Made by a program: the position numbers and the translations under genes
Assembly (NCBI GenBank): GCA_021811105.1
Contig: JAJZPM010000010.1
Location: forward strand, 1 to 64,000
Length of the DNA: 64,000 bases
From: Nitrospirota bacterium
GTDB taxonomy: Bacteria > Nitrospirota > Thermodesulfovibrionia > Thermodesulfovibrionales > UBA6898
Reading direction: 5' to 3'
The notes under the pieces: model-generated
The model's input: the letters and a program-made list of their open reading frames with translations, nothing else
The model's database searches: none
What the model was told of the DNA's origin: nothing
Shown here: positions 1 to 64,000 of the stretch, piece after piece
Layout of the letters: every line of letters starts with the position of its first letter
How positions within the stretch are numbered: position 1 is the stretch's first letter

Positions 1-23
1 GGAAAAGGCATCCACAGAAGGCA

Positions 24-920
24 GTGGCAAAAATTTACAAAATATTGGGCGAGTGGGCCGGTTTTCTGAAATCAATGCCGAAAAAATCGGACTTTATACA
101 CAGACTCTATATAGTCTCTACGCCTATAGGAAACCTCGAAGATATTACCCTCAGGGCACTGCGCATTCTTAAGGAAGTAGATATCATCGCCGCGGAGGAT
201 ACGAGGCATACCCTCAAGCTACTCAGCCACTACGGCATCTCCAAACCGCTGATAAGCTACTGGGGAGAGAAGGAGAAGGTGAAGGCGGAAGAGGTGATGA
301 AGAGGCTCGGCTCCGGACAGTCGGTTGCGCTGGTATCCGATGCGGGAACGCCCGGGATATCGGACCCCGGCAGCGTGGTGATAAGGAGGGCGCTGGCTGA
401 AGGGATTCCGGTTGTGCCGGTCCCAGGCCCGACTGCAATTATCGCCGCGCTTACCCTGTCCGGTTTTTCGGCTGAAGAGTTTGTTTTTTCCGGGTTCCTG
501 CCGGCAAGGCAGGCACAGAGAAAGAAGGCCCTTACGGATTTGGCATTCGAAAAAAGGACCATCGTGCTGTATGAATCTCCCCATCGGCTTCTTGAATCAA
601 TGGCCGATATGGCGGAGATTTTCGGTACGAGAAGGGCGACGGTCGTGAAAGAGATCACGAAGATCCACGAGGAGGTCATACGGGGGGCCGTGGCCGAAGT
701 GTATGCACGTCTCCGGGAGACGAAAATCGTGGGGGAGTATGTGGTTGTCATCGAGGGAAGACAAGAAGGGAAAGGCATGCGGCGGGAGGAAGACGCGCTG
801 GGCGAAATCGCCCAGCTGATGAAGAAGGGGTTGGGGAGGAAAGAGGCGGTCAAACGCATTGCGGAGCAGTACGGCCTGTCAAAAAAAGAACTCTACGACC
901 GCAGCCTCGAAGGAAAGTGA
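24..920 (+). CDS. rsmI: 16S rRNA (cytidine-2'-O)-methyltransferase RsmI
   Basis: LYIVSTPIGNLEDITLRAL...AAEDTRHTLKLLSHYGI and SDAGTPGISDPG motifs; true start may be the internal ATG near 75 (MPKKSDF). Confidence 0.95.
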   Translation: MAKIYKILGEWAGFLKSMPKKSDFIHRLYIVSTPIGNLEDITLRALRILKEVDIIAAEDTRHTLKLLSHYGISKPLISYWGEKEKVKAEEVMKRLGSGQSVALVSDAGTPGISDPGSVVIRRALAEGIPVVPVPGPTAIIAALTLSGFSAEEFVFSGFLPARQAQRKKALTDLAFEKRTIVLYESPHRLLESMADMAEIFGTRRATVVKEITKIHEEVIRGAVAEVYARLRETKIVGEYVVVIEGRQEGKGMRREEDALGEIAQLMKKGLGRKEAVKRIAEQYGLSKKELYDRSLEGK

Positions 921-962
921 TTTCCGGAATTCGTCGCTTGGCACTGCTCAGCGGAATCTTTC

Positions 963-1130
963 AACCTAAAAAAGGCAGATCCTTTACCACGAAGGCACAG
1001 AGACATAGAGAAAACAACAATTTGCCGTAAAATTTCGGGGCACCATCGAGGTGATTGGTACATTCAGGAGTTTTCTCTTTTTTTTCAACTCTGTGCCTCC
1101 GAGTCTCTGTGGTTAACTGCTTTTTCCAGG
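963..1130. repeat. 168-bp dispersed intergenic repeat, copy 1, imperfect palindrome (ACCACGAAGGCACAGAG...CTCTGTGCCTCCGAGTCTCTGTGGT)
   Basis: Matches 35133-35301 with 2 substitutions and 1 indel in a T run by direct reading. Confidence 0.95.
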
Positions 1131-1271
1131 TTCAAATATGATTTCTCCCGCGTAAATTTCTTGACTTTGTTTTTTGCGGTCTGTATTCTAAATTTCAAAA
1201 AAAGAGGCGCCGGTGGTCCGGCAGGTGCGCGAAAATATTTCTTTACTCATACCATACTTAAGGGGGGCATT

Positions 1272-2642
1272 ATGAAAGGACTTTTCGGCAGAGGAGCAAA
1301 GGCGGCCGTTGTCGTGGCGGCAGTATTGTTTTCCGCAGGATCGGCCCTTGGCGCCGGTTTCGCGCTGATCGAACAGGGGGTCGCCGGACTCGGCAACGCG
1401 TATGCGGGCGGGGCTGCCAGCGCGGACGACGCCACAACGATATTCTTCAACCCGGCGGGAATGACGAGAATTGCGAACCAGCAGGCAGTTGTCGGCGCTC
1501 ATCTCATTATGCCTACGGCCGCGTTCCACAATGAGGGTTCGACCCATGTCCTTCAGGCAAAGACGGGTGTGCCTCTTCTGGGCGGAAACGGCAGCGATGC
1601 CGGGGTTGCGAAGCTCGCGCCTAACTTCTACTATGTCAGAAAGATGGGTGACCGTCTCGCGCTCGGCTTGGGCGTGAACTCTCCTTTCGGCCTTGCGACC
1701 GATTACGAAAGCTCCTGGGTCGGCCGTTATCATGCCCTCGAGTCGGATGTCGTGACCGTAAATATCAATCCGTCGGTTGCATATAAAGTAATGGACCGGC
1801 TAAGCGTCGGCGGAGGCCTGGACATACAGTATATCAGCGCAACACTTTCCAACGCGATCGATTTCGGCACTCTCGATGCGGTGGGCGCGTTTCAGGCCCT
1901 GGGGCTCGCGCCAGGCGCTCTCAAGCTGGTCCCGCAGGCCGCAGACGGGTATGTGAGGGTCGAAGGTAATGACTGGTCCTTCGGGTATAACCTCGGCCTT
2001 CTGTATGAATTCAATGAGAATACTCGCGTCGGCGCGGCCTACCGTTCGAGCGTGAAGCATACCCTCAAGGGAGAAGCCGAATTCTCCGGCGTGCCTTCCG
2101 GACTCGCCCCCTTTCCGGTCTTCAAAAACGGCGGGGTTTCGGCGGACATCAAGCTCCCGGATTCTTTTTCTGTCAGCGTTGCCCACCGTATCACTCCGCA
2201 GTGGACTGTCATGGCCGACGTAACCTGGACTGACTGGAGTGTCTTCAACGAATTAAGGGTAAAATTCGACAATCCCGCGCAGGCGGATTCGGTCACGGTG
2301 ACCGACTGGAGGGACAGCTATCGGTATTCGCTCGGCGTGACGTATGCGCCTGGCGGAAGATGGACCTATCGTGCCGGCGTCGCATACGATGAAACGCCGA
2401 TTCCAGATACGCAGCACAGGACGCCCCGTATCCCCGACGGAAACCGTTTATGGACGGCTGCAGGTCTCGGGTATAAGATATCGAAGGTGATGACCGTCGA
2501 CGTCGGATACGCCCATCTGTTCATAAAAGATCCGGTGATAAACAAGACCCCCACGGGAGAGGATGCCACCCGGGGCGGGTTGAACGGCACATACGACGCC
2601 TATGTGAACATCGCGAGTGCCCAACTGACACTGAATTTCTAA
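1272..2642 (+). CDS. OmpP1/FadL/TodX-family outer membrane transport protein
   Basis: Signal peptide MKGLFGRGAKAAVVVAAVLFSAGSALGAGFALIEQGVAGLGNAYAG, then ATTIFFNPAGMTRI typical of FadL; ends in aromatic LTLNF; ATG at 1272 preferred over 1161. Confidence 0.9.
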   Translation: MKGLFGRGAKAAVVVAAVLFSAGSALGAGFALIEQGVAGLGNAYAGGAASADDATTIFFNPAGMTRIANQQAVVGAHLIMPTAAFHNEGSTHVLQAKTGVPLLGGNGSDAGVAKLAPNFYYVRKMGDRLALGLGVNSPFGLATDYESSWVGRYHALESDVVTVNINPSVAYKVMDRLSVGGGLDIQYISATLSNAIDFGTLDAVGAFQALGLAPGALKLVPQAADGYVRVEGNDWSFGYNLGLLYEFNENTRVGAAYRSSVKHTLKGEAEFSGVPSGLAPFPVFKNGGVSADIKLPDSFSVSVAHRITPQWTVMADVTWTDWSVFNELRVKFDNPAQADSVTVTDWRDSYRYSLGVTYAPGGRWTYRAGVAYDETPIPDTQHRTPRIPDGNRLWTAAGLGYKISKVMTVDVGYAHLFIKDPVINKTPTGEDATRGGLNGTYDAYVNIASAQLTLNF

Positions 2643-2842
2643 ACCCCGGGCAGGTGAACTATGCAGGGAAAGCATAAGCATACTCGGCGCCACGATTCAA
2701 CATGATGAAGAGAGAAGCGAATGTGCTGAAAAAGGTCCATAACCTGTCCTCCTCAGGCGGATCCGCCCGGGGCGGAAGGCTCCGCGCAGCCCCTGCATCT
2801 GGCAATATACTTTTTTATGCATGTCAGACAAGGTCAGATGTG

Positions 2843-2925
2843 CGCTTGCGTGATCACAATCTATTTTTGCCGAATTTATGGACTTTTTCAGTATGTTCGA
2901 CTTCTCCTTAACGCAACCATAAGAC
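2843..2925. repeat. Degenerate dispersed repeat family R2, copy (TGATCACAATCTATTTTTGCCGAATTTATGGACTTTTTCAGTATGTTCGA)
   Basis: Aligns by eye with 37661-37740, 55026-55066 and 59090-59151. Confidence 0.65.
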
Positions 2926-2927
2926 GA

Positions 2928-4496
2928 ATGCTCCTGCACCGGCATTTTATAAGAATCGCGAAGAAGTACAGTAGTAAGCCGGCCATCATCGACCGGATGG
3001 CGGACAAGAAGATCACTTATTCGAAGGCGCTTATCGCATCTCTGGCCTTTGCCGAGAAGTTCAAGGGCTTCGAGAAGGGATACATCGGAATCATGGTCCC
3101 CACGTCTGCCGGGTGCTGCCTTGCGGTCCTCGGCGCGCTTATGAGCGGCAGGACACCCGTCATGATCAACTACTCCACCGGTGCCGCCCGCAATGCCGAA
3201 TATGCCCGGAAGAAGTGCGGCTTCAGGACAATTATTACATCGAAGGCGCTTCTCGAGAAGATCGACTGTCCCGTCGTCGAAGGTATGGTATTCATCGAGG
3301 ACATTGCGGCGGGGATTTCGGCCGGGGACAAAATAAAGTGCGCACTTATCTCAAAGCTTCCCGTACCGCTTATCCTCAGGAGCGTGCATGCCGGGAAGGA
3401 GGACGACGATGCGGTGGTGCTTTTCACGAGCGGGAGCGAAAAAGACCCGAAGGCGGTGCAGCTAACTCACCGCAATATTTCCTCGAATATCAGGAGCTTC
3501 AGCGAGGTCGTCACGATTTCGAGCAGGGACAGCATACTCGCAAATCTCCCCCTGTTTCATGTCTTCGGCCTTACGGTCAACATGTGGACGCCTCTATACC
3601 ACGGGATGACGGTCGTCACCTATGCCAACCCGCTCGATTACCGGATGATATGCGAGATCGTGAAGGATGAGGCCCCTACGATCATGGTAGGCACCCCGAG
3701 TTTCCTTTGGGGATACCTCCGCAAGTCCGAACCCGGCGACTTTCGGAGCCTGCGTCTCGTCGTCTGCGGTGCGGACAAATGTCCCGACGCGCTCCGGGAA
3801 GAGTTCATCAAGAAACACGGTATCACGGTGTACGAGGGCTACGGGACTACGGAGACTTCCCCGGTGATCTCGACCAACACGCCTGACAACCACAGACCCG
3901 GAAGTATCGGGAGGGTGCTCCCAGGGGTGAAAGTGAGAATCGAAAATTACGAAACCGGCGAGGACTGCCGACCCGGAGAGACCGGCAGGATACTGGTGAA
4001 GGGCGACCTTGTGATGAAAGGGTACTTCGATGACTTCGAGGAGACGTCTATGCGCGTACGCCACGGTTGGTATGACACCGGAGATATGGGGTATCTCGAT
4101 GAAGAAGGGTTTCTCTGGCATGCGGGGAGGTTGAAACGGTTCATCAAGATCGGGGGGGAGATGGTCTCTCTCGTGAGGGTGGAAAATGTCATGGAGCGGT
4201 TCTTACCCGAGGACGTCTCTTGTTGCGTGGTCGAGGTCCCGGATGCGCTCAAGGGCGCGAGAATCGTTGCGGCGGTGACGCAGCAGATAGACGAAAAGAA
4301 GATGCTCAAGAAGATGGCTGCGCATCTTCCGAATATTGCGCTGCCGAAGCAGATCATGGTGATCGAGGAGCTTCCGAAGATGGGCAGCGGGAAGATCGAT
4401 TTCAGGACAGTGACCGAGATGGTAAACGACATGGTGAAAAAGGAGAGCGGCGACAGCGCCGAGGGCAGGCGTGCTGAAAAACGCCATAGGACTTGA
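2928..4496 (+). CDS. AMP-dependent synthetase / acyl-CoA (acyl-ACP) ligase
   Basis: VVLFTSGSEKDPKAVQLTHRN, YEGYGTTETSPV, GWYDTGDMGYLDEEGFLWHAGRLKRFIKIGGEMV ANL-superfamily motifs; start moved to 2928 because the upstream part of the ORF lies in a repeat. Confidence 0.9.
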   Translation: MLLHRHFIRIAKKYSSKPAIIDRMADKKITYSKALIASLAFAEKFKGFEKGYIGIMVPTSAGCCLAVLGALMSGRTPVMINYSTGAARNAEYARKKCGFRTIITSKALLEKIDCPVVEGMVFIEDIAAGISAGDKIKCALISKLPVPLILRSVHAGKEDDDAVVLFTSGSEKDPKAVQLTHRNISSNIRSFSEVVTISSRDSILANLPLFHVFGLTVNMWTPLYHGMTVVTYANPLDYRMICEIVKDEAPTIMVGTPSFLWGYLRKSEPGDFRSLRLVVCGADKCPDALREEFIKKHGITVYEGYGTTETSPVISTNTPDNHRPGSIGRVLPGVKVRIENYETGEDCRPGETGRILVKGDLVMKGYFDDFEETSMRVRHGWYDTGDMGYLDEEGFLWHAGRLKRFIKIGGEMVSLVRVENVMERFLPEDVSCCVVEVPDALKGARIVAAVTQQIDEKKMLKKMAAHLPNIALPKQIMVIEELPKMGSGKIDFRTVTEMVNDMVKKESGDSAEGRRAEKRHRT

Positions 4497-4572
4497 TTTT
4501 GACGCGCGCAAGACCATCCCGGCGGATGTCTTGCGCTATGCATACTCTTTTATAAAAGAATAGTGGGGGAAT

Positions 4573-5139
4573 ATGGCGGGACCGGTACTCAGTGCGGCGA
4601 TCGTTCTTTTTTTCTTTTGGATGGTCTTCATCTATAACCGGCTCGTGAGACTGCGCAACGACGTCGGGAGCGCTTGGAGCCAGATCGACGTCCAGTTGAA
4701 ACGGCGGCACGACCTGATCCCTAATATCGTTGCCGCGGTAAAGGGCTACATGGATTTCGAGCGGGACACACTCGAACGGGTAGTTTCTGCGAGGGCCGCG
4801 GCTGCGGCCGCGGTGGGGGTCCATGAAAAGGCCGTCTCAGAGGGCCGTTTGACCGGGACTATAGACCGGCTCTTTATGGTTATGGAAAACTATCCGGTCC
4901 TCAAGAGCAGCGAAAATGTCATGCAGCTTCAGGAGGAACTCGTCTCGACCGAAAACCGCATCGCCTTTGCACGCCAGTTCTACAACGACCTCGTCGCTAA
5001 TTACAGGACGAAGCTCGATGTATTTCCGGACAATATCATTGCCTCCTTCTTTTCATTTCAGGGTGCGGAATACTTTTCAGCCGGAGAGGAAGACAGGGCA
5101 CTGCCCTCAAGAGGAGTGGGCATGCGGAGGAACGACTAG
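4573..5139 (+). CDS. LemA family protein
   Basis: N-terminal TM, then YNRLVRLRNDVGSAWSQIDVQLKRRHDLIPNIVAAVKGY. Confidence 0.93.
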   Translation: MAGPVLSAAIVLFFFWMVFIYNRLVRLRNDVGSAWSQIDVQLKRRHDLIPNIVAAVKGYMDFERDTLERVVSARAAAAAAVGVHEKAVSEGRLTGTIDRLFMVMENYPVLKSSENVMQLQEELVSTENRIAFARQFYNDLVANYRTKLDVFPDNIIASFFSFQGAEYFSAGEEDRALPSRGVGMRRND

Positions 5140-5169
5140 AGGGCGCATGGTGCGCAACGGGGATTTCGT

Positions 5170-6780
5170 ATGCCGCTGACATTTATCGACATTGAGAGAC
5201 AGAAGAGCTGGAGGATCACCGCGCTCTTTGCCTTTCTCGCGGTGCTCTACTTTATATTTGCGTTTATCTTGTTTCAGGCCATGGTCTGTTATGTCCCCGG
5301 CGTTGCCGTGGGTGGCTCCTTCTTCATCCTGAGCAGCCCGAGATTCGTGGCCGCCGTGGCATTCTCCGCGCTCTTAATCGCGTCGGTGCACTTCTTGATG
5401 TCCGGGCTCATCGCGGTCCGGCAGGTCGTCGAACAGATAGGCGCGAAGGACCCCGATCCCGAAGACGGCATTCACAGGCAGCTTATTAATATTGCCGAGG
5501 AGATCCGGATTGCTTCAGGGGGGAGGAAAAGGATAAGATGCATGGTCATCCCTACCTTGTCTGCTAACGCCCTTGCCGTTGCAGACCTCAGGGGAGAGGC
5601 AGTGATAGCGATAACCGAGGGGCTGTTGTCGCGGCTTACAAGACCCCAGATCGAGGCGGTCATGGCGCACGAGGCGTACCACGTGCTTTCCGGCGATTGC
5701 CTCGAAACTTCGCTCGCCACGAGCTTCTTCGGGATGTATGCGTCCGCGCTCGACAGCCTAAGGTCCGGACTCGCGGAGGAGCCCAGGGCATGGCCGGTCG
5801 CCGCGGTTTTCTGGGTGCTCGTGAAATTCGCGACGGCGGTCAATATGTTCATCTCCCGGGAACGGGAATACCGGGCGGATGCAGGGGCGGTGCGCATGAC
5901 GCGCAATCCCCTTGCGCTTGCGGAGGCCCTCGACATTATCGGGAAGAGGTGGTCCGGGACCGGCCTCATCAGCGACGGCCTCGAAATGCTCTGCATCAGC
6001 AGCCCCCGCATCTCCGACCACGACGAGTCGGAGGGGTGGTGGGACGATCTCATGTCCACCCATCCGCCGATCAGAAGGCGGATCGCTATCCTCCTCGGAA
6101 TGGCGCACGTAAGCGCCTCCGTCCTTGCAAAAAAAGAAACGGCAAAGCCGGCTGCGCAGACGGATCCTGCGGAGCCGCTTTACTATGCCCTCGATCCCGA
6201 TAACGTCTGGCTTGGTCCCTTTCGCGTTGCGGAGCTTGCCGCGTTTTCGTGGTTTTCTCCGAAAACGTGGATGAGCACTGAGGCCGGGGGAAGGGCTGCG
6301 CGGGCTTCTGCGCTCGGCATTTCCGACACTCTATTCGGCGGCCTTGGGCAGGCAGAAGGGCATGCGGACATGCGCTGCCCTTCCTGCAGGCAGCCGCTTG
6401 CTATGGTCCCCTATGAACGGACGACGATATTTCAATGCGCCTTCTGCGGGGGAACACTCGTCGAAAATGACAAACTCCAGAGGGTCCTCGCAAGAAATGA
6501 AGGGGACTGCAGCGAGAGGATCATTTCACTTGTGAGGGCAGTGACCGCGGACAATCAGAGGAGCCTCGCGATTAGAAAATTGAGGCAGCTCGACAGGAGA
6601 AAAGAGCCTCCTACGCTTTGCCCGAAGTGCGGCAGACCGATGTTTAGGGCGTTCTACAGCTATGCCTATCTCCTCGAGATCGACAAGTGCGGCATCTGCG
6701 GCGTGACCTGGTTCGACCCGGAGGAACTGGAGATGCTTCGGTGCATCATCGAAAACAGGATTACACCGAGGATAGACTAA
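5170..6780 (+). CDS. M48-family membrane metalloprotease with C-terminal TFIIB-like zinc-ribbon domains
   Basis: HEAYH zinc motif in EAVMAHEAYHVLSGDC, EREYRADAGAV; C-terminal CPSCRQPL...CAFCGGTL and CPKCGRPM...DKCGICGVTWFDPEELE. Confidence 0.9.
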   Translation: MPLTFIDIERQKSWRITALFAFLAVLYFIFAFILFQAMVCYVPGVAVGGSFFILSSPRFVAAVAFSALLIASVHFLMSGLIAVRQVVEQIGAKDPDPEDGIHRQLINIAEEIRIASGGRKRIRCMVIPTLSANALAVADLRGEAVIAITEGLLSRLTRPQIEAVMAHEAYHVLSGDCLETSLATSFFGMYASALDSLRSGLAEEPRAWPVAAVFWVLVKFATAVNMFISREREYRADAGAVRMTRNPLALAEALDIIGKRWSGTGLISDGLEMLCISSPRISDHDESEGWWDDLMSTHPPIRRRIAILLGMAHVSASVLAKKETAKPAAQTDPAEPLYYALDPDNVWLGPFRVAELAAFSWFSPKTWMSTEAGGRAARASALGISDTLFGGLGQAEGHADMRCPSCRQPLAMVPYERTTIFQCAFCGGTLVENDKLQRVLARNEGDCSERIISLVRAVTADNQRSLAIRKLRQLDRRKEPPTLCPKCGRPMFRAFYSYAYLLEIDKCGICGVTWFDPEELEMLRCIIENRITPRID

Positions 6781-6921
6781 CCAACTATGTCTTAACCCGA
6801 AGACACTGCTACTCAAAAGATCCGTTTACTTTTCTTGTCCCGCTCGTTTTAGGGTATTATAACAAAACATCCTGGAAGTACTCTCTTGAATAAATAAACG
6901 GATCCTGTAAGGAGAGCGATT

Positions 6922-8043
6922 ATGTCAAAAATCTATTTTGCGTCTGCACGGGTGAAGAAATGGAGATACGAAGACAGCATGCCGGGGAAGCTCGATCGGC
7001 TACTGAAAGAGATAGGCCTGATGAATTACTTCAGCCCCGATGAATGGGTGGCAGTCAAGACCCATTTCGGCTCGGAGGGAGCGCACAGGATCGTGAGGCC
7101 GACATTCCTGCGGAAGGTCGTCGATGGCCTAAGGAGGATAGGCGCCAAGCCCTTTATTACGGACACGGTGAGAATAAAGGGCCTCGACTATCTCGATGTC
7201 GCCAACCAAAACGGGATAAACCATCTCTCTGTCGGCGCGCCGGTGGTGATTGCCGACGGGCTCTACGGCAACGACAATATCATGGTGAAGGCCGGCGAGT
7301 TGCTCGGCGAGGTGGCAGTCGCCTCTTTGATTCACGACGTCCCCGCCATGGTTGTCTGTTCCCACGTGAAGGGACACATCAATGCGGGATACGCAGGGGC
7401 GATCAAGAACCTCGCGATGGGAGGGGTCAGCGCCTACCACCGCACCTGCGGCTGGAAGTGCGGCAGGGGGGCGATGCACGCGATAGGAGAGGGCGAGCTC
7501 GTCTGGAGCCAGGAAAAATGTGAACTCTGCTTTCAGTGCAGGGACATCTGTCCGAAGGACGCCATCAGCTTCAGCGGGGACGAACTTGTATGGGAGGGGG
7601 ACAACTGCTGGAGGTGCGGCAGGTGCGAGAGGGTATGCCAGTCGGAATCCCTCACCATGCCGGGCAACAGCGAACGGTTCCTGAGGTCTCTTGCCGAGGC
7701 CGCGTCGGCAGTCATGAGCACCTTTGGACAAAAGAAGATCATTTTTATCAATTTTCTCACCGAGATCCAGCCTGAATGCGACTGTATGCCGGCTGCCGAT
7801 GTCCCGGTCATGCAGGACGCGGGGATAATGGTCTCCGACGACCTCGTATCGATCGAGCAGGCGAGCATAGACATGTTGCTCAAGTCCAAAGCCTTGCCCG
7901 GTTCACTTGCGGTAGACAAACATGCAGCGGTGGGTGGGGATGTTCTCATGCATCTTCACAATGTCCCTTATCAATTGCAGGTCGATGAAGCTTCGCGGCT
8001 CGGGCTGGGCAACCGGCAATACGATCTGATCGATGTCGGCTAG
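6922..8043 (+). CDS. DUF362 domain protein with 4Fe-4S ferredoxin motifs
   Basis: VKTHFGSEGAHRIVRPTF and CELCFQCRDICPKDAI...CWRCGRCERVCQSESL. Confidence 0.9.
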   Translation: MSKIYFASARVKKWRYEDSMPGKLDRLLKEIGLMNYFSPDEWVAVKTHFGSEGAHRIVRPTFLRKVVDGLRRIGAKPFITDTVRIKGLDYLDVANQNGINHLSVGAPVVIADGLYGNDNIMVKAGELLGEVAVASLIHDVPAMVVCSHVKGHINAGYAGAIKNLAMGGVSAYHRTCGWKCGRGAMHAIGEGELVWSQEKCELCFQCRDICPKDAISFSGDELVWEGDNCWRCGRCERVCQSESLTMPGNSERFLRSLAEAASAVMSTFGQKKIIFINFLTEIQPECDCMPAADVPVMQDAGIMVSDDLVSIEQASIDMLLKSKALPGSLAVDKHAAVGGDVLMHLHNVPYQLQVDEASRLGLGNRQYDLIDVG

Positions 8044-8052
8044 AAAAAAAGT

Positions 8053-8081
8053 GCTGCTGCCCGTGGGATGTGGGCAGCAGC
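8053..8081 (-). terminator. Rho-independent terminator-like hairpin on the minus strand
   Basis: Perfect 10-bp stem GCTGCTGCCC/GGGCAGCAGC; on the minus strand it is followed by ACTTTTTTT. Confidence 0.75.
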
Positions 8082-8320
8082 TTAGGGGAGGTAACGAGGC
8101 GCTTAATGATTATATGAAACCATGCTTTATGGATATTGTCAAGCAAAAAAAGTAGGTCACTTATAAATTCTAATTTTAGAAACTCTAGGGGTATTAAGTG
8201 GGCAACCTGATGCAGTATATGTAGAAATGCCTTATAAACAAAAGAGAAATCGGCCTAAGAAGGTATGTGGACAAGCCTTGCTCAGGGTGCCAAGATCCTC
8301 TTTAGACAGCGTTTCTTATA

Positions 8321-9197
8321 TCATCCCTTGTAGAATCCGTAGTTATTTCCGCCTGCTTCTTTGATCTGGTACATTGCCGAGTCGGCTTTTTTCAGCAGGA
8401 TGTCGACGTTGTCTCCGTCTGTAGGATACACGCTTATGCCGATGCTGCAACTTACCCAGCAGGTGTGTCCCTGGAGGTTGAAGGAGGGCGAAAGAGAGTC
8501 GAGAATCCTCGCCGCGATCACGGCGGCGTCATCTGCCTTGTTGATCGTAGCCGTGACGATGAACTCATCACCTGATATCCTTGCGACGGTTTCGGACTTG
8601 CGCAGGCCATCCGACAATCTTGCGGCGATCTCTTGCAAAAGAAGATCTCCCGAAGTGTGGCCAAAGGAATCATTGATCATCTTGAAGTTGTCCACGTCCA
8701 GAAAAAGGAGCGCAAACATGTGAGGGAATCTCTTCGCATGTTCCAGTGCTTGGGTCGTCCTGTCGAGGAACATTTTTCGGTTGGGCAGGCCGGTGAGGGC
8801 GTCGAAAAAAGCGAGGTCCTGAAGATCGTACATCCTGTTCCGGTCGCGGATCATTCTCTGCAGGCGAGCGGAAAATTCTGCCAGGGTGAATGGCTTCCTG
8901 ATAAAATCGCTGGCGCCGGAGCGTATGGCATCTTCTTCTGAATACTCGGAGGTGAACGCCGTCATGACCATTACGGTGACCTCCGGATGCTTTCTTATGA
9001 GTTCTTCTGTGAGCGCTATGCCATTCATCCCGGGCATCCGTAATCACGATGTCGAATACGTCGCTTTCGGCTTTTTCAAGCGCACTCTTGCCGTTGGATG
9101 CGGTTTCGCACCGGTATCCCTTCGAGATCAGGAATAAATCGAGCAGTTTCGTAATCTGGTCGTCGTCGACGACCAGTATCTTGTTCACCGGAGGCAT
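8321..9197 (-). pseudogene. Response regulator receiver + GGDEF (SGDEF) diguanylate cyclase-like gene, frameshifted in the receiver
   Basis: Frame 1 MPPVNKILVVDDDQ...DVFDIVITDA joins frame 2 MPGMNGIALTEELIRKHPE...ARISGDEFIV across a break near 9030-9045. Confidence 0.8.
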
Positions 9198-9389
9198 GCT
9201 GCTCCGCGCTTTGTCGGATTTGATCTCTGCCGCCACGATATATGTTTCACTCCTTTCTCCCAAAATGCGCCCCGCTTTTTCCCGATCCCTTGCCACGCGT
9301 GTCGTACCCGGTAAATGTCCCGGCGATTTTCGGCGTCAGGCATCATTTCCCGGTCTTCGCGCTGCGCTTACCCTTTGATTCAATTGTAG

Positions 9390-9419
9390 TTGATCTGTTG
9401 TAATTTACAATGATATTTA
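9390..9419 (+). promoter_or_regulatory. Putative sigma70-type promoter (TTGATC-18-TATTTA) with internal palindrome TTGTAATTTACAA (9398-9410)
   Basis: Motif reading upstream of the Crp/Fnr-family gene. Confidence 0.45.
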
Positions 9420-9432
9420 TTATGCTACCCCT

Positions 9433-10101
9433 ATGTTCGACCTGAGACAGGTTTCGATCTTCAATACGCTTTCAGCGGGTGATGTGACGGAAATCTCCCC
9501 CTATTTTCTGTCAGGGAAATACGGGAAAAAGGAGGCGATTTTTTCCGAAGGCGACCCTTCCGAATGGCTTTATATCGTGAAAAAAGGCAAGGTGAAAATC
9601 ACGAAGATCTCACATGACGGCAAGGAGATCATCCTTGAGATCATTTCCCCGAATGATTTTTTTGGCGGTATAGCGGTCCTGAGAGGGTTCCCCTACCCCG
9701 CAAACGCAGTCGCGATGGAGGACACCGAGGTAGTCAAGATATCGCGGAGGAACCTGATGAGCATCATCGACAGGTTCCCCAACCTCATGTATTGCATGGC
9801 GACGAACATCGGCGACCGTATCAAGGGTTCTCATGAAACCCTGAAGAGCATCGCCCTCGAAAAAGTCGAATCGAGGATCGCCGCGCTCTTACTGAAGTTG
9901 TCGGACAAGGCGGGAGAAAAGACGTCCGAGGGGGTGGCCATCGATATGAAGCTCACCAAGCAGGACATCGCGGAGATGGTCGGGACGACCGTCGAGACCT
10001 CGATCAGGACGATGAGCAAATTATCGAAGGCAGGACTCGTAAGCACCAAGGCCGGGAAGATCGTTATCAGGGACCCGGAAAGGCTCAGATCCCTTACGTA
10101 G
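9433..10101 (+). CDS. Crp/Fnr family transcriptional regulator
   Basis: cNMP-binding-like N-terminus (FSEGDPSEWLYIVKKGKVKI) and HTH (LTKQDIAEMVGTTVETSIRTMSKLSKAGLV). Confidence 0.93.
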   Translation: MFDLRQVSIFNTLSAGDVTEISPYFLSGKYGKKEAIFSEGDPSEWLYIVKKGKVKITKISHDGKEIILEIISPNDFFGGIAVLRGFPYPANAVAMEDTEVVKISRRNLMSIIDRFPNLMYCMATNIGDRIKGSHETLKSIALEKVESRIAALLLKLSDKAGEKTSEGVAIDMKLTKQDIAEMVGTTVETSIRTMSKLSKAGLVSTKAGKIVIRDPERLRSLT

Positions 10102-10116
10102 TACGCTTATATCTTC

Positions 10117-10524
10117 CTAATGTCCTGCCTTCGGAAGAAGCGTGGCGAGCATATTGTAAAGGAAGAGTGCGATCGAAAGCGCTTCGGTCGCCCCGAATGC
10201 CACGGTCAGCGTCCTGAGCGCATCCGAAGGATTGTAAACCCCTAAGGCGTAAAAGAGAAGCATCCCCAGAAGGCCGATATTGGCGGCCCAGAACTGCAGT
10301 TCCCCCATCTTCGGATATCTGAGCGGCCTGCCGGAAAATCTGGGTAGTACGTGATACCCCACGCCGTAGATCATCATCGACACCCACCCAAGCAGCATCA
10401 TGTGGGAATGCACGAATTTAAGGGCGAGAAGCGATTCGTTCCCCAGCATGCATACGCCGAGTACTGACGCAACCCCGAGGTAGATAATGCTTGCGATAAT
10501 GAAATTCCTCACAAATCTGTCCAT
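10117..10524 (-). CDS. Small heme-copper oxidase subunit I-like / NorB-CcoN-like membrane protein
   Basis: FVHSHMMLLGWVSMMIYGVGYHVLPRFSGRPL with conserved His; start at MDRFVRNF with GGAGGA RBS. Confidence 0.75.
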   Translation of the reverse strand: MDRFVRNFIIASIIYLGVASVLGVCMLGNESLLALKFVHSHMMLLGWVSMMIYGVGYHVLPRFSGRPLRYPKMGELQFWAANIGLLGMLLFYALGVYNPSDALRTLTVAFGATEALSIALFLYNMLATLLPKAGH

Positions 10525-10590
10525 GGTTCCTCCTCCTGCAGGGCGACCCTCATGGTTGCCCGCTGTTCTTCTCATTTCCTGATACATACG

Positions 10591-10633
10591 AGTATATCCC
10601 GGCGCGTCTGAAGTATCTATGACCGTGGTCATA
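10591..10633 (-). promoter_or_regulatory. Putative leftward promoter: TATACT -10 (10596-10591) with palindrome TATGACCGTGGTCATA (10618-10633)
   Basis: 7-bp perfect arms with a 2-bp spacer; 21 bp between palindrome and -10. Confidence 0.75.
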
Positions 10634-10684
10634 ACCGGACGCGGAGGCGCCCGTCACTGCGAATGCGGACGCCGGACGATATGG

Positions 10685-10727
10685 TATGACGTGCGTCATA
10701 CATTTTCTCCGCCATGGGTTCTATACT
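10685..10727 (+). promoter_or_regulatory. Putative rightward promoter: palindrome TATGACGTGCGTCATA (10685-10700) with TATACT -10 (10722-10727)
   Basis: Same 21-bp spacing and same -10 as the leftward promoter. Confidence 0.75.
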
Positions 10728-10758
10728 TGAATCAAGAAATAAGCATAGGGAGGATGAC

Positions 10759-10983
10759 ATGAACGCTACAAAGAAACCGGTTACGAAGGATTCGGTCATC
10801 GGAGACGTGATACGGGAGAACCCTGGGGCAAGTGACGTGATACAGAAGTATTTCGGCGGCGGATGTTTTACCTGTCCCGGGATCAATATGGAGTCTATCT
10901 CGTTCGGCTCGATGATGCACAACCTGGACCCCGAGAAGATCGTTAAAGAGATCAATGAACTGTCGGAAATACCCGATGCTTAG
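10759..10983 (+). CDS. DUF1858 domain protein
   Basis: MNATKKPVTKDSVIGDVIRENPGASDVIQKYFGGGCFTCPGINMESISFGSMMH; RBS AGGGAGGA. Confidence 0.88.
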   Translation: MNATKKPVTKDSVIGDVIRENPGASDVIQKYFGGGCFTCPGINMESISFGSMMHNLDPEKIVKEINELSEIPDA

Positions 10984-11000
10984 ATGAAGGAGGACCCACT

Positions 11001-11129
11001 ATGTCTGCAAAATGTTTTGTGTGCGGCGCAACGGATAAAGAGAGGGTGTGTCTGCAGTGCGTGTCAGAGGGCGTTCAAAAGTTCGTCTGTGTGAGGTGTC
11101 TGCCGGTCCTCATACACGGAGGCCATTGA
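11001..11129 (+). CDS. Small Cys-rich (three CxxC) protein, 42 aa
   Basis: Manual translation MSAKCFVCGATDKERVCLQCVSEGVQKFVCVRCLPVLIHGGH*; follows the DUF1858 gene with an upstream GAAGGAGG; too short for the ORF track. Confidence 0.7.
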   Translation: MSAKCFVCGATDKERVCLQCVSEGVQKFVCVRCLPVLIHGGH

Positions 11130-11225
11130 CCGAAGCGGACACGAACTGAAAGATGCCTGCAGCCGGACCTTCATCTGCAGGCTTCAGCCCTGCGGAACAG
11201 CCCCTGCATGTGATATCATTTACCA

Positions 11226-12086
11226 ATGCAAAGAATCGGCGTGCACACGTCAATAGCAGGAGGTCTGCCCGCGAGCGTCGAAAGAGCGAGGGCGCTCGGC
11301 TGTTCCACGTTCCAGATATTTTCCCATAATCCCCGGGGATGGGCCCTTGCCCCGCGGTCCCGGGAGGAGATAGCCGCATTCAGGCGGCTGACGGCGGCCT
11401 TTAATTTAAAACCGGTCGTCATCCATACGTCATACCTGATAAATTTGGCATCTGCCGACCCTGTTCTCAGGAGAAAATCTATGGAGATGGTGGTCGAGGA
11501 GCTGAACATTGCCGACTCTATCGGCGCTCAATACGTTGTGCTCCATACCGGAAGCGCATCCGGGGAAGACCCGAGGGAGGCGAGAAAGAGGGCGGCGACC
11601 AGTCTTGCCGAGGTAGCGGCAGCGGACGGATGGCGGGCGGGGCTTCTTCTGGAAAATACAGCCGGCGAGCGGGGAGATATCACGTCGAAAATCGGGGATA
11701 TTGCGGATATCGTCAGGCGTGTTCCCTCAGGACTGATCGCAGGCATCTGTCTGGACACCTGCCATGCCTTTGCCGCGGGATATGATATCGCTTCACAGGA
11801 GGGCATCGCGGTCCTGGCGGACGATATCAGGAAACACATTGGCAAACGTGGCCTCAAACTTGTCCATCTGAATGATTCGAAGGGGCCTCTGTCCTCGGGC
11901 CTCGACAGACACGAACATATCGGAAACGGCAGGATAGGAGTTGAAGGGTTCAGAAGGTTCCTTGGTCATCCTTTTTTTTCGGGACTTCCTCTGATCCTCG
12001 AAACGCCGAAAAAAAAAGACGAGGACGACCCCAGGAATCTTCAGGTTGTGAGAGAACTGCTAAGGGAGATGCCGTCGGCGCATTAG
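11226..12086 (+). CDS. nfo: Endonuclease IV (deoxyribonuclease IV)
   Basis: RIGVHTSIAGGLPASVERARALGCSTFQIFSHNPRGW...LDTCHAFAAGYDI...HLNDSKGPLSSGLDRHEHIGNGRIG. Confidence 0.95.
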   Translation: MQRIGVHTSIAGGLPASVERARALGCSTFQIFSHNPRGWALAPRSREEIAAFRRLTAAFNLKPVVIHTSYLINLASADPVLRRKSMEMVVEELNIADSIGAQYVVLHTGSASGEDPREARKRAATSLAEVAAADGWRAGLLLENTAGERGDITSKIGDIADIVRRVPSGLIAGICLDTCHAFAAGYDIASQEGIAVLADDIRKHIGKRGLKLVHLNDSKGPLSSGLDRHEHIGNGRIGVEGFRRFLGHPFFSGLPLILETPKKKDEDDPRNLQVVRELLREMPSAH

Positions 12087-12380
12087 CCCCCGCCGGATGC
12101 CCGACAAATAAACTAGGGCATGACGATATTTAATTGCCGGGTAAATAAATTAGGCTGCTATCATGGCAACGTTGACTTATCGGGCACTTGAGTTGATAGA
12201 TGGCGAATGATCGTTTAAGCTCTGGAACGATTGTATTCTCAAACTGTCCGATCCTTCAATAATTCGGTCCACTTGTAGCTAATGCATATTTTTTCGTACT
12301 AATTCTATGCTGGACTGTTACAAAGAATGAGAGCTTTGTTGACTTTCAAAATAAAAATGTTATTAAAATGAATTTTTTTG

Positions 12381-12410
12381 TTGACAAAGCCAGTTATTTT
12401 GTTGTAAAGT
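12381..12410 (+). promoter_or_regulatory. Sigma70-type promoter TTGACA-18-TAAAGT
   Basis: -10 box ends 10 nt before the ATG at 12421. Confidence 0.75.
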
Positions 12411-12420
12411 TCTAAACAGA

Positions 12421-12990
12421 ATGTCAAAACAAGCAAGGGATACACTGAAAAGTTTATTCTCCTCCTCAATAAGAGCTGACCTTCTGGCCCTTCTCCTTAA
12501 TAATCCCGAAGAAAAATTTTACGTGAGAGAAATGGCGACCCTTTTAAGAAAAAACCCTTCAGGCGTGAAGAGAGAGCTCGATAACCTTGAAAAAATGGGG
12601 ATAGTAACCAGCAAGAAGGTGGCGAACCTCAAGTATTTTCAGGCGGAGAAGAAATCCCCTCTTTTTTCAGAACTAAAGAGTCTTATCGCCAAGTCTTTAG
12701 GTGCAGCGGGTGCCCTCAAGGCCGCACTGAAAACGTCCGGGGCAAAAATTGCGTTCATATACGGTCCATATGCCGAAAGTGAAGATGCGGATACCGTCGA
12801 TCTCCTGATCGTCGGGCCGGCCTCTTCTCTCAGTATCGATGGATTCAAGGATATTGAAGAAAAGTTCGGGAAGAAGATCAATCCCACTATCCTGGATGAG
12901 AGTGAGTTTAAAAGTAAAAGGGATAGCGGGGACCCCGAATTGGAGAAGCTCCTGTCAGGAAACAAGATTTTATTGACAGGGAAGCTTTAA
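12421..12990 (+). CDS. Winged-HTH transcriptional regulator fused to a nucleotidyltransferase-like domain
   Basis: HTH SSIRADLLALLLNNPEEKFYVREMATLLRKNPSGVKRELDNLEKMGIV, then degenerate FIYGPYAESEDADTVDLLIVG (NTase-like). Confidence 0.75.
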   Translation: MSKQARDTLKSLFSSSIRADLLALLLNNPEEKFYVREMATLLRKNPSGVKRELDNLEKMGIVTSKKVANLKYFQAEKKSPLFSELKSLIAKSLGAAGALKAALKTSGAKIAFIYGPYAESEDADTVDLLIVGPASSLSIDGFKDIEEKFGKKINPTILDESEFKSKRDSGDPELEKLLSGNKILLTGKL

Positions 12991-13035
12991 CTTAATCTTC
13001 CCCGACCTACCGGGGATGGAAAGGTGGTGACGAAG

Positions 13036-13119
13036 ATGGCAGTAAAGAAAGCAGCAGCAAAGAAGCCGGCAGCAAAGAAGGCAGCCCCGAAGAAGGCGGC
13101 GGCAAAGAAGAAAAAATAA
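13036..13119 (+). CDS. 27-aa Lys/Ala/Pro-rich basic peptide (histone H1 tail-like)
   Basis: Manual translation MAVKKAAAKKPAAKKAAPKKAAAKKKK*; followed by a rho-independent terminator. Confidence 0.6.
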   Translation: MAVKKAAAKKPAAKKAAPKKAAAKKKK

Positions 13120-13139
13120 GTTTGCGTGAAGATTACTCA

Positions 13140-13178
13140 GGGCTGGGGAACCGTCATTCTCCAGCCCACTTTTTTTTC
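13140..13178 (+). terminator. Rho-independent terminator
   Basis: GGGCTGGGGA-N8-TCTCCAGCCC, then ACTTTTTTTT. Confidence 0.85.
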
Positions 13179-13248
13179 GTGTTTATATTAGCACAGACAG
13201 CGGTAATTTGGTAATATTATTTTGATTTTGCTCGTAACTAACTGCTTT

Positions 13249-14145
13249 TTAAGTATTTATTTGCAGTAGCGGACTGATGGGGATCGGTTCTTCCAGTATC
13301 AAATCCCAGGCCTCGGGAAAGGCAAGCAGCTTTTTCAGGAATTTTATATTTGCAGAATGCCCCGACCTGTTCGCAATAATATGACCGTAAATCGGGAAAC
13401 CTAGAATTGCCAAATCTCCGATGGAATCAAGCACCTTATGCCGAACAAACTCATCCTTGAACCTCAGTCCCGATGAGTTCAATACCCCGTTTTCGCCGAG
13501 TATGATGGCATTGTCTAGCGATCCGCCCTTCGCAAGGCCGTTTGTCCTCAGGTACTCGATATCCTTGAGAAAACCGAAGGTCCTTGCAGGCGCAATTTCC
13601 CTGGCAAAGCTCTCTTCATTGATCTCGAGACTAAGCCTCTGTTCTCCGAAGCCATAGTGGTTGAAATAAATGCTGTAGGTAATCCTTCTGCCGTCGTAAG
13701 GAAGAGCCGCCACCTTCGCATTGCCGTCGTCGAATATTATCGGCCTTCTGATCCTAAGATATGGTCTCTTCTTCCCTTGTTTTGCGATTCCTGCCCTCAA
13801 TAGTATGTTTATCAGTTCTGTCGAACTTCCGTCCAGGATCGGGATCTCCGGTCCGGCTACATCTATAACGATATTGTCTATGCCGAGGCCGGCAAGGGCA
13901 GCCATAATATGCTCGACAGTCCTTATCTTGGCCCCGTCCTGGCCGATAGTAGTCGCAAAGGCCGTATCGATGACCGACCCCACGTGGGCCTTGATCACCG
14001 TGTTTTTGTCGCTCCGGATGAAGGTAATGCCGGTGTCCCTCGATGCAGGCTTCAGCACCACCTTGGAGTGCCTGCCGGTGTGCAGACCGATTCCCTCAAA
14101 AGAGACTTCGTTCTTTATTGTTCTTTGTGTGCGCATATTAATCAA
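13249..14145 (-). CDS. lpxC: UDP-3-O-acyl-N-acetylglucosamine deacetylase
   Basis: QRTIKNEVSFEGIGLHTGRHSKVVLKPA...TVEHIMAALAGLGIDN...ILDGSS. Confidence 0.96.
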   Translation of the reverse strand: MINMRTQRTIKNEVSFEGIGLHTGRHSKVVLKPASRDTGITFIRSDKNTVIKAHVGSVIDTAFATTIGQDGAKIRTVEHIMAALAGLGIDNIVIDVAGPEIPILDGSSTELINILLRAGIAKQGKKRPYLRIRRPIIFDDGNAKVAALPYDGRRITYSIYFNHYGFGEQRLSLEINEESFAREIAPARTFGFLKDIEYLRTNGLAKGGSLDNAIILGENGVLNSSGLRFKDEFVRHKVLDSIGDLAILGFPIYGHIIANRSGHSANIKFLKKLLAFPEAWDLILEEPIPISPLLQINT

Positions 14146-14317
14146 AAATTTAGATAAGCAATATAAATGCCAGCCGCTTTTTCTTATTTTTCAAGGAGCG
14201 ACTTATTTTGCGGTGTAGATAATTATCCTCACTTGTACAAACCTCGACACAGCGCACAAGCAATAATAGCTGTCAGCAAGCAGGAAGGGACGCCCCCGGA
14301 GAGTACGCGGCAATGCC

Positions 14318-15700
14318 CTAATGATATGCGCCGCCAACGACGATTTCAGGGATCCGTATTGTGGGCATCGCATCGGAGACAGGCACCCCCTGCTCATCCT
14401 TCCCGCAGGTACCGATAGAAAACCCAAGGTCATCGGCCACCATATCAATGGACTGAAGAACTTCCGGCCCATTGCCCGTGAGCGTCGCCCCCCTTACCGG
14501 CTCTCCTTTCATGCCGTTTTCTATCAGGTATCCCTCCTGCACATCGAATACAAAATCGCCGGTGACCGTGTTCACCTGTCCCCCGCCCATCTTTTCGACG
14601 AAAAGACCTTTTTGGAGGGACCGCAGGACCTCTTCCGGCGGCAAGTCCCCCTCTGCGATGAACGTGTTGGACATCCTCGGGATAGGCCGGTGGCGGTAAG
14701 ATTCCCGTCTGCCGTTGCCGGTTGAACGGTGCCCTTCTTTCATGGATGAAAGTCTGTCGTACATGTAGCTCTGCAGGACCCCTTTGTCCACCAGGACCGT
14801 ACGCTGAGACGGGGTCCCCTCATCATCGAATCTGTATGAGCCCCTTTTGCCGGGGAGCGTCGAGTCATCGACGACCGTGATGAGACCGGAAGCCACCTGG
14901 ATGCCGATCTTGTCAGAGAATACCGAAAGTTTCTGCCGGGCGAGGTCAGCCTCGAGGCCATGACCGATCGCCTCGTGGATTAGTGTGCCGCCGGCATTTG
15001 AAGAGATGACGACCGGCATCCTTCCCCCGGGAGCTTTTCCGGCGCCCAACATCATCACCGCGCGTTTCGCGGCCCTCAGTCCCGGCCCGTGCAGTCCGAC
15101 TTCGTCGAAGAGTTCGAAACCCATGAGCCCTCCGACGGTCTCATACCCGGTCTGGATGACACCGCCATGGACCGCAATTACCTGGACAACCCCGGTCGTA
15201 TAAACCCTGTCGTCCTCCGCGAGAAACCCTTCTGAGTTTGCTATCTGTACCTTCTGGACAGAATCGCGGTATATCGCAGTTACCTGTTTGATCTTGTCGT
15301 CGAACCGTGCCGCATGGTTGGCTTCCCTCACAAGGCGGATCTTTCTGTCGATGGAAACCGTTGAGGGAGGAATGCGGATCGCGAACGCAGCAGGCGGCCT
15401 GATCGGCCTCAGGTCGATAGGAGCGTCCGCGGCGCCGGCCGCTGCGGCCTTGCTGGTCTCGCGGGCCGCCTGCAGCAACGCTCCTTGAGAAAGATCGTTA
15501 CTGAAAGCATACGCGGTCTTCCCCTTATGGATGAGGCGTATGCCGACACCCTCTTCTTCGCCTGTGATCACTTTCTCGATCCTGCCGTCTTCGAGGACGA
15601 CAGAGGTCTGAGTGCGGTGTTCCACAAACACGTCGGCATATTCACCCCCTCGCGAGAGGGTCTCCCGAATCAGCCTCAGGAGCAGTTCTTTATCGATCAA
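14318..15700 (-). CDS. tldD: TldD/PmbA family metallopeptidase (TldD)
   Basis: GGTLIHEAIGHGLEADL (HExxxH motif), MSNTFIAEGD. Confidence 0.93.
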   Translation of the reverse strand: MIDKELLLRLIRETLSRGGEYADVFVEHRTQTSVVLEDGRIEKVITGEEEGVGIRLIHKGKTAYAFSNDLSQGALLQAARETSKAAAAGAADAPIDLRPIRPPAAFAIRIPPSTVSIDRKIRLVREANHAARFDDKIKQVTAIYRDSVQKVQIANSEGFLAEDDRVYTTGVVQVIAVHGGVIQTGYETVGGLMGFELFDEVGLHGPGLRAAKRAVMMLGAGKAPGGRMPVVISSNAGGTLIHEAIGHGLEADLARQKLSVFSDKIGIQVASGLITVVDDSTLPGKRGSYRFDDEGTPSQRTVLVDKGVLQSYMYDRLSSMKEGHRSTGNGRRESYRHRPIPRMSNTFIAEGDLPPEEVLRSLQKGLFVEKMGGGQVNTVTGDFVFDVQEGYLIENGMKGEPVRGATLTGNGPEVLQSIDMVADDLGFSIGTCGKDEQGVPVSDAMPTIRIPEIVVGGAYH

Positions 15701-15810
15701 TTTTGTCTCACATGAAGGGATTGCCCGATTTACCGTCGAAATGCCGGTTGCATTTATTATACACTATTACGGACGGGCCGGGCAGGAGACCCGTGGAGAG
15801 GAGAGAGGAT

Positions 15811-16596
15811 ATGCCGTTGTTGGGAGTGATCGGCGGAAGCGGATTGTATGACATACCGGACCTGGAGATCACGAATACGGAAAAGGTCAGCACCCCATAC
15901 GGCGACCCCTCCGACGCTTACCGGATAGGAAAATTGGCGGGCCGGGAAGCGGCCTTTCTTCCACGACACGGCGCGGGACACCATCTGCAGCCCCACAAGA
16001 TAAATTACCGGGCGAACCTCTGGGGCTTCCGGGAACTCGGCGTCGGGAAGATCGTTTCAGTCTGCGCCACGGGCGGGATAAATCCGGACATGGGCCCCGG
16101 AACGATTGCGGTCCCGGACCAGATTATAGATATGACAAGCGGCCGGATGTCAACCTTCTATGACGGAGACGAGGTGGTCCATGTTGATTTTACGCGGCCT
16201 TTCTGCCCGGATATGAGAAACTTCGTGGCCGAGGCTGCGGCCGGTGCGGGTCTCGCCTCAGCGATGTCCGGCGTCTACATCTGTGTGAATGGACCGCGTC
16301 TCGAAACTGCTGCGGAAATTAGGACCTTCGCGGCATGGGGCGCCGACATGGTCGGCATGACGCTCATGCCTGAGGCATGCCTTGCAAGGGAGTTGGAAAT
16401 GTGTTTTACTTGTATAGCGGTCGTTACCAATGCCGCCGCCGGAATCGCGGCGAAGAAGCTCACTGCCAAAGAGGTGCTGGAAACGATGAAGGCGACAGAA
16501 GGGAAAGTGCGACTGCTGCTTGCGCAACTGTTCTCTCTCGAACTGCAGACTTCTTCCTGCACGTGCAATCAGGCCCTGAAAGAGGCAAGACTATAG
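15811..16596 (+). CDS. mtnP: S-methyl-5'-thioadenosine/thioinosine phosphorylase
   Basis: LGVIGGSGLYDIPDLEITNTEKVSTPYGDPSDAY...FLPRHGAGHHLQPHKINYRANLWG; start placed at ATG 15811 after GAGAGAGGAT. Confidence 0.93.
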   Translation: MPLLGVIGGSGLYDIPDLEITNTEKVSTPYGDPSDAYRIGKLAGREAAFLPRHGAGHHLQPHKINYRANLWGFRELGVGKIVSVCATGGINPDMGPGTIAVPDQIIDMTSGRMSTFYDGDEVVHVDFTRPFCPDMRNFVAEAAAGAGLASAMSGVYICVNGPRLETAAEIRTFAAWGADMVGMTLMPEACLARELEMCFTCIAVVTNAAAGIAAKKLTAKEVLETMKATEGKVRLLLAQLFSLELQTSSCTCNQALKEARL

Positions 16597-16599
16597 GCG

Positions 16600-17970
16600 A
16601 TGCAGACGATCCTGCTGGTTGAAGACAAAGACTCGATGGCTCAGATGTTGAAAGAGACGCTCGAATCGGAAGGATATACGGTTGTCATCGCCAGGGACGG
16701 GCAGGAGGGGATACGCCAGATAAGGGACGGTCACCACGATCTCGTTCTGTCGGACCTCAAGCTGCCCAAGAAAGACGGTATCGAGGTGCTCAAGACGGCG
16801 AAGGCCGAGAACCAGCTTACACCGGTCATCGTCATGACCGCATTCGGCACGATCGAGACCGCGGTGGCCGCCATGAAAGAAGGGGCGTTCGATTTTATCA
16901 CGAAGCCGTTTGATACCGACCACCTTCTGCTGCTTATCAGACGGGCACTTGAAACTCAGAGGTTGCTGACCGAAAACATCCTTCTAAAGGACGAGTTGGC
17001 AACGAAATTCGGTACGCCGAAGATCATCGGAAAGAGCGCCGGCATTATGGAGGTGGCGCAGAAGGTGCAGAAAGTCGCCCAGGGGAAGACGACGGCACTC
17101 TTGCTGGGGGAGAGCGGCACAGGGAAAGAGCTCTTTGCGCGCGCGATCCATAATCTGAGTCCGAGGAGCCAATACCCCTTTGTGCCGATCAACTGCGCTG
17201 CCATTCCTAGAGAGCTTCTTGAAAGCGAACTGTTCGGGCACGAAAAAGGATCTTTTACCGGCGCCGACGCGAAGAAGATCGGCAAATTCGAGCTTGCCGA
17301 CAGAGGGACTATATTCCTGGATGAGGTCGCCGAGATGGACCTCTCGCTCCAAACAAAACTTCTGAGAGTGGTCCAGGAGGGCGAAATCGAGCGGGTCGGA
17401 GGGCTGCGGGCAGTCCCCATAGACGTACGGATCGTCGCCGCCAGTAACAGGAATATCGAAAAGGCCGTGGAAGAGAAGGCCTTCAGGGAGGACCTGTATT
17501 ACAGGCTGAACGTCTTCCCGATCGTCATCCCTCCCTTGAGAGAACGGCAAGACGATATCCCGCTGCTCGCCGAATATTTTATTGCCAAGTACTCCGCAGA
17601 ACTGAAGACCCAGGTGAAGAAGATTGCGAAAGAGGCCATGGACCTGCTCATCAACTATCCGTGGAAGGGCAACGTGCGGGAGCTCGAAAATTGCATGGAA
17701 AGGGCCATTATACTCTGTGACGGCGAGATTATTCTGCCCGAGTATGTCAGCCTCAACAGGAAACTTGCGATGGAAAGCGCGCTGAAGTGCTTTTCGATGG
17801 AAGGCCCCCTGGAAGAGACCGCCAGGGAGGCGGTGAGATTTGTAGAGACCCGGAGGATAGCGCGTGCGCTGAAAGAGACGAAGGGCAATAAGAGCAGGGC
17901 GTCCGAACTGCTTAAGGTGAGTTATAAGACCCTCCTTACGAAAATAAAGGAGTACGGCATAGAGTCGTAG
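16600..17970 (+). CDS. Sigma54-dependent response regulator (NtrC family: receiver-AAA+-HTH)
   Basis: ILLVEDKDSMAQML, GESGTGKELFARAIHNLS, ELFGHEKGSFTGAD, C-terminal Fis-like HTH. Confidence 0.96.
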   Translation: MQTILLVEDKDSMAQMLKETLESEGYTVVIARDGQEGIRQIRDGHHDLVLSDLKLPKKDGIEVLKTAKAENQLTPVIVMTAFGTIETAVAAMKEGAFDFITKPFDTDHLLLLIRRALETQRLLTENILLKDELATKFGTPKIIGKSAGIMEVAQKVQKVAQGKTTALLLGESGTGKELFARAIHNLSPRSQYPFVPINCAAIPRELLESELFGHEKGSFTGADAKKIGKFELADRGTIFLDEVAEMDLSLQTKLLRVVQEGEIERVGGLRAVPIDVRIVAASNRNIEKAVEEKAFREDLYYRLNVFPIVIPPLRERQDDIPLLAEYFIAKYSAELKTQVKKIAKEAMDLLINYPWKGNVRELENCMERAIILCDGEIILPEYVSLNRKLAMESALKCFSMEGPLEETAREAVRFVETRRIARALKETKGNKSRASELLKVSYKTLLTKIKEYGIES

Positions 17971-17988
17971 GGCCTTCCCCGGCTTATC

Positions 17989-18018
17989 TTGACAGTATTA
18001 AGTGCTTGGAATTATAAT
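17989..18018 (+). promoter_or_regulatory. Consensus sigma70 promoter TTGACA-18-TATAAT immediately abutting an ATG
   Basis: TATAAT at 18013-18018, ATG at 18024. Confidence 0.85.
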
Positions 18019-18023
18019 AAAAA

Positions 18024-18692
18024 ATGGGTAAATTGCGTTTTCTTTCTTTATTCTTTCTCCTTGCCTGGTCGATTGCTGCCATCTCGTGCCGTTCGGCGGT
18101 GACAAAGACCGATCGCGGGGCTGAAGAGACTTCGGCCGGACTGAGCGTCGAGGAACAGGACAAGAGAGCGCTGGTACTTTTTCAGCAGGCTTTCGATATC
18201 CTCCAAAGCTCCGACAGGAAGGCTGCTGTCCCGAAAATGGAGACCCTGTACCGGGAAATCATCGATAAGTATCCGAAGGCGGCGCTGACCCAGGAAGCAT
18301 ATTGGCGGCTTGTCCTCATTTACCTTAGAGATTATGATCCTCCCGCATTCGGGAAAGCGGAGGCGGCATACAAGGACTTTGTTCAGAAATATCCCGGCTC
18401 GCAGTTCGGGCGCGAGATGGAGGGCGACATTTCGGACGCCTATTACCGGAGGGGCAAATGGGAGAGCCTCCTGAAGTTTTATACGCCTGCAGTGAGGCAA
18501 TACATCGAGAAGGGAACGCTCGCAAGGCCTCATGACATGTTCATGTACGCGGAGGCGAAGATGAATCTCGGGGACACGGTCGAGGCGGTGAAGGGGTACA
18601 AGATTGTTATTGCTCGCTTCCCTGAGTCCCGCGAGGGCTCGATGGCGAAGCAGAGACTCGAAGCTATAGAAAAGACGAAGAAAACACAATAA
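18024..18692 (+). CDS. BamD/TPR-like outer membrane lipoprotein
   Basis: Signal peptide with lipobox-like AAISC; TPR-like helices with [19 protein letters not shown] and [11 protein letters not shown]. Confidence 0.75.
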
Positions 18693-18709
18693 AGGTTCCG
18701 GAGGTTTTA

Positions 18710-19465
18710 GTGTCAGGACATTCGAAATGGTCTCAGATAAAGCATAAGAAGGCGCACACCGACGCAAAAAGGGGGAAGGTCTTTACCAAGATCGTAAAGG
18801 AGATTTCCATTGCGGCGAGAATCGGCGGCGGAGACCCGGACGGCAATCCGAGGCTGCGCGCTGTGATCGAGAAGGCAAAGGAAGTAAATATGCCGCATGA
18901 CAATGTAAAAAAAGCCATCATGAAGGGGACGGGGGAATTGCCGGGGGTCAGCTACGAAGAATTCGTCTATGAAGGATACGGTCCCGCCGGCGTGGCGATC
19001 ATGATAGAGGTATTGACCGACAACAAAAACAGGACGCTGCCGGAGATCCGTCATATCCTCTCCAAGCACGGCGGGAGCCTCGGCGAGACCGGCTGCGTTT
19101 CGTGGATGTTCGACAAGAGGGGTTACATTCTTGTAAACAAGTCGAAGTCCTCTGAAGACGCCCTGATGTCAGTGGCCCTGGAGGCCGGGGCCGAAGACAT
19201 GAAGAGCGACCCGGCAGAAGAGAACTATGAGATCATCACCGCGCCCGAGGATATTTCCAGGGTGAAAGAGGCGGTTGAAAAGGCGAAAATCCCGGTCGAG
19301 TCCGCCGAGGTGACGATGCTGCCGAAGAGCTACGTGGTCCTCGATGATAAGGCGGCCGACCAGACGATACGGCTCATGGATGCCCTCGAAGAGAACGAAG
19401 ACGTCCAGAACGTGTATTCCAATTTCGACATTCCCGACGAGGTCGCCGAGAAGGCCGCAAGATAG
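18710..19465 (+). CDS. yebC: YebC/PmpR family DNA-binding regulatory protein (GTG start)
   Basis: [36 protein letters not shown]. Confidence 0.96.
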
Positions 19466-19537
19466 CTGCCGGAATGAAGAGAATTCTTGAGATCGTTATT
19501 GAAATCATGACGTTCCCGGGATTATCATAAACTCACG

Positions 19538-20158
19538 ATGTCCATCTCGATAGGGGCCGCCTTCAAAAGAAAATTCCTCACGGGTCTGTTTGTCTCGATA
19601 CCGGCTGTCTTTACCATTTTTATTATAGGGAAGTTTGTCGGGTTCGTAGACAGTTTTCTCGAACCTTTCTATTATAAGATACTCGGGTATCATACCCAGG
19701 GGCTCGGGTTTATTTCGGCGATCATCATTATCTTTCTTATCGGGGTTGTCTCGACGAACGTCTTCGGGAAGAAGATCATAGGGTTTCTGGAACGCATCTT
19801 CCTGAAGATCCCCGTATTCAAGGGATTTTATACGGCGGTAAAGCAGCTTGTCGACGCGTTTTCGCCGGGAAACAAGAGCGTCTCATTCAAGAAATTTGTC
19901 ATTATCGAATATCCGCGGACCGGCGTGTTCGCCTTCGGCTTTCTGACCAAAGAATGTACGATCAGGAAAGAAAGGAACGGCAAGGAGTCCTGTCTCCGTG
20001 CGGTCTACGTTCCGACGAACAACCTGTATCTCGGGGAGATTGTCCTCGTAAGCGAAAGCGACGTGTTCTACACCAATATCCCTATCGATGAGGGGATCAA
20101 GATCATTCTCTCCGGCGGAATCGCTGCGCCTAACATGATCGGGGAGTCGAACGAGTGA
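19538..20158 (+). CDS. DUF502 membrane protein
   Basis: FKRKFLTGLFVSIPAVFTIFIIGKFVGFVDSFLEPFYYKILG...IPVFKGFYTAVKQLVDAF. Confidence 0.88.
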   Translation: MSISIGAAFKRKFLTGLFVSIPAVFTIFIIGKFVGFVDSFLEPFYYKILGYHTQGLGFISAIIIIFLIGVVSTNVFGKKIIGFLERIFLKIPVFKGFYTAVKQLVDAFSPGNKSVSFKKFVIIEYPRTGVFAFGFLTKECTIRKERNGKESCLRAVYVPTNNLYLGEIVLVSESDVFYTNIPIDEGIKIILSGGIAAPNMIGESNE

Positions 20159-21534
20159 GCACGGCCTGCGTCGTACTTGCGGCCGGTCTTGGAAAAAGGA
20201 TGCGCTCGGACGTCCCGAAAGTGCTGCACCCTGTCTGCGGTATCACGATGATCGAATGCGTCCTGAGCGCAGCGAAGAGGTTCCGTCCCGAGAAGATAGT
20301 GGTCGTCGCCGGCAAACACATTGATGTCATCAGAAAGTCCCTTGGGAATAATGAGGTTGCGTTTGCGCTCCAGAAGGAGGCAAAGGGTACCGGGCATGCG
20401 CTCCTCTGCGCCAGGTCTGAACTGGGAGACTTCAGGGGGACCGTTCTTGTGCTGAACGGCGATACCCCCCTCATCTGCCACGATACGATCAGGCAACTCC
20501 TGCGTCTGCACAGGAAAGAAAGAAACGGCCTCTCGGTGCTCTCTTTCGAGGCCGCGAACCCTCAGGATTACGGCAGGGTGGTGAGGGACGAAACAGGAAG
20601 GGTCACGTCGATTGTCGAGGACAGAGACACCGATGAGCAGCAGAAAAAGATGCGGGAGGTCAACAGCGGGGTCTACGCCATCGACAGCCGCATCCTTTAT
20701 CTCCTCGACAGGATCAGACGAAACCGGGCAAAGGGCGAATACTACCTCACCGATATCGTTGCCGAGGCATATCGTGGCGGGGTGAAGGCCGCTGCGTACT
20801 GCATCGGTGCGGAAGAAGATTTTCTCGGCGTCAACACGAGGGAGGAACTCTCCAGGGCGTCGATGCTGATGAGGAAGAGACTGGTGAAGAAATGGGCCGG
20901 AAAAGGGGTGAGTTTCCTCGATGCGGACTCTGTCTTTATTCACGCGGGCGTCACGATCGGCAGGGACGCGATCATATACCCGAACGTCCATCTCGAGGGA
21001 AATACCAAAATAGGCCGTGGGACTACGGTCTTCCCCCATGTGAGGATCGTGGGCAGCGAAATCGGAAGCGGGGTCGTGATCAAGGACTCCACGCTGGTGG
21101 AGGAGTCGAAGATCAGGAACGGTGCTTCAGTGGGCCCCTTCGCGCACGTGAGGCCCGGCTGCGAAGTGGGACCGGGAGCGAAGATAGGGAACTTCGTGGA
21201 ACTGAAGAAGGCGGTTATCGGGAGAAAGAGCAAGGCGTCGCACCTGAGCTATCTTGGCGACGCAACGATAGGCAGGGGCGTGAATATCGGCGCCGGCACG
21301 ATCACCTGCAATTATGACGGAGACAAAAAATATAGTACGGTCCTCGGCGACGGGGTCTTTGTCGGAAGCGACACGCAACTGGTGGCGCCGGTCAAAGTCG
21401 GGAGGGGCGCCTACATCGGGGCCGGTTCAACCATTACGAAAGACGTGCCGGCCGGAGCGCTGGCGATCAGCAGGACCGCACAGAAGAACGTAGAGGGATG
21501 GGTCAAGAAAAGAAAGTCAAAAGTGAAAGGGTGA
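20155..21534 (+). CDS. glmU: Bifunctional GlcNAc-1-P uridyltransferase / GlcN-1-P acetyltransferase
   Basis: VVLAAGLGKRMRSDVPKVLHPVCG...left-handed beta-helix hexapeptide repeats...GDGVFVGSDTQLVAPV. Confidence 0.96.
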   Translation: MSTACVVLAAGLGKRMRSDVPKVLHPVCGITMIECVLSAAKRFRPEKIVVVAGKHIDVIRKSLGNNEVAFALQKEAKGTGHALLCARSELGDFRGTVLVLNGDTPLICHDTIRQLLRLHRKERNGLSVLSFEAANPQDYGRVVRDETGRVTSIVEDRDTDEQQKKMREVNSGVYAIDSRILYLLDRIRRNRAKGEYYLTDIVAEAYRGGVKAAAYCIGAEEDFLGVNTREELSRASMLMRKRLVKKWAGKGVSFLDADSVFIHAGVTIGRDAIIYPNVHLEGNTKIGRGTTVFPHVRIVGSEIGSGVVIKDSTLVEESKIRNGASVGPFAHVRPGCEVGPGAKIGNFVELKKAVIGRKSKASHLSYLGDATIGRGVNIGAGTITCNYDGDKKYSTVLGDGVFVGSDTQLVAPVKVGRGAYIGAGSTITKDVPAGALAISRTAQKNVEGWVKKRKSKVKG

Positions 21535-21549
21535 AGGCACGGCGGTTAT

Positions 21550-23376
21550 ATGTGCGGGATAATAGGATATACGGGCAATAAAAACGCGGTAACGGTCGTC
21601 CTCGAAGGGCTCAAGAGGCTCGAATACAGGGGGTACGATTCGGCCGGCGTCGCCTTTTTTTCGGGGAAGGGGGTGGACGTAATACGGTGCAAGGGCAAGA
21701 TCAAGGACCTTGCGTCACTTGTCGAGAAGGAACACCTCTCAAGCTCTACCGCGATCGGACATACCCGATGGGCCACGCACGGCAGACCGTCTGAGGAAAA
21801 CGCTCATCCGCACCGTTCCGGAAGCATCGTTGTGGTACATAACGGTATCATAGAAAATTACCTCGTCCTGAAGAAGGAGCTCCTTGCGAAAGGGCACACA
21901 TTCACGTCCGATACCGACACGGAGGTACTCTGTCATCTCATCAGGGATTTTGCCGAGACCCTCACGCTGGAAGAGGCGGTGCGGTCTGCGTTGAGGGAAG
22001 TGAAGGGGGCCTATGCGCTCGCCGTCATCGATGAAAAGGAGCCGGGCAAGATCGTTGGGGTCAGAAAAGACAGCCCGCTTGTGGTCGGACTCGGCGACGG
22101 CGAATATTTCATCGCCTCGGACGTGCCTGCGTTCCTGAATTACTCCAGAGAGGTGATGTTTCTCGACGAAGAGGAGATGGTCGTGCTCACCAGTGACGGC
22201 GTGGAGGTGACGAAGCTCGATGGTGCCCCGGTGCAGAAGGAGGTGCGGTCCGTCACCTGGAGCCCTGCGATGGCGGAGAAAGGCGGATACCGGCATTTCA
22301 TGCTGAAGGAGATATTCGAACAGCCCAGGGCGGTGAGCGACACGCTCAGGGGCAGGTTTCTGGCCGAGAGCGGGGAAATAAACCTTGATGAGTTCGGACT
22401 CTCCGCGGCCATACTGAAGGAGATAAGGAAGGTCTTCATCGTTGCCTGCGGGACTTCCTGGCACGCCGGACTTATCGGCAAGTACATGTTCGAGGACATC
22501 GCCAGGATGCCGGTCGAGGTCGACATCGCTTCCGAGTTCCGGTATCGGAGTCCTCTTATCGGCCCCGATCATCTGATGATCGTGATTACGCAGTCCGGGG
22601 AAACGGCCGATACGCTTGCTGCGCAAAGGGAGGCGAAGAGGCTGGGCGCCAGGATACTGAGCATCTGCAACGTGGTGGGCAGCACTTCGGCGAGGGAGGC
22701 GGACGCGGTCTTCTATACCCATTCCGGACCCGAAATCGGGGTGGCTTCCACGAAGGCATTTCTTACGCAGGTGACCGCGGTGTATCTCCTGGCCCTGGCA
22801 TTCGGCACCTCGAGGGGGACAATCGGCGGAGAGCAGGCCAGGGAACTCCTTGACGAACTTATGCTGCTCCCGGGAAAGATCGAACGGACGCTTGCGTTGG
22901 ATGAGTCGATCAGGGCGATCGCGAAGGACTTCTTTAAGGCGAGGGGTTTTATCTACCTCGGGAGGGGGATCAACTACCCCATTGCTCTCGAGGGCGCGCT
23001 CAAGCTCAAGGAGATTTCCTACATTCATGCCGAGGGCTATCCGGCGGGGGAGATGAAGCACGGCCCGATCGCGCTGATCGACGAGGAACTTCCGGTGGTC
23101 ATCCTGGTTTCGAAGGACGGTCTCTTCGAGAAAATGCTGACGAGCATCCAGGAGGTAAACAGCAGGGGCGGGAAAGTCATCACAATCGCGTCCGAAGATG
23201 TCAGGGAAGTGTGCGAGATCTCGCGAAGCTGTGTCCTCGTACCTGATACGAACCGGTTTCTGAGTTCCGTGCTCTTTGCGGTCCCGCTGCAGTTGCTCGC
23301 CTATCACATCGGCCTGCTGCGGGGTTGCGATGTGGACCAGCCGCGGAACCTCGCCAAGAGTGTGACGGTCGAGTGA
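21550..23376 (+). CDS. glmS: Glutamine-fructose-6-phosphate aminotransferase
   Basis: MCGIIGYTGNKNAVTVVLEGLKRLEYRGYDSAG and C-terminal KSVTVE. Confidence 0.97.
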   Translation: MCGIIGYTGNKNAVTVVLEGLKRLEYRGYDSAGVAFFSGKGVDVIRCKGKIKDLASLVEKEHLSSSTAIGHTRWATHGRPSEENAHPHRSGSIVVVHNGIIENYLVLKKELLAKGHTFTSDTDTEVLCHLIRDFAETLTLEEAVRSALREVKGAYALAVIDEKEPGKIVGVRKDSPLVVGLGDGEYFIASDVPAFLNYSREVMFLDEEEMVVLTSDGVEVTKLDGAPVQKEVRSVTWSPAMAEKGGYRHFMLKEIFEQPRAVSDTLRGRFLAESGEINLDEFGLSAAILKEIRKVFIVACGTSWHAGLIGKYMFEDIARMPVEVDIASEFRYRSPLIGPDHLMIVITQSGETADTLAAQREAKRLGARILSICNVVGSTSAREADAVFYTHSGPEIGVASTKAFLTQVTAVYLLALAFGTSRGTIGGEQARELLDELMLLPGKIERTLALDESIRAIAKDFFKARGFIYLGRGINYPIALEGALKLKEISYIHAEGYPAGEMKHGPIALIDEELPVVILVSKDGLFEKMLTSIQEVNSRGGKVITIASEDVREVCEISRSCVLVPDTNRFLSSVLFAVPLQLLAYHIGLLRGCDVDQPRNLAKSVTVE

Positions 23377-23466
23377 CTGCGGCCTTTCCGGCCGATCCTG
23401 TAGATTTAAAAGGGGAAAATTTGTTATTCTATAATGCCTGGACAAGAGATGTCTAAAGAAAGTGTA

Positions 23467-25560
23467 ATGCAAGATCTTAATCCACAGCAAAAGGAAGCCC
23501 TCAAGCATACAGACGGTCCGTTGCTGGTACTGGCGGGCGCGGGGAGCGGGAAGACAAGGGTAATCACCCACAAGTATGCGTATTACGTAAAAAACCAAAA
23601 GACCTCTCCCGAATCGATCCTCACGGTCACGTTCACGAATAAGGCGGCGAAGGAGATGAAAGAGAGGATCCATGCCCTCCTCGGAAGGGAGCTCAAACAG
23701 AACTGGATAGGCACGCTGCATTCCCAGTGCGGAAGGATCCTGAGATCGGAGATAAAATGCCTCGGCTACAGTCCCCATTTTTCGATATATGACGAAGACG
23801 ACCGCTGCAACCTTATCCGCCACATTCTGAGGGAGTTCAAGATCTACGAGGCCCTCTACAAGGGCGTTTCATCCCGGATCAACTTTTTGAAGTCTTCGCT
23901 CGTCGGTCCCGAGGAGTTCCTCGCCTCGGGCGATGGTTTTGGCTTCGACGAGAAACTGGCGAAGGTCTACGTCAGGTATCAGGACGAGCTGAAACGCAGC
24001 AACGCACTCGACTTCGACGATCTTATCATGCTTACGGTCAGGCTTTTCGAAGGCCACCAGGCAATACTCAAGAAGTATCAGACCCTGTTTTCTCATATCC
24101 TTGTGGACGAATTCCAGGACCTGAATTTTGCGCAGTACCAGTTCATCAGGCTGCTGGCGAAGGCGCACAAAAACATCTGCGCAGTCGGTGACGACGACCA
24201 GAGCATTTACCGGTTCAGGGGGGCCGATATGCGTCATATCCTCGACTTCGAAAAAGATTTCCCGGGCGCGAAGATCGTCAGGCTCGAGAGGAACTACCGT
24301 TCGACGCAGAACATACTCGATGTCTCCAATGCGGTGATTTCGCGGAACCCCGACAGGCGCGACAAAAAACTCTGGACGGAAAAAGGGCGCGGAGAAAAGG
24401 TGCACTTCTGCTGGCTCAACAACGAAGAAGAAGAGGCGAGGCACATCGCGAAGATCGTCAAGGAACTTTACTTGAAAGGGGCCTATGCGTACAAGGACAT
24501 CGGCATACTCTACCGGGTGAACCTACAGTCGAGGGCGATCGAAGATGCACTGCGCGAGATGGGACTTCCGTACCATATTGTGGGCGGCATCAGTTTCTAT
24601 CAGAGGAAGGAGATCAAGGACATTATCGCCTATGCCCGGCTGGTCCTGAACCGCGGCGACAACGTCAGCGTAAGGAGGATTATCAACTGTCCTCCCCGGG
24701 GGATCGGCGCCGCAACGCTTGCAAAGGTGGAGAATGAGGCCCGGAAAAAGTCGGTCTGCCTGTACGACACGTTGAAGACATGCATGCGCAGCAACGGTAT
24801 CGTCACGTCCACGAAAGACAAGATCTGCGGCTTCGTCGGCCTGATCGAGAAACTCTCTTCCGCGTCGTACGATTCAACTGCCGACCTGCTGAGGGCGATC
24901 GCCGACAAAACCGGATACACGAATCTTCTTGACGACGAGAGGAGAGAGAATATCAATGAGCTGATCTCCTCCGCCGAGGGAAAAGACATTCGCGATTTCA
25001 TCGACAAGGTCTCTCTTCTCACTAACCTCGATGACCCTGCCGGGGCAAACCATATATCGCTCATGACCCTCCATAACGCAAAGGGACTGGAGTTCCCGGT
25101 GGTTTTCGTGACCGGGCTCGAGGAAGGCATTCTCCCTTATTTTAAGGCGAATGGGAACGAAGAGGAAGTTGCCGAAGAGCGTCGGCTCTTCTATGTCGGT
25201 ATGACCCGCGCGGAGGACCTCCTCCTCCTTACCGGGGCCCGCAGGAGAAGGCTGTACTCGAGGATCCAGGACCAGGAGCCTTCGAGGTTCCTCAGAGACA
25301 TGCCGAAGAACTACTGCCAGTGGATCGAGAAGGTTGCGGAGCCTCATCCGCTCCGTCACCGGAGCGACAAAAAGAAGCCCGAGGTGAAGAAGGTGAAACC
25401 GCTGTTTTCGTCCGGCTGCAGGGTAAAGCACCCGATATGGGGAATCGGGGTCATCAGGGACTGCTACGGCGACGGCGACGACCAGAAGGTGATGGTCAAC
25501 TTCCCTAATATCGGGCTGAAGAGACTATCTCTGAGGCTCGCCAACCTCACCAAGATCTAA
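23467..25560 (+). CDS. UvrD/PcrA-like ATP-dependent helicase
   Basis: LNPQQKEALKHTDGPLLVLAGAGSGKTRVITHKYA, GDDDQSIYRFRGAD; start 23467 preferred because the 23434 ATG overlaps a TATAAT. Confidence 0.93.
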   Translation: MQDLNPQQKEALKHTDGPLLVLAGAGSGKTRVITHKYAYYVKNQKTSPESILTVTFTNKAAKEMKERIHALLGRELKQNWIGTLHSQCGRILRSEIKCLGYSPHFSIYDEDDRCNLIRHILREFKIYEALYKGVSSRINFLKSSLVGPEEFLASGDGFGFDEKLAKVYVRYQDELKRSNALDFDDLIMLTVRLFEGHQAILKKYQTLFSHILVDEFQDLNFAQYQFIRLLAKAHKNICAVGDDDQSIYRFRGADMRHILDFEKDFPGAKIVRLERNYRSTQNILDVSNAVISRNPDRRDKKLWTEKGRGEKVHFCWLNNEEEEARHIAKIVKELYLKGAYAYKDIGILYRVNLQSRAIEDALREMGLPYHIVGGISFYQRKEIKDIIAYARLVLNRGDNVSVRRIINCPPRGIGAATLAKVENEARKKSVCLYDTLKTCMRSNGIVTSTKDKICGFVGLIEKLSSASYDSTADLLRAIADKTGYTNLLDDERRENINELISSAEGKDIRDFIDKVSLLTNLDDPAGANHISLMTLHNAKGLEFPVVFVTGLEEGILPYFKANGNEEEVAEERRLFYVGMTRAEDLLLLTGARRRRLYSRIQDQEPSRFLRDMPKNYCQWIEKVAEPHPLRHRSDKKKPEVKKVKPLFSSGCRVKHPIWGIGVIRDCYGDGDDQKVMVNFPNIGLKRLSLRLANLTKI

Positions 25561-25571
25561 GGTCCCGCAAT

Positions 25572-25850
25572 ATGAAGATATCGATCGACCACATCGCCAA
25601 CCTTGCCAGACTTTCCTTGTCCGGCGAGGAAAGGGAACTGTTCGGGAGCCAGTTGGAAAGCATCCTGAGCTACATGGACACGCTGAACGAGCTCGACACC
25701 GGAGCTATTGAGCCTACTTCCCACGTGCTTGCGATCCGCAACGTGACGAGGGAAGACGTGCAAACGCCTTGTCTCGACAGGGAGAAAGCCCTCGCGAACG
25801 CCCCGGACAAGACCGAAAAGTTCTACCGCGTACCGAAGATCATCGAATGA
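25572..25850 (+). CDS. gatC: Asp/Glu-tRNA amidotransferase subunit GatC
   Basis: ISIDHIANLARLSLSGEERELFGSQLESILSYMDTLNELDTGAIEPTSHV. Confidence 0.95.
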   Translation: MKISIDHIANLARLSLSGEERELFGSQLESILSYMDTLNELDTGAIEPTSHVLAIRNVTREDVQTPCLDREKALANAPDKTEKFYRVPKIIE

Positions 25851-25911
25851 AGGGAAGTGAGGAGTCAGGAGTGGGGAGACGCGTAGAGCGGGGTTTTCTG
25901 TGCTGAGGTGC

Positions 25912-26259
25912 ATGCTCAGGGCCAAGATCCACATGGCTACGGTGACGGAATCGAACCTTGCCTATGAGGGGAGCATCACGATCGACGAGGCAATTCTGGA
26001 AGCGACAGGTATTCTTCCCTACGAACAGGTGATGATCAGCAACATGAACAACGGTGAGCGGTTCGAGACGTACGTGATTGCGGGGAAGAAAGGATCAGGC
26101 GAGATCTGCCTCAACGGTCCGACCGCACGAAAAGGGGTCGTGGGGGACAAGGTCATCATATTCAGCTACGTCTACCTCGAAGACGAAAAGACCGTGAATT
26201 TCACGCCGAAGGTCATCAGGCTCGACGAGAAAAACAGGATCGCCGGAACAGCAAAGTAG
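25912..26259 (+). CDS. panD: Aspartate 1-decarboxylase
   Basis: MLRAKIHMATVTESNLAYEGSITIDEAILEATGILPYEQV...NGERFETYVI. Confidence 0.96.
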   Translation: MLRAKIHMATVTESNLAYEGSITIDEAILEATGILPYEQVMISNMNNGERFETYVIAGKKGSGEICLNGPTARKGVVGDKVIIFSYVYLEDEKTVNFTPKVIRLDEKNRIAGTAK

Positions 26260-26446
26260 CAGCCTGTCTGCTTCGCCGCGAAGCCTCCTGAAAGTAATCA
26301 GCCAATCCCGGAAATGTCAGTGGCCGCATAAGCCCGGCACGCGACCGCTTCAACGATTATTCTACTCATGTCTGATCTCACTTTTTGTTGTTGCAGAAGA
26401 CTGCGTATGAAACCGGGAAACCCAAAAGCAGCCCAAACCTGAGCAT

Positions 26447-27082
26447 TCACTTTTTTGCGGATGGAAAAACCGGGAGCGAAAGATTCCAGTGGATCGCGGC
26501 CAGTCTGAGGGCAAGGACCGCTGTGATCGCAGCGGGTGCGGGCAACGGCATGGAGGGGAAATAGGTTGTGAGGACGGCAAAGATGATGGCCCCGCAGAGG
26601 GACGCGGTCGCGTAAATCTCGGCCTTAAGAACCAGCGGAATCTCACCTGAAAGCATATCTCTGATAATCCCGCCGGCAACACCGGTCATAACCCCCATGA
26701 TTACGGAAATAGAGCCGGCGACTCCAAGAGAGATTGCCTTGTCGGTTCCGATTATGGTAAAGATCGCCAACCCAAACGCGTCAGCGAACTTGAGTGCCTT
26801 TGCCGGAGGGCGGAGAAACCTGGCGAGAACGAATATCGAAATGGCCACTGCCGTCCCGACAAAGACATAGGACGGATCGGAAATCCAGAAGACGGGATAG
26901 GCCCCAAGGATAAGGTCTCTCAATGTCCCTCCGCCGAGTGCAGTAGCGAGCGCCAGCACGACCACTCCGAAGAGGTCCATCTGTTTTTTCCCGGCCGCCA
27001 GAGAGCCGGTTATGGCAAATACCGCAACCCCGAACAGGTCGAGAAAATAGAGCATCAAATCACCTGTCTTTGTCTTGGCCAA
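26447..27082 (-). CDS. TRIC-channel / UPF0126 family membrane protein
   Basis: LDLFGVAVFAITGSLAAGKKQMDLFGVVVLALATALGGGTLRDLILG. Confidence 0.92.
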   Translation of the reverse strand: MAKTKTGDLMLYFLDLFGVAVFAITGSLAAGKKQMDLFGVVVLALATALGGGTLRDLILGAYPVFWISDPSYVFVGTAVAISIFVLARFLRPPAKALKFADAFGLAIFTIIGTDKAISLGVAGSISVIMGVMTGVAGGIIRDMLSGEIPLVLKAEIYATASLCGAIIFAVLTTYFPSMPLPAPAAITAVLALRLAAIHWNLSLPVFPSAKK

Positions 27083-27367
27083 AAAATTTCACTAAAGAGA
27101 TGATATTACGTTATGGCTTTAAAAACAAGACGTCTTTCAAGACTGTTTTGCCTTTTCAAGGAACGACCACTATGCTATGACGATATCAAGATGGGGAAAC
27201 CAGGGGATATTCGGGGTACTTTGAGGACTATCCAACACTTCCTTGAAGAAATTGGGGTGAAGAAAAAGCTGTCAGGAAATTTGTACTGAAATATGGGGTT
27301 CACATAATCCGCGATACGTGTTAAGATAACCCCCACATCGTCAGTCCGCAGCACATACGGGAGGTCT

Positions 27368-30064
27368 ATGCCGAAGAAGACATTCGGGAGTCTGATATTT
27401 TTTCTTCTCATCCTGCTCTTTGTGCTTTTTTCCCTGCCGGAGTTTCTCTCCCTGTATATCGACTGGCTCTGGTTCAGGGACCTGGGGATGGAGCAGATTT
27501 TCAACATTCGGGTGCAGGCGCAGGCGATGTCTGCGCTTGGCGGCCTGCTCGGCGGGTTTCTCTTCCCTTATATAAACCTCTGGTTCGCGCTCCGGGCCAT
27601 GAAGGGAAGGGCGGTGGTGATTCCCCTGCACGGCCAGGCGATGCCGCAACTGGATTTCCTCCGTCATATCGAAAAGGTCAAGATCATCGTGCCGGTCCTG
27701 ACGGGACTCTTTGCGGCCGCGGTGCTTAACGGCAGATGGATGACCTTTCTCTCGTATCTCCACCGGGCCACCGCAGGATACGCCGATCCTATCTTCGGAA
27801 AAGACGTCTCGTTTTATCTCTTTTCGCTGCCGGCCCAGGAGATCATCGCGAACGTTCTTACCGTTGTCCTATGGGTGACGCTCGCAGCCGTCGCGCTGAT
27901 CTACTTCGTCAAGGCCGCGGTATTCTTCACGCGCCGGGGCATAGCTGCGGAACGCACTGCATCGGCGCACCTTTCAATCATCGGCGGCATCATCCTGGCG
28001 GTGACGGCATGGAAGACGTACATCGGTATGCACGCAATCCTCTGGTCCTCGCACGGCCATGTCGCCGGCGCTACATATGCGGACGTGCATGCGGCGATTC
28101 CCTTTATGAAGGCTCAACTCATCCTGGCCCTCGTTCTGGCGGCGCTCTTTGCGGCCAATGCGGTCTTCAGGCGCACCATTGTCCTGCTGGCCGGTGTTGC
28201 GGTATATATGGCGGTCTCCTTCGCCGGAAACTCCATTTATCCTGCGGTCCTCCAGAAGTTCGTGGTGGCGCCGAACGAACTGGTCAAGGAAACCCCGTAT
28301 ATCAGGCATAATATCGCCTTCACGCGCAAGGCGTTCGGGCTGGACGCAGTAGAGGAAAGGAACATCTCTGGCAGTACCTTACTCGACCGGAATGACATCA
28401 CGAACAACAGCGCCACGATAAAGAACATACGGCTTTGGGACCACCGGCCCCTGCTGGACACCTTCAGCCAGATCCAGGAGATCCGAACTTACTACGAGTT
28501 CTCCTCGGTCGGCAACGACCGTTACATGATAAACGGCGAATACCGCCAGACCATGCTCTCCCCGAGAGAGCTGTCGACCGAGAGCATCCCTACCCGCAAC
28601 TGGATCAATGAGACGCTGACCTTTACCCACGGATACGGACTGACGCTCGGGCCGGTGAATCAGGTCACCCCGGAAGGGCTGCCTGTGCTCTTCATCAAAG
28701 ACATCCCGCCGGTTTCGTCAGTCGGGACGATCAAGGTTGCCCGTCCCGGGATCTATTTCGGCAGGCTCTCGAGCGAGTACGTGATCGTGAACACCAAGTC
28801 GAAGGAGTTCGATTACCCGTCGGGAGAGGAGAATGTCTTTACCGAGTATTCGGGAACACGCGGGGTGAAGATAGATTCTTTTTTCAGGAAGCTGGCATTC
28901 GCCGCCTATTTCCGTTCGATGAAGCTCCTCCTGTCGAACGACGTTACCCCGGAGAGCAAGGTCCTTTTCCACCGGAACATCATCGAACGGGTACGCTCGG
29001 CGATGCCGTTTCTGATGATCGATTCCGACCCGTACATGGTCATCAGCGACGACGGCAGGCTCTTCTGGATATGCGATGGTTATACCGTGAGCGGCAGGTT
29101 TCCTTACTCTCAGCCTGTCGGGGGGAAGATGAATTACATCCGGAACTCCGTGAAGATCACGGTAGACGCCTTCGACGGGACGATGAGGTTTTACATCGCC
29201 GATCAAAAAGACCCGCTGATCAGGACGATCGCTTCCGTATTCCCCGGTGCCCTCAGGCCCTTGTCGGAGATGCCCGCCGACCTGAAACGGCATATTCGGT
29301 ATCCCCTCAACATCTTCGACATCCAGTCGCGCGTCTACTCGACCTATCACATGGAAGACCCCCAGATCTTCTACAACCGGGAGGACCAATGGGAGATTCC
29401 GGCGCTCGGGGCCGAAGGCAAGGAGGTGATGGAGTCCTACTATACGATCATGAAACTCCCGGGCGAGAAGCAGGAGGAATTCATCCTCATGCTCCCCTTC
29501 AATCCCAAGAAGAAGGACAATCTGTCTGCGTGGATGGTCGCCCGCAGCGACGGTGAAGAGTACGGAAAAATGATCGTCTACCGTTTCCCGAAGGACCGGC
29601 TCGTCTACGGGCCGAAACAGATCGTTGCGCGGATCAACCAGGACACCGACATCTCCCGGCAGATATCGCTCTGGGACCAGCGCGGTTCGCAGGTGATCCA
29701 GGGGACGCTGCTTGTGATCCCGATCGAGAATTCGCTCATCTATGTCCAGCCGCTCTATCTCCGGGCCGAAAACGGCAAGATACCGGAACTCAAGAGGGTG
29801 ATCGTGGCCTATGAAAACCGCATCGCGATGGAGGAGACGCTCGATGCCGCGCTTTCGCGAATATTCGGAGAGGTGAGGGTATCGGATGAGACCGTGCCTG
29901 TTCCTTTGGCTAGGCCTGCAGCTGCGCCAGAGAAGACCGGTCTGGTCTCCCAGGCCCGCGAGCATTTCGACCGCGCCATGAAGGCGCAGCGTGAAGGAAA
30001 CTGGGCGTTGTACGGAGAGGAGATAGGGAAGTTGGGCGAAGTGATCAGGAAGATGCAACCCTGA
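27368..30064 (+). CDS. UPF0182 family membrane protein
   Basis: N-terminal TM bundle; YPAVLQKFVVAPNELVKETPYIRHNIAFTRKAFGLD. Confidence 0.93.
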   Translation: MPKKTFGSLIFFLLILLFVLFSLPEFLSLYIDWLWFRDLGMEQIFNIRVQAQAMSALGGLLGGFLFPYINLWFALRAMKGRAVVIPLHGQAMPQLDFLRHIEKVKIIVPVLTGLFAAAVLNGRWMTFLSYLHRATAGYADPIFGKDVSFYLFSLPAQEIIANVLTVVLWVTLAAVALIYFVKAAVFFTRRGIAAERTASAHLSIIGGIILAVTAWKTYIGMHAILWSSHGHVAGATYADVHAAIPFMKAQLILALVLAALFAANAVFRRTIVLLAGVAVYMAVSFAGNSIYPAVLQKFVVAPNELVKETPYIRHNIAFTRKAFGLDAVEERNISGSTLLDRNDITNNSATIKNIRLWDHRPLLDTFSQIQEIRTYYEFSSVGNDRYMINGEYRQTMLSPRELSTESIPTRNWINETLTFTHGYGLTLGPVNQVTPEGLPVLFIKDIPPVSSVGTIKVARPGIYFGRLSSEYVIVNTKSKEFDYPSGEENVFTEYSGTRGVKIDSFFRKLAFAAYFRSMKLLLSNDVTPESKVLFHRNIIERVRSAMPFLMIDSDPYMVISDDGRLFWICDGYTVSGRFPYSQPVGGKMNYIRNSVKITVDAFDGTMRFYIADQKDPLIRTIASVFPGALRPLSEMPADLKRHIRYPLNIFDIQSRVYSTYHMEDPQIFYNREDQWEIPALGAEGKEVMESYYTIMKLPGEKQEEFILMLPFNPKKKDNLSAWMVARSDGEEYGKMIVYRFPKDRLVYGPKQIVARINQDTDISRQISLWDQRGSQVIQGTLLVIPIENSLIYVQPLYLRAENGKIPELKRVIVAYENRIAMEETLDAALSRIFGEVRVSDETVPVPLARPAAAPEKTGLVSQAREHFDRAMKAQREGNWALYGEEIGKLGEVIRKMQP

Positions 30065-30111
30065 TTTGCGCAACTGCTGTTCCCACTGTTTTTTCCTGGT
30101 TGATTAGACCG

Positions 30112-30723
30112 TTAGGAATTCTTTACGAACTGCCCGAAGCCGGCAAGGACCTTCAGTCCCATCTCCTGGCTTTTTTCGGGATGAAACTGGGTGGCAAAGA
30201 CGTTGTCCTTCCAGATCATCGAGGTGAAGGAGAGGCCGTAATCGGTCATGCCGGCAACTACGCCTTTATCGTCCGGCACCACGTAAAAGGAATGGACGAA
30301 GTAGAAATATGTGTTGTCCGGAATGTCGGAGAAAATGGGGGGTCTTCTCACGACATTGACGGTGTTCCATCCCATGTGGGGGACCTTCTCCGTGATCCGG
30401 AACCTCACGACCTTGCCCCTCAGGATATCGAGCCCCGTACATCTGCCGAACTCCTCCGACTCGCTGAAGAGCACCTGAAGTCCCAGGCATATGCCGAGAT
30501 AAGGTTTGCCTTTCTGTATCGCCTTGGCGATCGCCCCGGTCAGCGAGAGGTCGGTAAGATTTTTTATGCAGTCTCTGAAGGCGCCGACACCCGGCAGCAC
30601 AACAGCAGAAGCGTTGTCGATTTTCCTAGCACTCGACGTCACCTCTGCCTCGACGCCGACTTTCTTGAAGCCTTTCTCGACGGACCTCAGATTCCCCATT
30701 CCGTAATCAACTATCGCGATCAT
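30112..30723 (-). CDS. hisH: Imidazole glycerol phosphate synthase subunit HisH
   Basis: MIAIVDYGMGNLRSVEKGF...GICLGLQVLFSESEE...ATQFHPEKSQ. Confidence 0.96.
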   Translation of the reverse strand: MIAIVDYGMGNLRSVEKGFKKVGVEAEVTSSARKIDNASAVVLPGVGAFRDCIKNLTDLSLTGAIAKAIQKGKPYLGICLGLQVLFSESEEFGRCTGLDILRGKVVRFRITEKVPHMGWNTVNVVRRPPIFSDIPDNTYFYFVHSFYVVPDDKGVVAGMTDYGLSFTSMIWKDNVFATQFHPEKSQEMGLKVLAGFGQFVKNS

Positions 30724-30773
30724 ATCTTTTAAATTACTTGCCCTGCCGGAGGATTGTCAAATTTCTTCGCTTA

Positions 30774-31382
30774 TTAAGGGCGCATAATTGAACGGCAATT
30801 TATCAGAAAATCTCCCCTCCCCCCTCTTTGCCAGAGAAGTGTTATATTTCTCCTCTCTTCGGTAGCGATCAGTTTCCATCTCAGCGGAGGCCTCTCGACT
30901 CCGTATCGCTGAAGCTGTTCCGAAAGCATTTCGACCAGAGGCTGAAAAGAATCTTCGTAGAAACACGAAATGACGATCCTTCCGCCGGGCCTTATTTTGT
31001 CCGCAATATGTCGCAGCTGCTTCGCCATGTCTTCGGCAAAGAAGACGCCGAAGGCGCAGACTGCTGCGTCGAAATGGCCTTCCGGAAGCGCTATCACATG
31101 CATGTCCATTTCGAGGAATTCTGCATTTCCGATACCTCCCGCTTTCGCCTTCTCGCGGGCCTGCGCCAGCATGCCCGTTGAAAAATCGATCCCCGTCACC
31201 TGAGTGTCGGGGAAAGTCCTGGCGATTTCGATAGCAAGATTGCCGGTGCCGGTCGCCGCGTCGAGCACTCGCCTGATATCCGGGGTATCCAGATATCGAG
31301 CCATGCATTTGGCGCTTTCAGAGAAAAACCGGAGCGCGGGCTTGTCGTAGCCTGCCGAGACCGCGTTGAAGGTCTCGATCAT
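30774..31382 (-). CDS. Class I SAM-dependent methyltransferase
   Basis: VLDAATGTGNLAIEIARTFPDTQVTGIDFSTGMLAQAREKA. Confidence 0.85.
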   Translation of the reverse strand: MIETFNAVSAGYDKPALRFFSESAKCMARYLDTPDIRRVLDAATGTGNLAIEIARTFPDTQVTGIDFSTGMLAQAREKAKAGGIGNAEFLEMDMHVIALPEGHFDAAVCAFGVFFAEDMAKQLRHIADKIRPGGRIVISCFYEDSFQPLVEMLSEQLQRYGVERPPLRWKLIATEERRNITLLWQRGGRGDFLINCRSIMRP

Positions 31383-31445
31383 CTTTAACTTGCGGGATTG
31401 ATTGTCCGTTTGGCTATTGTAGCAAAGATGAGCGTGAGTTTTGGT

Positions 31446-31697
31446 CTACTTATAAACGTCGCCGCGCGATCCGATCTTCGAGATTATCGCGGTTTGGCCG
31501 TCTACGGAGAAAAGGAGGCGATATTTGCCCACCCTGATCCTATAAGAGGCGGATTCTCCCTCGATCGGTTTCAAGTCCAGAGGAAGCCCTTCTGAAAGCT
31601 TCATGAGAACTTTATCGACCAGTGTCTTGTAATCGGCAGGCAGCTTCTTATAATCCTTCGCGGCAGCCCTTGAAAATACTATTTCAAGTTTTCCCAC
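31446..31697 (-). CDS. RelE/ParE-like toxin
   Basis: FSRAAAKDYKKLPADYKTLVDKVLMKLSEG...YRIRVGKYRLLFSVDGQTAIISKIGSRGDVYK. Confidence 0.85.
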   Translation of the reverse strand: MGKLEIVFSRAAAKDYKKLPADYKTLVDKVLMKLSEGLPLDLKPIEGESASYRIRVGKYRLLFSVDGQTAIISKIGSRGDVYK

Positions 31698-31894
31698 CTA
31701 ATCGTTTTTCCCCCCCTGAATTCGTCCTTTGCCTTCTGAAGCGCTCTCTCTTCTTCTCTGGTGAGAGGCGAGGTATCCGATTCCACTAATGTCTTCCAGA
31801 AAATGTCCACAAGCGTTTCTTCTTTTAAAGTCTTCAATAACGCGACCAACGCGTCCTCAGGCATCTTCAGCGTTTTTGTGCCCAATCTTATCAC
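31679..31894 (-). CDS. Cognate antitoxin-like small protein
   Basis: 71 aa; stop overlaps toxin start by 19 nt; DNA-binding family unclear. Confidence 0.65.
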   Translation of the reverse strand: MIRLGTKTLKMPEDALVALLKTLKEETLVDIFWKTLVESDTSPLTREEERALQKAKDEFRGGKTIRWENLK

Positions 31895-31975
31895 CTCCTC
31901 ATGCCTGATTATATCATAGCGACACGGTTGAATCTCGACATGGGGAATAACCGTTCTTCGCCGTCAGGTGCTCTG

Positions 31976-32431
31976 TTAGTCTCCACGTGGTAAAAGTTTA
32001 TCGCGTAGTCTTTTTTTTTCCTCATCGGTCATTGTCTCAGATAGGTAGCGCAATTTGTCATGCAAAGACATTTCCGCAAACCTTGCAGTCTTCTTGTGAT
32101 TCTTTATCGCTAACTGTAATTGCAGAAGCTCATTAGCCTCATCAAAGTTATTTTTTGTAAACGCGTCAATAACATTGTCAAAATAGTCAAAATGGTCGAA
32201 TTCAAACTCTGCTGGATTTGCGACGGCGAAGTTAATCTGTGGCAGGATATTTCTTTTATAAGTCTGAATAAGGTTTTCCGCTATTCGCTTATCCTTGGCA
32301 CAATGTGGCGATGCTATTACTTCGGAAAGCATCTCCAATGCTTCCCGCAGAGTTGAGAGTTCACCAAATTCCCTGAAGTGATCTGCAAATCTATCCAATA
32401 AACGACGAGCGGTTTCTATTTCTTCAGACAT
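31976..32431 (-). CDS. Hypothetical protein
   Basis: 151-aa ORF, helical composition, no recognised family. Confidence 0.6.
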   Translation of the reverse strand: MSEEIETARRLLDRFADHFREFGELSTLREALEMLSEVIASPHCAKDKRIAENLIQTYKRNILPQINFAVANPAEFEFDHFDYFDNVIDAFTKNNFDEANELLQLQLAIKNHKKTARFAEMSLHDKLRYLSETMTDEEKKRLRDKLLPRGD

Positions 32432-32432
32432 T

Positions 32433-32465
32433 TTGATTGACTCTATTGACTCTCTTGACTCTCTT
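32433..32465. repeat. 9-bp tandem repeat TTGACTCTC, about 3 degenerate units
   Basis: TTGATTGACTCTATTGACTCTCTTGACTCTCTTGGA. Confidence 0.8.
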
Positions 32466-32485
32466 GGATAATTGTACTGAGCCTG

Positions 32486-33435
32486 CTATCCCTGAGTCTC
32501 CGCATTCCCCTCGGCCTCGTCGTTTTCGTCCGCCTCGCTGACGCGCGCGGAAAGACCTTCTGCGATGGGAAGCTTCAGCGCGGGCGAATCGGGGTGCCAC
32601 AGATGGCGGCGTGTGATAGTCCTCAAATTCGGAGCGCCGTATACGAACCGGGTGTCATACTGACGGTAGATCGTTTCGAATAGGTTGTCAAAGCGAAGGA
32701 GACTATCCTCGGCTGGGTATGTATCGAGGACTTTCCCTGTTGAGTCATCCTCGGGACTGACTAACAGCAAACCAACCGCTTCGTAGCGCGTCACATCATT
32801 CCTGAGGTCGCGCCGGCCGGTAAGTCTGGCAATCGCATTGTGATATGTCTCAATGAAATTCGTCACTTCGCCGATCGCTTTCACTGCGGTGTCGGCTGCC
32901 TTTAAGAGGCCGGTTTTTGGGTCCGGCTGGAGAAAGTCTGCCCCGCTTGCCGGTATAGGGCCTTCCTTATTTGCCCTCATCAGATGCAGAAAGGCATAGA
33001 CTAATCCGGGATATGAAATGTGAAGGTTTGTGCAGTCGCCTACCGCTTCTTCCATCCGGTTGGTGAGATTTCGAAATGCATTGAGCGTGCCTTTCATGGA
33101 AATGGCTATGCAGGGACCTATACCATCCAGTGAGACGACCACATCGACGTCCTTCGTTTTCAAGCCGCCAAATACCGTTGCTTCGGACCCGTTGGCGACG
33201 CTCGGCTCATGCAAGAGGTAAACGCCTTTACCGCGACGTTCTATCTGGAACGGTGGGCGAGGCTTGATGCAGGACGGATCGAAGCCGCCTTCCAGCACCA
33301 ACCTGCATGCAACGTACCAGTGCATGGGCCGTATATGCTCCGCGCTTTGAGTTTCCCCACAGGATTAATAAACGCCAGGCATGCGTCCTCAAAACTTGTC
33401 AGTTGGCAGGCCAGCGGTTGTTTTTTAGGCGGCAT
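32486..33435 (-). pseudogene. Putative type II restriction endonuclease, frameshifted near 33325-33340
   Basis: MPPKKQPLACQLTSFEDACLAFINPVGKLKARSIYGP (frame 1) continues as MHWYVACRLVLEGGFDPSCIKPRPPFQ (frame 2); possible PD-(D/E)xK-like core DVDVVVSLDGIGPCIAISMKG; start overlaps MTase stop (ATGCCGCCTAA). Confidence 0.6.
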
Positions 33436-34984
33436 GGTGTCTCCAGCTGCGGAGGGCATGGAGCCCCTCTTCAATCGAGCGGATTTCATGCGGGTCCCAT
33501 CCCTTGCGTCGTCTTGCGAGAACTATCCGCTGAGCTTCGCGAGGCTCAACCTTGAGCATCCCCCCTCCAAGCGGATGTCCTTCTATTTCACAGCTCAGCC
33601 GGGTAAAAGGATGTGGCCATATGGACTGGAGATCTGCAAGAGTCATATTCCCCTTCAGTCTCACAGTATGGACTGAGTTTGTACATGTGCACCCGGCTTG
33701 ATTAGCAACAAGCGCCGGTCCACTGCTGCTCATGTAAGAAAGAAAGGCGTCCGGCACTATGACATCCGGCACGACATACCAGGGAGACCGATGTCGGCAT
33801 TTATAGCTGGCCCGCGCTTCTTTTCCCTCGGCGGTATCAAGATATGCCCGAACGCTGCCAGGCAGCGTCTCTGCAGAAGAAAGGCGGAGTAACAGCACTG
33901 GAGCGTCGCTTCTGACCCATTCTCGCAGGGTCGCTTTCGTAACGGATTCTCCGGCCAAAGCCCGGCTGTTGCGGACAGTAGGCTGAAGAAGAGACTTGGG
34001 GATATCCATTTTGTCAGCCAGCGAGGGGCGAAGATGAAAGAACTCGTTTGCTCCGGTAACGTACCCGATTCCAATCTGCGCGACCGCACCAAGTCGTGTG
34101 GTAGATTCATGCGCCAGAACTCTCGCATAGATGTCCCTGGCCTCACTTCCTGCGAGAAATGACCGGAGGCGGCAATTCCATGCCCGCCAATCATCTATCG
34201 TGACGTGAATGCCCGCGCGAGGCGGCTCCGGAGAAAATGAAAATGTCTCCTGCGGCGAAAGTAAGATGTGGCTGGCCTGGCCGCTGAAGCCGTCGGCATA
34301 AAGCAGCCAAACATCTTCGGACAGCTCTCGAAATATCTTCCGGCGCACGGCCACGAGACATACTGTAGAAAAGTTATGAAATAAATACTCGATAAGAGGG
34401 ATTGCATAAGGGGCATGCCCAATTTCGGCGGGGACAACAAATGCGATGCGCCCGCCCGGCTTTAGTAAAGAAGCAGTTGCAACGAGAAAAGGCGCCCAGG
34501 AAGATGTGAGTGCTGAGAAAGGGGCGCCAAGGGATGCGCATAGGTCAAGGGCCTGTTGCCGCACCTCGCCTGCGAAACGCTGATAACGGATAAAGGGAGG
34601 ATTACCTGCTGCGCACTCAAATCGTTCTTTGGTGCTTGCTGCCCAGCCGAAGAAATCGCCTTCGTGAATAAGCGCCCAGGGAGCGCGGCAACGGGCGACT
34701 GATGCAGCCTGAGGACCCTGCTCAACGCCGACGGAGCGTTTGTGCAATGCCAAGAACCTGCCATCGCCGCAAGAAGGATCAAGAAGCCGATCTGACTGCT
34801 TTCGAACCGCCCATCGCACAAGGCTGCGGACGGTGTCGCCGGGGGTGTAGTAAGAGCCATGCAGTTTGCGAGAATCGACAACCTCTCCTTCCCGGGCATT
34901 GCCTTGCGCGTTACCAAGTGCGCTGCTGAAAAGGTCGGTTAACATTTCTTTGTTCGCTGTTTTCAATTTGCCCCCTGCCTGCAT
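33425..34984 (-). CDS. N6-adenine-specific DNA methyltransferase (type II R-M)
   Basis: YYTPGDTV, DPSCGDGRFL (motif I), NPPFIRYQ (motif IV); start uncertain (35050, 34984 or 34945). Confidence 0.88.
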   Translation of the reverse strand: MQAGGKLKTANKEMLTDLFSSALGNAQGNAREGEVVDSRKLHGSYYTPGDTVRSLVRWAVRKQSDRLLDPSCGDGRFLALHKRSVGVEQGPQAASVARCRAPWALIHEGDFFGWAASTKERFECAAGNPPFIRYQRFAGEVRQQALDLCASLGAPFSALTSSWAPFLVATASLLKPGGRIAFVVPAEIGHAPYAIPLIEYLFHNFSTVCLVAVRRKIFRELSEDVWLLYADGFSGQASHILLSPQETFSFSPEPPRAGIHVTIDDWRAWNCRLRSFLAGSEARDIYARVLAHESTTRLGAVAQIGIGYVTGANEFFHLRPSLADKMDIPKSLLQPTVRNSRALAGESVTKATLREWVRSDAPVLLLRLSSAETLPGSVRAYLDTAEGKEARASYKCRHRSPWYVVPDVIVPDAFLSYMSSSGPALVANQAGCTCTNSVHTVRLKGNMTLADLQSIWPHPFTRLSCEIEGHPLGGGMLKVEPREAQRIVLARRRKGWDPHEIRSIEEGLHALRSWRHHAA

Positions 34985-35132
34985 CGCGGCAGCCCTGAAA
35001 AGGAACACGATTATTACACTGTTGTCAGAGCACCGCCCGCGTTGACGCACGACCTTCCCTGAACATTTCTAAATTATATTACGAGATACGGCCCAAAAGC
35101 GCAAGAGCCGGAATTATCTTAGAAAAGCGCTT

Positions 35133-35301
35133 AACCTAAAAAAGGCAGATCCTTTACCACGAAGGCACAGAGACACAGAGAAAACAACAATTTGCCGTAA
35201 AATTTCGGGGTACCATCGAGGTGATTGGTACATTCAGGAGTTTTCTCTTTTTTTTTCAACTCTGTGCCTCCGAGTCTCTGTGGTTAACTGCTTTTTCCAG
35301 G
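35133..35301. repeat. 168-bp dispersed intergenic repeat, copy 2
   Basis: Near-identical to 963-1130. Confidence 0.95.
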
Positions 35302-35365
35302 CTTAAGGGTCTATCCCTCCACAGCAACCGCGCCATGCACAAAAGGTCGCTTTTCTTACCCCCCA

Positions 35366-35482
35366 TCATCTGAACATCACCTTTCTCTTCTCCGTCCTGT
35401 TGTCGAAATCGATAAAAACGATCTGCTGCAAGGTTCCGAGGGTCATTTTCCCTTCTACGAGCGAAACCGTGAGGGCCGGGGG
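35366..35482 (-). pseudogene. C-terminal remnant of a YjbQ/UPF0047 family gene
   Basis: PPALTVSLVEGKMTLGTLQQIVFIDFDNRTEKRKVMFR resembles the YjbQ C-terminus; upstream part absent. Confidence 0.65.
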
Positions 35483-35527
35483 CAAATCTACTTTTACAGA
35501 TCGGCAAGAACATTGTAGAATAGAGCG

Positions 35528-37639
35528 ATGAATAGAAGCGAAACAGACGGCAACGAACGGGAAGGCGAGGGACCTGCTGAGCAAAAGCTCAAAGAGAGAC
35601 TCGCCCTCGAAGAGGCGAAACATACCACCGAGCACAAACAGCGCGAAGAGCGGATGAAGAGGCTAAACGCGGGCCTCCTCAGTCTGGGACATGATTATCA
35701 CCGCAATATCCAGATACTGGCTGCTCTGTGCGGCGAACTACTTGATGCGGACTGCGCGCTGTATAACCGCCTGGACGGGGACCTGCTTTGCGTAAAGGGA
35801 CAGTGGAACGCACCGGCAGATCTCAGGCGCGAAGATTCTCCCGGGGGACACTTATGTTTCGACGTGATAAGGCACAATATAGACCAGCCACTGGTGGTTC
35901 GTAATCTCGAAGATACCCCTTATGCGAAGACAGACCCCAATGTGGCTGCCTACGGCCTGCGTACCTACATTGGATATCCTGTGCGTTTTGGAGGGGTGAC
36001 GCGGGGCTCGCTCTGCGTGGTCTATACGCGTGACTACCAGCCCGGGGCCGATGAACTGGATATTATCGGGTTCCTTGCCGCCGCTGTTGCGCAAGAGGAA
36101 GAAAGGGCGGTCGCTGCGGAGGCGCTTCGCCGGAGCGAGGAGTTCACCCGGAGCATCCTCGATAATGTGAACGAAGACATTCTCCTCATAGACCGCGACT
36201 ATAGAATTCTGACCGCCAACAGGTCCTACTGCGCATGGGCCGGGGTATCACTCAGCGAGGTCGTCGGAAAACACTGTTACGCTGTTTCCCGTGGATCTTC
36301 AAGGCCATGCTACGAACAGGGTCTCGACTGCGCCGTCAGACGTGCGTTCGAAACGGGCGGGCATCATTCTGTCTTGCGCAAGTTCGAAGATACCTCGGGC
36401 AAAAGCGCCTTCGTCGAGAAAAGGGCCTTCCCGGTGAAGGACTTGGGGGGTACCGTTATTTCGGTAATCGAGACGATTCATGACGTTACAGAGCGTCATC
36501 TTCTCGCGGAGGAACGGCTGAGGACACAGAAACTGGAGGCGATCGGGACACTTGCAGGAGGTATTGCGCATGACTTCAACAATCTGCTGCAGGGAGTGTT
36601 CGGATATATGTCAATGGCGAAGATGAACCTCGACCGGCGGGAGAAGGCCGCCGCCATGCTTGAGCAGGCGGAAAAGGCGCTCGGTATGTCGGTCAATCTT
36701 GCCACTCAGTTGCTGACCTTCGCAAAGGGCGGCCGGCCCGTGAAAAAATGTATCGCCCTTCTGCCGGTAATCGAGAACGCGGCCAAGTTTGCCCTGAGCG
36801 GTTCGAGCTCTGATTGCCGTATTCACATCGAGGAGGGCCTTTGGTGTGTGGAGGCGGACGAGGGCCAGATGGGACAGGTGATCCAGAACATCGTGCTGAA
36901 TGCAAGCGAAGCGATGCCCGGCGGGGGAACGGTGACGATTTCTGCGGGCAATATGGATATTCCGGCAGGGGAGAAGCCATCCATGCCGGAAGGCGGGAAA
37001 TTCGTTCGCATCGTCATTGAGGACAAAGGTATCGGGATACCCGAGAAGTATCTGACGCAGATCTTCGACCCTTATTTTACGACAAAACAAAAGGGCAGCG
37101 GCCTCGGGCTGGCAACGTCGTATTCGATCATCAGGAACCATGGGGGGGTGATCGACGTTGCATCCGCAGCCGACCGGGGCACCACCTTTTCCATATACGT
37201 ACCTACCTGTGCCCCTGAAGCGGCGATAACCCAGCCCGCGGCATCTGCGGGACAGCGCGCAGGAAGGGTCCTGATCATGGATGACGAAGAGATGGTGAGG
37301 CTGGTGGCAACGGAAATGCTGGAGGCCCTCGGGCATGACGCCGAGGCCGCAAGGGACGGAGATGAGGCCATAGTCAGGTTTTTGGATGCCAGAAAATCGG
37401 GGAAGCCCTTTGATGTAGTTATCCTGGACTTGACGGTGAAGGGAGGAATGGGGGGAGAACATACGGTCAGGAAAATTCAGGAGATAGATCCCGGCGTCCT
37501 CGCCGTTGTCTCGAGCGGATATGCCGACAACCCTGTGGTGGCCGGTTTTCGCTCGCATGGTTTTGCCGCCTTTCTGAACAAGCCTTACAGGATCGATGCA
37601 CTGAGGGACTGTCTGAGCGCCCTTTTGGCAAGACCGTGA
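35528..37639 (+). CDS. Hybrid sensor histidine kinase (GAF-PAS-HisKA-HATPase-receiver)
   Basis: GAF GELLDADCALYNRLDGDLL; HDFNNLLQGVFGYM; IQNIVLNASEAMPGGG; receiver RVLIMDDEEMVRLVATEML. Confidence 0.95.
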   Translation: MNRSETDGNEREGEGPAEQKLKERLALEEAKHTTEHKQREERMKRLNAGLLSLGHDYHRNIQILAALCGELLDADCALYNRLDGDLLCVKGQWNAPADLRREDSPGGHLCFDVIRHNIDQPLVVRNLEDTPYAKTDPNVAAYGLRTYIGYPVRFGGVTRGSLCVVYTRDYQPGADELDIIGFLAAAVAQEEERAVAAEALRRSEEFTRSILDNVNEDILLIDRDYRILTANRSYCAWAGVSLSEVVGKHCYAVSRGSSRPCYEQGLDCAVRRAFETGGHHSVLRKFEDTSGKSAFVEKRAFPVKDLGGTVISVIETIHDVTERHLLAEERLRTQKLEAIGTLAGGIAHDFNNLLQGVFGYMSMAKMNLDRREKAAAMLEQAEKALGMSVNLATQLLTFAKGGRPVKKCIALLPVIENAAKFALSGSSSDCRIHIEEGLWCVEADEGQMGQVIQNIVLNASEAMPGGGTVTISAGNMDIPAGEKPSMPEGGKFVRIVIEDKGIGIPEKYLTQIFDPYFTTKQKGSGLGLATSYSIIRNHGGVIDVASAADRGTTFSIYVPTCAPEAAITQPAASAGQRAGRVLIMDDEEMVRLVATEMLEALGHDAEAARDGDEAIVRFLDARKSGKPFDVVILDLTVKGGMGGEHTVRKIQEIDPGVLAVVSSGYADNPVVAGFRSHGFAAFLNKPYRIDALRDCLSALLARP

Positions 37640-37660
37640 TTTTCCGGCAGCGTGATCTAC

Positions 37661-37740
37661 CGCGTTTACGTGAATCACAATCAAACACCGCCGTTTTTAC
37701 AGCTTTTTTCAGCATGTCCGCCTCTACTTTATGCAACATT
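37661..37740. repeat. Dispersed repeat family R2, copy
   Basis: CGCGTTTACGTGAATCACAATCAAACACCGCCGTTTTTACAGCTTTTTTCAGCATGTCCGCC. Confidence 0.7.
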
Positions 37741-37793
37741 GCGGTTTACACATAAATCGTTTTTTTACAGCGGATTCTAGCCTTTATAACTCG

Positions 37794-37823
37794 TTGACAC
37801 TCTTAGATTTTTCCTGATATACT
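37794..37823 (+). promoter_or_regulatory. Sigma70-type promoter TTGACA-18-TATACT upstream of glgC and the chemosensory run
   Basis: Near-consensus hexamers. Confidence 0.75.
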
Positions 37824-37921
37824 CCACTATCATTGATAATATAAATGCCGGCGATAAATCGGAGATAAAGGCACTTGCAGAAGCATATCGTTCCTAATTC
37901 CAGCGAGAAGCGGAGACCTGT

Positions 37922-39172
37922 ATGATCGGCAGGTTAAGACAGGAAAAGGCGATGGATAATGTACTTGCCCTGATACTCGCCGGCGGCAAGGGAGAACGGC
38001 TCCATCCTCTCACTATCCACAGGGCAAAGCCGGCGGTGCCGTTCGGCGGGAAGTACAGGATCATTGATTTCGCCCTTTCCAACTGCATCAATTCCCATGT
38101 GCGCAGAATCGTTGTAATTACTCAGTATAAGTCCCTTTCGCTGGACAGACACCTCGCGGTCGGGTGGGAACATCTCCTGAACCCTGAACTCGGGGAATAC
38201 ATATTCACGATCCCGCCCCAGCAGAGGATAGATGAACGATGGTACGAGGGGACGGCTGACGCGGTCTTCCAGAACATCTATCTTATCGAAAAGGAAAACC
38301 CCCCCTACATCCTTATACTGTCGGGCGACCACATCTACAAGATGAACTATGCCGACATGTTCGATTTCCATCTCGCGAAAGGCGCCGTTGGAACGATAGC
38401 GACGATAAAGGTCCCCAGGGACATCGCATCTTCATTCGGCATCATAGAGGTAGACAGCAACTTCAGGATAGTCGGGTTTCAGGAGAAGCCTTCGGACCCG
38501 GTGACGGTCCCCGGGGACCCCGATTGTTGTTTTGCGTCTATGGGGATTTATCTCTTCAACAAGGGAGACATCATCAGCGCGCTGAAGGCGGATTCCGGAA
38601 AATCTTCCGCCCATGATTTCGGCAAGAACATACTCCCCGAAATGTTGCACACAGGCAGACTCTTCGCCTATGAATTCAAAGACGAGAACAAGAAGGAGGC
38701 CGAATACTGGCGCGACGTCGGCACGATCGACTCATACTGGGAGGCGAACATGGACCTTGTCTCGGTCGATCCCCAGTTCAACCTGTACGACAGTGAATGG
38801 CCGCTGAGAACAAACCAGGGACAGTTCCCTCCCGCGAAATTCGTCTTTGCTCAGGAGTATAAAGGAGGAAGGCTTGGTACCGCGCTCGATTCGATCGTAT
38901 GCGGCGGCTGTATCGTCAGCGGCGGCAGGGTCCGGAACTCAGTGCTCTCGCCCAACGTAAGGATCAACAGCTATGTTGATGTAAGGGATTCTATCCTTCT
39001 TGAGAACGTCGAGGTCGGCAGGAGCTGCAGGATCAGAAAGGCGATCATCGATAAGGACGTCTATGTGCCGGCCGGCACAATCATAGGGTATAACCCGGAG
39101 GCCGACAGGGAGCGGTTCTTTGTCAGCGAGGACGGAGTGGTGGTGATTCCCAAGGGAGCGGAGATACGATGA
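37922..39172 (+). CDS. glgC: Glucose-1-phosphate adenylyltransferase
   Basis: LALILAGGKGERLHPLTIHRAKPAVPFGGKYRIIDFALSNCINS. Confidence 0.96.
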   Translation: MIGRLRQEKAMDNVLALILAGGKGERLHPLTIHRAKPAVPFGGKYRIIDFALSNCINSHVRRIVVITQYKSLSLDRHLAVGWEHLLNPELGEYIFTIPPQQRIDERWYEGTADAVFQNIYLIEKENPPYILILSGDHIYKMNYADMFDFHLAKGAVGTIATIKVPRDIASSFGIIEVDSNFRIVGFQEKPSDPVTVPGDPDCCFASMGIYLFNKGDIISALKADSGKSSAHDFGKNILPEMLHTGRLFAYEFKDENKKEAEYWRDVGTIDSYWEANMDLVSVDPQFNLYDSEWPLRTNQGQFPPAKFVFAQEYKGGRLGTALDSIVCGGCIVSGGRVRNSVLSPNVRINSYVDVRDSILLENVEVGRSCRIRKAIIDKDVYVPAGTIIGYNPEADRERFFVSEDGVVVIPKGAEIR

Positions 39173-40308
39173 GTCTTGCCGGCAGACTTGAAGACCTTGC
39201 GATCTCGGACATCTTTCAGATCCTGAGTGTCGGCAGAAAGACAGGTACCTTTATCGTTGCCGGCACTAAGGGGACTGCGCTCATCGTTTTCAAAAACGGC
39301 ATGGTCGTCAGGGCCGAAACGGACGACCTTGAAGGCAACCTCGGAAACAATCTTCTCGAAGCAGGTCAGATAAAAGATACGATCCTGAATATGGCCCTGG
39401 AGGTAAAAAAAAAGCTGCCCTCGAAGTCGGTTGCGGAAATACTCTTTGACTTCGGCTCGGTCAGCGCCGAGACGCTCGAGCGGGCGGCCAAGAAGCGTAC
39501 AGAGAAGGTCATTTGCCGCCTCCTTATGTGGGAGGACGGGGATTTTCAGTTCGAGCTCGACGACCTCGACCTGGAAGGGAAGACAAACCTGCAGGACCTG
39601 GGGTGGGAATTGTCGAGGGGACTGAGCCCCGAGTACCTGCTGATGGAAGGCGCGAGGGTCCAGGACGAATCCACTCAGGTTTCTTTTATTCCGGCGGAAG
39701 AATTTGCCTCCGGGGAAGCGGACGAAAGCGGCGGATGGGAGGACGACTGGGAGACCCCGGCGGCCGAGAGAAAAGACATATCCGCCTTAAAGGCCCTTAC
39801 CCAGGAACTGAGGTTCCCGAATTCAGCCTCCGAGATTACCCTGCTGATCCTCAGGTTTGCGAGCGATATCTTCCACCGGGGGGTCCTTTTCATGGTCGGC
39901 AAGAGCGAGATCGTGGGCCTTGGCCAGTTCGGCCTCGAGATCGAGCAGGCGGATGAGAAGGTCAGGCAGACTGTTCTGGAAATAGAAAAAAGCCCTTTCC
40001 TGAAGAGAATAGTCGGGGAGCAGATGCCATATAAAGGGCCGCTCGAGAAAGACGAAATAGTCCGAAGACTAATGGACGAACTGGGAGGTGTCTGGCCCGC
40101 AGAGACGGCGATATTCCCGATCATCGCAGACGGCAGGGTTGTCGCCTTTCTGTATTGCGACAACTTCTCGACGGGTATGGCGATGCCACAGACAGAAGGC
40201 CTCGAAATCTTCATCAGCCATGCGGGCCTTGCCCTTGAGAAGTCGCTGCTCCAGAGGAGACTTCAGGAGATGGAGCTGAAAAGGGGCGAGGAAGAAGGCG
40301 GCGGTTGA
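39169..40308 (+). CDS. DUF4388 (PATAN) domain protein
   Basis: MSLAGRLEDLAISDIFQILSVGRKTGTFIVAGTKGTALIVFKNGMVVRA; ATGA overlap with glgC. Confidence 0.88.
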   Translation: MSLAGRLEDLAISDIFQILSVGRKTGTFIVAGTKGTALIVFKNGMVVRAETDDLEGNLGNNLLEAGQIKDTILNMALEVKKKLPSKSVAEILFDFGSVSAETLERAAKKRTEKVICRLLMWEDGDFQFELDDLDLEGKTNLQDLGWELSRGLSPEYLLMEGARVQDESTQVSFIPAEEFASGEADESGGWEDDWETPAAERKDISALKALTQELRFPNSASEITLLILRFASDIFHRGVLFMVGKSEIVGLGQFGLEIEQADEKVRQTVLEIEKSPFLKRIVGEQMPYKGPLEKDEIVRRLMDELGGVWPAETAIFPIIADGRVVAFLYCDNFSTGMAMPQTEGLEIFISHAGLALEKSLLQRRLQEMELKRGEEEGGG

Positions 40309-40334
40309 GATTTTTTTTCATGATCTGATACAAT
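40305..40334 (+). promoter_or_regulatory. Putative internal promoter TTGAGA-18-TACAAT before cheY/cheA
   Basis: Motif reading. Confidence 0.5.
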
Positions 40335-40454
40335 CTTACACGGAAATAATGAGGGCCAAAATCAGGAAACGGCGAGGAACGTGTACAAGGGCAAGGCTGA
40401 ATTTACCGTAGCCGGGTATGGTACCTGTTGCAGCCTGCAGCGGGGGGAGGTCTC

Positions 40455-40823
40455 GTGAAGACCATCCTCATCGTCGAGGACTCCGCCACGACGAGGGCGC
40501 TGATCAGGGCCGTTATCGACGAAATCGGAGAGTTTGAGACCAGCGAGGCCTCTTCCGGGTTCGAGGCCCTTAAGATGCTGCCGCAGCAGGAATACGACCT
40601 CATTATTACCGACATCAATATGCCCGACATCAACGGGCTCGAGCTCATCAGTTTCGTGAGGAACAACCCGCGGTTTACCCACCTCCCGATCGTGATCGTC
40701 AGCACCGAAAGGAGCGAGGAGGACAAGAAAAGGGGCATGGCGCTCGGCGCTACCGCGTATGTTACCAAGCCCTTCAAGTCTTTTGAACTGCAGGAAATCA
40801 TAAAGAAGACCATTGGTGTATGA
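40455..40823 (+). CDS. CheY-like response regulator (GTG start)
   Basis: KTILIVEDSATTRALIRAVIDEIGEFETSEASSG...DLIITDINMPDINGLEL; GGGGGGAGG RBS. Confidence 0.92.
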   Translation: MKTILIVEDSATTRALIRAVIDEIGEFETSEASSGFEALKMLPQQEYDLIITDINMPDINGLELISFVRNNPRFTHLPIVIVSTERSEEDKKRGMALGATAYVTKPFKSFELQEIIKKTIGV

Positions 40824-42799
40824 AATCTTCGAAAAAGGAATTCATCGCAGAGGCCGAAGAACTTATCGAGGAATCGCAGAGGCTGATCCTCGAGGTACAG
40901 GACACCCTTTCAACCGGTCTTAACCCCGACACGATCAACGCCTTGTTCAGGTCGATGCACACCCTCAAGGGCGTCTCCGGGCTTTTCGGGCTCCAGGGGA
41001 TTACCAATTTAAGCCACTCGCTTGAGACGCTCATGGACGACGTAAGGCTCGGGAAGATCGAGGTCGACGAAAGGGTCGTAAACTTTCTCTTCAAAAACGT
41101 CGATATTCTCAAGGGTATAGTGGACAAGCTCAGCCAGACCGACGAGGAACCCGACTCGTCCGGTTTCGTCAGGGACATCGAGGTGTTCAGGGATTCTCTG
41201 AAAGGCGGAGCAGTGCTTCCCGCAGGCGGGGCTGTGATCGATGAGGCGATCATGAAGGTGCTGTCCGAGTACGAGGAGCACAGGCTCAAGGCCAACGTGA
41301 AGGGCGGAAAAGGTATCTACCTCGCAAAGGCGGTCTTCCCCCTTGAGACCTTCGATACGTCCCTCGCGGAACTTACAGGTCTGATCAAGGCAAAAGGCGA
41401 GCTCATCTCGACGCTCCCGACGTCGACGAACATCCCGGACGGCTCGATAGGGTTCAACCTGATGTTCGGAAGCCCGGGGTCACTCGAAGATATGAAAAAG
41501 GATATCCCCTTCGACATGGAAACCCTCGTCGGTCCGCAGGGAGCGACCCAGCTTTCCCCGCAGTCTCAGCTGCAGGCCCAGCCTGAAACGCACCTGAAGA
41601 GCACTACCACCACCGTAAGGGTCGACATAGAGAAACTCGACAGGATCCTCAACACCATAGGCGAACTGAGCCTCGCCAAAGAGGCGATGAGAAGGATCGG
41701 GACGGAACTGGGCGAGACTTACGGACATACCTCGCTCGTGTACGACATTCATAAGATAACCCAGACGCTCGAGAGGAGACTTGCGGAACTCCAGGACCAG
41801 GTCCTCGAGATCAGGATGGTCCCCATAGGCCAGATTTTTTCGCGGCTCGCACAGATCGTGAGACGCTATTCGCGGGAGATCGGCAAACAAATTGACCTTG
41901 TGATGTACGGGGAAGATACCGAACTCGACAAATACCTTGCCGAGGAGATCATCGACCCACTTATGCACCTGGTGCGTAACTCGATTGACCACGGTATCGA
42001 AATGCCGGAAGTGAGAAGAATGAAGGGGAAAAAGGAATCCGGAACGGTGGTGCTGAAGGCCTATCAGAAGGGCAATCATGTGGTCATCGAACTGAGAGAC
42101 GACGGGGGCGGAATCGATATCGAGAAGGTGAGAAAGAAGGCGATAGAAAAAGGACTTGTCCACGAGGACGCGGAACTGAGCGAGGCCGAGACGATCGACT
42201 TTATCTTCACCCCGGGGTTCAGCACGAAGGACGTGGTGAGCCAGGTCTCCGGCAGGGGGGTCGGTATGGATGTGGTAAAGGAAAAACTGGCTGCCCTCGG
42301 GGGATTTGCGGAGGTCGAGACGAAGAGGGGCGCCGGCACCACATTCATGCTCACGCTCCCGATCACTCTGGCGATCATCAAGGCGCTTATCGTACGCGTG
42401 GGAGAGGAACGGTTTGCGGTGCCGCTGACGTCTATGTCGGAGACGCTCATCGTGGAGCACAAGGACATCCAGACGATCGAGTGGAAAGAGGTCTATTATC
42501 TGAGGGGCGAGATGCTGCCGATGATCAGGGTAAACAAGTTTTTCGGTCTTCCGAACCAGGATACAGACCGTTCCTTTGCTGTGGTCGTCGGCTTCGGAGA
42601 GAGGAAGGTCGGTCTCCTTGTCGACGAACTCTTCGGGCAGCACGAGATCGTCATCAAATCGCTGGGCGACTACCTCAAGAAGCTGAGGGGATTCGCCGGG
42701 GCGGCCGAAATCGGCAAACACGAGGTGATTCTCGTCCTCGATATCGAATCCCTCATAGATGAATCGATCATCAAACAAAAGGGAACGGCATATGTTTGA
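40820..42799 (+). CDS. cheA: Chemotaxis histidine kinase CheA
   Basis: P1 SMHTLKGVSGLFG; LVRNSIDHGIE; GRGVGMDVVKE; C-terminal CheW-like domain. Confidence 0.97.
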   Translation: MKSSKKEFIAEAEELIEESQRLILEVQDTLSTGLNPDTINALFRSMHTLKGVSGLFGLQGITNLSHSLETLMDDVRLGKIEVDERVVNFLFKNVDILKGIVDKLSQTDEEPDSSGFVRDIEVFRDSLKGGAVLPAGGAVIDEAIMKVLSEYEEHRLKANVKGGKGIYLAKAVFPLETFDTSLAELTGLIKAKGELISTLPTSTNIPDGSIGFNLMFGSPGSLEDMKKDIPFDMETLVGPQGATQLSPQSQLQAQPETHLKSTTTTVRVDIEKLDRILNTIGELSLAKEAMRRIGTELGETYGHTSLVYDIHKITQTLERRLAELQDQVLEIRMVPIGQIFSRLAQIVRRYSREIGKQIDLVMYGEDTELDKYLAEEIIDPLMHLVRNSIDHGIEMPEVRRMKGKKESGTVVLKAYQKGNHVVIELRDDGGGIDIEKVRKKAIEKGLVHEDAELSEAETIDFIFTPGFSTKDVVSQVSGRGVGMDVVKEKLAALGGFAEVETKRGAGTTFMLTLPITLAIIKALIVRVGEERFAVPLTSMSETLIVEHKDIQTIEWKEVYYLRGEMLPMIRVNKFFGLPNQDTDRSFAVVVGFGERKVGLLVDELFGQHEIVIKSLGDYLKKLRGFAGAAEIGKHEVILVLDIESLIDESIIKQKGTAYV

Positions 42800-43610
42800 G
42801 GAGTTCTATGGGTTGACCGCTAAACCTTTCAGCAAGACGCCCGACCCGAAATTCCTCTTCTTCAGCAGGAGCCACGAGGAGGCGCTCGCGAGGCTGCAGT
42901 ACGCGGTGGAGGAGAAGGAGATGATCCTGCTTACCGGCGAAGTGGGCTGCGGCAAGACGACGCTTACGAGGGCGCTCATGGACGCGCTCGGCGATCAGTA
43001 CCGGATCATCACGATCATCAATCCCGTACTCAGTCCCGCGCAGTTTTTGAGGACGATCGCGAAACGGATGGATATCAATATCCCTTCGGCATACAAGGCC
43101 GACCTGCTGGACGCCATTTACGAAAAGGTCTTTCAGGACCACGAATCGGGCAAGACCCATGTGCTCATTATCGACGAGGCGCAGCTCATCCCGACCAAAG
43201 ATACCTTCGAGGAGATCCGGCTTCTTACGAATTTCCAGCTCGACTATACGAACCTCCTGAGTGTCGTGCTCGTCGGACAGACGGACCTCAGGAGGCGGTT
43301 GAGCCATAAGACCTACCTGCCGCTCAGACAGAGGATCGGCCTTTTCTATCATCTCGGGCCGATATCCGGGAGCGAGATAAAGGGGTACGTCATGTTCAGG
43401 CTGAAGACGGCCGGCCGGGAGGAAGTCCTGTTTACGGATGCGGCGCTCTCCTCCCTGCATCGGTATTCAGGGGGGGTTCCGAGGGTCATCAACAGCATCG
43501 CCACCTCGGCGCTGCTCGACGGATTTTCAAGGGAAATTACGGTCATCGACGGCCCGCTGATAGAGGACGCGGTAAAGGAACTCGGTCTGAATGGATATCG
43601 CGAAAATTAG
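42792..43610 (+). CDS. ExeA/TniB-like AAA ATPase
   Basis: MFEEFYGLTAKPFSKTPDPKFLFFSRSHEEALARLQYAVEEKEMILLTGEVGCGKTTLTRAL; Walker B VLIIDEAQLI; LVGQTDLRRRL. Confidence 0.92.
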   Translation: MFEEFYGLTAKPFSKTPDPKFLFFSRSHEEALARLQYAVEEKEMILLTGEVGCGKTTLTRALMDALGDQYRIITIINPVLSPAQFLRTIAKRMDINIPSAYKADLLDAIYEKVFQDHESGKTHVLIIDEAQLIPTKDTFEEIRLLTNFQLDYTNLLSVVLVGQTDLRRRLSHKTYLPLRQRIGLFYHLGPISGSEIKGYVMFRLKTAGREEVLFTDAALSSLHRYSGGVPRVINSIATSALLDGFSREITVIDGPLIEDAVKELGLNGYREN

Positions 43611-44334
43611 GAAGAAGGCGAAGGAGAAGGAAGAAAAAGGGCAGTTGTCGAAAGGCCCGGGCCCGGTGGAAACGCCGGCAGGAACTGAATCCGCAGGACC
43701 CTCCGTCACGCCGAAGGAGGAAACAGGACCTGTGGAGGAGACGGCCGGGACCGTCTTCACGGGACGACCCGCCGGGGCCGAGGAACCCGTGACACTCGAT
43801 GTTGAGGATGAAACGGTCCCGTTGCCGCCTGCGGTGAACAAGGAAGGCGAGAGAGGGTTTTCAGGGGAGAAGTGGCCGGCAGAGCCGGGCGATCTCCTTG
43901 AACTCCTGACGTTCAGTATCTCGGACGAGGAATTTGCCTTCAGGGTCCCCGAAGTCGAGGAGATCATACGGTATCAGAGGATCACGGGGGTCCCGACGGT
44001 GCCGGAGTACGTCCGTGGCATCACGTCCTTGCGCGGGAAGATAATCCCGGTCCTCGACCTGAAGAAGAGGCTTGTCCTGAAACGCGAGGGTTCGGAAGGG
44101 CCGCAGAAGACCGGGGACGGAAAGATACTGATCCTGGCGGGCCCCAGGGGCCTGATCGGCGCCACGATCGACAAGGTCCTGGGCGTGGTGAGGTTTACTG
44201 AAGGGAGCATCCTGCCTCCGCCCGGTCATCTTTCCGATGACGAACTCAGGTTTGTAGAAGGCGTAGTGATACTCGAAAAACGCTTTATATCGATTATCAG
44301 GTCTTATGATGCTCTGGATATAGAGTTCACATGA
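43591..44334 (+). CDS. CheW domain protein with long charged/Pro-rich N-terminal extension
   Basis: DEEFAFRVPEVEEIIRYQRITGVPTVPEYVRGITSLRGKIIPVLDLKKRL. Confidence 0.92.
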   Translation: MDIAKIRKKAKEKEEKGQLSKGPGPVETPAGTESAGPSVTPKEETGPVEETAGTVFTGRPAGAEEPVTLDVEDETVPLPPAVNKEGERGFSGEKWPAEPGDLLELLTFSISDEEFAFRVPEVEEIIRYQRITGVPTVPEYVRGITSLRGKIIPVLDLKKRLVLKREGSEGPQKTGDGKILILAGPRGLIGATIDKVLGVVRFTEGSILPPPGHLSDDELRFVEGVVILEKRFISIIRSYDALDIEFT

Positions 44335-44343
44335 GGAGGGCGA

Positions 44344-47196
44344 ATGCGCGAAAAGCTTGAATTGAAGATCCTTGCACTTGTGGTGAGCCTGCTGCTCATC
44401 GGCATAATCGCCGCAGGCCTTATGGTCCTGACCATCGAAAAGAAGAGTCTGTACGGCATTACCGAGGCAAGTTCGGAGGCGACCGCGAAGGTTATCGCAA
44501 AAGAAGTCGAGAGGACGATGCTGGAAGGACGGGCCGACCTCATAAAGGCCATGCTGCAGGAACTGAAAGGCGCCAGCGGCGCCGAGGAGATTTCGCTGAT
44601 CAATTACGCCGGACGGGCCGCCTTCGAAAAAAACGCGCCCACGACCGAGGCCGGGGTTATGAAGAAGATCGCGCAGACGAAGGCCCCGTTCGTAGAGAGG
44701 GGCGTAACCGAACTTACGTTTTACAAACCGCTCGAAAATACCGAACGCTGCAGGAGCTGCCATGCGAATGACCCCGAGATGCTCGGCGCGGTGAAGACTT
44801 CGATCTCGATCGCCAAGGAGTACGACCACGCCAAGAGGCTGATCCTCATCGTGATCCTTGCGACCATTTTCGCCTGCTTTGCATTCAGCTTCATCCTGTG
44901 GGTAATGATACGCCGGATGGTGATTGTTCCGGTGAAGTCGCTCGAAGAAGCGGCGATGAAGCTATCCGAAGGGGACATGTCTTTCAAGGTGCAGGTAAAA
45001 AGCAAGGATGAGATCGGCAGGTTCACAGGCGCGATCCGCGACTCGCTGCTTTCGATATCCGGGATCCTGCAGAGGATCAAGGATGTCTCGAAGCGCGTGA
45101 CGCGCGTCGCCGCGGATGTCGAGAGAGAATCAAGGAAGGTCGCCGAGGGCACGATGCTCGAGACCGAGGCGATCAATAATATCTCCTCCTCGATCGAAGA
45201 GCTGAATGCGGTCATATCGGAGATCGCGGACGGCACCGACGGGCTCGCGGCCTCCGCCGAGGAGACGGCGGCCGCGATGGAGGAGATGGTGACGAGCATC
45301 ACCCAGATCACCACCAGCACCCAGGACATGTCCACGGCGGTGGAATCAACGTCGGCTTCCATAGAAGAATTATCGGCGACGATCAAGGAGGTCGCCGCAA
45401 ACGCGAGCGAACTCGCGACGGCCGCTGAAGAGACGCAGACCGCGATCCTCCAGATCTCGACGTCCGTGAAGGAGGTCGAACAGAGTGCAAAGGAATCGGC
45501 GATGCTCTCCGACAAGGTCAAGAACGATGCGGTAACCTTCGGCATGATCTCGGTAGAAAAGACGATCCAGGGGATGCAGAACATAAAGGCGTCGGTCGAA
45601 AAGACAGCGGACTTTATCAAGATCCTCGGCGGAAGGTCGGAGGAAATCGGCAAGATACTGAACGTGATCGACGAGATCACGGACCAGACGACGATGCTCG
45701 CCCTCAACGCTGCGATCCTCGCCGCACAGGCTGGTGAGCACGGGAAGGGCTTTTCGGTCGTGGCCGACGAGATAAAGGAGCTCGCCGACAGGACCTCGAC
45801 GTCGACCCAGGAAATCGCGGCGCTGATCCAGTCGGTCCAGCAGGAGGTGAGCGACGCGGTGGCCGCAATGGGCGAGGGACTGAGTTCCGTCGAGCTGGGA
45901 TTCAAAGTCACGAACGAGGCGGCCGACGCGCTCAGGAAGATCATCGAAAGTTCGAAACGGTCGTCGGAGATGGCCGCCGCGATCGAGCATTCGACTACGG
46001 AGCAGTCGAAGGCCACGACCCTTGTTTCGTCGGCGATGGAAAAGGTCCTGAGCATGGTCGGACAGATCGCCAAGGCGACGACCGAACAGAACAGGGGTAT
46101 CCAGCTTATCATGAAGGCGACCGAGAAGATCAGGGACGTCTCCACTCATGTGAAGACTGCCACAAACGAGCAGTCCCTGAACAGTAAACAGATCTCCCAG
46201 GCGGTCGAGCTCGTGTCGGACAAGAGCCAGCAGATATCGCGCGCGATCAACGAGCAGAAGATCGGTTCCAGCCAGATATGGAATTCGATCGAAAAGATCA
46301 AGGACCTGCCGAGGGAAAACAAGGACCGCGCGTTCAAACTTGACCAGATGGTGAAAGACCTTCTGAAAGACGCCGAACTCACAGTGATCGAGATGGAGAA
46401 GTTCCAGTTCTCGGAGGACACCTCCGCCGGCCTTCTCCGGATGGGGATTGTGCCGCTCGAATCCCCAGCCGTGATGTTCAAGAAGTTCACCCCTCTGGCA
46501 GAATACCTCGGCAAGAAGTTGAAAAAGAGGATCGACCTGAAGGTCGCGGTCGACTTTCAGGGGGCGGTCGGCGACATAGGCCAGGGCATCACGCAATTCT
46601 GCTTTATGACGCCTTCAACGTATATAGAGGCCCGCAAGAAATACTCGGTCGGAGTGCTCGTGAAGGCCCTGAGGGACGGGAAGCCTTTCCAGCACTCCGT
46701 TATTGTGGCGAAGGCGGACGGCCCCATAAACACCATAGGGGACATAAAGGGCCATTCTTTTGCTTTCGGCGACCCGCATTCGACGTCAAGTCACATCGTC
46801 CCCCGGGCCATGCTCCTTGCCGCCGGCATCGACATAAAAGACTTGCTGTATTATAACTATCTGGGCCATCACGACGATGTCGCCAAGGCGGTCCTCGCGG
46901 GAGATTTCGACGCGGGTGGAATCATGGAGTCCACGGCGCAGAAGTTCAAGGACCTGGGGCTGAAACTGATCAAGTTTTCCGAGGACGTCCCTGAATTCAA
47001 CATCTGCATTTCGAAGGAGCTTGATGCGCAGGTCGTCACGGAATTGAAGAACGCGCTCACGGGCATCGACGACGGCACGCCCGAAGGCACATCTATCCTG
47101 AAGCCGATCAACGAGAGCTATTCCGGCTTTGTCGAAGCGGCCGACGAGGATTACGACAATATACGGATTATGATGTCGAAGATCGGGTTGATCTGA
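44344..47196 (+). CDS. Methyl-accepting chemotaxis protein with periplasmic CxxCH motif and C-terminal PhnD-like substrate-binding domain
   Basis: TM1; CRSCH; TM2; HAMP; MCP hairpin [38 protein letters not shown]-terminal [47 protein letters not shown]... Confidence 0.93.
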
Positions 47197-47298
47197 TGAC
47201 TTCCAATTCGGAGAGAACGGAAACGTACCGCACAGGAATAGAGAAGGAGGGGCTATGAGAGGCATGGAGAAGAGATCGATCCCGGTGGTGGCGGTCAG

Positions 47299-49320
47299 AT
47301 GATGTTTCGGAAATCGATAACCGCAAAGTTCCTTGCAGCGCTGTTCGCCATTCTCCTCATAGGCCAGGCGGCGGGCGCACTGATACAGATTTTCTACACG
47401 CGGGCATCGCTGTTTGATTCACTCAGGAACAGGATAGAGACGGAGGGCGCCATATCCGCTGGGGTAAGCGCGAACCCTTTGCTGAACCTCGACTATGTGC
47501 TTCTGGATTCCTCTCTGGATGAGATTATGAAGGACGAGGACATCACCTCTATCCGCGTCCTCGACAGGGACGGCAGGGTGGTGAGGGAGCGCGTCAAGGC
47601 GGCCGATGCGGGAAGCTCCCCGCTCGCCTCGTTTTATAAGCAGAACCTTTCTTTCAGGACGCCGGTCACGGCCTCAGGCGCCGCCATCGGCGAAGTGGTT
47701 ATCGGTTACACGACAAGATCGATCAACGGGTCGCTTTTTGAAGATATTCTCACGATTTCCCTTTACCAGCTTATTATGCTCTTTTCCGTCGGCGTGATCA
47801 TGATGGTCCTCTTCAACAGGAACATCAAGAAACCGGTGGCGGAGATAAACCGCGCGGTAGAGAAGCTCACGCTCGGCGAGCTGTCTGCCGAGATCCCGGA
47901 CCTCGGGGAAAGCGAGATGGGGAGTATCGCCAAGGGCATCGCCTTTCTCGCAGAACGGCTTTCGCTCACCGTGTCAAGGCTTAATTCAACGGCCGTAAAC
48001 GTGTCGATGGCGATCAAGCAGGTGGACATCACCTATAAGCACGTGATCGGGGGGTCGGTCAGGCAGAGCAATGCGGTCAAGGAGATTTCGAACTCCGCCC
48101 ACCACGCAAACAAGGCGCAGTTCGCCATCAACGAGAGCGCAGAGCGGCTTGCGAGCCTTTCGACCGAAAACGTGTCGTCGCTGATCGAACTGAAGGCGAC
48201 TGCCGAAGAGATCGCCTCGAACAACCAGAGGCTCTTTAGGGCGACCGAGGACTCCTACTCAGTCGTTGCGCAGATGACCCACACGGCGAAGGCGATTTCG
48301 AAGAATGCGGGCGAGGCACTCTCGGCTGTGGAAGACACCTCTGCCTCGGTAGAAGAGATAGGCGCGTCCATACGGGAAGTGGAAGAGCATGCCCGGGAAT
48401 CTTCCAAGATGGCGGGGAAGGTGCAAGAGATCACTTCGGACATCGGCATGCTCTCGATCGTCAACGCGGTCGAGGGGATGGACAAGATTTCGGTCGAGGT
48501 GAAAAAATCTTCGGAGATCGTACAGCGGCTGGGGGCCCGTTCGGCGGACATCGAGAAGGTGCTTTCGGTGATCAAGGACGTGACCGAGCAGACGAACCTG
48601 CTCAGCCTCAATGCGGCGATCCTCGCGGCGCAGGCCGGGGAATACGGCAAGAGTTTTTCAGTCGTGGCGGATGAGATCAGGGGGCTCTCAGAAAGGACCG
48701 CGAGTTCGACCAGGGAGATAGGCGGCATTGTAAAGACGATACAGCGCGACATCAAAGACGCGGTCTCGTCGATCGACTCGGCGAAGCTGAAGGTCGATGA
48801 GGGCAACGACCTGGTGATCAAGGTCGGCGACGCGCTCAAGGAGATCCTGACCGCCTCCGAGCACTCCACAGAGATGACGAAGGCGATAGAGCGGGCGACC
48901 GAGGAGCAGTCGCTTGGACTGAGGCAGATCACCGCGGCGATCGAGGACATACGGAAGATGATGCACAGCGTCGCCAAGTCGACGCTCGAGCAGGACAGTG
49001 CACTCAGTTATCTTCTCGACGGCGTCGGCGAGGTGAAGGAGGTCGCCGACCTGAGCAAACGCGGCACCGAGGAACAGGCGATCGGCACGAGGGGAATATC
49101 GAAGAACCTCGAAATGGCCAATGAGGGAATCACAAGGATAAACGAGGCGGTGCTCAACCAAAAGAAGCTGAACGATTCGATCCTCCAGGCGATTGAACAG
49201 ATCGGGAATATCGGTGCGACTACGGTGAAGGACATGGAAGAGGTCTCCCATTCGCTGAATACGCTGTTCGAGGAGATCGAGGTGCTGAAAAAGGAGATGG
49301 AGGTCTTCAAGATAAGATAG
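47299..49320 (+). CDS. Methyl-accepting chemotaxis protein
   Basis: Two TM segments, [41 protein letters not shown]. Confidence 0.95.
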   Translation: MMFRKSITAKFLAALFAILLIGQAAGALIQIFYTRASLFDSLRNRIETEGAISAGVSANPLLNLDYVLLDSSLDEIMKDEDITSIRVLDRDGRVVRERVKAADAGSSPLASFYKQNLSFRTPVTASGAAIGEVVIGYTTRSINGSLFEDILTISLYQLIMLFSVGVIMMVLFNRNIKKPVAEINRAVEKLTLGELSAEIPDLGESEMGSIAKGIAFLAERLSLTVSRLNSTAVNVSMAIKQVDITYKHVIGGSVRQSNAVKEISNSAHHANKAQFAINESAERLASLSTENVSSLIELKATAEEIASNNQRLFRATEDSYSVVAQMTHTAKAISKNAGEALSAVEDTSASVEEIGASIREVEEHARESSKMAGKVQEITSDIGMLSIVNAVEGMDKISVEVKKSSEIVQRLGARSADIEKVLSVIKDVTEQTNLLSLNAAILAAQAGEYGKSFSVVADEIRGLSERTASSTREIGGIVKTIQRDIKDAVSSIDSAKLKVDEGNDLVIKVGDALKEILTASEHSTEMTKAIERATEEQSLGLRQITAAIEDIRKMMHSVAKSTLEQDSALSYLLDGVGEVKEVADLSKRGTEEQAIGTRGISKNLEMANEGITRINEAVLNQKKLNDSILQAIEQIGNIGATTVKDMEEVSHSLNTLFEEIEVLKKEMEVFKIR

Positions 49321-49812
49321 ATGCAGAAGTTTGCCGTCTTCAACATAGCGGACGAAACGTTCGGAATAGCAATCGGGCGGGTCGTCGAGATTATCAAACC
49401 CCAGAAGATCTATTCGATGCCGGGACTTCCCGATTTCCTCTCCGGAGTGATGAGCGTGAGGGGAGCCGTAATTCCGCTCATCGATCTCAGGAAACGTTTC
49501 GGGAAACAGCCGTCCGGCAAGAAGGAGAGGATCATAGTCATCCGTTCAGGACAGGAGAAGTTGGGGGTCCTCGTCGACGGGATGAAGGAGATCATGTCCC
49601 TCGCGCCCGATGAGATGATACTGCCGCCTTCGATATTCAAGGGGTTCAAGACGGAGTATCTCACCGGCCTGGGCAAGAAGAACGAGACGATCATCATATT
49701 GCTTGATATCGACAACCTCCTCACGTCCGAGGAGAAGATCATGTTGCAAGAGTCGATGGGACTGATAGAGGAGAGCGGTGCAGGAACTCAGAAGGCTGAT
49801 CAGCGACAGTAA
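49321..49812 (+). CDS. CheW-like adaptor
   Basis: FNIADETFGIAIGRVVEIIKPQKIYSMPGLPDFLSGVMSVRGAVIPLIDLRKRF. Confidence 0.93.
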   Translation: MQKFAVFNIADETFGIAIGRVVEIIKPQKIYSMPGLPDFLSGVMSVRGAVIPLIDLRKRFGKQPSGKKERIIVIRSGQEKLGVLVDGMKEIMSLAPDEMILPPSIFKGFKTEYLTGLGKKNETIIILLDIDNLLTSEEKIMLQESMGLIEESGAGTQKADQRQ

Positions 49813-51751
49813 TGTAGAGACCAGAAGAGAGGCGGTCGAAAGCATGAAGGGGAGCGTGGACCGGGAACACATCCCCCTGCTCCTGAAGGCGATGGAGGAC
49901 GCCAGTTGGCGCGTTCGGAAGACCGCGGTAGACATCCTCTTCGAGGACTATCCGGTGGAGCAATACATCCAGGGGCTGATACAGCTGCTCCACATCGAGG
50001 ACAACGCCGGCGCAAGGAACTCGGCGATAGAGGCGCTGATACGGCTCGGCAGGAAGGCCACGCTTTTTCTCATCGAGGCGTTCAAGACGCCGAACAAAGA
50101 CGTGAGGAAGTTCATCATCGACGTCCTCGGGGAGCAGCGGGACAACAGGTCCCTGCCGCTGATGCTCGAGGCAATCAGGGACGAGGATGAAAACGTCAGT
50201 GCCACGGCGGTGGAGCACCTCGGCAAGGTGGGGGAGATATCGGTCGTGGACGCGCTGATAGAGATATTGGACGGCGGAGACTTATGGGTGGCCTACCCTG
50301 CGGCGGACGCGCTGGGGAGAATAGGCAACAAAAAGGCGCTCCCGTACCTTCTTTCCGCCCTGGGCAGAAAACCCCTCAGAGAGCCCGTGCTGAAGGCCCT
50401 CGGCAGGTTCTCCGATCCGTCGACGCTTGGGCATATCATCCCGCTGCTTGAAGATCCTTCAAAGAACATCCAGGAACAGGCGTTGAAAACGATCGAACGG
50501 TTCTACCATAATGGAGTCGGCGCCGGCCCTATCACCGCAGAGATGAGGAGAACCCTCGGTAACAGGGCGATGGAACTGCTGATCAACCACGCCTGGTCGG
50601 CCAAGCGCGAGGTGAGGATATCGGCGATCATGCTCCTCGGCCTGATGAAGGACGAGGCGGCCTACGGGCCTCTGCTCGATATGTCCCACGAGGAGGAGTT
50701 TGCAGAGGACGTGAAGAACGCCCTCGTCTATATCGGCAGAGACAAGCCGGAGTCGCTGCTGAAGCTGTTCGATACGGACAATCCCCATCAGATGCGGTTT
50801 ATCTGCGAGGTGACGCAGAAAGTCGCGTCCCCGGTCTACTACGATATTCTCGACCGCCTGCTTTTTAACGAGGACGGTCACGTCAGGTCCACCGCGGCCG
50901 TCAGCATATCGCAGCTCGAAGACCCGCGCTGTGTGACAAAATTGCGGAAACTTCTCACCGATCCTTATGAGGACGTCCAGGAGGCGGCGGTAGCAGCACT
51001 TGCAAACCTCAGAGACTTCCTGGATCCTGCAGATTTGGCGGCTTCCCTCAGGGACGCAAACCCCGTCATGAGGAGGAATACGGCCCTCCTTATGGGGAAG
51101 ATCAAGGCTTCAGGGACGGTGGAAGGACTCGGCTTTGCGCTCAAGGATGAGAACGTCAGGGTCAGAAAGGCGGTGGTGGCGGCGTTGTCGGCGATCGGGA
51201 CAGAAAATGCGGTAAAGCATCTTTCCTACGCGCTCACCGATGAGAGTCCCGACATACGGATTTCTGCCGCGCTCAGTCTCGGCGCGATGAGGGGCAGTGG
51301 CGTGCTGGAATCCCTCACGATCCTGAGCACGGACCCCGACAATTCGGTGAGGGTCGCCGCAGCCAAGGCGCTCGGCTTGCTCGGCGACAGAAATGCCGTG
51401 AAGACGCTCACCGGTCTTCTTTCTGACAGGAACGGCTTCGTGGTCGCGGCATCGATCGAGTCGCTCAGTGGAATAGGCGGCAATGAAGCCAGGGACGCGA
51501 TCCTTGGGATGCTCAATTCTGCAGACGACGAGATCAGGAGGACCGCGATCATCGGTCTCTCGCCGTTTGAGGATGTGGAAAAGAACCTTGTCCCGTTTCT
51601 TCACGACCCGGACTGGGCGACCCGCATCTCTGCGGTCAGGACGCTCGGCAGGAGGCCCGAAGGGTACGTCAGGAAAGAACTCGAAAGACTCCTTGACACT
51701 GAAGAAGACCCTACCGTACTAAAGGCTGTCGAGGAGATCATGCGTGTTTGA
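49778..51751 (+). CDS. HEAT-repeat protein (GTG start)
   Basis: Many about 31-aa repeats, e.g. DENVSATAVEHLGKVGEISVVDALIEILDGGDLWVAYPAADALGRIG. Confidence 0.92.
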   Translation: MQELRRLISDSNVETRREAVESMKGSVDREHIPLLLKAMEDASWRVRKTAVDILFEDYPVEQYIQGLIQLLHIEDNAGARNSAIEALIRLGRKATLFLIEAFKTPNKDVRKFIIDVLGEQRDNRSLPLMLEAIRDEDENVSATAVEHLGKVGEISVVDALIEILDGGDLWVAYPAADALGRIGNKKALPYLLSALGRKPLREPVLKALGRFSDPSTLGHIIPLLEDPSKNIQEQALKTIERFYHNGVGAGPITAEMRRTLGNRAMELLINHAWSAKREVRISAIMLLGLMKDEAAYGPLLDMSHEEEFAEDVKNALVYIGRDKPESLLKLFDTDNPHQMRFICEVTQKVASPVYYDILDRLLFNEDGHVRSTAAVSISQLEDPRCVTKLRKLLTDPYEDVQEAAVAALANLRDFLDPADLAASLRDANPVMRRNTALLMGKIKASGTVEGLGFALKDENVRVRKAVVAALSAIGTENAVKHLSYALTDESPDIRISAALSLGAMRGSGVLESLTILSTDPDNSVRVAAAKALGLLGDRNAVKTLTGLLSDRNGFVVAASIESLSGIGGNEARDAILGMLNSADDEIRRTAIIGLSPFEDVEKNLVPFLHDPDWATRISAVRTLGRRPEGYVRKELERLLDTEEDPTVLKAVEEIMRV

Positions 51752-52616
51752 GAAGGAAGATATCATCCCCCTTTCGGAGGATGTATTCAGACTCATACGG
51801 GACATTATCAGAGACTACTGCGGTCTGTATTTCGATGACAGCTCCAAGTACCTGCTCGAAAAAAGACTTTCGAGGCGGATACGGAACCACCACCTGAACG
51901 ACTTCAGGGACTACTACCGTTTCATCAGGTACGACAAGAACTACGACGACGAACTCACCGCGATCATCGACCTGCTCACGGTGAATGAGACGTACTTTTT
52001 CAGGGAACAGAACCAGTTGAAGGCCTTCAGCGAGGAGATCCTGAATGAGCTCAGGGAGAAAAACCGTGCGAGCAGGTCCCTGCGGATATGGTCGGCAGGC
52101 TGCTCTACCGGCGAAGAACCCTATACCCTTGCGATGCTGATCAACGAAAATGGGGATTTCAGCGGCTGGGATATCGAGATTTACGGCAGCGACATCAACC
52201 AGCGGGTGCTCCAGGCTGCGCGAAAGGGGATCTACCGGAAGAACTCTTTCAGGACCGCCGACCCCTATTTCGTCGGCAAATATTTCACGGATGAAGAGGG
52301 GTCCTTCAGGATATCCGACGGCATAAAAAAGTACGTGAATTTCAGCTACCTCAACCTTCTCGACCCGTTCAAGGCGAGGTTCCTCGGCAAAATGGATGTC
52401 GTATTGTGCAGAAATGTATTAATATATTTCGACGGCCCTTCGAGAAAGAAGGTCATCGAGAATTTTCATGACAGGCTCGTGGAAGGGGGGTATCTGCTCC
52501 TCGGCCACGCAGAGTCCCTGATCAACATTTCTACCGCCTTTACCCTGAAGCACTTCAAAAACGATATGGTCTATCAGAAGCCGGAAGGGAAAGGCCTGGA
52601 TGTGAAATTCTCATAG
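51744..52616 (+). CDS. cheR: CheR methyltransferase
   Basis: LLTVNETYFFREQNQLKAFSEEIL, IWSAGCSTGEEPYTLAMLI, VLCRNVLIYFD. Confidence 0.96.
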   Translation: MFEKEDIIPLSEDVFRLIRDIIRDYCGLYFDDSSKYLLEKRLSRRIRNHHLNDFRDYYRFIRYDKNYDDELTAIIDLLTVNETYFFREQNQLKAFSEEILNELREKNRASRSLRIWSAGCSTGEEPYTLAMLINENGDFSGWDIEIYGSDINQRVLQAARKGIYRKNSFRTADPYFVGKYFTDEEGSFRISDGIKKYVNFSYLNLLDPFKARFLGKMDVVLCRNVLIYFDGPSRKKVIENFHDRLVEGGYLLLGHAESLINISTAFTLKHFKNDMVYQKPEGKGLDVKFS

Positions 52617-52643
52617 GCAAATCATAATATCAGGAGTTAACGA

Positions 52644-53708
52644 GTGAGCACCAAAGTACTGATTGTCGACGATTCTGCGTATACCAGACAACTGATGAAG
52701 AGGATCATCGAGCAGGACCCGGGCCTGACGGTCGCCGGCATCGCCGGCGACGGCGTGGACGCGATGGCGAAGACCCTCCGGCTGAAGCCGGATATTATCA
52801 CCCTTGATTTCGAGATGCCCGAGATGGACGGGTTCAGTTTCCTCCGGTGGCTGATGCGTGAACGGCCTACGCCGGTGATCATGGTCACCTCTCACAACGA
52901 CTCGAAGACCGTCTTCAAGGCGCTCGAACTCGGTGCCGTCGACTTTATCGCAAAGCCGACGAAACGGGCGTCGCTCGAGTTGCAGAGCATAGAAAAAGAC
53001 CTGCTGCGAAAGATAAGGGGCATCAAACAGATCAGACTGGATATCCTCAGCAGGAACCTGGAACTGCTCGACAGGGAGGAAACCGTCGAGCCTGCCGGCG
53101 ACACCGGCCAGGAGTCGGTGCAGGTGGTGGCGGTGGGTTCCTCCACGGGGGGCCCGGCGGCCCTCCAGATCATCCTGACGAGACTGCCGGCCCATTTTCC
53201 TGCGGGCATCATCGTAAGTCAACATATGCCGAGGGGTTTTACCGGCCCCCTTTCAGAGAGACTGAACAAGCTGGCGCAGATCAGGATAAAAGAGGCCGCG
53301 GAAAATGATCTTATAGAACCCGGCACGGTCCTGATCTGTCCCGGGGGGTACCATCTCGGCCTGAAGAGGAAGGGACCAAAGACTGTGGTCGCGCTGAAAG
53401 AGGGGAGACTTACCGACAAATACGTGCCCTCGGTCGACTACATGATGAGCTCCGCCGCCGAAGTATTCGGGGCGAACGCCATGGGAGTTTTGCTGACCGG
53501 AATGGGCAATGACGGGGCGCGGGGCATGGTGGAAATAAAAGGGAAAGGCGGTTATACTATAGCAGAATCGGAAGAGAGCGCAGTGGTTTTTGGTATGCCC
53601 GCCGAGGCGATCAAGGCCGGGGCTGTCGAAAGTGTGTTGCCGATATCGGACATTCCCGCGGATATAATTCGGGTAGTAAGCTACTCGGTGAACAGGGAGA
53701 ATGCGTAG
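52644..53708 (+). CDS. cheB: CheB protein-glutamate methylesterase
   Basis: Receiver plus VAVGSSTGGPAALQIIL, SQHMPRGFTGPLSERLN, LLTGMGNDGARGM; GTG start. Confidence 0.97.
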   Translation: MSTKVLIVDDSAYTRQLMKRIIEQDPGLTVAGIAGDGVDAMAKTLRLKPDIITLDFEMPEMDGFSFLRWLMRERPTPVIMVTSHNDSKTVFKALELGAVDFIAKPTKRASLELQSIEKDLLRKIRGIKQIRLDILSRNLELLDREETVEPAGDTGQESVQVVAVGSSTGGPAALQIILTRLPAHFPAGIIVSQHMPRGFTGPLSERLNKLAQIRIKEAAENDLIEPGTVLICPGGYHLGLKRKGPKTVVALKEGRLTDKYVPSVDYMMSSAAEVFGANAMGVLLTGMGNDGARGMVEIKGKGGYTIAESEESAVVFGMPAEAIKAGAVESVLPISDIPADIIRVVSYSVNRENA

Positions 53709-54532
53709 TGGAAAAAGAGACCGGTTTTGTTGGCAAGGCCGAGGAGTTCCTCCAGATGTTCAAAAAGGGGGAAGAGTTCACGAAGGAACTCCTGAAGGAA
53801 AACGAGAAACTGCGGTATCGGATCGCCCAGATGGAAGAATCGATCCAGCGCTCGGCCGACGAGGCCAGGATCAAGCTCTACGAAAACAGGATAGGGCTGC
53901 TCGAAGAGGAGTTGAACTCCCTGAAGAAGAGGTTCCGGCAGGTGGAGGAGGAGAACAAGGACTTTGCCTCCAAATACATCGAGGTCGAAGAAGAAAACAA
54001 CAACCTTGCCAACCTCTACGTCGCGAGTTACCAGCTCCACTCCACGCTCGATTTCTCGGAGGTCCTCAGGATCGTGCTCGAGATCATCATCAACCTGATC
54101 GGCGCGGAGAAATTCGCGGTCCTGCTGATCGACGAAAAAACGAATGAGTTGGTGCCTGTAAGCGCCGAGGGCATGGCCGTTTCCGAGGCGCCAAAGGTAA
54201 AGATAGGGCAGGGGAGGATCGGGAGCGTTGCAAAGGAGGGGGAGAGTTTCTTTTCCGATGATCTGGCTGCCGGTGCCGCAGAGTTGAACCCGCTCGAGCC
54301 GATTGTCTGCATCCCGCTGAAAATCAAGGAACACGTCATCGGCGTCATCTCGATCTACAAGCTCCTCACGCAGAAAGAAGGTTTTACGAACGTCGACTAC
54401 GAGCTCTTCAACCTGCTCGCGGGGCACGCGGCCACGGCGATCTTTTCGTCGAAGCTGTATACGCAATCGGAACGGAAGCTTACTACTATACAGAGTTTCC
54501 TCGACCTACTCAAAGAGAAGCCGAGGAAATAG
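53708..54532 (+). CDS. Coiled-coil + GAF domain protein (GTG start)
   Basis: Long N-terminal coiled coil, then GAF-like LDFSEVLRIVLEIIINLIGAEKFAVLLIDEKTNELVPVSAEGM. Confidence 0.85.
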   Translation: MEKETGFVGKAEEFLQMFKKGEEFTKELLKENEKLRYRIAQMEESIQRSADEARIKLYENRIGLLEEELNSLKKRFRQVEEENKDFASKYIEVEEENNNLANLYVASYQLHSTLDFSEVLRIVLEIIINLIGAEKFAVLLIDEKTNELVPVSAEGMAVSEAPKVKIGQGRIGSVAKEGESFFSDDLAAGAAELNPLEPIVCIPLKIKEHVIGVISIYKLLTQKEGFTNVDYELFNLLAGHAATAIFSSKLYTQSERKLTTIQSFLDLLKEKPRK

Positions 54533-54542
54533 GGGGGACACC

Positions 54543-54911
54543 ATGCCGAACATACTCGTTGTTGAAGATTCACCGACAATGAGGCAGCTTATCAGTTTTG
54601 CGATCAAGAGGATACCGAATTCCCATGTCATAGAGGCTACCGACGGGGTCGACGCGCTGAAGAAGCTTTCTTCCGGGAAGGTCGACCTTATCCTGGCGGA
54701 CATCAATATGCCGGTGATGGACGGGCTGAAACTCGTGAGCCTCGTGAGGGGCAACCCGGCATACAAGAGCATCCCGGTCATTATCGTGACGACCGAGGGG
54801 GCGGAGGAAGACAGAAAGAGGGCGCTTTCGATTGGCGCGAACGCATATCTCCCCAAACCGATACAGACGCAGGAACTGATCAGGCTCGTGAATACCTACC
54901 TGGCGCACTGA
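54543..54911 (+). CDS. CheY-like response regulator
   Basis: NILVVEDSPTMRQLISFAIKRIPNSHVIEATDG...DLILADINMPVMDGLKL. Confidence 0.93.
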   Translation: MPNILVVEDSPTMRQLISFAIKRIPNSHVIEATDGVDALKKLSSGKVDLILADINMPVMDGLKLVSLVRGNPAYKSIPVIIVTTEGAEEDRKRALSIGANAYLPKPIQTQELIRLVNTYLAH

Positions 54912-54966
54912 AGGCGTCCCGCCCGGACCACGCATACCGGGGAATCATGTTTTTGTCTCAGCTTGT

Positions 54967-55066
54967 TGCTTTTCCTTGCGTTCTTTGCGGCTTTGCGCGA
55001 ACATCTGCCTTTTTTAGGCTTATGACTTTTTTTCAGCATGTCTGCCTTTGCGTCACGCAACATGAC
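54967..55066. repeat. Composite intergenic repeat: TGCGTTCTTTGCGGCTTTGCG module + ATCTGCCTTTTTTAGGCTT module + R2 fragment
   Basis: Modules shared in part with copies at 963/35133 and 37661. Confidence 0.55.
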
Positions 55067-55110
55067 TGTTAAGTATTGCTCACGTTCCGCGGGAAAAAGA
55101 GGTCAGGGGA

Positions 55111-55692
55111 CTAAGTCCGGCATTTAGGGCAGATAAATCGTGCGGAGAACCATGGCGTGTCGTGCGAGAAATCTGGGATAAGATTGAGGACCGTAGCGGT
55201 CTTGCAGACAGGGCATGTGAAGTCGCCGAGCCTGAAGTCTTCGGCGAGTTTCTTCGCGTCGTAGGCGTCCGGTCTGATCCCGACTGCATAATGGGCTACT
55301 TCCTGCTCGGCCGGCTGGTGGCTTATCGTCGTCCTGATTTTGTCAATCACCTCGTTGATCTTGGTCGTCGCCTTTACGATATACCCGGCGGCGCCGAGAT
55401 TGAGCGCTTTTTCGACTTCTTCAGGCTGTCCCTTTGCGGAGAAGACCAGGATGGGAATATTCGAACGTTTCGGGTCCGTCTTGACGACCTGCAGCACCTT
55501 GTATCCGTCCATGACGGGCATCATCAGATCGAGGAGAATGATGTCCGGCCTTTCCGTAGCAAGGACCTTTATCGCTTCCATCCCGTTGTCTGCGGTGGAG
55601 ACCTGAAATTGCTCGAGGGTAAGTTTGTTTCTGTATATCTGCTGGACAGCCTTCGAATCTTCGACCAGAAGGACCTTGTACCTTATCGCCAT
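55111..55692 (-). CDS. Response regulator with C-terminal zinc-ribbon-like domain
   Basis: Receiver KVLLVEDSKAVQQIYRNKL...IILLDLMMPVMDGYKVL; C-terminus FTCPVCKTATVLN...FICPKCRT. Confidence 0.88.
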   Translation of the reverse strand: MAIRYKVLLVEDSKAVQQIYRNKLTLEQFQVSTADNGMEAIKVLATERPDIILLDLMMPVMDGYKVLQVVKTDPKRSNIPILVFSAKGQPEEVEKALNLGAAGYIVKATTKINEVIDKIRTTISHQPAEQEVAHYAVGIRPDAYDAKKLAEDFRLGDFTCPVCKTATVLNLIPDFSHDTPWFSARFICPKCRT

Positions 55693-55779
55693 AGCAGATC
55701 ATTTTAGCCAGCAATGGCAACGACTGTCAAGGAACAAGCAGCGGGTATGTATGTAAATTAGTGTGCCGCCGACGGGATT

Positions 55780-57729
55780 TTACCAGCCTCCGCCACCGCC
55801 CCCGCCGCCTCCGCCGCCCGACGAACCGCCCCCACCCCCGCCGGAACCGGAGCCGGGTGCTGCAGACGAAGACGATATCGCCCCGGAAAACGAACTTCCG
55901 AGTGACGATGCGAAGTCGCCCGAGGTCATGCCCGCGAAAGAGGAGCCGGAAAACCATGCGGGCGAATAGGTCCCTGCCTTGCCGGAGGAAGAGAGGACAT
56001 CTGAAAATTGCTCTGCCCATTGCTGCTCCAGACCGAGTGCCAGGGCGTAAGGGAGGTAGCGCTCGAAAAGTTCGGGCGTACGCTCCGGAGGATTCAGCAT
56101 GTTCATCCGGTCTTCTTCAGCAGCGGCCAGGAATCTCTTGAAGCCCTCGACTGCGTCCAGTAATGTCCTGCCGGCCTTTGTCGGTGCCTTCAGCAGGTGA
56201 TAGAAGGCGTAGTTTGCGAGACCTGCCAAAAGGAGAAAGATGATCGTCGTAACAGATGTCGCATAGCCGAGTATGGATATGCCGAAGACCTCTCCCGCGA
56301 TGAAAGGCAGTGAGAAGAGGGTCAGGAAAAGGGCGCCGCCCGCATCCAGGATCCTTACGCCGCGGTCCCTGATCGCATGCCGCCACTTCACCACTATCTC
56401 GTTGACGAGGGCCGCGACGGCTATGGACCAGATCGACAGCCAGACACAGATGAAGAGGAAAACGGGGATTTTTCCGCCCGATGAGGCCTCAAATATACCG
56501 GAAAGCACAAGCATCACTGTCGTGAGGGACATCCCGGCGCAAAAGTAGCCCTGGTTCGTTATAAAATATATCTTCTCGTACTTCCTGGCAAGGTAGTCCC
56601 TGAAAGCCTTTATCGCCGTCCTGATCGTGTCATGATGTGTCTTTTCGAGAATTATTTCACGGTTGCCGCCGAGGAGGTCTTTTAGCACCCCTTCCTCTTC
56701 GGCCGGGAGGGGTGCGCCTCCGTCCTTTTTCTTCAGGGTGAATGTGCCGTCATCTTCTCTGATTGTGATGCGGCCCTTCACCGCCATGTCGATGATCGCC
56801 GAGGCCAGTGTCCGGTCGTCATATCCCATCTTCGTGATGTACCGCATGACTGCGGGTGACATGCCTCCCGGAGGAGTATAGCGGGTCACGATGATTCCCG
56901 GTGCGGGGTCCTTCCCCACCATTGTCCAGACAATGAGATAGTATATGACGATTACGATCAGCCCGAGCACGGCGAGTATCTTGCCGAGATTATCGCGAAG
57001 GAACCAACCCGCTTTTTCCTGCATGTCAGGTTCGTGGACATAGCCTTTCGGCCACGAGACGACAACGGTGAGGCCTTCGTGGGGTCCGAGGGGTCTGGTT
57101 GCAGCAAACTGTGCGACATTCGATTTGTCGATGCTTGCAGTATAGTCTTTGCCCTTTGCTCCCTGAGGGCCTGTATAGCCTTCCAGCGACATGCCTTTGT
57201 CTGCCGCTCCGTCCGGCAACATGACCGAGGCCGATGCCTCGTCGATTGGGAATTCCCACCCGTTTCCGGTGACGTTCCAGTAGAGCTCGTCGTGGTCGCT
57301 GAAGAAGCCGAGCTGACGGTCCGTGCGATAGGTAATCGTATAGGTATATTCGCCCGGCTCCAGGAACGTCTTCTCGTCTCCTATGTAGACCCGCGTCCCG
57401 TTGGACAACGATTCCTGATGGTAGGGCTCCGGACTCCCGTTCTTCAGCACGCTGTTGACCGAGAAACCCACGGTGATCCGGTTCCCTTGGCTGTCCCGGT
57501 AGGTCGTAGGAAAGTCCCGGTAGATGCCCCGCTTGATCTTCGTCCCCTCGGCCCTGACCGCGATTGTCTCCCTTACGGTCATCGTGGAGTCCTGATGGAC
57601 GGTTATTTCGGACCTGAAGGAAAGGATCCGCTCGCCGGGAGCGGCAGGCGCTTTGACGTCCGCAGCGAATACTGAGGGCGGCACCAACAGCCGGATGACG
57701 CAGAGAATTGCGAAAAAACCTTTTTTCAT
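55780..57729 (-). CDS. DUF2207 membrane protein with poly-Gly C-terminus
   Basis: Signal peptide, ILSFRSEITVHQDSTMTVRETIAVRAEGTKIKRGIYRDFPTTY, terminal GGGGGGSSGGGGGGGGGGGW. Confidence 0.9.
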   Translation of the reverse strand: MKKGFFAILCVIRLLVPPSVFAADVKAPAAPGERILSFRSEITVHQDSTMTVRETIAVRAEGTKIKRGIYRDFPTTYRDSQGNRITVGFSVNSVLKNGSPEPYHQESLSNGTRVYIGDEKTFLEPGEYTYTITYRTDRQLGFFSDHDELYWNVTGNGWEFPIDEASASVMLPDGAADKGMSLEGYTGPQGAKGKDYTASIDKSNVAQFAATRPLGPHEGLTVVVSWPKGYVHEPDMQEKAGWFLRDNLGKILAVLGLIVIVIYYLIVWTMVGKDPAPGIIVTRYTPPGGMSPAVMRYITKMGYDDRTLASAIIDMAVKGRITIREDDGTFTLKKKDGGAPLPAEEEGVLKDLLGGNREIILEKTHHDTIRTAIKAFRDYLARKYEKIYFITNQGYFCAGMSLTTVMLVLSGIFEASSGGKIPVFLFICVWLSIWSIAVAALVNEIVVKWRHAIRDRGVRILDAGGALFLTLFSLPFIAGEVFGISILGYATSVTTIIFLLLAGLANYAFYHLLKAPTKAGRTLLDAVEGFKRFLAAAEEDRMNMLNPPERTPELFERYLPYALALGLEQQWAEQFSDVLSSSGKAGTYSPAWFSGSSFAGMTSGDFASSLGSSFSGAISSSSAAPGSGSGGGGGGSSGGGGGGGGGGGW

Positions 57730-57998
57730 CGTTCCCGTCCTCTCCCTCTCAACAGAGCAGCAGTCGCCTCTATTTTACATAAAGCGGGAGGTTTGGGGAA
57801 AAACTTTTCTGTTGGATTTTGGGCGACATGAAAGTGGTGGTGCGCAACCGTCAGATCTGAGAGAATCAAGCTGCGTTGCGGGCCGGCTGATGTCTCCGAT
57901 AGGCTTCCCCGCTGTTCATTTGTATATTTTTGAGTGACAATAATAATACAGGCCGGCGATGGAGGGATTCGGTTTGACTACTGCAAGGAGGAAGCAGC

Positions 57999-58853
57999 AT
58001 GAAGACAGGCTTTATAGGACTAGGTCATCTGGGCAAGGCGATGGCGAAGCGCCTGATATCAGAGGGAATGGAACTTATCGTCTGGAACAGGACGAGGGAA
58101 AAGGCATCTGAGCTGGAAGCGGAGATCGCCGAAAGCCCTTCGGGCGTCGCAGCAAAGACAGACATAATTTTTATGAACCTCTTCGACAGTGCTGCAGTCA
58201 GGGCGGTTTTGACGGACAAGGGAGGGCTCCTGGAAGCCGACTGCAGGGGAAAGATCGTCATCGACACTACGACGAACCACTTCAGGGACGTTGTCTCTTT
58301 TCACGAGATACTCCGTGAGCGCGGCGGGTCGTATCTCGAATGCCCGGTGCTCGGGAGCGTTGTCCCGGCTTCGCAGGGGAACCTCACAGTGCTGGTGAGC
58401 GGCGTCGGCGAGGCGTATGAAAAGGCGAAACCCCTCCTCGAAAAGATCGGCAAGCATATCTTTTATCTCGAAAAGCCGTCCCTTGCCGTTAAGATGAAGC
58501 TGATCAATAACCTCGCCCTCGGGGCCTTTATGGCTGCCATCGCCGAGGCGGTCGCCTTCGGCGAGAAGGCGGGTATAGAAAAAACGAAAGTGATAGACAT
58601 ACTCTCCGCTGGCGCCGGCAGCTCTCTGGTCCTTAACGCCAAGAAGGAAAAACTTCTCACAGAGGATTTCTCGGCGCATTTCTCCTGCTCACTCATCTAT
58701 AAGGACCTGCATTACCTCCAGGACCTTGCGTGGTCGCTGAAGATGCCGCTTTTCACCGGAAGCATCGCGAAGGAACTCTTCGGGATGACCTTGGCAAGGG
58801 GCATGGAGGGTCTCGATTTTTCCGCGGTCTATAAGCTCATGAAGGAGTATTGA
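57999..58853 (+). CDS. NAD(P)-dependent beta-hydroxyacid dehydrogenase family protein
   Basis: TGFIGLGHLGKAMAKRLISEGMELIVWNRT, LNNLALGAFMAAIAEAVAFGEKAG. Confidence 0.92.
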   Translation: MKTGFIGLGHLGKAMAKRLISEGMELIVWNRTREKASELEAEIAESPSGVAAKTDIIFMNLFDSAAVRAVLTDKGGLLEADCRGKIVIDTTTNHFRDVVSFHEILRERGGSYLECPVLGSVVPASQGNLTVLVSGVGEAYEKAKPLLEKIGKHIFYLEKPSLAVKMKLINNLALGAFMAAIAEAVAFGEKAGIEKTKVIDILSAGAGSSLVLNAKKEKLLTEDFSAHFSCSLIYKDLHYLQDLAWSLKMPLFTGSIAKELFGMTLARGMEGLDFSAVYKLMKEY

Positions 58854-58931
58854 GCGGGCTGATACGGCACAATCATCGCCGTATTACTGTGTGGCATCCC
58901 AAAAGTATTCCCGCGAAAGTAACGCCCCCCG

Positions 58932-58984
58932 CCCCCTCTTAACCCAAGAGGGGGTGCAGTTCCTCCCCTTAAGATAAGGGGAGG
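58932..58984. repeat. Two adjacent perfect 9-bp-stem hairpins
   Basis: CCCCCTCTT-aaccc-AAGAGGGGG and CCTCCCCTT-aagat-AAGGGGAGG. Confidence 0.85.
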
Positions 58985-59089
58985 TCAGGAGGAGTTATGA
59001 TTGGAAATCGAGCATCTCGGCATTATTGGTCGCTCATTCTCTATTTCCCAAGAAGTATCGAGCCCGAGGTGAAGCCATTGCGCGTTGGA

Positions 59090-59151
59090 TTTACGTTTAC
59101 GTGAATCGCATTCAATTCTGCCGATTGTATGGCGTTTTTCAGCGCGTCTGC
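59090..59151. repeat. Dispersed repeat family R2, copy
   Basis: TTTACGTTTACGTGAATCGCATTCAATTCTGCCGATTGTATGGCGTTTTTCAGCGCGTCTGCC. Confidence 0.7.
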
Positions 59152-60467
59152 CCTCGTCTCTCTCTGAAATCCTCGAAATTATATTTCTTCACCCCTAATT
59201 TCAATTGGTCGATTTCATGCGGGTCATAGCCCGAAAAAAGGTATGAAAAGACCGAGTTGTTCGTAAGAAGTGGATCTGTGTTTTCTCCGACGATGCCCTT
59301 TTCTTCGAGCACCCTCCAGTATTCCGTTCCCGGGATAGGAGAAAATTCAGTGAGGTGGATTCTTACGCCGAGTGACTCGAGAAAACGGATCCCTTCTCTT
59401 ACCTCCCCGAGCCCCTGTCCGGGAAGTCCGTACATGAGATAGACGCCGACTTCCTCTTTCGCAAAGCCACGGCGCTTCAGCACCTGCACTGCATGTTCCA
59501 GATCCTCGGAGGTTATCTTGCCGCCGCTTTGTTTCTGCCTCTCGGGATTGACAGTCTCTAGACCTAGCCTGATCGTCTTGAACCCGGAAGCCTTCATGAG
59601 GCCCGCAAGGTCATCGTCGACAAACCTGGCATGCAGTCCGTTCGGGCAATGAAAACGGGCGATGAGACCGGCACCTACTATCTTTTTGAGAACAGGTTTG
59701 ATATGCCGGTCGGGGTCGAAGAGCAGGGCGTCGTCATAGAATGCGAAATCCCTCACCCCGGAGTCATAGAGCTCCCGGATCTCCTGAACGACCTCAGACG
59801 TTTCCCGCCTGGCGAATTTCCTCTGGAGGACCGAAGAGGCGCAGTATGCGCAGGAAAAGGGACAGCCCGTTCCCGTGAGCAACGGTGCGAAGGGATAATC
59901 TGTGTAAAGGCCGAGTCTGCGATAGGGGACGGGTCCGCGGATTTTTTTCAGTCTGAACCCGAAGGTGTTGAAGATGAATTTAAGCTCCTCTCCGGCCGGT
60001 CCCCTATATATGAAATCAGCGCCCGAATTTTCAGATGCATGCCGCTCCCAGAGAGTGGCGTATATGCCGCCCAGGACGACCGGGATATTTCCGTACTCTT
60101 CCCTGATAATGCCGATGGCAGCTTGTATACCCGGGTACCAGTAGGACATGAGCGATGTTATGAAGACGAGATCGAAAGGCCCTTTCTCTCTTAGTCCCTT
60201 CCTGAACTCATCGACCGCAATCCCATATCTTCCGAACGTCCTCGGAATAGGCTTAAGACAGTCAGGCTTTGCAACCGGATGTTTCGGATACTTGCCTCTA
60301 CCCCATCCTACGCCGCGAAAGGAGCCGGTACAGTCGATCAGGGAGAGCTCCACGTCAAACGCGCTGAGCCATTCGGCCACCTTCAAAAGACCTAGCGGCC
60401 TTGACCAGAGGTTGGCGGCGGCAACATCATAGATCCAGGGGTTGACGAGGAGAATCCGGAGCTTCAA
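59139..60467 (-). CDS. B12-binding domain radical SAM protein (TTG start)
   Basis: KLRILLVNPWIYDVAAANLWSRPLGLLKVAEWL; TGTGCPFSCAYCASSVL (CxxxCxxC). Confidence 0.92.
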   Translation of the reverse strand: MKLRILLVNPWIYDVAAANLWSRPLGLLKVAEWLSAFDVELSLIDCTGSFRGVGWGRGKYPKHPVAKPDCLKPIPRTFGRYGIAVDEFRKGLREKGPFDLVFITSLMSYWYPGIQAAIGIIREEYGNIPVVLGGIYATLWERHASENSGADFIYRGPAGEELKFIFNTFGFRLKKIRGPVPYRRLGLYTDYPFAPLLTGTGCPFSCAYCASSVLQRKFARRETSEVVQEIRELYDSGVRDFAFYDDALLFDPDRHIKPVLKKIVGAGLIARFHCPNGLHARFVDDDLAGLMKASGFKTIRLGLETVNPERQKQSGGKITSEDLEHAVQVLKRRGFAKEEVGVYLMYGLPGQGLGEVREGIRFLESLGVRIHLTEFSPIPGTEYWRVLEEKGIVGENTDPLLTNNSVFSYLFSGYDPHEIDQLKLGVKKYNFEDFRERRGQTR

Positions 60468-60571
60468 ATCTGCCGGCAGGCCTTGGCTTCCCTTGCCTTC
60501 TCCACTTCTTCCCTCTTGGCCTCGAAGCCCTTCTTTCCCATCACATTCGCGAAATTGAGCGTTAACATCAT
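60464..60571 (-). CDS. Putative 35-aa small protein overlapping the radical SAM start
   Basis: Manual translation MMLTLNFANVMGKKGFEAKREEVEKAREAKACRQI*; GGAGGG upstream; 4-nt TTGA overlap with the radical SAM start. Confidence 0.5.
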   Translation of the reverse strand: MMLTLNFANVMGKKGFEAKREEVEKAREAKACRQI

Positions 60572-61003
60572 TCCCTCCGGAGATGAAGTCAGATCGGATT
60601 AGAGTATAATCTTACACCGGCCGGGAAAAAGCGCGCAACCCTTTTCGCATCGGAAAATCAGTTCCGGCCATCGATTCCGGTCAATCCGGCCGCCCCACAG
60701 GAAACTAATGGCCTTGAAACCGAAACACGCACCAAGATGTACTTCCCGTAATCAGCCCTGTAGCGTTTATGCCACACATGCAAGGTTGCCCTTGGAAAGA
60801 AACGCGTTGCCGGTAGCGACCGCGTGAGATGTACCCCTCCAAGTCAGAAAAAAACAGGCATGCTCATTTGCCGCAATATCCTCACAGAAAGTCGCACCAA
60901 GGTCGCTTCTGAAAAACACACGGGTTACAACTGGAAAGTCAGGGCAACGATACTCATTGCCGGAAAAGTCGCCTATCCCATCGCCTGGCCCTTTTCCCTT
61001 TCT

Positions 61004-63994
61004 TCATTTGGCCGTCTTTTCGCTCTCGTGAATCGATTCGAATATCTTCTGGGAAAGGATTCCAAACGCCGTATTCTGAAAGTCCTTATCGTCCATGTAT
61101 CGCGTAACGATCTTGTCGTTCTCTGCCATACGCTGGATCATTATTTCCTCGATCAACTTTCGAATTCCAAGCTGAAACTTATCGAGAGGGTTTGCCATGG
61201 CCGTGCTTATAATCTGCGGGTGGGTTGACGCCTTCTCCTTGATTTGTTCAAAGAACAATCGGTCTTCTTCGGTGAAGTCCGTGCCGAACCTCTCATTGAG
61301 TACCCGAATTATCTCCGACAACGGCGCTTTTTCATCTTTTGCTTTGCCCGTTCCGACATCCGTGGGGCTCTTCACCCCATAGGGCGCGCCCTCTTCTAGT
61401 GCGATAGCGCCTGAGAATACACGTTCAAGCCTGTAGTAGTGCAATCCAACCTCATCACTGATTCGCACAACTTCTTTATCCCTGCCGGAAGGAAGATGAG
61501 GGAGGAGAAACTTGCCATAACTGTATAGCATTTCAAGTTCCGGATCGGCATAAGGAATAATCTGACTAAGAAATGCATACACACTGACATAGCTGCTCAA
61601 CTTGTCACGAAATTCGACGCGTTTATCGTCCTCCTTAATGGCTTTGAATCGGTCTACCGCCGGTTGCAGATGGCGCTGCATGTGAGCGTGATCAGAGGGA
61701 TTTTGCGTCTCGGGCGATTTGTAAAAGACTTTGGCAAAGGCCTCAACTTCGCTCCAGTAGTAGACCTGTGCTTGGTCCAGCTCATGCTTCAGAGTTTCGA
61801 GTTTCTGTGGATCAGAACTGTCCTGCAGACTTGTTGCGTCGTAGTAGGGCTTAAACGCTTTGTATATATCTTCTGCACTATTCCGGAAGTCAAGGACAAA
61901 GGGGGCATCCTTGCCTAAAACGGTGCGGTTCAGTCTGGAAAGGGTCTGGACGGCCTGAACGCCGTCAAGTCTCTTGTCCACATACATGGTATGTAAAAGC
62001 GGCTGATCGTAGCCCGTCTGATATTTGTCGGCCACCAGCAAAACCTGGTAGTCTGGGGTATCGAAACGCTCTGGAAGAGCAGCCTCACTGATCGGCTTGT
62101 GCGTGATAATATCTATATTCATCCCTGGCTCGGTATATTCCAGCGCGGTTTCAGGGTCTTTGACGGTGCCGCTGAATGCCACAAGCAGACGTATATCGCT
62201 GTACCCATTCTCTTTTATATACCGCTGAAATGCCAGCATATAACGTACGGCATGCAGGCGGGATGACGTTACGACCATCGCTTTTGCCTTGCCGTGGATT
62301 CGGTTTTTTACATTGGCGCGGAAATGCTCGACCATTATTTCCGTTTTTTGCTCAATGTTGTGGGGATGCAGGCTCATGAATTTGGCGAGCACGCGGGTCG
62401 CTTTCTTCTTCGGCAGTTCGGGGTCTTCCTCCGCCTCCTTGACCAGCCGGTAATACGTTGCATAAGTAGTATAGTTACGAAGCACATCGAGAATGAAGCC
62501 TTCCTCGATAGCCTGTCTCATGCTGTAAGTATGGAACGCCTCTGGCTTCCCCGTAGAGCTCGGTCGGCCGAACAGCTCAAGAGTCTTTCCCTTTGGGGTA
62601 GCAGTAAAGGCGTAGAAACTCAGGTTAGGCTGTTTTCCCCGAGAAAGCATTATCTGGTTGAGGCGGTCTTCCCAGTCCGGCGTGGTTTCCTCATTTTCAG
62701 ACTCCTCCGGCGAGCCCAGGATAGCCTTCAGCTCACGGGCGGTCTCCCCTGTCTGGCTCGAATGGGCCTCATCCACGATCACCGCATACCTCCGCGCCGC
62801 AATCAGCTCTTCCCATTCTTTGGCCTGCTTCCTTTCTTCTTCTTTCGCCTGGTCCGCATTCTCCGCGCCTGCGATATGCAGGAGTCCGCGCAGCACAAAG
62901 GGAAATTTCTGTAGGGTGGTTATCACTATCTTTGTGCCGTCAACAAGTGCTGAGGCAAGCTGCTTTGAATCCTGATCGATTGCCTTGACCACACCTTGGG
63001 CATGCTCGATCTGATAAATAGCATCCTGCAACTGCCTGTCCAGCACTCTCCGGTCGGTAATCACGATGACGCAATCAAAAACTTTCTGATCTTTGTCATC
63101 GTGGAGACTCGCCAAACGATGGGAAAGCCATGATATGCTGTTCGTCTTGCCGCTTCCGGCTGAATGCTGGATCAGGTAATTTTGGCCCAGGCCTTCCGTG
63201 CGGCTGGCTTCCACCAGTTTCCGCGCTGCATCCAGCTGGTGGTAGCGGGGGAAAATCATTGTCTCCCTCGTAATGCGGCGGGAACCTCCCTGTCCGTCGT
63301 CGACCTTTTCATCCTTGCGCTCGATGAACATGAAATGCCCGATGATGTCGAGAAAACTTTCGAAGCGGAGAACGTCTTCCCAGAAATAGCCTGTGCGATA
63401 TCCTGAGGGATGCTGAGGGTTGCCGGCCCCACATTTTACCTCCCCGGGATTGCTGCCCCTGTTAAACGGCAGAAATTGTGTCTTTGTGCCGCGCAAACGG
63501 GTTGTCATATGCACCTCGTCGGGATCAGCGGCAAAGTGCACGAGCGCGCGAGTTTTGAACTGAAAAAGAGGAGTGCGAAAATCGCGGTCATTCTTGTATT
63601 GGTTAACTGCGTGCCGCCAGTTCTGGCCGGTGCCGGGATTTTTCAGCTCACACGTTGCCACGGGCAGACCATTGACCGCAAACACCAAATCCATAGTGTC
63701 GTTATTGTGAGGATGACACGGCACCTGCCGCGTCACCGTCAGTCGATTTCTTCCGAACAGGGTAAGTATTTCGTAGTTCAGCCCGTGGGCGGGTTTAAAG
63801 TAGGCGAGCCGGAACGTTTTGCCATAGAATTTGAAACCGTGACGGAGAACATGGAGAGAGCCTTTCGAGTCCAGCTCCTTTACGAGAGTCGCAACAATCA
63901 TTGCTTCAAGTTCCGTGCCGTGCAGCTTGAGCATCTGTTCCCACAACTTGGGCTGCGTATCCTGAAGAAATGCCGTCACCTGCTTGGGAAACAA
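61004..63994 (-). CDS. hsdR: Type I restriction enzyme R subunit (HsdR), 5' end may continue past the window
   Basis: DLVFAVNGLPVATCELKNPGTGQNWRHAVNQY; QHSAGSGKTNSISWL; VIVDEAHSSQTG; first codon is TTG at the window edge. Confidence 0.93.
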   Translation of the reverse strand: MFPKQVTAFLQDTQPKLWEQMLKLHGTELEAMIVATLVKELDSKGSLHVLRHGFKFYGKTFRLAYFKPAHGLNYEILTLFGRNRLTVTRQVPCHPHNNDTMDLVFAVNGLPVATCELKNPGTGQNWRHAVNQYKNDRDFRTPLFQFKTRALVHFAADPDEVHMTTRLRGTKTQFLPFNRGSNPGEVKCGAGNPQHPSGYRTGYFWEDVLRFESFLDIIGHFMFIERKDEKVDDGQGGSRRITRETMIFPRYHQLDAARKLVEASRTEGLGQNYLIQHSAGSGKTNSISWLSHRLASLHDDKDQKVFDCVIVITDRRVLDRQLQDAIYQIEHAQGVVKAIDQDSKQLASALVDGTKIVITTLQKFPFVLRGLLHIAGAENADQAKEEERKQAKEWEELIAARRYAVIVDEAHSSQTGETARELKAILGSPEESENEETTPDWEDRLNQIMLSRGKQPNLSFYAFTATPKGKTLELFGRPSSTGKPEAFHTYSMRQAIEEGFILDVLRNYTTYATYYRLVKEAEEDPELPKKKATRVLAKFMSLHPHNIEQKTEIMVEHFRANVKNRIHGKAKAMVVTSSRLHAVRYMLAFQRYIKENGYSDIRLLVAFSGTVKDPETALEYTEPGMNIDIITHKPISEAALPERFDTPDYQVLLVADKYQTGYDQPLLHTMYVDKRLDGVQAVQTLSRLNRTVLGKDAPFVLDFRNSAEDIYKAFKPYYDATSLQDSSDPQKLETLKHELDQAQVYYWSEVEAFAKVFYKSPETQNPSDHAHMQRHLQPAVDRFKAIKEDDKRVEFRDKLSSYVSVYAFLSQIIPYADPELEMLYSYGKFLLPHLPSGRDKEVVRISDEVGLHYYRLERVFSGAIALEEGAPYGVKSPTDVGTGKAKDEKAPLSEIIRVLNERFGTDFTEEDRLFFEQIKEKASTHPQIISTAMANPLDKFQLGIRKLIEEIMIQRMAENDKIVTRYMDDKDFQNTAFGILSQKIFESIHESEKTAK

Positions 63995-64000
63995 GGCGCG

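Follow-up and report, generated by a model that had tools for sequence, protein, structure and literature searches.

Whether a single chemoreceptor could report on both sides of the cell membrane is the question raised by a gene in the window analysed here, a stretch of 64,000 nucleotides from a Nitrospirota bacterium. A reading made from the sequence alone had noted the elements of a methyl-accepting chemotaxis protein (MCP) with a periplasmic heme motif, followed by a C-terminal domain of a kind expected outside the cell.

Receptor organisation and membrane topology

The receptor gene and its membrane and signalling elements are located as follows:

44344..47196, + strand: chemoreceptor gene, 950 aa (TM1, periplasmic heme domain, TM2, HAMP, MCP hairpin, predicted cytoplasmic PhnD domain)
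44368..44424, + strand: TM1, residues 9-27 (hydropathy)
44839..44901, + strand: TM2, residues 166-186 (hydropathy)
44908..45066, + strand: HAMP, residues 189-241 (PF00672; right boundary inferred)
45067..46413, + strand: MCP hairpin, residues 242-690, with its tip at approximately 426-490 (PF00015; tip identity among orthologues)

Pfam analysis of the 950 aa product placed the HAMP match at residues 189-226 and MCPsignal (PF00015) at residues 401-569 with 155 bits, while the hairpin tip exhibits 91% identity between family orthologues. Membership of the MCP family is apparent from MCPsignal with its conserved tip, the HAMP domain following TM2 and the nearby che genes, all of which are present. 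Pfam and hydropathy thus confirmed the layout first described for this gene, i.e. TM1, a periplasmic segment with CRSCH, TM2, HAMP and a full MCP hairpin.

The topology of the receptor was deduced from Kyte-Doolittle hydropathy, which revealed only two transmembrane segments, starting at residues 9 and 166 and scoring approximately 2.9 each; from the hairpin to the C-terminus the highest window reached 1.13 and lies within the binding-protein fold. In agreement with the earlier observation that no third segment precedes the C-terminal domain, hydropathy revealed none between hairpin and PhnD domain in the receptor or in 98 related fusion proteins (a few of which are truncated at contig ends or by a frameshift), the one marginal window (1.71, in a single relative) being located inside the PhnD domain. 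Since no transmembrane segment separates the hairpin from the binding domain, the latter should be cytoplasmic. Type-II binding proteins, including those of PF12974, are normally extracytoplasmic, which would favour a hidden third membrane segment exporting the PhnD domain; this is scarcely credible, however, given the absence of any hydrophobic hairpin-PhnD segment from the receptor and its relatives and the requirement that the MCP signalling domain reside in the cytoplasm for contact with CheA/CheW.

The predicted periplasmic c-heme domain

The outer domain and its predicted heme ligands correspond to the following positions:

44431..44832, + strand: periplasmic c-heme PAS/Cache-like sensor domain (predicted), residues 30-163 (PF21563; hmmsearch; Foldseek of the model)
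44518..44520, + strand: Met59, aligned with the distal heme ligand Met60 of GSU0935 (invariant across 29 sequences; PMC8396549)
44749..44763, + strand: CRSCH, residues 136-140, candidate site of c-heme attachment with the proximal His (both C and the H invariant across the 29 sequences)

The Pfam model Mcp40H-20_sensor (PF21563) matches residues 50-155 with 43.6 bits against a cut-off of 27, and an hmmsearch profile of the outer domain built from 29 relatives matched only two PDB entries, 3b47 (GSU0582, 1.3e-13) and 3b42 (GSU0935, 2.7e-10). Met59, Cys136, Cys139 and His140 are invariant in the 29 sequences, and counting through the alignment assigns Met59 to Met60 and His140 to His144 of GSU0935, where these residues are the two axial heme ligands (PMC8396549). 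The AlphaFold model of the domain (pLDDT 88) likewise retrieved 3b42 and 3b47 as top Foldseek matches, with TM-scores of only approximately 0.5 because those crystals are domain-swapped. By alignment, the outer domain is a GSU0582/GSU0935-like c-heme sensor with predicted heme attachment, and the proposal that CRSCH is a heme motif is strengthened by the conservation of the distal Met. Similar to the two Geobacter sulfurreducens receptors, the protein carries its c-heme sensor between two transmembrane segments ahead of HAMP and MCP domains, with CxxCH and distal Met in register; unlike it, they end at the MCP domain and have no C-terminal binding-protein domain (PMC8396549).

Distribution and variation of the fusion in Nitrospirota

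A search for the MCP-PhnD architecture, suggested in the sequence-only reading, detected it in 91 of 396 sampled Nitrospirota genomes (carriers being defined by a match at E <= 1e-55), mostly as one open frame of approximately 950 aa. Orthologues of 950-960 aa with identical layout recur in about 20 of the 27 genomes of the same family, from which we conclude that the fusion is real; a chance or assembly fusion is ruled out by the same layout across 91 genomes. The named relatives are metagenome bins of Nitrospirota/Thermodesulfovibrionia. One pattern scan outside Nitrospirota yielded stand-alone relatives only, and the best plasmid matches were annotated phnD genes, both being weak negatives. 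At one locus (L080, 6978-9851) the orthologue is divided into two ORFs (287 and 664 aa) by a frameshift or assembly error.

The outer sensor is variable. CxxCH occurs near the N-terminus in 72 of the 98 fusion proteins, and in the others the periplasmic domain is 4HB, Cache_3-Cache_2 or sCache_3_2, or is absent. Eleven proteins (six long and five short) possess a bare membrane hairpin of two membrane segments and a short loop, a class for which the N-termini of ten were inspected, and in these 11 receptors PhnD is the sole recognised ligand-binding domain. On the PhnD-domain tree, a quick tree with SH-aLRT support only, the sensor type has switched 11 times or more, and well-supported branches indicate five or more losses of the periplasmic domain. 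Mean identity among family orthologues is higher in the PhnD domain (67.8%) than in the heme domain (56.7%). Because the distance from tip to PhnD is nearly constant (241-248 residues in the long class, 150-152 in the short-hairpin class), this arm is predicted to hold the domain at the level of HAMP. The short-hairpin class (loci L239-L243) is accompanied by flagellin in five of five carrier genomes, unlike most long-class carriers.

In this widespread receptor family, a type-II binding protein appears to have been relocated into the cell, where it provides the constant input while the outer sensor is swapped or lost. The resulting natural series (heme plus PhnD, another outer sensor plus PhnD, and PhnD alone) is well suited to the study of how inputs from two sides are integrated.

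The inner PhnD domain and its candidate anion site

The C-terminal domain and the residues considered below are located as follows:

46435..47193, + strand: C-terminal PhnD/PtxB-like type-II binding-protein domain, residues 698-950, predicted cytoplasmic (PF12974, PDB phmmer, AF2 model, Foldseek)
46780..46788, + strand: Ser813-Thr814-Ser815, equivalent to the STS oxyanion motif of PtxB (S813 in 98 of 98; PMC5700983)
46870..46872, + strand: His843, counterpart of PtxB His160 (93 of 98 relatives)
46996..46998, + strand: Phe885, replacing the phosphite-capping Tyr208 of Te_PtxB (Phe in 94 of 98; the partner Asp22 is Leu705)

The initial description of this domain as PhnD/SsuA-type can now be sharpened. 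PF12974 (Phosphonate-bd) matches residues 700-937 with 201.9 bits against a cut-off of 27, the top PDB sequence matches by phmmer are PtxB, and the AF2 model, with pLDDT mostly above 90, fits the crystal structures of PtxB, ArrX and PhnD in Foldseek (TM-score approximately 0.83 for PtxB, 5jvb and 5o2j, and 0.85-0.87 for ArrX). The PhnD-like part of the description therefore stands, and sequence and model together place the domain among the PtxB/ArrX-like members of PF12974. Whereas PtxB serves an ABC transporter in the periplasm and ArrX and AioX are separate periplasmic proteins, the domain described here is MCP-fused and predicted to be cytoplasmic.

The resemblance to phosphate- or phosphonate-binding proteins holds for the fold and the STS...His site, while the phosphite cap is changed, so that phosphate or phosphonate is at most a putative ligand. 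Residues S130, T131, S132 and H160 of Te_PtxB correspond to S813, T814, S815 and H843 of the receptor, the T131 and S132 positions varying in some of the 98 relatives. Other contacts are altered (Y55 to F738, Y100 to Q783, D22 to L705 and Y208 to F885), with Q or H at the Y100 position among relatives and Leu, Ile or Val at the D22 position in 97 of 98. The anion-binding half of a PtxB-type site thus appears largely kept, with a consistently different phosphite-specific cap. Among the ligand contacts established for Te_PtxB, the Y208F substitution weakened phosphite binding approximately 1000-fold (PMC5700983), and since the Tyr/Asp cap is Phe/Leu here, phosphite specificity is unlikely. That PtxB is the best PDB sequence match and that STS and His are conserved would be expected of a strict phosphite or phosphonate receptor with PtxB/PhnD specificity carried over, yet we deem such a receptor very improbable in view of the altered cap, a score below the TIGR03431 PhnD equivalog cut-off (129.7 versus 261.1) and neighbours that, as far as they were read, are che genes and include no transporter or phosphonate gene.

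The PhnD domain might alternatively have ceased to bind any ligand and serve as a structural or docking module, be it by clamping the dimer or by tethering a partner or the adaptation enzymes. The changed PtxB contacts are compatible with such a role, as are the many structural Gly, Pro and Leu residues among its most conserved positions. Pocket positions are conserved above the domain average (permutation p approximately 0.02, only moderately significant). S813, H843 and Y760 are nevertheless kept in 98, 93 and 95 of 98 relatives, respectively, and the 11 bare-hairpin receptors have no other recognised ligand-binding domain; we consider a non-binding module unlikely, if less so than a phosphite receptor. 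Affinity for any anion is nonetheless a putative property of the domain, several PtxB contacts having changed.

Two further candidates were rejected. An AioX-type arsenite sensor would require the arsenite-binding Cys106, whose position is Thr756 here (placed through Te_PtxB G73 and the numbering of the AioX paper; PMC5908839). Cys753 and Cys888 occur together in 58 of 98 proteins, but each occurs alone in 17-18, and they form no firm pair.

The che operon and genome context

The receptor is encoded within a che operon in the order CheY, CheA, AAA ATPase, CheW, receptor, companion MCP, CheW, HEAT-repeat protein, CheR, CheB, GAF protein and CheY, which is largely kept across family loci:

40820..42799, + strand: CheA (Hpt, H-kinase_dim, HATPase_c and CheW domains)
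42759..43610, + strand: AAA ATPase of the ExeA/XrtA-associated type (TIGR03015, below cut-off)
43591..44334, + strand: CheW-domain protein (PF01584; in 19 of 20 family loci)
47299..49320, + strand: companion MCP, 673 aa, lacking both PhnD and CxxCH (same hairpin length; in 20 of 20 family loci)
49321..49812, + strand: CheW (PF01584)
51744-52616 and 52644-53708, + strand: CheR and CheB, respectively (che cluster)
54543..54911 (+ strand) and 40428-40823: CheY-like receivers

For the companion MCP, 523 residues align to 523 in one relative. The ExeA/XrtA-type ATPase lies within the operon in 19 of 20 family loci.

Flagellin was detected in only 34 of 91 carriers and is missing from 57, the genome of the receptor itself giving two modest matches, while PilT is present in 27 of 27 family genomes. 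A DUF4388 (PATAN) protein is encoded upstream, and in cyanobacteria proteins of the PATAN type have a link with type IV pili. Where flagellin is missing, output via pili or another target is plausible. The dsrA gene scored above cut-off in approximately 84 of 91 carriers versus 173 of all 396 sampled genomes; this association was dismissed as evidence, being too strongly confounded by phylogeny.

A proposed dual-input receptor

On balance, the protein is probably a dual-input chemoreceptor in which an external c-heme sensor and an internal small-anion sensor act on one CheA. Domain layout, topology, conservation, the heme and anion-site motifs and the operon are read from the sequence, while the attachment of heme, the binding of a ligand, signalling by closure and the coupling are inferred. 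Outside, a covalent c-heme ligated by His140 and Met59 would, like that of GSU0582/GSU0935, report the redox state (or NO/CO). Inside, the PtxB/ArrX-like domain, joined on where the returning helix ends, level with HAMP, would bind a small intracellular anion, and its closure would alter how the receptor dimer packs near HAMP. Both inputs would reach CheA via the hairpin tip in an array shared with the companion MCP, and CheR/CheB would adapt the receptor. The original suggestion that outer redox or heme sensing and inner small-ligand sensing are combined therefore remains the best reading, none of the contrary outcomes named with it having been observed.

Our guess is that the ligand is a sulfur or phosphorus oxyanion. 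More specifically, and as a tentative extension that we regard as doubtful, the domain may sense an oxyanion that takes part in sulfur or phosphorus metabolism inside the cell (sulfate, sulfite, thiosulfate or phosphate), such that the receptor would weigh the electron-acceptor or redox state outside against the respiratory intermediates of the cell itself. One receptor may report on both membrane sides, usually with heme outside (redox or gases) and a small-molecule domain inside, an indication that uncultured sulfur-cycling Nitrospirota sense their internal state.

There are precedents for heme MCPs, for PhnD-like sensors and for sensor domains at the C-terminus of MCPs; the open-access literature yielded neither a description of their combination in the MCP-PhnD architecture nor an experiment on any member. 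TtrS-type histidine kinases also employ a PhnD-like domain as sensor, and TtrS models gave weak matches to related PhnD proteins; the TtrS sensor is N-terminal and periplasmic, in contrast to the C-terminal and predicted cytoplasmic PhnD domain of the receptor. A precedent for a ligand domain that lies C-terminally in the cytosol and signals along the coiled coil to the tip is provided by TlpD and similar MCPs ending in a CZB domain (PMC12871147). In these the receptor is soluble and CZB binds zinc, whereas the receptor described here is a transmembrane protein with a two-lobed binding-protein fold.

Origin of the PhnD domain

The closest tree relatives of the receptor PhnD domain are domains of secreted tandem-PhnD proteins and not ABC-transporter proteins. 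In the same genome, one tandem-PhnD protein adjoins a histidine kinase, a sigma-54 response regulator and a PhsA-like molybdoenzyme, and another PhnD-like lipoprotein is encoded beside a kinase. Since these relatives stand beside histidine kinases, the ancestry of the domain is suggested to be sensory rather than transport-related. The tandem-PhnD locus, which lies beside a PhsA-like molybdoenzyme operon (L248, G000:C12:30000-46713; 11708-13447 and neighbours), resembles the ArrX/AioX sensory systems (PMC5908839) and by analogy is possibly a sensory set for a sulfur oxyanion. Elsewhere in that genome (L247, G000:C20, 7171-7746), a shortened PhnD-like ORF adjoins a membrane protein and is perhaps a pseudogene, as the full-protein alignment crosses stop codons. 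A further arrangement was observed at L094 (G012:C57, 7338-9602), where a 754 aa protein combines a DsbD/CcdA-type membrane domain with two PhnD domains.
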